DNA from: Betaproteobacteria bacterium
GTDB lineage: Bacteria > Pseudomonadota > Gammaproteobacteria > Burkholderiales > Burkholderiaceae_C
DNA length: 36,007 nt
Direction: 5' to 3'
Assembly: GCA_009921465.1 (NCBI GenBank)
Contig: RFXS01000006.1
Span: 1 to 36,007, forward strand
Positions 1 to 36,007 of the stretch are shown one piece after another. The position numbers and the translations under genes are program-made. Under the pieces are notes generated by a model. That model saw only the letters and a list, made by a program, of their open reading frames with translations. It made no database searches and was not told where the DNA came from. How positions within the stretch are numbered: position 1 is the stretch's first letter; each line of letters begins with the position of its first letter.

Positions 1-1
1 C

Positions 2-1195
2 GAAGCCGCTTGGGTGGGCATGGGCCAAGTCAGTGGCGAGTTGCGTGAAGCCTCGGCCAAGGGCCCCTTGCTGCGGTCCGCACCGTGTGAATTGCTGCAA
101 CGCGAAACCAAGCAAGACCTGATGGGTCGATTGCAATCGGTTTGGGGCACCTGCCCAGATATCTCGATCACTGTGATGGACGCCACCACGATTGAGAACC
201 AACGCACCCTGCACGTCTGGGCTGCCCCGAGCTTGGATTTTTCACGGCTGCAAACGCCCCGATCTTTGGGCCACAGCCGGTGGTGGACCGCCAGCTTCAG
301 CGCCATGACCCGCCAGCTCGACGCCGAATGGGCCGTTGAAGCCAGTGATGAGGTGCACCCCGATGGCCTGTCCAACAACTGGGTGCCGCCAGATGATTTT
401 TCCAACCACGCTGGGCCAACGGATGACGCAGTGGCTGCTGGTCCGTCACCTTGGCAAGCCTTTCCCCCAGGCGCGCGCAGCGGTTTATTGCTGCACGATT
501 TGCTGCAGTGGCAATGCGAGCATCAATGGCCCCTGGCATCGCAAGACTTGAGTGCCGCTGCCGATCCAGCATGGCAAGCGCTGGTGGCCCGCAAAGCCAC
601 GGCCCTGGATTTGAACGAATCCCACACCGCCTTGATCACCCCTTGGGTGCAGGCCTTGTTGCGCACCCCCTTGCCCATGCCAGCGCTGGGTACCCAAGGC
701 TTGGTGCTGGGCCAGCTTGCGCCCCACCAAGCGTGGGCCGAAATGCCTTTCACCTTGGCCGTCTCCAGCGCCTCCACCCAAGCCGTTGACGCCTTGATCA
801 GCGCACATGTTTTGCCCGGCCGAGCCCGCCGCGCCTTGTGGCCGCAACGATTGAACGGCATGCTCACCGGGGTGATGGACTTGGTGTTCGAGCACCAAGG
901 CCAATACGGTGTGCTCGACTACAAGTCCAACCGCTTGGACCGCTACCAAACCACCGACCTCGATGCCGCGGTGCTGGACCACCGCTATGACGTTCAATAC
1001 GTTTTGTACACCCTGGCCTTGCACCGCTTGCTGCAAGTTCGCCTGCCTGCCTATGACTACGACCAACACATGGGGCCGTGCGTTTATGTGTTTCTGCGTG
1101 GCATCGCGCAGCCCGGTGCTGGCGTGCATTTGCACCGCCCGGCACGGGCTTTGATTGAAGCGCTCGACAGGCTGCTGAAAAAGGACGCCCCATGA
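2..1195 (+). CDS. recB: RecBCD subunit RecB, C-terminal nuclease part (5' truncated by window edge)
   Basis: This is the C-terminal ~398 residues of exonuclease V beta; the frame is open to the left edge, so the helicase part lies outside the window. The RecB nuclease signature is visible: GVMDLVFE at about 870-893 and GVLDYKSN at about 907-930, which carry the Asp, Asp and Lys that bind the catalytic metal in the RecB/lambda-exonuclease fold. It is followed by a HRYDVQYVLYTLALHRLL-like helix typical of RecB. The stop overlaps the recD start (ATGA), so the two are translationally coupled. RecB is the 3'-5' helicase and nuclease of the double-strand-break repair complex, acting on DNA ends in the cytoplasm. 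Neighbouring recD leaves little doubt. Confidence 0.95.
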   Translation, partial: EAAWVGMGQVSGELREASAKGPLLRSAPCELLQRETKQDLMGRLQSVWGTCPDISITVMDATTIENQRTLHVWAAPSLDFSRLQTPRSLGHSRWWTASFSAMTRQLDAEWAVEASDEVHPDGLSNNWVPPDDFSNHAGPTDDAVAAGPSPWQAFPPGARSGLLLHDLLQWQCEHQWPLASQDLSAAADPAWQALVARKATALDLNESHTALITPWVQALLRTPLPMPALGTQGLVLGQLAPHQAWAEMPFTLAVSSASTQAVDALISAHVLPGRARRALWPQRLNGMLTGVMDLVFEHQGQYGVLDYKSNRLDRYQTTDLDAAVLDHRYDVQYVLYTLALHRLLQVRLPAYDYDQHMGPCVYVFLRGIAQPGAGVHLHRPARALIEALDRLLKKDAP

Positions 1196-2991
1196 ACACG
1201 CCTGCAACCTCCACGGGGTTGGCGCACGCTGAACTGGACGCGGTTGAGGCCTTGACCGCACTGGACCGAGCCTGGGTAAATTTTTTATGTCAACAAATGC
1301 CAACCAGCCATGCCACCCACCTGTGGCTGGCGGCCCTGACCAGCCACCAATGGGGTCGCGGCCACGCTTGTCTGGACATCGAAGCATTGCAATCCAATGC
1401 CGCCGGCTTGTTGACTTGGTCCAGCGCTGACTTGCAGGCCCTGCCCAAAGATTGGGCCGATGCGCTGGACACTTTGCCTTGGTGCAAAGGACCCCAATCC
1501 CCCATGGTGCGCCACGCTGGCCGCTTGTACCTGCGAAGGGCCTGGCGTGCCGAGGCCAGCATCACCGAATGCCTGCGCTCACGCAAGGACGCGGAACCTG
1601 GTCGGCCGCCGAGCGCCACCGAGCGACTCGACGCTTTGTTTGGGCCACCCGACCCACAATCACCGCAACACAGCCAACGAATGGCCTGCGCCATGGCGTT
1701 GCAACACCACACCTGCATCATCACCGGAGGCCCGGGCACTGGCAAAACAACCACCGTCATGCGTTTGCTGGCCTTGCTGCAAGCAGAGCATGGGCCTGCG
1801 CCCATGCGCGTGTTACTTGCCGCCCCCACAGGCAAAGCCGCGGCCAGGCTCAACGCCTCCATGGCACAAGCCCATGCCGCATTGCCCCAGGGCTGGCAAC
1901 CGGCCATGCCTGGCGACGCACAAACCCTGCACAAAATGCTGGGTTGGCCTGGACAGGCAAGCGCACGCCACAGCCAACGGCCCTTGCGCGCGGATGTGGT
2001 GGTGGTGGACGAAGCCTCCATGATCGATTTGGAAATGATGGCCCGATTGCTGCTGGCCATACCGCCATCGGCCCGGTTGGTGCTGCTCGGTGACAAAGAC
2101 CAACTGGCCTCGGTGGAGGCGGGTGCGGTGATGGCCCAGTTGTGCGAAGGCCCATTGATGCGCGAGGCCACTGCCACATTGACCCACAGCCATCGCTTTG
2201 GAATTGACAGCGCCATTGGCCAATGGGCCCAAGCGGTCAACACGGGCGACAGACAGCGGCTGCAAACTTTGTGGCAAGCCGCCAGCGGTACCCCCACCCA
2301 TGACAAGCCTGGGGTTGCACTTTGGCACCAAGGCCAAAACAAAAGCGCGATATGGGGGCCCGACCCCACCGCTCGCGTGCGCGCTTGGTGGCATGAATGG
2401 CTGCAACAGTTGCAAAACTGGTCCACTGATCCCAAAGATCACACCGACGCCACACACCGCAATGCACAGGCGCGCCAATGCCTGCGCAACTTTGGTCGCC
2501 TGGGTGTGTTGTGCGCTTTGCGTGAAGGCCCCTGGGGTGTGCACGCCTTCAACCTGGCATTGGCACGCTGCATGGGCTTGCCCCTGACCGGTTGGTATGC
2601 CGGTCGCCCCGTGGTGATCACCCGCAACGACAGCGCCCTGGGATTGATGAACGGTGATGTGGGAATTTGTTTGCCCCACACATCCGGTGAAACAAGCACA
2701 TTGCAAGTGGCCTTTGCCGACGGACCCGATGGGGTGCGTTGGGTTGCACCGGGCCGATTGGAAAATGTCGACACGGCCCTGGCCATGACGGTGCACCAGT
2801 CCCAGGGCTCAGAGTTTGACCAGGTGCTGCTGGTCTTGCCCGATCGCGATGCACCCGTCCTCACACGCGAATTGATTTACACCGGCATCACCCGGGCCCG
2901 ACACGACCTGGGAATTTGGGTGGCACAACCCGATGTTTGGTGGTTGGCCTGCCAGCGCATCACGCAGCGCAGCGGTGGCCTGGGTCAATGA
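1192..2991 (+). CDS. recD: RecBCD subunit RecD, 5'-3' helicase
   Basis: Superfamily-1 helicase of 599 residues, close to the usual RecD length (about 600). Visible motifs in order: Walker A GGPGTGKT (residues 179-186), APTGKAAARL (motif Ia), VVVDEASMID (Walker B), LLGDKDQLASVEAGAV (motif III), and near the C-terminus TVHQSQGSEFDQV and YTGITRARHDL (motifs V and VI). The ATG overlaps the recB stop codon. RecD is the fast 5'-3' motor of RecBCD; in gamma- and betaproteobacteria it also controls the nuclease and Chi response. The N-terminal ~165 residues match the RecB-contacting region by position only. Confidence 0.96.
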   Translation: MNTPATSTGLAHAELDAVEALTALDRAWVNFLCQQMPTSHATHLWLAALTSHQWGRGHACLDIEALQSNAAGLLTWSSADLQALPKDWADALDTLPWCKGPQSPMVRHAGRLYLRRAWRAEASITECLRSRKDAEPGRPPSATERLDALFGPPDPQSPQHSQRMACAMALQHHTCIITGGPGTGKTTTVMRLLALLQAEHGPAPMRVLLAAPTGKAAARLNASMAQAHAALPQGWQPAMPGDAQTLHKMLGWPGQASARHSQRPLRADVVVVDEASMIDLEMMARLLLAIPPSARLVLLGDKDQLASVEAGAVMAQLCEGPLMREATATLTHSHRFGIDSAIGQWAQAVNTGDRQRLQTLWQAASGTPTHDKPGVALWHQGQNKSAIWGPDPTARVRAWWHEWLQQLQNWSTDPKDHTDATHRNAQARQCLRNFGRLGVLCALREGPWGVHAFNLALARCMGLPLTGWYAGRPVVITRNDSALGLMNGDVGICLPHTSGETSTLQVAFADGPDGVRWVAPGRLENVDTALAMTVHQSQGSEFDQVLLVLPDRDAPVLTRELIYTGITRARHDLGIWVAQPDVWWLACQRITQRSGGLGQ

Positions 2992-3050
2992 GCGATTGGA
3001 TTGCAAGGGAAGTTGCCATTCGCCCGCCCAATACAAATATGTGAACCGTC

Positions 3051-3083
3051 CAGGCCCTGGTGCGCCACCATCCACCAGGCCTG
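3051..3083. terminator. GC-rich inverted repeat between recD and the convergent PfkB kinase
   Basis: CAGGCCCTGGTG (3051-3062) pairs with CACCAGGCCTG (3073-3083) with one bulged base and a 10-base loop. It sits 60 bases after the recD stop and 54 bases before the end of the convergent kinase gene, a good position for a shared terminator. There is no U-tract on either side, so an intrinsic terminator is doubtful; it may instead stabilise the 3' end. Confidence 0.3.
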
Positions 3084-3136
3084 TCCATCTCAGCGTGCAA
3101 AGGCGTCAACCGCTGCTGTGCGGTGTGCCATACCCC

Positions 3137-4063
3137 TCAGCTGGGTGTTGGTGCTTGCGCCAAAAAGGCCGTCACCTCTGAGCGCGTGGGCGAACCCAAA
3201 ATGCCCTGGGGTCGCAAACATTTGAGCGCTGCCGCCGCGCTGGCCCAGCGCATGGCTTGCGCATCTTCCAAGCCCTCCCACAAGGCCAATCCCAAGGCAG
3301 CGTGGAACACATCACCTGCGCCCAAGGTGTCCACCACCGGGCCCACGCTCCAAGCCGGTTGATGCAACAAGGGCTGACCTGCGCGTTTCCAACAAACACC
3401 TTGCGCCCCCAAGGTTTGGGCCACGGCCAAAGGCGCGCGACCGCTTGCGTCGGCTTGCAAGGCCCGATCCAAACCCAATTCACCGCCCACGCCATAAGCG
3501 TGGACCAAGCCGGCCTCGGAAAACACCACCCAATCGGCCCACGGCACCAAGGCGGTCAAATCTTGCGCCGGTGAAATATCGCCATCGAGCATGCTGGGCA
3601 CACCTTGGCCTCGCGCCCACTGCAAGGCTTGCAAAGCCCAAGCAGGGCAGCGCGGGTCGACCCACAGCGCTTGACTACCGGCCAGCCATTGCACATCGAA
3701 AGCGGCTTGTGCGGTCAAGGCACTGCCGCGGTGGTTGAAGATCATGCGCTCGCCCCGGCTGTCAATGATGATGGCCGAGACCGAACTGCTGTGTCCGCTC
3801 AAACGCTGCATGCGCGTGGCGTCAACGCCTTCGCGTCTGAAATGGCGCTCAAACACGTCGGCCGCAGCGTCTTCGCCCACTGGACCACAAAAGGCCACAT
3901 CGCCGCCCAAACGGGCCAAGGCCACGGCGGCATTGGCAGACATGCCCCCCACGCCTTGGTGGTGTTGGTGGGCCGGGGTTTTGGTCGGGAGTGCGGGAAA
4001 GGCCTGCACACCAAACATCATGTCCAGTGCCACATGGCCCACGCACATCAGTCGTGGTTTCAT
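3137..4063 (-). CDS. PfkB (ribokinase)-family sugar kinase
   Basis: Protein of 308 residues, the normal length for PfkB-family kinases. It has the N-terminal VGHVALD strand, the family Gly-Gly motif GVGGMSANAAVALARLGG (about 37-54), and the C-terminal signature DTLGAGDVFHAALGLAL, where D251 is the expected catalytic base and GAGD the anion hole. Such kinases phosphorylate sugars, sugar acids or nucleosides with ATP. The start of the mature fold resembles the sulfofructose/2-keto-3-deoxygluconate kinase branch, but the substrate cannot be fixed from sequence. It is monocistronic, convergent with recD and divergent from a small secreted protein, and is not co-transcribed with the catabolic island further right. 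Confidence 0.88.
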   Translation of the reverse strand: MKPRLMCVGHVALDMMFGVQAFPALPTKTPAHQHHQGVGGMSANAAVALARLGGDVAFCGPVGEDAAADVFERHFRREGVDATRMQRLSGHSSSVSAIIIDSRGERMIFNHRGSALTAQAAFDVQWLAGSQALWVDPRCPAWALQALQWARGQGVPSMLDGDISPAQDLTALVPWADWVVFSEAGLVHAYGVGGELGLDRALQADASGRAPLAVAQTLGAQGVCWKRAGQPLLHQPAWSVGPVVDTLGAGDVFHAALGLALWEGLEDAQAMRWASAAAALKCLRPQGILGSPTRSEVTAFLAQAPTPS

Positions 4064-4144
4064 GCGCGGATTCTAAGCAGGGCCTGCTTTTGTCTCAGAC
4101 CAGGTCTTTGTTAAAGTCAGGTCCAAATTCAGGAACCTGTCAAC

Positions 4145-4576
4145 ATGAAACACCTGTCCGTGAAGGCGATCACAACCAGCGCTTTGCTTGCCCTGGGCTG
4201 GTGCGCACAAGTGGCCGCGGAAACCTATTCGGTGCGCTGCACCGTTGAGGGCTCCATTGCAGCGTTGGACGACAAAAAGCTGCCCGCCGCCGAAGTGAGC
4301 ATCGAAATCCAATCGATTGGCAACAACTTGTTTTTCAAGGTCCAAGGCCCCAAGCCCTATGAGATGTTCATCAACACCTTGACCACCGATCAGTTTGTGG
4401 GGAAAAACCTCACCAATGCCAGCGGCATGGGCATCCAACAAAAAACCATCGCCAATGGGGAAATGCGTGAACTGCGCATCGCCCGCGCCAACATGGCCTT
4501 GAGCGGCTACAGCGACTTCATTTACCAACGCAAAACCCAGCGCCTGAGCTTGCAAGGCCAATGCCGCCCAAGTTAA
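4145..4576 (+). CDS. small secreted protein of unknown function
   Basis: Not recognised as a known family. The 143-residue protein starts with a clear Sec signal peptide: basic MKHLSVK, a hydrophobic run (TTSALLALGWCAQ) and a likely cleavage after VAA-E. The mature part begins ETYSVRC and ends QGQCRPS, so one cysteine near each end could form a disulfide and close a small beta-rich periplasmic domain. AGGAA at about 4131 is a plausible, rather distant, ribosome-binding site. It is transcribed alone, away from the PfkB kinase, and is followed immediately by a hairpin terminator. Confidence 0.75.
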   Translation: MKHLSVKAITTSALLALGWCAQVAAETYSVRCTVEGSIAALDDKKLPAAEVSIEIQSIGNNLFFKVQGPKPYEMFINTLTTDQFVGKNLTNASGMGIQQKTIANGEMRELRIARANMALSGYSDFIYQRKTQRLSLQGQCRPS

Positions 4577-4581
4577 ACCCA

Positions 4582-4600
4582 GCGCATTGCTTCAATGCGC
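4582..4600. terminator. bidirectional hairpin terminator
   Basis: Perfect 8-bp stem GCGCATTG/CAATGCGC (4582-4589 with 4593-4600) and a 3-base loop, 5 bases after the stop of the secreted protein and overlapping the last codons of the convergent epimerase gene. CTTTG follows on the + side and TGGGTTTAA on the - side, giving weak U-tracts. It probably serves both genes. Confidence 0.6.
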
Positions 4601-5545
4601 CTTTGCGGCCCAATGGGCAACCGAGTCTTGCAACGCATGGGCGCAAGTAAATCCCAATTCCGATTGGGCCTTGCGATGGTCTGAGGGTGCCGGCCGTTGG
4701 TGTGGGAATCCGGCAAAGCCAGTGGTCAAATCCGCCGGCCAAGTGGCTTTGAGCCCGGGGTATATGCGCTGCACAGCCGCCACAAAGTCACCCAAGCTGT
4801 GCCATTGTCCGTCGGCAACGTGGTAAACCCGTTGAATGGGTGCGGCCGCATCCAAGGCACACACGTTGGCACGGGCACAGTCGCGGGCATCCACAAACTC
4901 TTCACGCCCACCCCAAACCAAGAACGGATCATCCAAAGCGATGGCCTGCGCGCTGCGGCCGGCCTGCACCAAGGTTTGCAATAAGCGACCCGGCACGCTG
5001 GTGATGTTGTCCAAATCCCCCAACACGGCCGCATAACGCAAAGACACGGTATCGATGCCATACAAGTCGTGGTACAGGTGGGCCAAGTGTTCGCCGGACA
5101 ACTTGCAAGCGGCATAAATGCTGGCGGGCCGATCACTGATCAACCGCATGGGCAAGTCTTCTTCTATGGGCACCGGGCCGTGCGCGGCAAAGCCGGTGTA
5201 GGTGACGGTGGTTGAGCTGGCCAACACCACACGACGCAAACCCAGCAAGCGCGCGCACTCCAACACATGGGCCGTGCCCATGATGTTGACGGCAATGCCC
5301 TTGAGTGGGTCTTGCCGAATGGCGGTGGACAACCAAGCGGCTGTGTGCACCACGTCACGAACGCCATGCGCTTGCATCAAGGTCTGCAGGGCAGGCGCAT
5401 CGGTCACATCGCACAAAACCCGTCTCACCCCTTGGGGGGCAATGCCTTCGCGCACATCGGCCAAGACCACCGAGTCACCCCGATCGGCCAGGTACTGTGC
5501 AGTCAAGCCCCCAATGAGGCCCGCCCCCAGCACCAGCACCGTCAT
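4592..5545 (-). CDS. NAD-dependent epimerase/dehydratase (extended SDR)
   Basis: Protein of 317 residues with an N-terminal Rossmann motif (GAGLIGG at 7-13), the acidic VVLAD that selects NAD, and the extended-SDR active site: Ser-Ser-Thr at 110-112 and Tyr144-x3-Lys148 (YAACK). These enzymes act on nucleotide sugars or on free sugar acids and lactones. Its place at the end of a gntR-EthD-epimerase operon, opposite a sugar-acid type TRAP/FAH operon, suggests a free sugar or sugar-acid substrate rather than a nucleotide sugar; this is inference. The ATG overlaps the stop of the preceding EthD-like gene by four bases. Confidence 0.85.
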   Translation of the reverse strand: MTVLVLGAGLIGGLTAQYLADRGDSVVLADVREGIAPQGVRRVLCDVTDAPALQTLMQAHGVRDVVHTAAWLSTAIRQDPLKGIAVNIMGTAHVLECARLLGLRRVVLASSTTVTYTGFAAHGPVPIEEDLPMRLISDRPASIYAACKLSGEHLAHLYHDLYGIDTVSLRYAAVLGDLDNITSVPGRLLQTLVQAGRSAQAIALDDPFLVWGGREEFVDARDCARANVCALDAAAPIQRVYHVADGQWHSLGDFVAAVQRIYPGLKATWPADLTTGFAGFPHQRPAPSDHRKAQSELGFTCAHALQDSVAHWAAKAH

Positions 5546-5880
5546 GCCGATGCACCCGTGTGTGCGGTTTCCTCAAACACCACGTGGAACACACGCCCTT
5601 GAAAGCGCGGCATGATCTGGGCCAGTTCTGAGCGCACAGCTTGCCGCACCGGACTGGCCAAAGCGGTGTGCATATCGGCCAAGCTGTGGAAATACAAATC
5701 AAAGGCCATGTACATCGCCGGTGCGTCGGCATCGGCCTCGGCCGTTTCGCGCAACACCGCCTTGATCAACCCCGGGTAGCGTCCCAGGGCCGACACCACA
5801 GTGGTGCGCATGTGCAGATCAAAATCAGCTTTATCAGCGGGGGCAACCGTGCCCTCCAAAATGGCCGTGCGAACAATCAT
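5542..5880 (-). CDS. EthD-like dimeric alpha/beta-barrel protein
   Basis: Small protein of 112 residues with the pattern of EthD/Dabb ferredoxin-like monomers: an N-terminal beta strand (MIVRTAIL), a first helix (ADKADFDLHMRTTVVSAL), a central strand with MYMAFDLYF, and a helix with HTALASPVRQAVRSEL. These proteins usually form dimers that bind or tautomerise small aromatic or keto compounds; some have no known catalysis. It overlaps the gene before it (gntR) and the one after it (epimerase) by four bases each, so the three are one translationally coupled operon. The family assignment is by overall pattern, not by a diagnostic motif. Confidence 0.65.
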   Translation of the reverse strand: MIVRTAILEGTVAPADKADFDLHMRTTVVSALGRYPGLIKAVLRETAEADADAPAMYMAFDLYFHSLADMHTALASPVRQAVRSELAQIMPRFQGRVFHVVFEETAHTGASA

Positions 5881-6593
5881 GGTGAACCTTTTGTGGGTGG
5901 TGATGAAAGGGATTGTGCGTTCAAGCCCAACGCCACCGACTGTTGCGTGGCGGTCAAATGGGCAGACATCAGGTTTGTGGCCAGTTTGTGGTCGCGTGCC
6001 AAAACGGCTTGCATGATGGCGTGGTGCTCGGCCTCGATGTCACGGGCCTTGCTTTTGACAGGCAGGCGTTGGAGCAAGCGAAATTTGCGATAGCGCTCGG
6101 AATGATCGGCCAAGATGTTCCAAAACCAGAGCAACCATTTTTCCTGGCAAGCCCCGACCATGGCATAGTGAAAGCGGCGATGGCGCGACTCCCACAAAGT
6201 GGCCGCCTCGCGGTCTTTGGCCGACCGAGGCAAGGGCGTTTTGGACAGCAAATGCATGGCCGAGACCACCTCTGCCTCCCATGCGGCGTCCCCATGCTTC
6301 ATGGCCGATGTCAGGCACAGGCCTTCGATGGATCGGCGCGTGGCCATCAAATCACTCAACTCGGCAGGACTGGTCTCACTCACGCGTGAGCCCCGGTGGG
6401 TGTCAAGGGCCACCAAGTTTTCCGAAGACAAGCGCATCAAGGCTTCACGGATCGGGGTCAGGCCCAGTTGAAACTTGCCCTGCAAGTCAGCGGGGCGCAA
6501 GCGCTCGCCTGGCATCAGGTCACCATACAAAATCTCGCTGCGCAAGCGCTGATAGGCGCGTTCGGCCAAAGAACTGGCTTCAGGGTTTTCCAT
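5877..6593 (-). CDS. GntR-family transcriptional regulator, FCD (FadR/VanR) subfamily
   Basis: Protein of 238 residues. The winged helix-turn-helix is at about 10-75: AYQRLRSEILYGDLMPGERL, then the recognition helix LTPIREALMRLSSENLV and wing DTHRGSRVSE. The rest (about 80-225) is an all-helical FCD ligand domain beginning DLMATRRSIEGLCL. FCD regulators bind small organic acids and usually repress a nearby catabolic operon. It is the first gene of its operon and diverges from the FAH/TRAP operon, with overlapping promoters and a palindrome between them, so it very probably controls both. The ATG at 6593 has no strong ribosome-binding site. Confidence 0.92.
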   Translation of the reverse strand: MENPEASSLAERAYQRLRSEILYGDLMPGERLRPADLQGKFQLGLTPIREALMRLSSENLVALDTHRGSRVSETSPAELSDLMATRRSIEGLCLTSAMKHGDAAWEAEVVSAMHLLSKTPLPRSAKDREAATLWESRHRRFHYAMVGACQEKWLLWFWNILADHSERYRKFRLLQRLPVKSKARDIEAEHHAIMQAVLARDHKLATNLMSAHLTATQQSVALGLNAQSLSSPPTKGSP

Positions 6594-6608
6594 GGTTTAA
6601 AAATTACC

Positions 6609-6637
6609 TTGACGTGATGATTTTATAAAATTATGAT
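6609..6637 (+). promoter_or_regulatory. sigma70-type promoter of the FAH/TRAP operon
   Basis: TTGACG (6609-6614), a 17-base spacer and TATGAT (6632-6637) form a near-consensus sigma70 promoter. Transcription would start near 6644, 25 bases before the ATG at 6669. The upstream in-frame ATG at 6633 lies inside the -10 box, which rules it out as the start. Confidence 0.7.
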
Positions 6638-6638
6638 T
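6613..6638. promoter_or_regulatory. palindromic operator candidate for the GntR/FCD regulator
   Basis: A perfect 12-bp palindrome, ATTTTATAAAAT (6620-6631), fills most of the spacer of the rightward promoter. It extends imperfectly to about 26 bp (10 of 13 positions symmetric per side), reaching both -10 boxes. The position fits repression of both operons by the adjacent regulator, but no binding data can be inferred. Confidence 0.5.
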
Positions 6639-6658
6639 CATTTATATTATTCTCACAA
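6630..6658 (-). promoter_or_regulatory. divergent promoter of the gntR operon
   Basis: On the reverse strand, TTGTGA (6658-6653), a 17-base spacer and CATAAT (6635-6630). The -10 box overlaps the -10 box of the opposite promoter by four bases, so the two polymerases cannot occupy them together. It implies a leader of about 30 bases before the gntR start at 6593. Confidence 0.55.
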
Positions 6659-6668
6659 GAGGCAAAGC

Positions 6669-7583
6669 ATGGCGAACAGCGAAATCCATTGGTCCTTGGC
6701 CACTTTTGCCCAAGGTGGCCAGTCCGTTGCAGCCTTGGAGGTGAACGGGACGGCCTACCGATTGGAGCCCAGTTTGGCACGGGTGGGCTTGGCAGGGCAA
6801 GACAGTGTGGCAGGATTGTTTGGCGACTGGCCACGCGCTCTGGCTGCATTGAGACTGGCCGCACAGCAAGTTCAGGCCAGTGACACATTGACCGCAAGCG
6901 CGCGGCTCGCGCCCTTGCTGTACCCGGGGAAAATTTTGTGTGCGGGCGCCAATTACTTCGACCACTTGGCAGAGATGGGCATGCCCGGCGCCAAAAAAGA
7001 AGACCAGCGCTTGTTTTTCTTCATGAAGCCACCGCGCAATGCCGTTGTGGGCGAAGGCAATACGGTGCACATGCCCATTGACACCCAGGCCTTTGATTGG
7101 GAGGTGGAGCTGGCTTTGGTGATAGGCAAGACAGCGCGCAATGTCTCTGTCGAACAAGCTTTGTCGCATGTGGCCGCCTACACCGTGGCAATTGACTTTT
7201 CAGCCCGCGACCACAACCGTGCCCCAGAGACTTTTTACAAACTCGATTGGGTTGCAGGCAAAGGCCATGACACCTGCTGTCCCATGGGGCCGCGACTGAT
7301 TCCGGCAGAATTTTTTGGCGATCCGCAGCAAGCCGCGTTGAAACTGTCCGTCAATGGCGTGCTCAAGCAAGACGGCCATGCCAAAGACATGATTTTTTCA
7401 GTGGCCGAACAAATCGCCACGGCTTCTCGCATCATGACGCTGGACCCCGGTGACGTGTTGCTCACAGGCACACCCGCTGGCGTGGGGGTTCCGCACAAAA
7501 CATTTTTAAGTGTGGGCGATAAAGTTGACGCTGAAATTGCAGGCGTTGGCAAACTGTCGGTGGCCATTGGGCCGTCACGCTGA
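6669..7583 (+). CDS. fumarylacetoacetate hydrolase (FAH)-family enzyme
   Basis: Protein of 304 residues from the ATG at 6669, which has AAGAGG just upstream. The FAH-fold C-terminal domain starts at LYPGKILCAGANY (about 85). The metal ligands are visible as E145 and E147 in FDWEVELALVIGK and D176 in YTVAIDFSARD, followed by the family's LTGTPAGVGVP loop near the C-terminus. Members hydrolyse C-C bonds of diketo acids (fumarylacetoacetate, 2,4-diketo-3-deoxy sugar acids, acylpyruvates) or decarboxylate/tautomerise related compounds. As the first gene of an operon with a TRAP transporter, an FAD oxidase and an SDR, a role in cleaving the product of sugar-acid oxidation is plausible. Confidence 0.9.
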   Translation: MANSEIHWSLATFAQGGQSVAALEVNGTAYRLEPSLARVGLAGQDSVAGLFGDWPRALAALRLAAQQVQASDTLTASARLAPLLYPGKILCAGANYFDHLAEMGMPGAKKEDQRLFFFMKPPRNAVVGEGNTVHMPIDTQAFDWEVELALVIGKTARNVSVEQALSHVAAYTVAIDFSARDHNRAPETFYKLDWVAGKGHDTCCPMGPRLIPAEFFGDPQQAALKLSVNGVLKQDGHAKDMIFSVAEQIATASRIMTLDPGDVLLTGTPAGVGVPHKTFLSVGDKVDAEIAGVGKLSVAIGPSR

Positions 7584-7648
7584 AACTTTTTCTAGGCCAC
7601 AGACCCAGCCTGTTCATTCGGGTCATCGCATATCTTCAGGAGCGCACC

Positions 7649-8632
7649 ATGAGACGATCGTTCATTGCCACAGCAGTTTTAACGGCCACACTGATGGCTT
7701 TGCCTTTGGCGCAGGCACAAACCGAAATTCGAATCTCCACCGCGGCACCCGACAGCTCACCTTTGTCGGACGCGTTCCGATCGATCAAAACCCGCATGGA
7801 AGCCAAATTTCCAGGCGCCGTCAAGGTCTCTGTGCACACCGCGAGTGCCTTGTTTCGGCAAGGCACCGAGCTGCCCGCGATGCAGCGGGGCAACTTGGAA
7901 ATGGCCAGCCCCGTGACGTTTGAAATTGAAGCCCAACTGCCAGAGTACGGGGTGTTCAGCGCTGCTTACTTGTTTCGCGATGCAGAGCACTTGATCAAGA
8001 CCTTCCGCAGCGACATCGGCAAAGAGTATTACGACGATGTGGCCAATAAAGTGGGCTTGGTGATCTTGGACACAGCCTATTTGGGCACCCGCACCATCAA
8101 CCTGAACAACGACAAAAAAATTGAGAAACCCACCGACCTGGCCGGCACCAAGATGCGCATGCCCCCTGGCGCGTCCTTCCAAGTCTTGGCCAAGGCGTTG
8201 GGGGCCACACCCGTGGCCATGCCCATCACCGAGGTTTATCTGGGTTTGAAGACGGGTCAAATCGACGCCCAAGACAACCCCACCAACATGACGCGCGACT
8301 GGAAATTCCACGAAGTGACCAAACAAGTGGTGTTGACAAAGCATTTGGTCCAACCCGTTTTCATTGCCATGGCCAAGCCCGCCTTTGACAAGCTCACCGC
8401 GGCACAGCAAGCCGAGTTGCGCGCGGCCGCACGGGAAGCCACCGACGTGCAAATCGCCAAGACGCTGCAGGACGAAAAGTCAGCCCTGGACACGTTTCGC
8501 GCCGCCAACGTGCGCATCAGCGAACCCGATGCCACCGTTTTTCGGGCGACGGTGTTCAAGGAGTACGAAGCCAGTGGCATGACCGCGAAATGGAAGCCCG
8601 GCCTGATGGCGCGCATCCAAGCCATCAAGTGA
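7649..8632 (+). CDS. TRAP transporter substrate-binding protein, DctP family
   Basis: Periplasmic protein of 327 residues with a Sec signal peptide (MRRSF, then a hydrophobic stretch, cleavage after AQA-Q). The mature part starts with the DctP strand TEIRIST. The segment PTDLAGTKMRMPP (about 167-179) carries the conserved Arg that pairs with the ligand carboxylate in DctP proteins, followed by ITEVYLGLKTGQIDAQDNP, the usual second binding loop. A ribosome-binding site (CAGGAG) precedes the ATG. It presents an organic acid to the DctQM membrane pair encoded immediately downstream. Confidence 0.95.
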   Translation: MRRSFIATAVLTATLMALPLAQAQTEIRISTAAPDSSPLSDAFRSIKTRMEAKFPGAVKVSVHTASALFRQGTELPAMQRGNLEMASPVTFEIEAQLPEYGVFSAAYLFRDAEHLIKTFRSDIGKEYYDDVANKVGLVILDTAYLGTRTINLNNDKKIEKPTDLAGTKMRMPPGASFQVLAKALGATPVAMPITEVYLGLKTGQIDAQDNPTNMTRDWKFHEVTKQVVLTKHLVQPVFIAMAKPAFDKLTAAQQAELRAAAREATDVQIAKTLQDEKSALDTFRAANVRISEPDATVFRATVFKEYEASGMTAKWKPGLMARIQAIK

Positions 8633-8670
8633 ACCATTCCTTCAGCGATTATTGGACAGCCATTTAAGCC

Positions 8671-9204
8671 ATGGACATCCCAGCCATTCGCGCCAAGTTT
8701 CACGCGTTCAGCCGTTGGGCCGAATGGCTGACGGTGTCCATGTTCATCGGCATTTTTGTGTTGTTTGTGATCTCTGTTTTTCAGCGTTACGTCTTGGTTC
8801 AACCCGTCAATTGGGTGGACGAATCCATCTTAATTTTGTTTCTGTGGTCAACTTTTTTGACCGAGGCATTGGTGCTGAGCAACCGAGAGCAAGTCACCTT
8901 TGACGTGATTTGGGACCAGTGCGGCCCCAATGGTCGACGTTTGATCGGATTGACCGCTGCAGCGCTGATCGCGTTACTTTTCACACTTTCTGCGCCCACC
9001 ATTTGGGGCTATGTCGCCTTTCTTTGGCGCGAAAAAACCAATGCATTGGAGTGGCGACTGGACTATGTTTACGCTTGCTTTGTGATTTATTGGCTGGCGG
9101 TGATCGTGCGCGCCGTGGATCGGCTTTTATTGCTCAGCTCTGCCCAATGGGCCGAACACGTGAAGGATCAAAAAGCAGATGAGAAAACCAATGTGCTGGG
9201 TTAA
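8671..9204 (+). CDS. TRAP transporter small permease, DctQ family
   Basis: Integral membrane protein of 177 residues with four predicted helices: about 22-45 (LTVSMFIGIFVLFVISVFQRYVL), 50-68, 95-115 and 130-150. The motif QRYVLVQPVNWVDE after the first helix is typical of DctQ (R-Y-x4-x-W-x-E/D). DctQ pairs with DctM and positions the binding protein. It sits 38 bases after dctP and 18 before dctM in the same operon. Confidence 0.93.
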   Translation: MDIPAIRAKFHAFSRWAEWLTVSMFIGIFVLFVISVFQRYVLVQPVNWVDESILILFLWSTFLTEALVLSNREQVTFDVIWDQCGPNGRRLIGLTAAALIALLFTLSAPTIWGYVAFLWREKTNALEWRLDYVYACFVIYWLAVIVRAVDRLLLLSSAQWAEHVKDQKADEKTNVLG

Positions 9205-9222
9205 TTTGTCAAGGATCCGACC

Positions 9223-10518
9223 ATGAGCACCGCCTTGATGGCCATGGGCATTGTGATCTTGGTGTGTGCACTGCTCAGATTCTCCATCGTGTTGATGATG
9301 TTCAGCAGTGGCATCGTTTACTTGTGGGTCAAAGGCCAAGACATCGGCTTGATCGTCGACCAAACTTTGAATTCCATGTTCAGCATGTATGTCCTATTGG
9401 CCGTACCCATGTTCATTTTTGCCGGCAATGTGATGAACGCTTCGACGGTCAGCGAGCGCATTTGGAGTGCCGCTGATGTGTTGGTCGGGCGACTGCGCGG
9501 CGGCATGGGTCATATCACCGTTTTGATGAATGTGGTCATGTCGAGCATGAGCGGCAGCGCCATCAGCGATGCCGCTGGCCCCGGCATGGTGTCCATACGC
9601 ATGATGGAAAAAGTGGGTCAATACCCAAGGGGCTTGGCTGTGGCCATCGCGGCGGCGGCGTCTTGTCTAGGCCCGATCATCCCGCCCTCGATCCCGATGG
9701 TGATTTACGCACTCATCAGCACCGCGTCGCTGGGGGCCTTGTTTTTGGCCGGTGTCGTTCCTGGCCTGTTGATGGCTTTGAGCTTGATGCTGTGGATAGC
9801 CATGATTGCGCGCCAGCGCAACCTGCCCTTTGGGCAAAAAATATCCTTGTCGCAACTGCCCGTGGTGCTTTGGCGTGCTGCCTTGCCGCTGACTTTGCCG
9901 GTGATGCTGTTGGGCGGCATATGGTCGGGTATTTTCAGCCCCACCGAATCGGCGGCCATGGCAGGCTTGTGGGCCATCGTGATTGGTGCCTTTATTTATC
10001 GAAACTTGGGCCTGAAAACCTTGATCGGTATTTTTGCCATGTCAGCGCGCCAATCGGCCGTGGTGATGATGCTCATCGCCAGCTCGTTCATCGTCAATTA
10101 CGCCATCACCGCTGAGCAAGTCGCCGTTCAATTGGCCGCGTACATCGCCAGCTTGAACTTGTCGGCCATTGTCTTCATGCTGTTGGTCAATGTGATGTTC
10201 TTGATCTTGGGCACTGTGTTGGATGGTGCCGTGATGCTCTTGGTGTTCATCCCGGTGCTGCTGCCCACCGTGAATGCCTTGGGCATTGATTTGGTGCAAT
10301 TCGGTGTGGTGGTGATTCTCAACTTCATGATCGCCATGATCACTCCCCCTTACGGTTTGATTTTGTTCGTGCTGGGTTCGCTCACCGGTGTGCCCATGAA
10401 AGAAATCAACCGCGAAATTTGGCAGTTTTGCATTCCCCTGAGTGTGGTGATGTTCTTGATGATCTTTTTTCCATCCATCACCTTGTGGTTGCCGCGCATG
10501 TTTGGATATGCCGGCTAA
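9223..10518 (+). CDS. TRAP transporter large permease, DctM family
   Basis: Protein of 431 residues made of about 11-12 hydrophobic helices. Characteristic DctM segments are visible: the loop with SSMSGSAISDAAGPGMVSIRMMEK, the following AAAASCLGPIIPPSIPMVIYA, WSGIFSPTESAAMAG, and NFMIAMITPPYGLILFVLGSL with the conserved TPP motif near the C-terminus. It is the sodium-coupled translocation subunit. AAGGAT lies 6 bases before the ATG. With the two genes before it this is a complete TRAP system. Confidence 0.96.
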   Translation: MSTALMAMGIVILVCALLRFSIVLMMFSSGIVYLWVKGQDIGLIVDQTLNSMFSMYVLLAVPMFIFAGNVMNASTVSERIWSAADVLVGRLRGGMGHITVLMNVVMSSMSGSAISDAAGPGMVSIRMMEKVGQYPRGLAVAIAAAASCLGPIIPPSIPMVIYALISTASLGALFLAGVVPGLLMALSLMLWIAMIARQRNLPFGQKISLSQLPVVLWRAALPLTLPVMLLGGIWSGIFSPTESAAMAGLWAIVIGAFIYRNLGLKTLIGIFAMSARQSAVVMMLIASSFIVNYAITAEQVAVQLAAYIASLNLSAIVFMLLVNVMFLILGTVLDGAVMLLVFIPVLLPTVNALGIDLVQFGVVVILNFMIAMITPPYGLILFVLGSLTGVPMKEINREIWQFCIPLSVVMFLMIFFPSITLWLPRMFGYAG

Positions 10519-10547
10519 AGTTCGTGTGATTGATCTGAATCTGGCCC

Positions 10548-11942
10548 ATGATGATCCCCATTGAGAGCCTGCGCAATGCCTTGGCGCCTTGCTTAGACGC
10601 CCAAGGATTCATTCCGGGCGATCAAGTACAAGAGCGTTATTGCACAGATTGGAGCGGAGCGCGGGGACAACCCTTGGCTGTGTTGCGCCCGACGAACTCC
10701 GCGCAAGTGGCCGAAGTCATGCGAGCATGTCATGGGATGCGTCAACCCGTGGTCGTTCAAGGCGGCATGACGGGGTTGGTTGGATCTTGTGTCCCGCAAG
10801 CTGGCGAGGTGGTGCTATCGCTGGAACGCTTGAATCAGATTGAAGAGATCGATCTCATCAGCAGCACCGCCACTGTGCAAGCAGGGGTTTGCCTGCAAAC
10901 CTTACAAGAGGCGGTGGAAGAAAAATATCTTTTTTTCCCGGTTGATATTGGCAGTCGCGGTTCTTGCCACATTGGCGGATTGATTGCCACCAATGCGGGG
11001 GGCAACCGGGTGTTGCGCTATGGCATGACACGCCAATCCGTGCGCGGCCTGGAAGTCGTGCTGGCAGACGGGACCCTGATCAACCGCATGGGAAAAGCCA
11101 TCAAAGACAACGCGGGCTTTGACACCAAACAAATTTTCATTGGCAGCGAGGGCACCCTGGGCGTGATCACACGTGCGGTGTTGGCCCTTGAACCTTTGCC
11201 CTGTGCAAGGCAATCGGCACTGATTTCTTTGGACGGCTTTGGTGCGGTCACAGACTTGTTATGGCACTGCAAAAATCGACTGGGTCCCAGGTTGAGTAGC
11301 TTTGAAGTCATGTGGCGAGACTTTTTTGATTTTTCAGTGGGCAAACTCAAGCGGGGGCCACCCGGCTTGAACTTGTCTGGTACCCATGTGGTGCTGGTGG
11401 AAGCGATGGGCATGGACAGCGCACCCGATGAAGCGCTTTTTTTGGATGCGCTCAGTGGGTTTTCTGACCAACACCCTGCCTGCGAGATGGTGTTGGCTCG
11501 GTCGATGGCCGATGCACAGGCCATTTGGTCCATCCGAGAGGCGGCAGGTGAAGCGGCCCAAGCCGTGTCGCCCTGGGCGGGCTTTGATGTCAGCCTGCCC
11601 ATCGCCGATATGCCAGTGTGGGTCGATGGAATTCACACGCAGTTGCGTTCTTTGGATTTGACCCAAACCCAAACCTATGGGCATCTGGGCGATGGCAACC
11701 TCCATTTGGTGGTGGGTGTGACCACTGACCCTGTGCTCAAGGCAAAAGTCACCGAGTTGGTTCACAGCACCATTGGGGCTTTGGGCGGCTCCATATCCGG
11801 TGAGCACGGCATCGGTTTTGCCAAAAAACCCCATTTGCACCTTTGCCGTTCAGCGGCGGATATTGGCATCATGAAGCAACTCAAACACAACTTTGATCCC
11901 TTTGGCCTGCTCAACCCCGGGCGCGTATTGGACCTGCCATGA
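10548..11942 (+). CDS. FAD-binding oxidoreductase, GlcD/D-2-hydroxyacid dehydrogenase type
   Basis: Protein of 464 residues of the vanillyl-alcohol-oxidase flavoprotein superfamily. The FAD-binding PCMH domain shows LRPTNSAQVAEVMRAC, VVVQGGMTGLVGSCVP (pyrophosphate loop), GGLIATNAGGNRVLRYG and FIGSEGTLGVITRAVL. The C-terminal cap has the metal-site motifs HLGDGNLHLVVG and GEHGIGFAKKP, as in D-lactate and D-2-hydroxyglutarate dehydrogenases. It likely oxidises a D-2-hydroxyacid to the 2-oxoacid. The stop overlaps the SDR start by four bases. Two adjacent ATG codons (10548, 10551) are both possible starts. Confidence 0.9.
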   Translation: MMIPIESLRNALAPCLDAQGFIPGDQVQERYCTDWSGARGQPLAVLRPTNSAQVAEVMRACHGMRQPVVVQGGMTGLVGSCVPQAGEVVLSLERLNQIEEIDLISSTATVQAGVCLQTLQEAVEEKYLFFPVDIGSRGSCHIGGLIATNAGGNRVLRYGMTRQSVRGLEVVLADGTLINRMGKAIKDNAGFDTKQIFIGSEGTLGVITRAVLALEPLPCARQSALISLDGFGAVTDLLWHCKNRLGPRLSSFEVMWRDFFDFSVGKLKRGPPGLNLSGTHVVLVEAMGMDSAPDEALFLDALSGFSDQHPACEMVLARSMADAQAIWSIREAAGEAAQAVSPWAGFDVSLPIADMPVWVDGIHTQLRSLDLTQTQTYGHLGDGNLHLVVGVTTDPVLKAKVTELVHSTIGALGGSISGEHGIGFAKKPHLHLCRSAADIGIMKQLKHNFDPFGLLNPGRVLDLP

Positions 11943-12670
11943 ATAAAACACCCATTGCATTTGTCACCGGTGCCGCACAAGGCATTGGCTTGGCGATTGC
12001 CAAGCGACTGGCCCACGATGGATTTCATGTGGTCGCCATGGACCGCCAAGCCGACGTTTTGCATGCGGCCCTGCAGCCCTTGACACAACAAGGTCTCGTG
12101 GTAAGTGCGGCCGTGGCCGATGTGTGCGACCGTGACAGCGTGCACCAAGCCATGCAAACCCATCCCCGGGTGGATGTCATGGTCTGTGCTGCAGGCATCT
12201 ACAACGATGCGCGATTCTTGGATTTGACTGAGCTTGCATTCACACAAATGCTGCAGGTCAATGTGGTGGGCACGTTCATCCCCGCGCAAGAAGCGGCCCG
12301 GCGCATGGTGGCCGGTGGGCGCATCGTGACGATTTCCTCTCGAGGCGCCTTGGGTGGTACCCGCTTTGCCCACTATGTGGCTTCCAAATCGGCCGTGATC
12401 GGGCTTACCCGCGCCATGGCCATGGAGTTGCGCGACAAAGAAATTGCCGTCAACTCTGTCGCACCCGGATTCACCGACACACCCATGACGCGATCCGCAC
12501 CACCAGAGATGTTTGCGCAATGGGAGGCATTGGAGCCACGTGGCAAAGCTGCATCCCCCGACGAAATCGCGCATGCAGTGTCTTTTTTGGCGTCACCCCA
12601 GACCCACTTCATCACCGGTCAAACGCTGTTTGTGGACGGTGGTAAATCGCTGGGCGGTTTGAGCATTTGA
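11939..12670 (+). CDS. short-chain dehydrogenase/reductase (classical SDR)
   Basis: Protein of 243 residues with the cofactor motif TGAAQGIG (10-17), NVV with N108, catalytic S134, Y146 and K150 (YVASK), and the C-terminal ITGQTLFVDGGKSLG that closes classical SDR tetramers. MDR following the second strand suggests NAD rather than NADP. In this operon it could oxidise a sugar acid or a 2-keto-3-deoxy acid before the FAH-family hydrolase acts; this is inference from the L-fucose/L-rhamnose oxidative pathways, which use exactly an SDR plus an FAH enzyme. It is the last gene of the operon. Confidence 0.92.
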   Translation: MNKTPIAFVTGAAQGIGLAIAKRLAHDGFHVVAMDRQADVLHAALQPLTQQGLVVSAAVADVCDRDSVHQAMQTHPRVDVMVCAAGIYNDARFLDLTELAFTQMLQVNVVGTFIPAQEAARRMVAGGRIVTISSRGALGGTRFAHYVASKSAVIGLTRAMAMELRDKEIAVNSVAPGFTDTPMTRSAPPEMFAQWEALEPRGKAASPDEIAHAVSFLASPQTHFITGQTLFVDGGKSLGGLSI

Positions 12671-12713
12671 TCCCTGTGAGTGAACCACTCGGCGTGGGGA
12701 GGCTCGTCTCAAG

Positions 12714-12752
12714 CGAGCTTGCTTCACGCCACGGCGGCGTGAAGCAAGCTCG
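12714..12752. terminator. perfect 17-bp hairpin after the catabolic operon
   Basis: CGAGCTTGCTTCACGCC (12714-12730) and its exact complement (12736-12752) flank a 5-base loop (ACGGC). It lies 44 bases after the SDR stop and 9 bases before the end of a convergent gene, so it probably ends both transcripts. There is no U-tract. GGCGTG at 12691-12696 could also pair with the CACGCC arm, giving an alternative fold. Confidence 0.55.
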
Positions 12753-12760
12753 AAGGAAAA

Positions 12761-13111
12761 TCAGGCTGGTATCAGGATCAATGCGCAAGCACGCGCGGCC
12801 TCAGGGCTCAAATCTTGTCCGCCCTGAACTTTGCCCCAGCCACCTTTTTCAATCAGGTTGCTGCGTGACCATTCATCGGTCTTCTTCAACTCCACCATGT
12901 TGGCAGTGAATTTACTGTCTTGTTTGAACGCCAAGGCGCAAACCGGTGCCAATGCACTGGTCAAGGCAGTGGCCACCTTCACACTGGCCATGGCTTGGGA
13001 TTGGCTGGCTGTTTGCCAACCGGAAAAGCTAAAACCCACCACCGACAAAATCACAGCGCCAGCGACAGCACCCCAAATTACGGGCTCAGTTTGAGCAGGC
13101 CATTGAATCAT
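12761..13111 (-). CDS. small membrane-anchored protein of unknown function
   Basis: Not recognised. The frame is longer, but the likely start is the Met at 13111 (MIQWPAQTEPVIWG), giving 116 residues. It has one clear transmembrane segment (about residues 11-29, VIWGAVAGAVILSVVGFSF) followed by an extracytoplasmic or cytoplasmic domain of about 85 residues containing two cysteines (APVCALAFKQD and ARACALIL). The Ala/Gly-rich segment after the helix and the pattern FxxNMVELKKTDEWSRSNLIEKGGW look like a conserved soluble domain. It is convergent with the catabolic operon and divergent from the DUF1003 gene. Confidence 0.6.
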   Translation of the reverse strand: MIQWPAQTEPVIWGAVAGAVILSVVGFSFSGWQTASQSQAMASVKVATALTSALAPVCALAFKQDSKFTANMVELKKTDEWSRSNLIEKGGWGKVQGGQDLSPEAARACALILIPA

Positions 13112-13288
13112 GTGAACTTTCTTAAATGAGCGGAAAACACTTCCGAGGTGGGTGGTTCTAATGTACGCCCCCCACAGGCGATGGACGAAATATATTTGCC
13201 TCGCTGGCAAAGCCCATGAACCAGCCCTTACCCTGGCATGTGCTAAGTTAGATTGCTTCAGCCTTGCAACACCACCTGGACCTCTGCC

Positions 13289-13828
13289 ATGCCCACTTCA
13301 CAAACCAGTCCACCGCCCAATTTGACCCACGAAGAACAGCATTTGCTGCACAACTTGCGAAAGCACCGGAAAATTCACCGAAGAAATAAACTGTCTGTGA
13401 CTGTGCCCGTGGAAGAGCCACCGCCACAGCTGACTTGGGGACAAAAGGTTGCAGACAAAGTGGCGGCCACCGTGGGTTCGTGGCGTTTCATCATCATCCA
13501 AAGTTCCTTGATCATGGTTTGGATCGCATGGAACACACAAACCTCATCACCTTGGGACCCATACCCGTTCATATTGCTGAATTTGATGCTGTCTTTTCAG
13601 GCCGCGTACACCGCACCGGCCATCATGATGAGTCAAAACCGCTTGGCCGAGACCGACCGTCGGCGTGCCGATAACGACTATGAAATCAATGTCAAAGCCG
13701 AATTAGAGATCGAATTGCTGCACCAAAAAGTAGACCTGCTGCGCGAGCAAGAACTCAAGGCCTTGGCCGATTCAGTGCATCGGCTGTCCAAACAACTCGA
13801 TGCATTGCTGGGTACCCCAAAAAGTTAA
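13289..13828 (+). CDS. DUF1003-family membrane protein
   Basis: Start taken at the ATG at 13289 (MPTSQTSPPPN), giving 179 residues; an upstream TTG start is less likely. The DUF1003 core runs WGQKVADKVAATVGSWRFIIIQSSLIMVWIAWN with two transmembrane helices (about 70-90 and 104-125), DPYPFILLNLMLSFQAAYTAPAIMMSQNRLAETDRRRADNDYEIN between and after them, and a charged C-terminal helix (about 137-175) likely to form a coiled coil. DUF1003 proteins are widespread cyclase-unrelated membrane proteins of unknown role. The proline-rich N-terminus and basic stretch HRKIHRRNK suggest a cytoplasmic N-terminus. Confidence 0.85.
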   Translation: MPTSQTSPPPNLTHEEQHLLHNLRKHRKIHRRNKLSVTVPVEEPPPQLTWGQKVADKVAATVGSWRFIIIQSSLIMVWIAWNTQTSSPWDPYPFILLNLMLSFQAAYTAPAIMMSQNRLAETDRRRADNDYEINVKAELEIELLHQKVDLLREQELKALADSVHRLSKQLDALLGTPKS

Positions 13829-13831
13829 AGC

Positions 13832-14212
13832 TCATTTACCACCGGGTAACTTGCCACCGCTTTTAACGCATTCATCCAGGGTCTTGAACTCGGTGAATTT
13901 TTTGGTGCGCTCAAAACTGGGGCTGGCTTTGTCGTGACAAATGCCGGCATCAGACTTTTTGACCAAAGGCTCTGCTGCCGCCGCGGATTTGGCAGGCAAT
14001 GTGCCGCCGCTTTTGACGCACTCGTCCAGGCTTTTAAAGGGGGTGAACTTTTTGGTGTTGACATAACTGGCGCTGGTTTTGTCATGGCAAATACCTGAGT
14101 CCGACTTTTTGACCGCAGGCTCAGCGGCTTCTTTGGGGTCTGCCGCTTGGGCCAAGACCAAACCAAATCCCAGCATCAATGTCACAAAGGTTCGAATGCA
14201 TGTTTGAATCAT
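13832..14212 (-). CDS. secreted protein with two tandem GICHD...GG repeats
   Basis: Protein of 126 residues: a Sec signal peptide (to about residue 23, VLAQA-A) and two 40-residue repeats. Each repeat reads VKKSD(S/A)GICHDK, then S-x-S-(Y/F), TKKF, F-K-(S/T)-LDECVKSGG and LP. Each has two cysteines, one in GICHD and one in DEC, so each may form its own disulfide. An Ala-rich linker with a Lys/Pro separates them. The repeat resembles short GIC-H...CLxSGGxLP modules found singly in other bacterial exported proteins, for which I know no established function. It is convergent with the DUF1003 gene (3 bases apart). Confidence 0.75.
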   Translation of the reverse strand: MIQTCIRTFVTLMLGFGLVLAQAADPKEAAEPAVKKSDSGICHDKTSASYVNTKKFTPFKSLDECVKSGGTLPAKSAAAAEPLVKKSDAGICHDKASPSFERTKKFTEFKTLDECVKSGGKLPGGK

Positions 14213-14270
14213 GTACAGCTCCGTTGGTTAAAAAATGAATCATCTGCTTCCCGCAAAAGGCGCACTGGCA

Positions 14271-16004
14271 TCACAACCGAGTGACTTTGGCCTGCAGCAA
14301 AGCACTTTGGCCACGCGCCACCGCCGCCAGACACCGTGCAATGGCAGCACCCACTTCGGCTGGATCGCTGACGCATTCTCCATGGGCGCCAGCTGCTTGG
14401 GCGACCATGGCAAAGTTCATGTCAGGGGCCAGATGGGCTTCATAGGCCTGGGTCGCCTTGGCCACGCCTTCAGGAAACACGCGCAAAGTGGCCTCTTTGA
14501 CCGCCGCCCACCCGCCGTTGTCCAGCACGATGGTGAAAATGGGCAGCCCATATTGCTTGGAAACGGCCATGCTCGATTGCGGGTTGCCAAAGTAAAACGA
14601 CCCATCACCTGAGAAAGCCACCACACAGCGATCAGGTTTGGCCAACTTGATTCCCAAGGCCATACCGGCCGAAAAGCCCAAACCACCACCGGCCAAACCC
14701 ACGTGCGATCCTGGCACTGTGCGTGGCACTTGCATGGCCACGACAGGTGCATTTCGGATGGCTTCGTTGAGCACGATGGCATCCGCGGGTATGGCGCTGG
14801 CCACAGCGGCACACAGATGGTGGGGGTTGATTTGTCCCAACTGACCCGGGTCACTGGCCAGGCTGATGGCACGTTGCTGTCGCTGCTGACTCTCCTGGGC
14901 CAATTGCGCCACGCGCGCTTGCGCTGCCTGGGTGAACGCTGGGTTCAGGCGCTGCTGCAAGCGTGCCAGTATTTGCGCCAAGATGCGGTGGCTGTCACCT
15001 GGCATCTTCAAGTGGCGCGGAAAACTCCACATGGGGTAACTGCGTTTATCGATGTCCACATCGATGTGGGCCCACCATGTTTGTGGGTTGAGTGGGGTAT
15101 CGCGGGGAATCCAGGGCACATCCACATCCACGATCAATCCCACATCGGCCTGCGCCACATGTGCGCCCGGCACAAACCCACCGAAGCAAGGTGAATCGTG
15201 GGGGATATTGAGGTCCACGGCATTGCACTCAATGACCCGAATGCCGCCCAAGCGTGCCAAGGCATCCAGCACAGCTACGGTGGCCGGGTTGCGGCCGCTG
15301 TAAGACGTGATGATCAAGGGGCTGTGTGCCGACAACAATCGATCAACCACTTGCTCTATGGCCTCAGGGTCGGTGCCCAGCGCGGGCGTTGGCCCATAGG
15401 TTTGGACCGGGAAATCATGCAACTGCTCGTCGCGCCAGCGCTCGGTCAATGTTTCGCGCGCAAAGGTCATGTAGACCGGTCCTTTGGGATCGCTTTGCAT
15501 CACGCTGTGGGCTCGGCGCAAGGCCTCTTTGGCAATCACACCAGATGGCATGTTGTAATCCCACTTCACATATTGGCGCACCAAGCCACCCTGGTCATAG
15601 GGCTCTTGGACAAAGTTAACAAACGTGTCGCGCGTACCTGGCAGTTCGCCATGCGAGGTGTAAGGTGCGCGCCCTGCCATGAGCATCAAGGGCAAGCGTG
15701 CCTTGGAAATATTGTGAATGCCCATCGCTGCATTGGCTGTGCCTGCATCCACATGGACCAAGACGCCTTGGCCTTGGCCTGTGGCCAGCGCATAGCCTGC
15801 AGCCATGTGGACCGCTGTGTTTTCATGCGGGCACAAAACGGTTTTGGGAAACTTTCGCCCCGCTTGGCGCCATCGCGCCATTTCTTCGATCAAAGGTGCG
15901 TGGTCGGTACCGAGGTTGCAAAACAAATAATCAAGGCCCAAATCATTGAAGCCTTGCAGCACGTGGTGGGCGGTGGTGTTCCCTGAGGGGTGATCCACGC
16001 TCAT
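14271..16004 (-). CDS. thiamine-diphosphate-dependent enzyme (acetolactate-synthase-like)
   Basis: Protein of 577 residues with the three-domain layout of the ThDP/POX family. The N-terminal PYR domain has the activating glutamate E61 in CPHENTAVHMAAGYALATG; the central domain lies around 200-340; the C-terminal PP domain has the ThDP motif from GDG (466-468) to N496 in VLDN. Substrate is unclear: it is not a standard IlvB, GlxI or benzoylformate decarboxylase, and FAD use cannot be judged. Such enzymes split or join 2-oxoacids. Its start overlaps the stop of the NIPSNAP gene by four bases, so the two are coupled and may act on the same compound. Confidence 0.85.
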   Translation of the reverse strand: MSVDHPSGNTTAHHVLQGFNDLGLDYLFCNLGTDHAPLIEEMARWRQAGRKFPKTVLCPHENTAVHMAAGYALATGQGQGVLVHVDAGTANAAMGIHNISKARLPLMLMAGRAPYTSHGELPGTRDTFVNFVQEPYDQGGLVRQYVKWDYNMPSGVIAKEALRRAHSVMQSDPKGPVYMTFARETLTERWRDEQLHDFPVQTYGPTPALGTDPEAIEQVVDRLLSAHSPLIITSYSGRNPATVAVLDALARLGGIRVIECNAVDLNIPHDSPCFGGFVPGAHVAQADVGLIVDVDVPWIPRDTPLNPQTWWAHIDVDIDKRSYPMWSFPRHLKMPGDSHRILAQILARLQQRLNPAFTQAAQARVAQLAQESQQRQQRAISLASDPGQLGQINPHHLCAAVASAIPADAIVLNEAIRNAPVVAMQVPRTVPGSHVGLAGGGLGFSAGMALGIKLAKPDRCVVAFSGDGSFYFGNPQSSMAVSKQYGLPIFTIVLDNGGWAAVKEATLRVFPEGVAKATQAYEAHLAPDMNFAMVAQAAGAHGECVSDPAEVGAAIARCLAAVARGQSALLQAKVTRL

Positions 16005-16318
16005 GGGTGAGGTCCCCAGGGGGCCGCCATCATGAGTTTATTTTCTTGCGACAAGATCATGGGGCGCAATTTAGCGGCAAATGCCATGAATGCAGCATCG
16101 GCGTAAATACCCGCCCAAAATGCGCGCCGGTCGGCGTCGTCATCAAACTTCCAAACGTGAATGAGCTGATTCAATGCGCCCACATCCCCGGTGAAATAGC
16201 CAACCAATTTTTTAGGGTGCTTTTCCAGTGCCGCCCATCCCTCGGTTCCGTAAATAGAAACGACTTCAGACATTTTCCCCACAATCACTGTGTAGGTGCG
16301 CAATTCATATAAAGCCAT
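16001..16318 (-). CDS. NIPSNAP-family protein
   Basis: Protein of 105 residues starting at the ATG at 16318, which has AAGGAG five bases upstream; the GTG at 16324 is too close to that site. It has the NIPSNAP opening (M)ALYELRTYTV, the repeat unit LxxVxIYGTEGWAAL, and LIHVWKFDDDADRRAFWAG, followed by a final strand. The fold is a ferredoxin-like dimeric alpha/beta barrel. Bacterial members are often coupled to catabolic enzymes and are of unknown biochemical role. It is the first gene of a two-gene unit with the ThDP enzyme. Confidence 0.88.
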   Translation of the reverse strand: MALYELRTYTVIVGKMSEVVSIYGTEGWAALEKHPKKLVGYFTGDVGALNQLIHVWKFDDDADRRAFWAGIYADAAFMAFAAKLRPMILSQENKLMMAAPWGPHP

Positions 16319-16408
16319 GATCACTCCTTGTTTGGGTTGATTTCATCTTACCAAAGGGGCGATGGCGTGATGCTGCGCTTTTTCCCCTCCATACCCTGAT
16401 GGCCCGCG

Positions 16409-17215
16409 TTAAATCGGCTCGATACCGGTGCATGCGGCGTCACCCCAGATGTCGGCGTGTTTGCATATTTGCACCCAATCGTGCGCATGAGCTGCGCGCG
16501 GGCTGATCGGATCGGTAGCAATAGCGTACGTGGTGCGGTGGCCAATGGCTTCGGGCAAGGGCCCCGCAAAGACCAAACCGCGATGAGAAAACGTGCGTAT
16601 TTCGCTGATGGCCCCCATGGCCATCGCCCCGGGCTGATGGCCCAGTTGTGACAAGGCCACCAGCATGTCCTCTCCATTTTCGAAGCGACGAACTTTGTGA
16701 TGTGTCTGGGCAAGCAAGCCCATGGATGAAAGCAAACCATGCACGTATTGACCAGATGAAGCTTGGGTATAAAAAATACTGGTGGCACTGCGCAATGCCT
16801 GCACCCAGGCTTGCGTGGTGGAAACATCGGGCAAGGCTTGTCCCGCAGGGATGGCCACGCCCACGCCCACTTGGGCCAGAGGTAGATAAGGGCCGACCAC
16901 AGTGGCCCGTGCAGCTTGCGCCAACAAACTGGGCGGGGCAATCCAGACATCGGCACGCAGGCCATGGCGTAATTTGTTCATCAGCTCCGGCGTGGTGTTG
17001 AAGCGAACGCACACCTGCCACAAGCTGTCTTGCTCGAATCGATCGCAGGCACGCATCAACGCCACTTCAACTGCTGCCACGCTGAACACGGTGAGCACTC
17101 GCCCATCGGCGGCATGCTGGGCATCGGGCAAACGATTGGACGGGTGATCCGGGCCATCCCAATCGACGGGTGCCACTGAAAGTGGATCGCCTTTCATGCG
17201 CTGCATATTTTTCAT
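16409..17215 (-). CDS. ModA-like substrate-binding protein without a signal peptide
   Basis: Protein of about 268 residues (start at the ATG at 17215 is uncertain; no ribosome-binding site is visible and later ATGs exist). From about residue 40 it follows type-2 periplasmic binding proteins of the molybdate ModA/sulfate group: VLTVFSVAAVEVALMRACDRFEQ, then ADVWIAPPSLLAQAA, a Gly-rich GVGVAIPAGQ strand, SSGQYVHGLL (the usual second ligand loop) and a C-terminal LPEAIGHRTTYAI. There is no signal peptide or lipobox and no permease or ATPase nearby, so an ABC-uptake role is doubtful. It diverges from a hexose kinase gene. Confidence 0.7.
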   Translation of the reverse strand: MKNMQRMKGDPLSVAPVDWDGPDHPSNRLPDAQHAADGRVLTVFSVAAVEVALMRACDRFEQDSLWQVCVRFNTTPELMNKLRHGLRADVWIAPPSLLAQAARATVVGPYLPLAQVGVGVAIPAGQALPDVSTTQAWVQALRSATSIFYTQASSGQYVHGLLSSMGLLAQTHHKVRRFENGEDMLVALSQLGHQPGAMAMGAISEIRTFSHRGLVFAGPLPEAIGHRTTYAIATDPISPRAAHAHDWVQICKHADIWGDAACTGIEPI

Positions 17216-17274
17216 ATGAAATTTAAAAATCAAAGCATAGCAGGGCACATTTGTCCTCTGGCATGATGCATCAC

Positions 17275-18237
17275 ATGGCGCACATCACCACCTTGACCCT
17301 CAATCCCAGCGTGGACCTGCTCACCACCACCCCACAAGTGATGGATGCCCACAAAATGCGCTGCACATCGCCCTTGTATCACCCCGGCGGGGGGGGTATC
17401 AACGTGGCCCGTGTGGCGCATCGCTTGGGGGGTGACGTTGAAGCGCTTTGGCTGGGTGGTGGCCACGCAGGTGATCAATTGAACACTTTGCTGGATGATG
17501 AACAAATGCCCCACCTTCGGCTTGAAGCTGAGCAAGAAACACGGCAGAGCTTTTCGGTGCATGAAACCAGCACAGCACGAGACTACCGCTTTGTGCTGCC
17601 TGGCCCCAGCTTGGAACCACAGGCGCTGGCCAAGGGCTTGCAAACCTTTTATCAACAAGCAACAGCGTCGCGCATTTGGGTGGTCAGTGGCAGCTTGCCT
17701 GGCGGCGCGCCTGAAAGCATTTATTCGGAAATTGCACGCAAAGCCCAGGCTCAAGGTAAAAAACTGATTCTGGATGCATCTGGCCCTGCCTTGTTGGCAG
17801 CCATGCACGTGGGGGTCTTCATGGTCAAACCAAGCTTGCGGGAAATGGAAGAAATCGCTGGCCATGCCTTGCCCACCACAGCCATGCGATTGGCCCAGGC
17901 TCGGCATTGGTTGACCCAAGGACACTGCCATATTGTTGCGCTGTCACTGGGCGCTGAGGGTGCGATGCTGGTGACCCAACAAGGTGCCTGGCTTGCACCG
18001 AGCTTGTCAGTCACTGTGCGCAGCACGATTGGGGCGGGCGACAGTTTTGTGGGTGGGTTTGTGGCGGCACTGGACATGTCATACCCAGCAACAGACGCAA
18101 GCGTGCTGTTGTTGGCTTTTCGACAAGCCATGGCCGCATCAGCAGCGGCTTTGACTTCGCTGGGCACGGCTTTGTGCCAACCGCAAGATGTGGCTGACTT
18201 GCTCGGTGATGTGCAAATTTCATCATTGCCACGTTGA
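17275..18237 (+). CDS. PfkB/FruK-type hexose-phosphate kinase (1- or 6-phosphofructokinase family)
   Basis: Protein of 320 residues if started at the ATG at 17275 (MAHITTLTLNPSVDLLT), the usual beginning of this family; ATGs at 17263 and 17266 are also possible. It has GGGGINVARVAHRLGG (sugar-phosphate site), SGSLPGGAPE, and STIGAGDSFVGGFVAAL with the catalytic D256. These enzymes make fructose 1,6-bisphosphate (PfkB, FruK) or phosphorylate tagatose 6-phosphate (LacC). Exact substrate is not clear; there is no PTS neighbour, which favours a Pfk-2-like role. It is monocistronic. Confidence 0.88.
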   Translation: MAHITTLTLNPSVDLLTTTPQVMDAHKMRCTSPLYHPGGGGINVARVAHRLGGDVEALWLGGGHAGDQLNTLLDDEQMPHLRLEAEQETRQSFSVHETSTARDYRFVLPGPSLEPQALAKGLQTFYQQATASRIWVVSGSLPGGAPESIYSEIARKAQAQGKKLILDASGPALLAAMHVGVFMVKPSLREMEEIAGHALPTTAMRLAQARHWLTQGHCHIVALSLGAEGAMLVTQQGAWLAPSLSVTVRSTIGAGDSFVGGFVAALDMSYPATDASVLLLAFRQAMAASAAALTSLGTALCQPQDVADLLGDVQISSLPR

Positions 18238-18523
18238 AGACCAATGGTGTGACATTTATCTCTTTACTTGTAACAATAGGTCATGATTTGTATGCTTAAA
18301 GCAAGGCCGATTGGCTTTTGAAATTATTTTTCAAAACACATGGATTCGGCCAAATAAACACGGTTATTGGTGAGCATTGGTGAGCCCAAATGAGGGATTA
18401 AGGGTGTTGCTGCACGCAGGCTTCCTAAGCTTGTTGCATGCCCATAAACAGCTTTGCGCCACATACCTCCTGTCGCAATGAATCAATCTCTGAGGCCTCA
18501 ATGGCTTGGACAGAGGAACGCCC
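18238..18523 (+). other. 286-bp AT-rich leader region before the TerB-repeat gene
   Basis: No gene found here. It holds a plausible sigma70 promoter, TTGTAA (18268-18273), 17 bases, TATGCT (18291-18296). It also has an 8-bp inverted repeat TTTTGAAA/TTTCAAAA (18316-18323 with 18329-18336), and a perfect tandem 10-bp repeat ATTGGTGAGC (18366-18375, 18376-18385). If the promoter is right, the leader would be about 220 bases. The AT content is visibly higher than in the flanking genes. Confidence 0.45.
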
Positions 18524-20764
18524 ATGAGTGCGGCAGCACAACACCTGGGCCTGTTGGACCAATTCCGGGACACGCCCCAGGAAGCACCCAATTCACAACA
18601 AGCCACCTTCAGGCTGACCCCGCACTTGGTGCTGGCCAGCGCCTTGCTTCACATGATGGCCAGCGACGGGCAGATCGAAGAAGCAGAAAGCAGCCAACTT
18701 CAATCGGTGATTGGTGGTGATCAAAAGGTAATGAATCTGGCGGTCCAGTACACCCAAGCCGTTCCCCTGACTCAGTTTTTGACCGATGCCTACCAAGTGT
18801 TGGACAAGTCCAGCACATTGTGCGTACTGGCCAATGTGTGCGACTCTTTGCTGGCCGATGGCAGTGCTGGCCCCGAGGAACTGGCTTTATTTGAGCGCAT
18901 GAAAACGGCCTGGGGCGTCGATGCAGCGACTTTCGCGCCTTACCAAAAAGCCATTGCCCTGAAGAACAACGATTCAGTCATGGGTGAGTACGATGCGGGT
19001 CGATTAGCGGATCAGGTGGTCACACCCCATTTGGCACTGGCCGCTTCGCTGTTGTACATGATGGCCGCCGACGGATCCATTGCCACCGAAGAAATTGGTC
19101 AGTTGCAAACGGTGATTGGTGAGTTTCAGGGCTTGCAAGAAGCCGCATTGAAACAGGTGCGGTCCGTCAAGCTGCCGGATTTTTTAAAACGCGCTGCGCC
19201 CAGTTTGAGCCCAGAGGTCAAACTTTACATCTTGGCCAATGTGTGCGACTCCATGATGGCCGACGGCGACGTTGACTCACTGGAAAACAAAATTTTCCAA
19301 ACCATGCTTGCTGGCTATGGCCATGACAACGCGAGTTTCAAGCCGTTTTATCAATCCATCAAGGTCAAAAACATCAAGACCTTTTCGGCGGCGGTGCACA
19401 AACCCAAGCTGATTTACAGCAACATGTCTGCTGGCACTGGTCAAGATGAAAAAGGGGTGCGCTTCAACCGTGACAATTCTTTGGGCGCTGAGACCTCGGG
19501 TGTAGCAGGTCAAGGCGACCTGGATTCGGGCAAAGGTCCCGTGATTGCCCATGTGCTGCCTGGTCAAGAGGGTGGGCATGTTGGCAATCGCACCATGCAA
19601 GAAAACATCGATAAGGTGTCGCAAGGCTTCGGTGATGAAGACCAGGTCCATGTGGTGCAAGACAACGCCTTGGCAGATCAATTGGCCAAAGAGTCCAAAG
19701 CGCCAGGGGCGGATGACAACATCCAAAACATAGGCGGCAAGTCGCTTTCGCCCTCCCAGGACGGCCCCATCTTGAAGGCGTCCTCCACCCATGGGTCGGG
19801 GCCTGTTTTGAATGCAGTCCCACCCCAAGGACCCGGCCCCAATCTTTTGGACACCACCGCAGCCAGCGCCAATTTGCAGTCGGTTGCCACAGATCCAGCA
19901 ATGGACAACGCCATTCGCTTGCCTTCGCAAGCCTTGGCGGACAACACAAGCGGGATTAAAAAAGAAGGGATTGCAGATCGCAATGTGGCCTTGGAAAAGT
20001 CCACAGATCCAAGCAATCAAGCCAAATTGTCGGCCACGGGTGTCGCCGACAACACACTCAAACTGGATTCCAGTGCCAATGATGCACACCTTGAGACATT
20101 GCCCACGAGCGGGAACAACAACAATATTCAGCCGCTGACCGATGACTCACTGACAGTCAATCGCCAAGCCATCCCAGAAGGCGCCACAGACGAGAACCGC
20201 CAACCGCTTGGGTCAACTGCAAACGTCGATCAGGCGGCAGCCATCGCCAAAACGCCGCTCAACGACAACCGACAAGCGGCAGCAGAAAAATCGTTGGATG
20301 CCAATCGCCAACCCGCCGCCAACCCGACCGAAGCAGCCAATCGCCAGGGGGCCGGCGAAAAGGCCTTGGGCGCAAACACACAACCTGCACCTGCACCAAC
20401 ACCCTCGGCCAATCGACAGCCCGTCCCGCAAGATGCGGTGAGCTCGACCCGGGACAATGCACCGATTCAAACGGTTGGCACCCACCGAGCCAAGCTGCCC
20501 GGGGGCACGGCTGCACCTCAGATCACGCTGAAGTCGCGCAGCCAGCCCACTTCCGCTGGATTGACCTTGGACGCTCAAAAGCCCATGGTCAGAAAGGTTG
20601 ACCGGGTCAAACAGCTGACCGAACATGTCAGCCAATTGCGTTTGCGCTTAGATCAATTGGCGGGGCTGAATCACGCCGTTTTGGAAGCCGCAGAAAAGGC
20701 CGCTGGTGGAAACTGCAGCACCTGCGGCAATCCAAAGTGTTTGTTCACCCACCACGTCCACTGA
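18524..20764 (+). CDS. large protein with duplicated TerB-like domain, 12-residue repeat array and Cys/His tail
   Basis: Start at the ATG at 18524 (AGAGGAA seven bases upstream), giving 746 residues; no signal peptide. Two homologous all-helical domains (about 31-149 and 166-285) each carry the TerB pattern: TPHLxLAxxLLxMMAxDG, then LQxVIG, then LANVCDSxxADG-x-E. TerB domains occur in tellurite-resistance and stress proteins and may bind calcium or metals at the acidic turns. Residues 286-414 are a Gly/Asp-rich linker. Residues 415-665 form 21 twelve-residue repeats, best written N-R-Q-x-(L/I)-P-x-x-(G/A)-(L/I)-A-D. A coiled coil (about 692-725) precedes the end CSTCGNPKCLFTHHVH, a possible metal site. 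Function unknown; the combination is unusual. Confidence 0.85.
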   Translation: MSAAAQHLGLLDQFRDTPQEAPNSQQATFRLTPHLVLASALLHMMASDGQIEEAESSQLQSVIGGDQKVMNLAVQYTQAVPLTQFLTDAYQVLDKSSTLCVLANVCDSLLADGSAGPEELALFERMKTAWGVDAATFAPYQKAIALKNNDSVMGEYDAGRLADQVVTPHLALAASLLYMMAADGSIATEEIGQLQTVIGEFQGLQEAALKQVRSVKLPDFLKRAAPSLSPEVKLYILANVCDSMMADGDVDSLENKIFQTMLAGYGHDNASFKPFYQSIKVKNIKTFSAAVHKPKLIYSNMSAGTGQDEKGVRFNRDNSLGAETSGVAGQGDLDSGKGPVIAHVLPGQEGGHVGNRTMQENIDKVSQGFGDEDQVHVVQDNALADQLAKESKAPGADDNIQNIGGKSLSPSQDGPILKASSTHGSGPVLNAVPPQGPGPNLLDTTAASANLQSVATDPAMDNAIRLPSQALADNTSGIKKEGIADRNVALEKSTDPSNQAKLSATGVADNTLKLDSSANDAHLETLPTSGNNNNIQPLTDDSLTVNRQAIPEGATDENRQPLGSTANVDQAAAIAKTPLNDNRQAAAEKSLDANRQPAANPTEAANRQGAGEKALGANTQPAPAPTPSANRQPVPQDAVSSTRDNAPIQTVGTHRAKLPGGTAAPQITLKSRSQPTSAGLTLDAQKPMVRKVDRVKQLTEHVSQLRLRLDQLAGLNHAVLEAAEKAAGGNCSTCGNPKCLFTHHVH
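19766..20518 (+). repeat. 21 tandem degenerate 36-bp (12-residue) repeats
   Basis: Within the TerB-like gene, 753 bases divide into 21 units of 12 codons, with one unit of 11 (the third). Units in the second half begin NRQ (for example NRQAAAEKSLDA, NRQPAANPTEAA, NRQGAGEKALGA); earlier ones keep N at position 1, a hydrophobic residue at position 5 and D or A at 12 (NAIRLPSQALAD, NTSGIKKEGIAD, NQAKLSATGVAD). The DNA units are diverged, so this is an old protein repeat rather than a fresh duplication. Confidence 0.85.
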
Positions 20765-20859
20765 ACACGCCAATCAAATCGGGCGGTACAGCACAGGCTG
20801 CTGTCCACCCCAGCCCCGGTCAATGAATCACATGTCCCGTTGGGGGCCAATGCAAAGCA

Positions 20860-22737
20860 TCACTTTTGCCAGGCAAGCATGTCCTTGCCAAACATGAATG
20901 GGGCCCGCAATATGGGGTATTTGAAAAGGTCAGGGTCTTGCGGAGGCAAAAAGGACATCCAAAAATCGATGCGCGCCTGTGGATCCAACCGAAAAGATTC
21001 ATCGCTGCTTAGTTTTTCCTCATACCTTTGGCGAATGAGGGGCAATTGCGCAGCCAATGCGTCGCCATAAAGTTGGCCAATCAGCGGGCTTTGTTCGTGC
21101 ATCCTTCGGATCAACTCCAGTTCACGGTGGTCAGCCACATAGTCGCTGGTTTCATACGCCGTATTGAACATGCCCCAGGATGAAAACGAATCAGGTGCCG
21201 CTGGCTCGAACAAATGGGCCACCAGCAAGGCCTTGGGTTGCTGAATGGGCACAAAAATGGAGCCCTTCCTCACCCCCGCAAGCTCCAAAGACCAATGGCC
21301 GGTGACGCTGGTTCGCTGCCGCCCCTGAAAACTATCGGCGTCATACACAACGTCTTGGGGTCTAACACGCATCACATCCATGTCTTTGGGCGTTTGGTCT
21401 TTGTTGACCTGGCCAAACCGTATTCCATGGTGAATCAACAATGGCTTGATCAAACTGGCCCATTCGGTGGGGATGACGTAGCCCCCTTGAGGCAATTTGA
21501 CCGTTGATTCTTGTATCGGCAGCAACTTGTTATAAAACGGGACCGACCACACTTGGTGTTCGGTTGTGTCGTACGCAATGCCCCGCCCGCCGACCACGGG
21601 CGCATCTTGAAACACCTCGTAGCGGTACCCCTTTATTTCAATATGGGGTACGGTCTGGTTCGGGTCAATGTCAACGGCGTTGACCCACATCAGGGGCACC
21701 TCTCGCCCTGCCAGAGATTGGTTCTGCGCATCTGCTTGGGCCGCAGAGTGCACCAGTTCAAATCGGTTCGCTGCAATCACACGGAAAAATGCCAGCAAGG
21801 TGTTTTTGCTGGTCAACACACGCTCTGCGTAAGGCGACCAGGCATGGTCTTCAATCAAAAAGCCCCATCGGTTGCGCAAACTGGCATACACATGCGAGAA
21901 GCGCGGGGCATCAGCTTCCAAAATCACCCCCATGCCCGGGTCGTTGACATCCTTCAATTGGGGATAGAAGCCCAAAGGATCATGGCCCATGCTGCGCAAC
22001 TGGGCCAATGTGCCGTTGAGCATTTGAATCGCCTCTCTTTGAATCACCGGATCGATGGCGTAATGCGAGGACATAGAGACCGAGACATCGTGTCGAAACC
22101 GCAAACCATCGGTGACATGCAAGTCCAATGTCACCAGCGGGTCCCACTGCTGCACCAAGCTGAGCATGGCCTTGGTCTCATGGGCTTGCGCGATCATCCA
22201 GTCGCGGTTCAAATTGATGCGCAAGGCATTGGTTCTTTGCCCCGTCTCCAAGGGGCCATTTTGGTTGGGCCGACTGAATTTGCTGCGGTTTTCATGGCCA
22301 TCTACATTGAACACCGGAACAAACACCACCACCAATTGATGCAAGGGGTTTTGGTTGCTCGGATCAGCCAGCAGATCGCGCATCAAAATCAATCCCGCAT
22401 CTTTGCCATCGATTTCACCCGCATGGGTTCCTCCAATGACCAATACCACGGGTATTTTTTGCTTTTTGGCGGCCAGGGCATTGAGTGCACCTGTTTTGCT
22501 CACCACCATCGCTTTGATGTCACGCCCCTGCGCCGTCGTGCCCATGTTGAAGCATTTCACAGACGTGGGGTGGCCTCGCTGGAGATCGCGGCAGTAACGC
22601 CCCACCTCTGGGTACGGGCCCGACTGAGCAAAACCCGTGAGTTCGGCATGCACTCGATGCGGCAAAGGATTGGATGCGGCCGTCTGACCCATGCAAGCCG
22701 CCAAGCAAAAGATAAAAGCGATGCGCAAACTTCTCAT
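20860..22737 (-). CDS. secreted or lipid-anchored M14-family zinc carboxypeptidase
   Basis: Start taken at the ATG at 22737, giving 625 residues; the frame extends back to a GTG. The N-terminus MRSLRIAFIFCLAACMGQ is a signal peptide and LAAC is a possible lipobox (C15). The peptidase domain shows the zinc motif H105-AGE108 in IGGTHAGEIDG and the third ligand H207 in LVTLDLHVTDG, plus FNVDGHENR and ALRINLNRDW, which hold substrate-binding Arg/Asn. A second beta-rich half (about 350-625) is likely a separate C-terminal domain. It should remove C-terminal residues from peptides in the envelope; specificity is not predictable. It is convergent with the TerB-repeat gene. Confidence 0.9.
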   Translation of the reverse strand: MRSLRIAFIFCLAACMGQTAASNPLPHRVHAELTGFAQSGPYPEVGRYCRDLQRGHPTSVKCFNMGTTAQGRDIKAMVVSKTGALNALAAKKQKIPVVLVIGGTHAGEIDGKDAGLILMRDLLADPSNQNPLHQLVVVFVPVFNVDGHENRSKFSRPNQNGPLETGQRTNALRINLNRDWMIAQAHETKAMLSLVQQWDPLVTLDLHVTDGLRFRHDVSVSMSSHYAIDPVIQREAIQMLNGTLAQLRSMGHDPLGFYPQLKDVNDPGMGVILEADAPRFSHVYASLRNRWGFLIEDHAWSPYAERVLTSKNTLLAFFRVIAANRFELVHSAAQADAQNQSLAGREVPLMWVNAVDIDPNQTVPHIEIKGYRYEVFQDAPVVGGRGIAYDTTEHQVWSVPFYNKLLPIQESTVKLPQGGYVIPTEWASLIKPLLIHHGIRFGQVNKDQTPKDMDVMRVRPQDVVYDADSFQGRQRTSVTGHWSLELAGVRKGSIFVPIQQPKALLVAHLFEPAAPDSFSSWGMFNTAYETSDYVADHRELELIRRMHEQSPLIGQLYGDALAAQLPLIRQRYEEKLSSDESFRLDPQARIDFWMSFLPPQDPDLFKYPILRAPFMFGKDMLAWQK

Positions 22738-22897
22738 CACAACTTTTGGTTCATATCCATACACTCAAAATCACTGGGACCTCGAGATTGAAGTTTCAAT
22801 TGTTTCACGCCTGGACAAACCAGGTGATAAGCCCTGGACCCCCAAGGTCATATCTGGCACGGTCAAAAGCACGGGGCATGGCAAAATTGTGGCTCGT

Positions 22898-22973
<76 letters not shown>

Positions 22974-22980
22974 AAACCCA

Positions 22981-23007
22981 AAAAAGCCAGCATGAAGCTG
23001 GCTTTTT
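22981..23007. terminator. rho-independent terminator of tRNA-Ala, bidirectional with the helicase gene
   Basis: Perfect 11-bp stem AAAAAGCCAGC (22981-22991) with GCTGGCTTTTT (22997-23007) and a 5-base loop, giving a U-tract on both strands. It is 8 bases after the tRNA and 19 bases past the stop of the convergent DEAD-box helicase gene. Confidence 0.9.
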
Positions 23008-23025
23008 CTTTGGTCAAGGACCCTT

Positions 23026-24849
23026 TCAGCGATCTGATCGAGCGCTCTTGGCGGGGCGTTTTTTCGCGTCGCGGGGGACGAAAACCTTGCCAGCACCCGG
23101 GCCCGCACGATCAGGTCTGTCAGCGCCCACGCCCACCACACGAGGACCACGGCTGTTTCGATCGTTGAAGGAGCGACCCTCTGTTGGACGCCCCGTCGGA
23201 GCTGCCCAAGCTTGTGGTGGGCGGTCGTTGGACTCATGGCGATCTGAAGAACGAGGCGCACGGTCAAATGAGCGCCCGGCAGGGGCACCTCGGCCGCCAA
23301 AGCGGCTTGCCCCTGGTGCGCCTCTGCGCGGGCCATCGAAGTCCCTGGGGCGCTCGGCGCGTTGCTGAGGCTCTAAACCAGGCACGACTTCAGCTTTGAT
23401 GGGCTGTCGGGTGTAGGCCTCGATGTCAAAGATTTTTCTGCGATCGCGAAACTCGGCAAAAGTCACCGCCAAACCATCGCGACCGGCGCGGCCGGTGCGT
23501 CCGATGCGGTGCACATAGTCCTCGGCCTTCATGGGCAAGCCAAAGTTAAAGACATGGCTGATGGTGGGCACATCGATGCCGCGTGCGGCCACATCGGTGG
23601 CCACCAAAATTTGGACCATGCCTTGGCGCAAGGCCATGAGTCGGCGGTTGCGCAAACCTTGGCTCAATGCACCGTGCAAAGCCACCGCAGAAAAACCAGC
23701 TTGCTGCAAGTCCACCGCCAACGCGTCGCACTCAATTTGGGTGCTGGCAAAAACAATGGCCTGATCGATGGTGGTGTCGCGCAACCAATGGTCCAGCAAC
23801 TTGCGTTTGTGTTGGGGGTTGTCAGCCCAAAACAAGGACTGTGTAATGTTGACGTGTTGGGCGTGCTGTGCATCAACTTGCACACGCTGGGGTTGGCGCA
23901 TCACACGGGTGGCCAATTGCTGAATGCGTGGCGCAAAGGTTGCACTGAACATCATCGTTTGACGCCGCTTGATGGTGAGTTGGTTGACCTCGGCCAAATC
24001 ATCGGAAAACCCCAGATCGAGCATCCGATCGGCCTCGTCGACCACCAAAAATTGCACCTGATCGAGTTTGATCTGATTGGATCGTTGCAAGTCCAACAAG
24101 CGGCCGGGTGTGGCCACCACCAAGTTGGCATTTTGCAACTTGGCGATTTGCAACGCATAGGGCATACCACCCACCACGTTGGCAATGCGCAGACCAGGGC
24201 TGTGGCGCACCAGATCAATGGCATCGTGTGCCACCTGTTGGGCCAATTCGCGGGTGGGGCACAGAACCAATGCACCCGGGGTGGCGGGTTTGAAATTGCT
24301 CGGATGTGTTGGGTTTTTGCGCTTGGGTCTCTTGGGTGGCTCTTCGCCGCGCGCCAACGCTTGAGCGACCTTTTGGTCCCACTCGTGGGCCTGGGCCTGA
24401 GCTTGCTCTTGGTGCTGCAGCAACAAGGTGTGCAATACCGGCAGCAAGAAAGCGGCGGTTTTGCCACTGCCTGTTTGGCTCGACACCATCAAGTCGTTGT
24501 AGGCCTGATCGCCGCCATCCATGCGCATCGCCAAAGGAATGGTTTTGAGCTGTACCGTCGTTGGCGTGGTAAATCCCATGTCCTTGACGGCTGAGAGCAA
24601 CTCTTTGGCCAAGCCCAATGCGGCGAAGGCGTCTTCTGCAGGTGCTTCCTGCACAACGGCAGGGGTTGCCACTTGCAACGACACTTGCGCGGGGGTTTGG
24701 GTTTGAGCCGACTGTGCAACTTGAACCAATGGGGTTGAATGCTCGGTGGCGAGTGGCGCAACAGGCAAGGGCTGGGCCATGTCAACAGGGGCTTGTATGG
24801 CCGCATCATTGGCGGCCAACAGTTGGGAGGGTGAAAAATGATCGGTCAT
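23026..24849 (-). CDS. DEAD-box ATP-dependent RNA helicase (RhlE-like)
   Basis: About 607 residues from the ATG at 24849; an in-frame ATG at 24903 is an alternative start. Core motifs are all present: Q motif (GFTTPTTVQ), Walker [40 protein letters not shown] (DEAD box), [18 protein letters not shown] and [13 protein letters not shown]. It has a ~70-residue Gln/Ala/Pro-rich N-terminus, a charged insert (about 40 residues, [12 protein letters not shown]...KRPKRK) after Walker A, and a C-terminal Arg/Gly-rich tail with RGG-like repeats that should bind RNA. Such enzymes act in ribosome assembly and RNA decay, often in the cold. Monocistronic. Confidence 0.93.
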
Positions 24850-25018
24850 GCGCAACACACTGGCGTCAAAGCCAGCGACTCCATCTGAGGTTTGAAAAAA
24901 CATCAACCATCAGACAAAGTCAACGCCCAAATGTTTTGCGGCGCGGGTGGCTCCCATTGAAGAGCCCAAGGTGTGAGGCAGATGTGCAGTAGTTGTCCTG
25001 ATTGAACAACACCCAAGA

Positions 25019-25624
25019 TTATGTCACAGAAACAGGCGGCGGGTCGGCGCGCAAAAAATGAGTTCGATAGTGTTGCAACTCGTCAATCGATTCGTGTACG
25101 TCGGCCAATGCAGTGTGTTTTTGCTGTTTTTTGAACGCGCCATAGACATCAGGGCGCCAACGCTTGGCCAATTCTTTGAGCGTGCTCACGTCCAAGTTTC
25201 GGTAGTGCAGCCAGCCCTCAAACTTGGGCATGTATTTGACCAAAAATCGCCTGTCTTGACCAATGGTGTTGCCACACATGGGTGATGAGCCCTTGGGGAC
25301 GTAACGAGACAAAAAAGCAATCAACTGGTCTTGGGCTTGCTCCTCACTGACTTCAGATGCCCGCACTTTATCGATCAGTCCACTGCGGCCGTGGGTACCC
25401 TTGTTCCAAGCATCCATGCCATCAAGTAAAGCATCGCTTTGGTGCAACACCAACACCGGGCCCTCAATGCGGGGATGCAACTGTGGGCCCGTGATCACCA
25501 CGGCAATTTCAATCAACCTCTCGACCTCAGGGTCTAGGCCCGTCATTTCGCAATCAATCCATACCAAATTTTGGTCAGATTTGGCCAGTGTGGGCACGGG
25601 GCTATCAGGTGTGTATTCGCTCAT
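25019..25624 (-). CDS. orn: oligoribonuclease
   Basis: Protein of 201 residues from the ATG at 25624. The DEDDh exonuclease motifs are clear: D24-x-E26 in [10 protein letters not shown], the nucleotide-binding [16 protein letters not shown], and [14 protein letters not shown] with the catalytic His and Asp. The conserved [12 protein letters not shown] segment fits Orn. It degrades 2-5-mer RNA, including pGpG from cyclic-di-GMP breakdown, to nucleotides, and is essential in many proteobacteria. It is about 20 residues longer at the N-terminus than E. coli Orn (181). Divergent from the M48 protease, with 57 bases between starts. Confidence 0.95.
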
Positions 25625-25681
25625 GCGCCGATTGTCCCCCAAGACGGCCGGAGATGGCGAATGGACCTACACTTACCAGCC

Positions 25682-26938
25682 ATGAACCTGTCTACTTCTA
25701 TGTCCGTTGCTTTTGGCTTGGTACTTTTGCTCAACACGCTTGCCAAGTTGTGGCTGCTCACCCGCCAAGTCAAACACGTGGCCCTGCATCGCGCGCAAGT
25801 GCCGCCCGCCTTTGCCCGCAGCATTGACTTGCCATCACACCAAAAAGCAGCCGATTACACGCTGGCCAAATCACGCTTGGCCTGGTATGACCTGGCACTG
25901 GATGCTCTGCTGTTGGTGGCCTGGACTTTGATCGGGGGTTTGAGTTGGCTCGACCAGGCCTTATTGCAGTGGATCGGACCCGGCCTGTGGCAACAAGTCG
26001 CTTTGGTCGGTGGCTTCATCCTGATTGGTGGCGTCATCAATTTGCCCATGTCGTGGTACCAAACCTTTGTGTTGGAGCAACAATTTGGTTTTAATCGCAT
26101 GACTTTATCGTTGTGGTGGAGCGACATGGCCAAAGGGGTGGCGGTTGGCACGGTATTGGGCTTACCCATTATTTTCTTGGTGTTGTGGTTGATGCAAGCC
26201 GGGGGCGATACTTGGTGGTTATACGCTTGGGCCGCACTGGCCGTTTACCAATTGTTTGTGATGTGGATTGCGCCGAATCTGATCATGCCGTTGTTCAATA
26301 AATTCACTCCCTTGGAGGACCTGGCACTGGAGGCGCGCGTCAGCGCATTGATGCAGCGCGCTGGATTTACAGCCAAAGGTTTTTTCGTCATGGATGGCAG
26401 CCGGCGATCGGCCCACTCCAACGCTTTTTTCACCGGTTTTGGCGCCCACAAAAGGGTGGTGTTTTTCGATACATTGCTCAAGCAACTGACAGCTGATGAA
26501 ATGGAAGCGGTGCTGGCCCATGAGTTGGGTCATTTCAAGCACAAGCACATCACGCAGATGATGCTGCTGCAGACCGTTCAAAGTTTGCTCGGCTTTGCCC
26601 TGCTCGGGTGGCTGATTCAACAGACTTGGTTTTTCACCGGGCTGGGTGTGCAACCCCACATGGACGGCACCAACCAAGCCTTGGCTTTGTTGCTTTTTTT
26701 GATGGTCATGCCGGTAGCGATGTTTTTCCTCTCCCCCCTGTCTGCCTTGCATTCACGTCGCTGCGAATTTCAAGCCGATGCCTTTGCCGCCACGCATGCC
26801 AGTGCCAATCACTTGGCCAGCGCATTGCTTAAGCTGTACCAAGACAATGCAACCACCTTGACGCCAGACCCCTGGTATGTGGCCTTCTATCACTCGCACC
26901 CGCCCGCTGCCCAGCGCTTGGCACGCATGGGCACATGA
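25682..26938 (+). CDS. M48-family membrane metalloprotease (CAAX protease 1/Ste24-like)
   Basis: Start taken at the ATG at 25682 (MNLSTSMSVAFG), giving 418 residues. It has several transmembrane helices (about 5-25, 65-85, 100-120, 145-165, 180-200, 300-325 and 335-355). The zinc motif is HELGH at 280-284 in EAVLAHELGHFKHKH; the third ligand is the Glu of CEFQADAFA about 80 residues on. Ste24-type members cleave membrane and misfolded proteins; in bacteria they act in envelope quality control. The stop overlaps the rsgA start by four bases, so the two are one operon. Confidence 0.92.
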   Translation: MNLSTSMSVAFGLVLLLNTLAKLWLLTRQVKHVALHRAQVPPAFARSIDLPSHQKAADYTLAKSRLAWYDLALDALLLVAWTLIGGLSWLDQALLQWIGPGLWQQVALVGGFILIGGVINLPMSWYQTFVLEQQFGFNRMTLSLWWSDMAKGVAVGTVLGLPIIFLVLWLMQAGGDTWWLYAWAALAVYQLFVMWIAPNLIMPLFNKFTPLEDLALEARVSALMQRAGFTAKGFFVMDGSRRSAHSNAFFTGFGAHKRVVFFDTLLKQLTADEMEAVLAHELGHFKHKHITQMMLLQTVQSLLGFALLGWLIQQTWFFTGLGVQPHMDGTNQALALLLFLMVMPVAMFFLSPLSALHSRRCEFQADAFAATHASANHLASALLKLYQDNATTLTPDPWYVAFYHSHPPAAQRLARMGT

Positions 26939-27819
26939 ACCAATCCGGCTTGGTGGTGGCCAGCCACGGTCGGCATTGCTGGGTGGAAGACGACTTGGGT
27001 GCACGACGCATTTGTCACCACCGAGGCAAAAAAAATACCGCTGTGGTGGGGGACCGGGTTCAGTGGCTTCCCAGCCAGGATGAAGGCACCATTGAGTCGA
27101 TTGAACCCCGGCGCAATCTGCTTTACCGACAAGACGAGATGCGCACCAAATCGTTTGCAGCCAACCTGGATCAGGTGCTGATGTTGGTCGCGGCCGAGCC
27201 CGACTTTTCACAAGATCAAATGGCGCGTGCGCTCATCGCTTGCCACGCACAAGGCATCGCGCCCATGCTGGTGGTGAACAAATGCGATCTGGTCGATGCA
27301 TTTGCCCTGGCTTGGAAACGACTGGAACCTTATCGGAGAATGGGCGAAAGCACCCTGGCCTTGTCATTGAAATCTGGCGCTGGCATGGCTGAGTTGCAAG
27401 GCCAATTGAATGGAAAGACTACCCTGGTCCTGGGCCCATCGGGGGCTGGCAAAAGTACGCTGGTCAATCATTTGATACCCAGTGCCCGTGCCGCAACCGG
27501 CGAAATTTCAAAAGCTTTGCACAGTGGGCGACACACCACCACCAGCACCCACTGGTATTGGTTAGATGATGCACACCAGGGTGCATTGATCGACTCCCCT
27601 GGATTTCAAGAGTTTGGCTTGCATCACCTGGACGCCCGTGAACTGGCCCGTTATATGCCTGACCTACAGGCCCATTTGGGAGAGTGCAAGTTTTATAACT
27701 GCACACACTTGCACGAGCCAGGCTGCGGTGTGCGCTCGGCACTGGATCAAGGCTTGATCGACCCCAGCAGATACCAAATTTACCAGCGCTTGTTTGCCCA
27801 ACTCAGCCCCAGCCACTGA
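26935..27819 (+). CDS. rsgA: ribosome small-subunit-dependent GTPase RsgA
   Basis: Protein of 294 residues with an N-terminal OB-like domain, then a circularly permuted GTPase. The motifs occur in the permuted order G4-G1-G3: NKCD (about 115-118), GPSGAGKS (about 166-173) and DSPGFQEF. The C-terminal zinc domain has CKFYNC-THLHEPGC, the Cys/His cluster of RsgA. It checks and releases the assembling 30S subunit, hydrolysing GTP on the ribosome. ATGA overlap couples it to the M48 protease gene. Confidence 0.96.
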   Translation: MNQSGLVVASHGRHCWVEDDLGARRICHHRGKKNTAVVGDRVQWLPSQDEGTIESIEPRRNLLYRQDEMRTKSFAANLDQVLMLVAAEPDFSQDQMARALIACHAQGIAPMLVVNKCDLVDAFALAWKRLEPYRRMGESTLALSLKSGAGMAELQGQLNGKTTLVLGPSGAGKSTLVNHLIPSARAATGEISKALHSGRHTTTSTHWYWLDDAHQGALIDSPGFQEFGLHHLDARELARYMPDLQAHLGECKFYNCTHLHEPGCGVRSALDQGLIDPSRYQIYQRLFAQLSPSH

Positions 27820-27825
27820 ATCTAA

Positions 27826-27839
27826 GCTATTGCAATAGC
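27826..27839. terminator. 14-bp palindrome between rsgA and the convergent cobD-like gene
   Basis: GCTATTGCAATAGC is a perfect palindrome (5-bp stem, 4-base loop) in the 28-base gap between two convergent genes. GTGGTTGTT follows on the + side. The stem is short, so it is only a weak terminator candidate; it could also be a protein-binding site. Confidence 0.35.
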
Positions 27840-27847
27840 GTGGTTGT

Positions 27848-28828
27848 TCAGCCCAACAAACGGGCCAAACTGAGCAGGCACAAAAGCACCAACCACAGCA
27901 CCACGGTTCGCCAGACCAGGCCAACCAAGCTGCGGAAATGGCCCAATTCGGGCTCTCGCCCCGGCAAGCTTTCACTGGTCAACATACTTGCTTCTTCGGC
28001 CAAAGTATCTCTTTTGCCACCCAATTGTTCACCGCCCAACTGAACGTTGAGTGCACCGGCGGTGGCCGCGATCAACGTACCGTCGTTGTCGTGTGGGTGA
28101 AGTGCTGCATGCTGTCGCCAGCAATCAATGGACTCTTCAAAATTACCCACCACGGCAAAAAACAAAGCCGTTAAGCGCGCGGGAATCCAATCAATCACAT
28201 GCCAGGCACGTTGGGTGACAGAAAACAATGCCTCGCTGACCCCTTGCAGCACATCGGTGGGACTGGCCGTCCTTTGGGGCTTGATGGCCATGGCATATTG
28301 GCTCATCCGGTAGAGCACTGCGCCAGCGGGCCCCAAACCAAAAGCTGCACCCAACGAAAACCATGCCAGTACCCCAAAAACATGGCGATGGGCAGCAACC
28401 ACTGCATGCTCAATCACATGGCGCAGCATTTCGCTGCGGGGCAAATCCATCGCATCGACCTGATGCCAGTCAGCGAACAATTGGCGGGCCAGCACCTCGT
28501 CGCCAGCCTCCAATGCCACGCGAATGTCTGTGAAATGGTGGCTAAATTGCCGAAATCCAAGCGTCACATAAAGCACCACCATGCTCCAAAGCACGGCAAA
28601 AGGCCAGCCGACCAGCCACATCAATAATCCGTAAATCAGCCAGGCAGTCAGTGTGGGGACTCCTACCGCCAACAACCAAACCACCCAGGCACGCTGGCTT
28701 TGTCCCATATCAAGCACCCTGCACACCCAGGAGATCCATGCGCGCAAACCGGTCTGCACCCAGCCTTTCTCAGACAAGGGCCGCACCTGCTCCAAAATCA
28801 AGGCGAACATGAGGGCGATAAAACTCAT
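27848..28828 (-). CDS. CobD/CbiB-like integral membrane protein
   Basis: Start at the ATG at 28828 (MSFIALMFALILEQVRPL), giving 326 residues. It has four to five hydrophobic segments (about 1-15, 47-70, 74-95, 150-175 and 300-324) and the CbiB-like soluble part with SLGFRQFSHHFTDIRVALEAGD, RHVIEHAVVAAHRHVFGVLAWF, and GNFEESIDCWRQ. CobD/CbiB makes adenosylcobinamide phosphate, but no other cobalamin gene is present here. This family also includes AmpE-like proteins and members linked to cell-envelope signalling, so the cobalamin function should not be assumed. It lies just after the Nudix gene. Confidence 0.8.
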   Translation of the reverse strand: MSFIALMFALILEQVRPLSEKGWVQTGLRAWISWVCRVLDMGQSQRAWVVWLLAVGVPTLTAWLIYGLLMWLVGWPFAVLWSMVVLYVTLGFRQFSHHFTDIRVALEAGDEVLARQLFADWHQVDAMDLPRSEMLRHVIEHAVVAAHRHVFGVLAWFSLGAAFGLGPAGAVLYRMSQYAMAIKPQRTASPTDVLQGVSEALFSVTQRAWHVIDWIPARLTALFFAVVGNFEESIDCWRQHAALHPHDNDGTLIAATAGALNVQLGGEQLGGKRDTLAEEASMLTSESLPGREPELGHFRSLVGLVWRTVVLWLVLLCLLSLARLLG

Positions 28829-28873
28829 GGGTCCATCATAACGGGGGGACTGGCAGACCGCCACAGGGGTTTA

Positions 28874-29560
28874 TCAAGCTGAGAGGAAGCCATAGAAATT
28901 GCGCAACATGCCTGCAGTCGCCCCCCAGATGAAATGCTCTTGCTGATCATGGCGGTAAGGCATAGAGAACCATTCACGTCGCAAACCCTCGGCCACATGC
29001 GCATGTCGCCGGTGATGGGCTGGGTTCATCAAAAAAGACAAAGGAACCTCAAACACCTGGTCGACTTCATCAGGGTTGGGCTCAGCAATGAAGCGCGGGT
29101 CCACCAAGGCGACAACCGGTGTGATGACGAAGGCAGAACCGGTGATGTACACGGGCAACTCACCAAGCACTTGCACCAGCAAGGGGTCCAAACCGACTTC
29201 CTCTTGTGCCTCGCGCAAGGCGGTGTGGCGAGCATCTGTGTCTTGGGCGTCCACTTTGCCGCCGGGAAAGGCCACTTGGCCAGAATGGGTTGACATGTGG
29301 GCCGTGCGCCGGGTGAGAAGCACCATGGGTTCTTTACGCATGACCAAGCCCAGCAGTACCGCAGCACGCGCGATGGGCCGGTCCAGATAAGCACGCTCTT
29401 GCACCAACTCAGGCGTCCAAACGGGGGGTGACTTAAATCGCTCCTTGAGGGCTTGCTCATGCAAGCGATCAACGGGCACTGCCGGTAAGTGGGCATCGAT
29501 CGACAAGACCGGGGCTTTTTGGGCATCGAACCCGGGCAATTTTGACAAAGGCGTGGTCAC
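28874..29560 (-). CDS. NudL/CoA-diphosphatase-type Nudix hydrolase
   Basis: Protein of 228 residues. The Nudix box GGKVDAQDTDARHTALREAQ plus EEVGL matches the CoA-pyrophosphatase branch (it has Asp where classic Nudix boxes have Glu, as in E. coli NudL), and the preceding LLTRRTAHMSTHSGQVAFPGG is the UPF0035/CoA signature region. It probably cleaves CoA or acyl-CoA into 4'-phosphopantetheine and ADP, or a related nucleoside diphosphate. It follows the rplS terminator, so it is separate from the rpsP operon, and it lies 46 bases before the CobD-like gene. Confidence 0.9.
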   Translation of the reverse strand: MTTPLSKLPGFDAQKAPVLSIDAHLPAVPVDRLHEQALKERFKSPPVWTPELVQERAYLDRPIARAAVLLGLVMRKEPMVLLTRRTAHMSTHSGQVAFPGGKVDAQDTDARHTALREAQEEVGLDPLLVQVLGELPVYITGSAFVITPVVALVDPRFIAEPNPDEVDQVFEVPLSFLMNPAHHRRHAHVAEGLRREWFSMPYRHDQQEHFIWGATAGMLRNFYGFLSA

Positions 29561-29572
29561 AGCGCAGGGCTT

Positions 29573-29610
29573 AAAAAAACCGCCCGTTTGCGACTGGGCA
29601 AAGGGCGGTT
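29573..29610 (-). terminator. rho-independent terminator of the rpsP-rimM-trmD-rplS operon
   Basis: On the reverse strand, AACCGCCC (29610-29603) pairs with GGGCGGTT (29585-29578), followed by a run of seven T (29579-29573). It lies 26 bases after the rplS stop, a textbook position. Confidence 0.92.
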
Positions 29611-29635
29611 GTTGACAAGGCCAACGGTTGGCGCT

Positions 29636-30013
29636 TTATGCGCTAGGCGCTGAGGCCTTGTGAACGAGCTTTTCCTTGATGCGAGCCGACTTGCCACTGC
29701 GCTCACGCAAGTAATACAACTTGGCACGGCGAACGTCGCCGCGGCGTTTGACTTCGATGCTGGCGATCAAGGGGCTGTGTGTTTGAAAGGTTCGCTCGAC
29801 GCCTTCTCCGCTGGAGATTTTGCGAACGGTAAAACCGCTGTTGAGACCGCGATTGCGCTTGGCGATGACAACGCCCTCATAGGCCTGCACCCGCTTGCGA
29901 CTGCCCTCGACTACATTGACGCTGACGATCACGGTGTCGCCAGGAGAGAACTCAGGTATTTTTTTACCGAGACGAGCAATTTCTTCCTGCTCCAGGATTT
30001 GGATCAAATTCAT
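29636..30013 (-). CDS. rplS: 50S ribosomal protein L19
   Basis: Protein of 125 residues from the ATG at 30013, with AGAGG ten bases upstream; a longer frame begins in the upstream leader and is not used. It opens [12 protein letters not shown] and has the L19 signature [20 protein letters not shown], then [16 protein letters not shown] and [26 protein letters not shown]19 lies at the interface of the ribosomal subunits. Last gene of the rpsP operon. Confidence 0.98.
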
Positions 30014-30026
30014 AAAAACCTCTGAC

Positions 30027-30106
30027 GATCTTGGTTGCGCTGCACTGGGGGCCCCCATGAGTTGCAGGCATCAACCTGCGCCCTGGGGGCGGCCAACCAG
30101 AGGATC
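30027..30106 (-). promoter_or_regulatory. structured leader between trmD and rplS
   Basis: Three nested pairings can be drawn: TGGTTG/CAACCA (30032-30037 with 30094-30099) extended by GATC/GATC (30027-30030, 30103-30106), GCCCCCA/TGGGGGC (30051-30057, 30084-30090) and GCAGG/CCTGC (30064-30068, 30075-30079). A second 12-bp palindrome, TGGGGGCCCCCA (30046-30057), competes with the middle stem. It ends 13 bases before the rplS start, suggesting control of L19 translation, but no known family match is claimed. Confidence 0.5.
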
Positions 30107-30116
30107 GGAAAGCCTT

Positions 30117-30908
30117 CTATTGTAGCCGATTCTTTTTTGCGGCGGTTACATTGACCAAGTCGGCCAAACAGGCTTCATCTTGGGGGGTCAATTGCTGGGC
30201 GGCACGGGCGGCGGTGATCAGGTCTGGGCGATGCCGCCAAGTTTGGGTCAAGCTTTGCGCCCGCCGCCAGCCCAGTATCTGCGCATGGTGCCCAGACAAC
30301 AGCGGTTCAGGCACCTGTTGGCCTTGCCAGACCTCTGGGCGGGTGTAATGTGGGCAATCCAACAACCCATCCAAACTCGGGTTGAAGCTGTCACTGGCAT
30401 GGCTGTCTGGGTCATGGAGCACACCAGGTTGCAAACGTGCAATGGCATCCAAAAAAGCCATGGCAGGGATCTCTCCACCTGACAACACCAAGTCGCCCAC
30501 ACTGATTTGAAAATCGACATGGGCGTCGATGAAGCGTTGATCAACGCCTTCATAGCGACCACACAGCAATACCGCACCCGTGGCCGATTTGGCCCAGCGA
30601 TCCACCCGCGTGTGATCCAAAGCTTCACCCAATGGCGAAAAATAAACCAAGGGGGCCTGCACACGATCTTGCTGGCGATCTGAACGGATGGCATTCAAAC
30701 ACTGCCACAAAGGTTCGGCCAACATGACCATGCCAGGGCCTCCACCAAAAGGCCGGTCGTCTATGCGGCGGTAATTGCCCGAGGCGTATTCACGCGGATT
30801 CCACAGATGCACTTGGAGTTGCCCACTTTCAAATGCGCGTCGGGTCACGCCCATCGCCATGAATGACGTCAACATTTCGGGAAACAAAGTAATGATGTCA
30901 AACCGCAT
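30117..30908 (-). CDS. trmD: tRNA (guanine37-N1)-methyltransferase
   Basis: Protein of 263 residues from the ATG at 30908 (MRFDIITLFPEM). It has the SPOUT-family knot motifs: GRYEGVDQRFID, SVGDLVLSGGEIPAMAFLDAIARLQPGVL, and PHYTRPEVWQGQQVPEPLLSGHHAQI. It methylates G37 next to the anticodon of several tRNAs using S-adenosylmethionine and prevents frameshifting. It is preceded 14 bases away by rimM, in the classic order. Confidence 0.98.
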   Translation of the reverse strand: MRFDIITLFPEMLTSFMAMGVTRRAFESGQLQVHLWNPREYASGNYRRIDDRPFGGGPGMVMLAEPLWQCLNAIRSDRQQDRVQAPLVYFSPLGEALDHTRVDRWAKSATGAVLLCGRYEGVDQRFIDAHVDFQISVGDLVLSGGEIPAMAFLDAIARLQPGVLHDPDSHASDSFNPSLDGLLDCPHYTRPEVWQGQQVPEPLLSGHHAQILGWRRAQSLTQTWRHRPDLITAARAAQQLTPQDEACLADLVNVTAAKKNRLQ

Positions 30909-30922
30909 GCTGTGGGAAGCTT

Positions 30923-31486
30923 TCAGTAATCGGCCTGCCAATCCACATGAATCACCCGGGCATTTAAATCGACTTTGTCGATGTAAACCCCCACAAAGGG
31001 AATCATGCGCTCCATCGCTTGTTCGCCCTCAAAGAATTTGAGGACCAGCACGGTTTGGGCCCCCGTGGCCAACAATTCACTGACTTCACCCAACACCAAC
31101 TCCTGCCGATTGATGACCTTGAGGCCTAACAAATCAACCCAGTAGTACTCGTCAAGTTCTGCGGTTGGAAAACTCGAGCGCGGAATGAAGATCCGTGCCG
31201 ATTTCAAAGTCTCGGCTTGATTGCGATCGGTCATGTCATGCAGACAAGCCACCACCGCGCCCGAATGCTCACGGGCTTGTTGAATGCGCACCACAGAGGC
31301 GCCCTCAAAATTTTTGGGCCCGCTCTCAGGCGGCAGCAAAAACCACCTTTTGGCCGAGAACAATGCCTGAGGGTCCGGGCTGAAGGCATGGACTTTGATC
31401 CAGCCCTTGATGCCCCAAGCGTCAACCACTTTGCCCACCTCGACAGCATCGGGCGGCAAGGTGGCAGGCTCCAGCCAGGGCATCAT
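30923..31486 (-). CDS. rimM: ribosome maturation factor RimM
   Basis: Protein of 187 residues (two adjacent ATGs, 31486 and 31483). It has the N-terminal VEVGKVVDAWGIKGWIKVHAFSPDP strand set and the PRC-barrel half starting EYYWVDLLGLKVINRQELVLGEVSELLATGAQTVLVLKF, then IPFVGVYIDKVDLNARVIHVDW. It assists maturation of the 30S head through S19. Length is slightly above the usual ~170 because of the N-terminal MMPWLEPATLPP. Confidence 0.97.
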   Translation of the reverse strand: MMPWLEPATLPPDAVEVGKVVDAWGIKGWIKVHAFSPDPQALFSAKRWFLLPPESGPKNFEGASVVRIQQAREHSGAVVACLHDMTDRNQAETLKSARIFIPRSSFPTAELDEYYWVDLLGLKVINRQELVLGEVSELLATGAQTVLVLKFFEGEQAMERMIPFVGVYIDKVDLNARVIHVDWQADY

Positions 31487-31528
31487 GACAAAGCCTTGGC
31501 TGAAAGATTCAGCGGCAGGCGCCGCTCA

Positions 31529-31780
31529 TCAAGCGGCTTTTTGGCCAGATTGCTTGACCAAGCGGTCGACCGTGGGGGAAGTTTGAGCGCCCACGCCCTT
31601 CCAGTAAGTCAGGCGATCCATGGCGATGCGCAAACCCTCTTCGCCGCCTTTGGCGATGGGGTTGTAGAACCCAATGCGCTCGATGAAGCTGCCATCGCGC
31701 CGCACGCGCTTGTCAGCCACAACGATGTTGAAAAATGGACGGGCTTTTGCGCCGCCGCGGGAAAGTCGGATGACGACCAT
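31529..31780 (-). CDS. rpsP: 30S ribosomal protein S16
   Basis: Protein of 83 residues from the ATG at 31780 with AAGGAT seven bases upstream. It opens [25 protein letters not shown] and has [15 protein letters not shown], both S16 hallmarks. It is a primary assembly protein of the 30S subunit and the first gene of the operon. Confidence 0.98.
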
Positions 31781-31865
31781 GGTTTATCCTTCGGGTGGTG
31801 GAATTTCTCCAGCGTTTGAGACACGCGACTAGGCCACCCGGCCAGCGACACGCTGAAAACGAATG

Positions 31866-31871
31866 ATTATA
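31866..31871 (-). promoter_or_regulatory. TATAAT box, probable promoter of the rpsP operon
   Basis: A perfect TATAAT reads on the reverse strand, 85 bases before the rpsP start, which would give a ~78-base leader. No good -35 hexamer lies 16-18 bases upstream (AGGGGG there), so the promoter would depend on other contacts. The box overlaps the 5' end of the divergent acetyltransferase frame. Confidence 0.4.
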
Positions 31872-31883
31872 TCCCCTCTCCCA

Positions 31884-32417
31884 ATGCCCCCCTTGATACG
31901 CCCCAGCTTGGACACCGATGTGCCTGCGATTACCGCCATTTATGCCCACCACGTGCAGCATGGCAGCGGTAGTTTTGAGGTCACGGCCCCTCTAGAACAG
32001 GAAATGTCAATGCGCCGCCAAAGCGTGCTGGACAACGGCCTGCCTTACCTGATCGCAGAGATCAACGGGCAACCCATGGGCTTTGCCTACGCCAACGTGT
32101 TTCGACCACGCCCCGCATACCGGTTCACGGTTGAAAACTCTGTTTACGTCCATCATCAGGCTGGTCGCATGGGCATGGCGCGCGCCCTGATGGCCGAACT
32201 GATGGTGCGTTGCGCGCAAGCCGGCGCACGCCAGATGATTGCCGTGATTGGAGATTCGGGCAATGCGGGGTCGATTGGGCTGCACCATGCATTGGGCTTT
32301 CAACACGTTGGCCTGATGCGCTCCACCGGTTGGAAACACCAACGCTGGCTCGACACCGTCTTGATGCAACGCGCACTGGGCCTGGGAGATGCAATTGCCC
32401 CTACGATAATGGAATGA
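31884..32417 (+). CDS. GNAT acetyltransferase, phosphinothricin acetyltransferase type
   Basis: Start taken at the ATG at 31884 (MPPLIRPSLDTDV), where homologues usually begin, giving 177 residues; an ATG at 31863 is the alternative but lies in the divergent promoter. It has IRP...IYAHHVQHGSGSFE, a strand PYLIAEINGQPMGFAYANVFRPRPAYRFTVENSVYV, the acetyl-CoA loop Q-x-x-GRMGMARAL and the segment VIGDSGNAGSIGLHHALGFQHVGLMR. These enzymes N-acetylate phosphinothricin or related amino acids such as methionine sulfoximine. The stop overlaps the next gene by four bases. Confidence 0.9.
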   Translation: MPPLIRPSLDTDVPAITAIYAHHVQHGSGSFEVTAPLEQEMSMRRQSVLDNGLPYLIAEINGQPMGFAYANVFRPRPAYRFTVENSVYVHHQAGRMGMARALMAELMVRCAQAGARQMIAVIGDSGNAGSIGLHHALGFQHVGLMRSTGWKHQRWLDTVLMQRALGLGDAIAPTIME

Positions 32418-32863
32418 TGAAAAACAAAACTTGGGCCGCCTGGCTGTCTTTTTTGGGTGGTCCCATGGGATTGCATCGTTTTTATTTGTTTGGCTTAGGC
32501 GACAGTTTGGGCTGGCTGTTGCCCATCCCCACCGCACTGGGCATGTATGGAATATCACGGGCACAAGAATTCGGCATCGACGACATGGCCAGTTGGTGGT
32601 TGGTCCTGCCTTTGGGCCTGAACATTGCCGCTTGCTCACTCAATGCCATTGTTTATGCATTGATGGACGCGCAAAAATGGAATCAACGTTTCAACCCAAG
32701 CATTGACCCCTCATCGGCCTGCGGCCAAACCAACTGGCTCACGATTGGTGCTGTGGTCCTGAGTTTGTTGGTGGGGACAACCGCCTTGTTATCCAGTCTG
32801 GCCTACGGATTTCAGCGCTACTTTGAATACCAAATCGAAGAAGCACGCAAAATTTCACAGTGA
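32414..32863 (+). CDS. TM2-domain-like membrane protein
   Basis: Starts at the ATG overlapping the acetyltransferase stop (second ATG at 32417); 149 residues. The first half matches TM2 proteins: WAAWLSFLGGPMGLHRFYLFGLG, a hairpin of two helices with the conserved G-x-x-G-x-HRFYL. Two more helices follow (about 55-80 and 105-130), and the C-terminus is a charged amphipathic tail. TM2 proteins are widespread and of unknown function in bacteria. It is translationally coupled to the GNAT gene, which does not by itself indicate a shared role. Confidence 0.8.
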   Translation: MMKNKTWAAWLSFLGGPMGLHRFYLFGLGDSLGWLLPIPTALGMYGISRAQEFGIDDMASWWLVLPLGLNIAACSLNAIVYALMDAQKWNQRFNPSIDPSSACGQTNWLTIGAVVLSLLVGTTALLSSLAYGFQRYFEYQIEEARKISQ

Positions 32864-32875
32864 AACGGGCTTAAC

Positions 32876-32895
32876 AAAAAACCCTCTTTAAAGGG
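32876..32895 (-). terminator. short terminator at the end of folK
   Basis: On the reverse strand a short hairpin CCCT...AGGG (32895-32892 with 32885-32882) is followed by six T (32881-32876). It overlaps the folK stop and sits between two convergent genes. The stem is only 4-5 bp, so it is a weak candidate. Confidence 0.5.
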
Positions 32896-33355
32896 CTTGT
32901 ATCACCTGACTGGCAACCGAATGCCAATCGCTTGCATGGATGCGCTCTGGCGCCAAATCTGCCAGCGGGTGCAACACAAAAGCACGTTCGCGCCAGCGCG
33001 GGTGAGGGACCACCAAGGGCCCACTATCGATGCAAGCTTGGCCAAAAAAAATCAAATCCAGATCCAGCGTTCTGGGCGCATGGTGATAGGGGCGGGTTCG
33101 GCCGGCACTTTGCTCAATGTTTTGCAGTTGTTTCAAAAATTCGGGGGCGCAAAACTGGGTGTCCAACTGAGCGACTGCATTGATGAAATCGGGTCCTTCA
33201 GCTTGCCAAGGCGCAGAGCGATAAAACCTTGAACACCGCAAACCTTTGCTCAGGGGCAATTCTTGCAAAGCTGCCAAGGCCAATTGCAACTGCGAACTGG
33301 GTTCGCCCGCATTGGCACCCATCCCAATGAACACCCGAACCCAATCTCGCACCAT
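32888..33355 (-). CDS. folK: 2-amino-4-hydroxy-6-hydroxymethyldihydropteridine pyrophosphokinase
   Basis: Protein of 155 residues, the usual HPPK length. It has the N-terminal VFIGMGANAGEP, RSAPWQAEGPDFINAVAQLDT, and the signature RTLDLDLIFFG whose Asp residues bind magnesium. It makes the pyrophosphoryl pterin for folate synthesis. It is the last gene of a pcnB-folK pair 14 bases apart; this order recurs in proteobacteria. Confidence 0.96.
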   Translation of the reverse strand: MVRDWVRVFIGMGANAGEPSSQLQLALAALQELPLSKGLRCSRFYRSAPWQAEGPDFINAVAQLDTQFCAPEFLKQLQNIEQSAGRTRPYHHAPRTLDLDLIFFGQACIDSGPLVVPHPRWRERAFVLHPLADLAPERIHASDWHSVASQVIQAL

Positions 33356-33369
33356 CCCGGCGCTCTCAA

Positions 33370-34887
33370 TCAGTCCGCAGCTGTGGGGGCCGCATCAGTG
33401 TCCCCACGCCGGCGGCGGCGGCGGCGGCGTTTTTTGGGTGCGTCAACATCTTCACTGCCGTCCGTTGGAGGTGATGCATCGGCCGGCGGATCAGCGCGAG
33501 GGGTGCGGGGCACTCGCTGGGTCCGCGTGGTGGTGGTGCGAAGCTGGTTGAGCAAATCCTCTCGGCCCAAATCGTCGGCCAGGCTGAAGGTTTGCCACCA
33601 ATCGGCCAACGCCTCGTCGACTTCACCCACATCGGCGCGCAAGCGCATGAAATCAAAACCCGCCCGAAAACGTGCCTGCTCAATCAAGGTAAAGGGCGCG
33701 CTGCCAGTGCGCTTATCAAAACGGGGTTGCATCATCCAAATTTCGCGCATGTCTGCGGCAAGTTTCCCGCGGCCAGATACGTCACCAATGCGTGCATCAA
33801 ACACCTCGTCGATGGCTTGTTGCAATGCGGGAAATGGGGGGGCGTGATCACGCAAACGGGCCCACGCTTGGCGCACATCCGACCACAGCACGCAAGCGAG
33901 CAAAAAGCTTGGCGCCACTGGCTTGCTTTCGCCCACTCGGCGATCGGTATCGGCCAAGGCCGCATTGACAAAGGGGTCTTCAGCGCGCTCCACCACCACA
34001 TCGAGCAAAGGATAAATGCCTTTTTGCAAGCCAACTGTCTGCAATTGGGCAATACTGGCCAAAGAATGTCCTGTCTGAAGCAATTTGAGCATCTCGTCGA
34101 ACAACCGACTTTGTGGCACATCGGCCAGCAAACCGACCAAGCGTTTGAGGGGCGCCGCGGTATGCGTTTCAATCTTGAAGCCCAAAGCGCTGAGCTTGGC
34201 CGCAAAGCGCACCGCGCGGATGATCCGCACAGGGTCCTCGCGATAACGCGCTGCCGGGTCCCCAATCATGCGCAGAAGCTTCTTTTTGGCGTCCTTCATG
34301 CCCCCGTGGTAATCCACCACGTCGCCCGTGAGCGGGTCGTAATACATGGCGTTGATGGTGAAGTCGCGCCGGGCTGCGTCTTCGTCTTGCGGGCCCCACA
34401 CGTTGTCACGCAAAACACGGCCACTGGCATCGACCGCATGCTTCATGCCCGCCAACTCAGACTTGCTGCTGCGCTCATTGCCCTTGACCTGTTGCGCATC
34501 GGCGCTGTCCAAATAGGCACGAAATGTCGACACCTCGATCACTTCATGTTCGCGTCCACGACCAAACACCACGTGAACGATGCGAAAGCGACGCCCAATG
34601 ATGAAGGCGCGCCGAAACAAGGCTTTGACCTCCTCAGGGGTGGCGTCGGTGGCCACATCAAAATCTTTGGGTGACAAACCCATCAACAAATCGCGCACAG
34701 CCCCGCCCACAATATAGGCAGCGAAGCCACGCTCTTGCAATGTTTTGACCACTTGCACAGCCCGATCATCGACGTGTTGCGCATCGATGCCGTGAACACT
34801 GGCAGAAATGACGTGGCGCTTGCCCAAGGTGGGCTTGTCGCCTGCGTCGCCGCGTCCAAGCAACTTGTCGATGAATTTTTTGATCAT
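33370..34887 (-). CDS. pcnB: poly(A) polymerase I
   Basis: Protein of 505 residues of the class-II nucleotidyltransferase family. It has the G-G-x-V-R-D helix GGAVRDLLMG (61-70), the metal-binding DFD (75-77) in SPKDFDVATDATPEE, and the RRDFTINAMYYDP segment that separates the catalytic and neck domains. Poly(A) polymerases rather than CCA enzymes are indicated by length and by the basic C-terminal tail KKRRRRRRRRGDTD. It adds 3' adenosine tails that promote RNA decay. Its start overlaps the HAD gene stop by four bases. Confidence 0.95.
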   Translation of the reverse strand: MIKKFIDKLLGRGDAGDKPTLGKRHVISASVHGIDAQHVDDRAVQVVKTLQERGFAAYIVGGAVRDLLMGLSPKDFDVATDATPEEVKALFRRAFIIGRRFRIVHVVFGRGREHEVIEVSTFRAYLDSADAQQVKGNERSSKSELAGMKHAVDASGRVLRDNVWGPQDEDAARRDFTINAMYYDPLTGDVVDYHGGMKDAKKKLLRMIGDPAARYREDPVRIIRAVRFAAKLSALGFKIETHTAAPLKRLVGLLADVPQSRLFDEMLKLLQTGHSLASIAQLQTVGLQKGIYPLLDVVVERAEDPFVNAALADTDRRVGESKPVAPSFLLACVLWSDVRQAWARLRDHAPPFPALQQAIDEVFDARIGDVSGRGKLAADMREIWMMQPRFDKRTGSAPFTLIEQARFRAGFDFMRLRADVGEVDEALADWWQTFSLADDLGREDLLNQLRTTTTRTQRVPRTPRADPPADASPPTDGSEDVDAPKKRRRRRRRRGDTDAAPTAAD

Positions 34888-35564
34888 GGGGATGTGAACA
34901 GTTCCAAAATAGGCCAGCCACGCTCTTGGGCCAGGGTGCGCAACCGTGCGTCGGGGTTGGTCGCCACAGGGTGGTTGACCTTCTCAAGCAAAGGCAAATC
35001 GTTGATGGAATCGCTGTAAAAAGTGCTGCGAATTCCCGACCAAGTCAAGCCCTGGTTCTCTAACCATTGTTGCAGACGCACGACCTTACCCACCCCAAAT
35101 GAGGGCGTGCCTGTTATTCGCCCCGTCAACTCACCACTGGGGTCACGCTCGAGTTGCACCGCGATCAAGGTATCGATGCCAAAGGCCTGGGCAATGGGCG
35201 CAGTCACAAATTCGTTGGTAGCGGTCACGATCAGCAAGCGGTCGCCTTGCTCACGGTGGCGCTGCACCAACGCTGTGGCCTGGGGCCGGATGGCTGGACC
35301 AATCACCTCGCGCATGAAGGCCTGGTGCGCCTCGGCGCTGGCTTTGAGCCCGCGCTGTCTGGCTGCCTGCGTGGCAAACCTGACATAGGCATGGATGTCG
35401 AGTTCACCTTGTTGGTATTGACGGTAAAAGTCATCGTTGCGCTGAGCAAAAGTTTGCGCATCCGTCCACCCCAAACGGGTGGTGAACTCGCCCCACGCGT
35501 GATCGGAATCCAGGGGCAAAAGGGTGTGATCCAGGTCAAAAAGGCAAATCGATTCCAAACCCAT
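34884..35564 (-). CDS. HAD-superfamily phosphatase, subfamily IB (SerB-like)
   Basis: Protein of 226 residues. Motif I is DLDHT (D10 nucleophile, D12 acid), then VTATNEF (motif II with the Thr), K at GVGKVVRLQQW (motif III) and YSDSINDLPLLEKV (motif IV). The cap domain at about 20-90 includes the helix DDFYRQYQQGELDIHAYVRFATQ. It fits the phosphoserine-phosphatase-like IB family often placed between hda and pcnB in Burkholderiales; the true substrate is not known. Spacing: 6 bases after hda, overlapping pcnB. Confidence 0.93.
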   Translation of the reverse strand: MGLESICLFDLDHTLLPLDSDHAWGEFTTRLGWTDAQTFAQRNDDFYRQYQQGELDIHAYVRFATQAARQRGLKASAEAHQAFMREVIGPAIRPQATALVQRHREQGDRLLIVTATNEFVTAPIAQAFGIDTLIAVQLERDPSGELTGRITGTPSFGVGKVVRLQQWLENQGLTWSGIRSTFYSDSINDLPLLEKVNHPVATNPDARLRTLAQERGWPILELFTSP

Positions 35565-35570
35565 CTTTCT

Positions 35571-36007
35571 TTACATTTGTTCCATCATCTCGCGCACCAA
35601 GGGCACGGTGATGGCCCGTTTGGTTTGCAATCCATAGCGGTCCAGTTGGTCCAACCAATGGATCAGGCTGGCCAAGTCTCGGCTGAAGCGATGGAGCAAA
35701 AAGTCCATCACCTCATCGCTCAAAAATAAGCCGCGGGCATCGGCATGTTGGCGCAGCACCGATCGGCGCTCTAATTCGGTCAACAACTGCAAATGGAATA
35801 CATGACCCCAAGCCAAGCGGGTGCGCAAGTCTTCGCGCACCGGCAAGTCACTCGGCGGCATGGCCCCACTGGCCAAGACCCAGCGCTGCTGGCCATCGGT
35901 GGCAGCGGTGGCATGTACAAACCAATTGAAAGCCGCATGCTGCTGAACTGCGTTGTACAAGTGCACGTCGTCGAGCAAAACCACTTGCCAATCTTCGCTG
36001 AACGCGC
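35571..36007 (-). CDS. hda: DnaA regulatory inactivator Hda, C-terminal part (5' truncated by window edge)
   Basis: About 145 residues are visible; the N-terminal Walker A lies outside the window. The Walker B VVLLDDVHLYN is near the edge. After it come the sensor-1 strand RWVLASGAMPPSDLP, the arginine-finger segment REDLRTRLAWGHVFHLQ and the lid domain. This matches Hda/DnaA-like AAA+ proteins; it lacks a DnaA domain IV and ends after TVPLVREMMEQM. Hda with the sliding clamp converts DnaA-ATP to DnaA-ADP after initiation. First visible gene of the hda-HAD-pcnB-folK operon. Confidence 0.9.
   Translation of the reverse strand, partial: AFSEDWQVVLLDDVHLYNAVQQHAAFNWFVHATAATDGQQRWVLASGAMPPSDLPVREDLRTRLAWGHVFHLQLLTELERRSVLRQHADARGLFLSDEVMDFLLHRFSRDLASLIHWLDQLDRYGLQTKRAITVPLVREMMEQM

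Follow-up and report, generated by a model that had tools for sequence, protein, structure and literature searches.

A tandem-TerB protein in a Betaproteobacteria genome

The window, i.e., the whole stretch of 36,007 nucleotides analyzed in this study, belongs to a 1.93-Mb assembly of a Betaproteobacteria bacterium that is 57.6% complete. It contains an open reading frame (ORF) on the forward strand (positions 18524 to 20764) that encodes a protein of 746 amino acids composed of two TerB domains, an NxQ repeat array, a helix, and a Cys/His tail; an AGAGGA sequence, read by eye, is located 6 nucleotides 5' of the ATG. As context only, a gene for a PfkB-type hexose kinase lies upstream (17251 to 18237, forward strand; Pfam and NCBIfam) and a gene for an M14 carboxypeptidase-like protein downstream on the reverse strand (20860 to 22764; Pfam). 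Farther away, at positions 7649 to 10518, the window carries the TRAP transporter genes for DctP, DctQ, and DctM in a row, flanked by genes for an FAA hydrolase and an FAD-linked oxidase, which is an ordinary arrangement.

TerB domain 1 spans approximately residues 26 to 153 (18599 to 18982) and TerB domain 2 approximately residues 160 to 290 (19001 to 19393), both, like all parts described below, on the forward strand. Analysis of the whole protein with the Pfam TerB family (PF05099) yielded two matching stretches with an E value of 5.4e-12 and 46.5 bits (cutoff, 24.4 bits), and each domain also exceeded this cutoff by itself in the genome search, with 25.0 and 28.5 bits for domains 1 and 2, respectively. 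The two domains share 43% identity over 118 residues, and the duplication suggested by a preliminary description made from the sequence of the window is supported. Both were predicted to be helical by AlphaFold2, with block pLDDT values of 80 to 94 from residue 31 in domain 1 and 85 to 96 in domain 2 (68 at residues 281 to 290). Acidic DG...E motifs are marks of TerB, and the corresponding positions are invariant in 26 aligned rows (D24, G25, E31; D88, G89, E95; D159, G160, E166; D223, E230). In a Foldseek search with the helical model, the best PDB match was the TerB-like structure 2h5n, with a probability of 0.99 to 1.00, a TM-score (target) of at most 0.61, and E values of 0.07 to 0.21, which are not significant; profile comparison with solved TerB relatives gave E values of 0.0015 for 2h5n (PG_1108) and 0.047 for 2ou3.

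In contrast to PF05099, 2h5n, and 2ou3, the window protein has two tandem copies of the domain fused to a long repeat array, and no ter gene was found nearby. The latter had already been proposed and is borne out by the subset of window ORFs submitted to Pfam or NCBIfam, among which no ter operon families were detected. Single-domain TerB proteins in other genomes of the Comamonadaceae family and on plasmids of Azospirillum, Niveispirillum, and Exiguobacterium are approximately 30 to 41% identical over most of one domain, with higher identity in short pieces; those inspected have one domain and lack both array and tail. Besides TerB, no Pfam match to the window protein, and hence none to a J-domain, was obtained at an E value of 1, and NCBIfam yielded no match at 0.01. 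The earlier assumption that the whole architecture has no named family agrees with our searches of Pfam, NCBIfam, PADLOC, and PHROGs, in which none was found.

A function in defense was rejected, as no PADLOC model matched any of the four proteins submitted. A phage or plasmid origin was likewise rejected: viral contigs, searched with two short patterns only, gave no relative, PHROGs matches were weak (best E value, 0.0047), and the TerB genes on five plasmid records each covered less than half of the query.

The TerB domains are followed by linker helices (residues 349 to 391; 19568 to 19696; block pLDDT of 65 to 86) with a TMQENIxxVxxxF-like motif, which pattern matching detected in 16 of 26 distinct tandem loci, including the window. 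C-terminal to the array, AlphaFold2 predicted a coiled-coil-like helix (residues 691 to 726; 20594 to 20701), which could be aligned in the three sister species; its block pLDDT of 58 to 71, and the low values of the tail (59, then 40), were obtained with a shallow alignment of 24 rows. This terminal helix is in line with the coiled coil noted previously. The protein ends in the Cys/His tail CSTCGNPKCLFTHHVH (residues 731 to 746; 20714 to 20761), with cysteines at positions 731, 734, and 739 and histidines at positions 743 and 744. No clear membrane segment was found, the highest hydropathy over 19 residues (1.41) being located inside TerB domain 2.

A 12-residue repeat in two protein families

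The NxQ array covers approximately residues 399 to 640 (19718 to 20443), is regular between residues 534 and 630, and is predicted to be disordered. Autocorrelation of residues 331 to 680 revealed z scores of 10.0 at lag 12, 8.2 at lag 24, and 5.4 at lag 36, compared to a maximum of 4.3 in 1,000 shuffles evaluated over lags 4 to 40, and the 12-residue period of the preliminary description is thereby confirmed. In an alignment of 24 TerB proteins, N-x-Q units were most often spaced by 12 residues (124 of 207 gaps), and isoleucine, leucine, or valine was found two residues past the glutamine in 88% of 230 units.

The same repeat occurs in a second protein family of the genus, for which a profile of 10 rows was built. 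In these array proteins, NxQ units recur every 12 or 13 residues (193 of 210 gaps), the N terminus is conserved (VRSGSxHSVSVSExTGNAKTPKNIV-like), and the conserved C terminus is predicted to be helical in the one protein modeled. The profile recognized the array of the window protein with an E value of 3.2e-26 and matched 74 of 84 genomes of the genus, arrays of TerB proteins included. Outside the genus samples, it matched 4 of 299 family genomes, each belonging to the genus, and 1 of 300 order genomes, which is that of the window itself; the family, order, and phylum sets are overlapping samples rather than censuses. The window protein thus shares with the array proteins the 12-residue N-x-Q unit, the I/L/V residue two positions past the glutamine, and a C-terminal helix, whereas the array proteins differ in their own N-terminal motif and the 12/13 spacing and, as the one tested had no Pfam match, lack TerB. 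At the two loci tested, their genes lie beside a gene for an NADH:flavin oxidoreductase. Both sister species of the window genome have a separate match outside the TerB gene (G015, contig 439; G069, contig 24), and no match to a separate array protein was found in the 57.6% complete window genome.

That the repeat is a low-complexity artifact was rejected on the basis of the shuffles and of the failure of the array profile to match 295 of 299 genomes in the family sample and 299 of 300 in the overlapping order sample. A regular solenoid was not supported either, with block pLDDT values of 29 to 42 for the window array and 30 to 47 for an array protein (L085), both from shallow alignments.

NxQ units were also observed in a third protein of 229 amino acids (G006; L129:7115-7801, reverse strand), which has three units, a helix-like C terminus, and an N terminus unlike that of the array proteins. 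Separately, a 167-amino-acid protein encoded two genes past an FlhB-type export gene (G026; L130:6928-7428, forward strand) ends in LHVRMGKLTDDIQTLNVRLDRLDEQ, a weak match to the array profile (E value, 7.8e-4).

Relatives of the window protein and their C termini

Searches with the whole window protein matched 64 of the 84 genus genomes, a count in which TerB and array matches are mixed, and 19 of 299 family genomes, namely, 4 of the genus and, through pieces of TerB, 15 others. A profile of the tandem-TerB region (26 rows) matched 51 of the 84 genus genomes and covered both domains in 42, including the strongly diverged G067; the remaining genus matches are single-domain ORFs of about 130 to 155 amino acids, fragments, or weak pieces. 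With the same profile, 9 of 300 genomes in the order sample were matched, with both domains covered only in the window and in G511, and 44 of 398 genomes in the phylum sample (the window's included), with both domains covered only in the window. Out of the 42 genomes covering both domains, we examined the neighborhoods of 26 distinct tandem loci and of the diverged locus L102 (G067), which is cut by a contig end, has only one NxQ, and shows no regulator/kinase pair. Besides L102, the set of 26 leaves aside L060 and L063, which duplicate L066 and L075, and L101, which has a single domain.

Three of the 26 loci (L076, L080, and L082) stop at a contig edge, leaving 23 with complete ends. A C-terminal hydrophobic peak over 19 residues was found in 20 of these, with values of 1.27 to 2.49; 12 of the 20 reach 1.6, and 3 (1.27, 1.34, and 1.39) are below the 1.41 of the window's own TerB domain 2. 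Judged by this hydropathy, most relatives are probably anchored in the membrane by their C termini. The three loci without a peak are the window, L065 (G069), and L066 (G015). In both sister species, the three cysteines, the CGNP motif, and the HH pair are kept, and a dedicated search of the 84 genus genomes detected the helix with the Cys/His tail only in G000, G015, and G069 (E values of 3.8e-27 or better). Further candidate genes for the tail in the genus were discarded, as the remaining matches were at chance level (E values of 0.025 or worse), and similarity of the tail to PDB entries was also at chance level only (E values of 2.2 to 2.8). The Cys/His cluster is a candidate for metal coordination. 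The Cys/His tail of the preliminary description is real and kept in the sisters, but does not define the family, being present in 3 of 84 genomes with a hydrophobic peak in its place in 20 of 23 loci.

In the phylogenetic tree, the window groups with its two sisters in a single clade (100/100), to which the membrane-type L067 is the closest row in path length. The simplest reading is that a membrane helix was replaced by the Cys/His tail in the window clade, a direction of change that is not proved because the tree is open at its deepest fork and was rooted by midpoint on the long L128 branch (4.88).

Six proteins (L061, L062, L064, L074, L075, and L078) extend by at least about 110 residues past the helix, with RRGEVYLDNHRFPLYKELN-like sequences in several. 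This stretch is presumably periplasmic; in L075, the one tested, Pfam assigned it to no family.

Comparison of the three Cys-tail species revealed dN/dS ratios of 0.08 to 0.09 for TerB and 0.28 to 0.34 for the array (dS of 1.3 to 2.0 in these two), 0.13 to 0.16 for the linker in two comparisons (the third being saturated), and 0.06 to 0.33 for the 20-residue tail, all of which are rough because dS is 0.75 to 2; the helix comparison was saturated and not used. The value for TerB does not support a decaying gene. In the array, dN is approximately 3.6 to 4.9 times that of TerB, and units have been gained and lost.

Two-component neighbors and possible role

A response regulator and a histidine kinase gene adjoin the tandem-TerB gene in 18 of the 26 distinct loci, and a regulator alone in L084. 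Two types of loci can be distinguished: in type 1 (10 loci), regulator, kinase, and TerB gene follow one another in the same direction, whereas in type 2 (8 loci) the regulator and kinase genes are divergent from the TerB gene. These assignments rest on Pfam for one representative per type and on BLAST to the representatives for the others (39 to 82% identity in type 1, 27 to 98% in type 2); the representative type 2 kinase has a 7TMR-DISMED2 part according to Pfam. Since the regulators of the two types are only 26% identical, the linkage involves two pairs that are related only distantly. However, loci within a clade share descent, and the 18 linked loci are thus not 18 independent events. 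The seven loci with neither regulator nor kinase comprise the three Cys-tail loci, among them that of the window, where no two-component genes are adjacent, plus four loci forming one clade. In this clade, L075 is located near hrcA, nadK, and recN-like genes, and the other three loci have neighbors of similar size.

The linkage was also found in another family of the order. There, G511 encodes a protein of 789 amino acids (L128) that matches the tandem-TerB profile over both domains (E value, 2.2e-43), an assignment resting on this family profile, as Pfam gave no match at 0.01. Its C-terminal part reaches a hydrophobic peak of 2.25, and NxQ units are absent. The gene is oriented divergently to a type 1-like pair, with 56% identity for the regulator and 43% over 464 residues, including the sensor part, for the kinase; the gene order differs from that of type 1, but the partners look the same. 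A gene of this type was detected in one of five genomes of G511's family, and the protein is very diverged, as its long branch shows.

In four genus loci, an Ion_trans channel gene (Pfam on two) follows the TerB gene. The encoded channel is a distant relative of one found on contig 140 of the window genome (L132:5841-7702, forward strand), where two channel-like genes are adjacent and the second matches Ion_trans in Pfam; this second gene also encodes, at its C terminus, a half-domain similar to TerB that scores below the Pfam cutoff (19.0 versus 24.4 bits).

Most likely, the tandem-TerB protein is an accessory component, or a direct target, of two-component signaling, and the window copy is a soluble, unlinked variant. 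Because adjacency cannot separate a component from a target, we assign a probability of only about 0.38 to the first of these, i.e., an accessory role of the tandem-TerB head in the neighboring signaling pair, with the window protein as a soluble member that has a coil-like helix and Cys/His tail, and we consider the second somewhat unlikely when taken by itself. In the accessory model, most relatives would consist of a cytosolic tandem-TerB head, a long disordered tether, and a C-terminal membrane helix, and their partners would be the OmpR-type response regulator and membrane histidine kinase encoded alongside. The head might sense or bind a metal- or envelope-stress-related state and modulate the kinase or its output, and the NxQ array may act as a flexible spacer offering many equivalent binding sites, like the array of the second protein family. 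The window species and its two sisters would carry the coil-like helix and Cys/His tail in place of the membrane helix, and the tail may oligomerize the protein via a metal ion.

If the tandem-TerB gene were instead a transcriptional target or output effector of the adjacent pair, its product would be a downstream envelope- or metal-stress protein, possibly under control of the pair and without contact to the kinase. Local regulators often lie next to their targets, and the type 2 layout, with its divergent genes, suits a regulator-target pair. The adjacency data are the same for both models, but the ten codirectional type 1 loci suit a shared operon at least equally well.

Less probable still is a scaffold, the kind of use suggested by the preliminary description, in which the NxQ array would be the working part and tandem-TerB and array proteins would coassemble into a cytosolic or membrane-bound network cross-linked through the Cys/His tail and helices. 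Scaffolds commonly contain multivalent disordered repeats, and the profile match between the two arrays, its wide occurrence in the genus, and the predicted helix near the C terminus of both kinds of protein fit such a function. The fast divergence of the array relative to TerB and its changing number of units argue against it, as does the lack of a match to a separate array protein in the incomplete window genome. A stand-alone, classical TerB-type tellurite or metal-stress protein with the tail as metal or redox sensor, as family membership, the invariant DG...E motifs, and the conservation of the tail in three species might suggest, is improbable given that no ter genes were found among the tested window ORFs and that relatives without the tail are nevertheless often linked to two-component genes.

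The accessory model has a precedent in DjlA, a membrane-anchored TerB-like and J-domain protein that, according to a published study, acts on the Rcs phosphorelay (PMC11709261). DjlA resembles the tandem-TerB proteins in its TerB-like cytosolic part, its tie to a phosphorelay, and its one membrane helix (PMC11709261), which most relatives of the window protein also appear to have; in contrast, the window protein has no J-domain match, and the helix is N-terminal in DjlA, C-terminal in the relatives, and absent from the window copy.

A more far-reaching version is speculative and, in our estimate, quite unlikely as a whole: tandem-TerB proteins would be a third component of two-component systems, joined by the NxQ array to a genus-wide network of array proteins, and one clade would have switched from membrane anchoring to metal-driven oligomerization via the Cys/His tail. 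If true, this would represent a new kind of bacterial signaling scaffold.

The TerB domain itself is known. No family among those searched matched the architecture, its linkage to kinase genes, the array common to two protein families, or the tail specific to one clade. Within the mainly open-access literature covered by our search, nothing was found on the tandem-TerB/NxQ architecture, its kinase linkage, or the repeat. The NxQ dodecamer provides a compact case of a repeat that is restricted to one lineage, probably disordered, and not confined to a single protein; two protein families have it in common, and among the genomes sampled it was matched in one genus only. TerB-like domains have a poorly defined role, that of DjlA being described as unknown in function (PMC11709261), and the histidine kinase pair often found next to the gene for a TerB head provides a testable partner for this domain.
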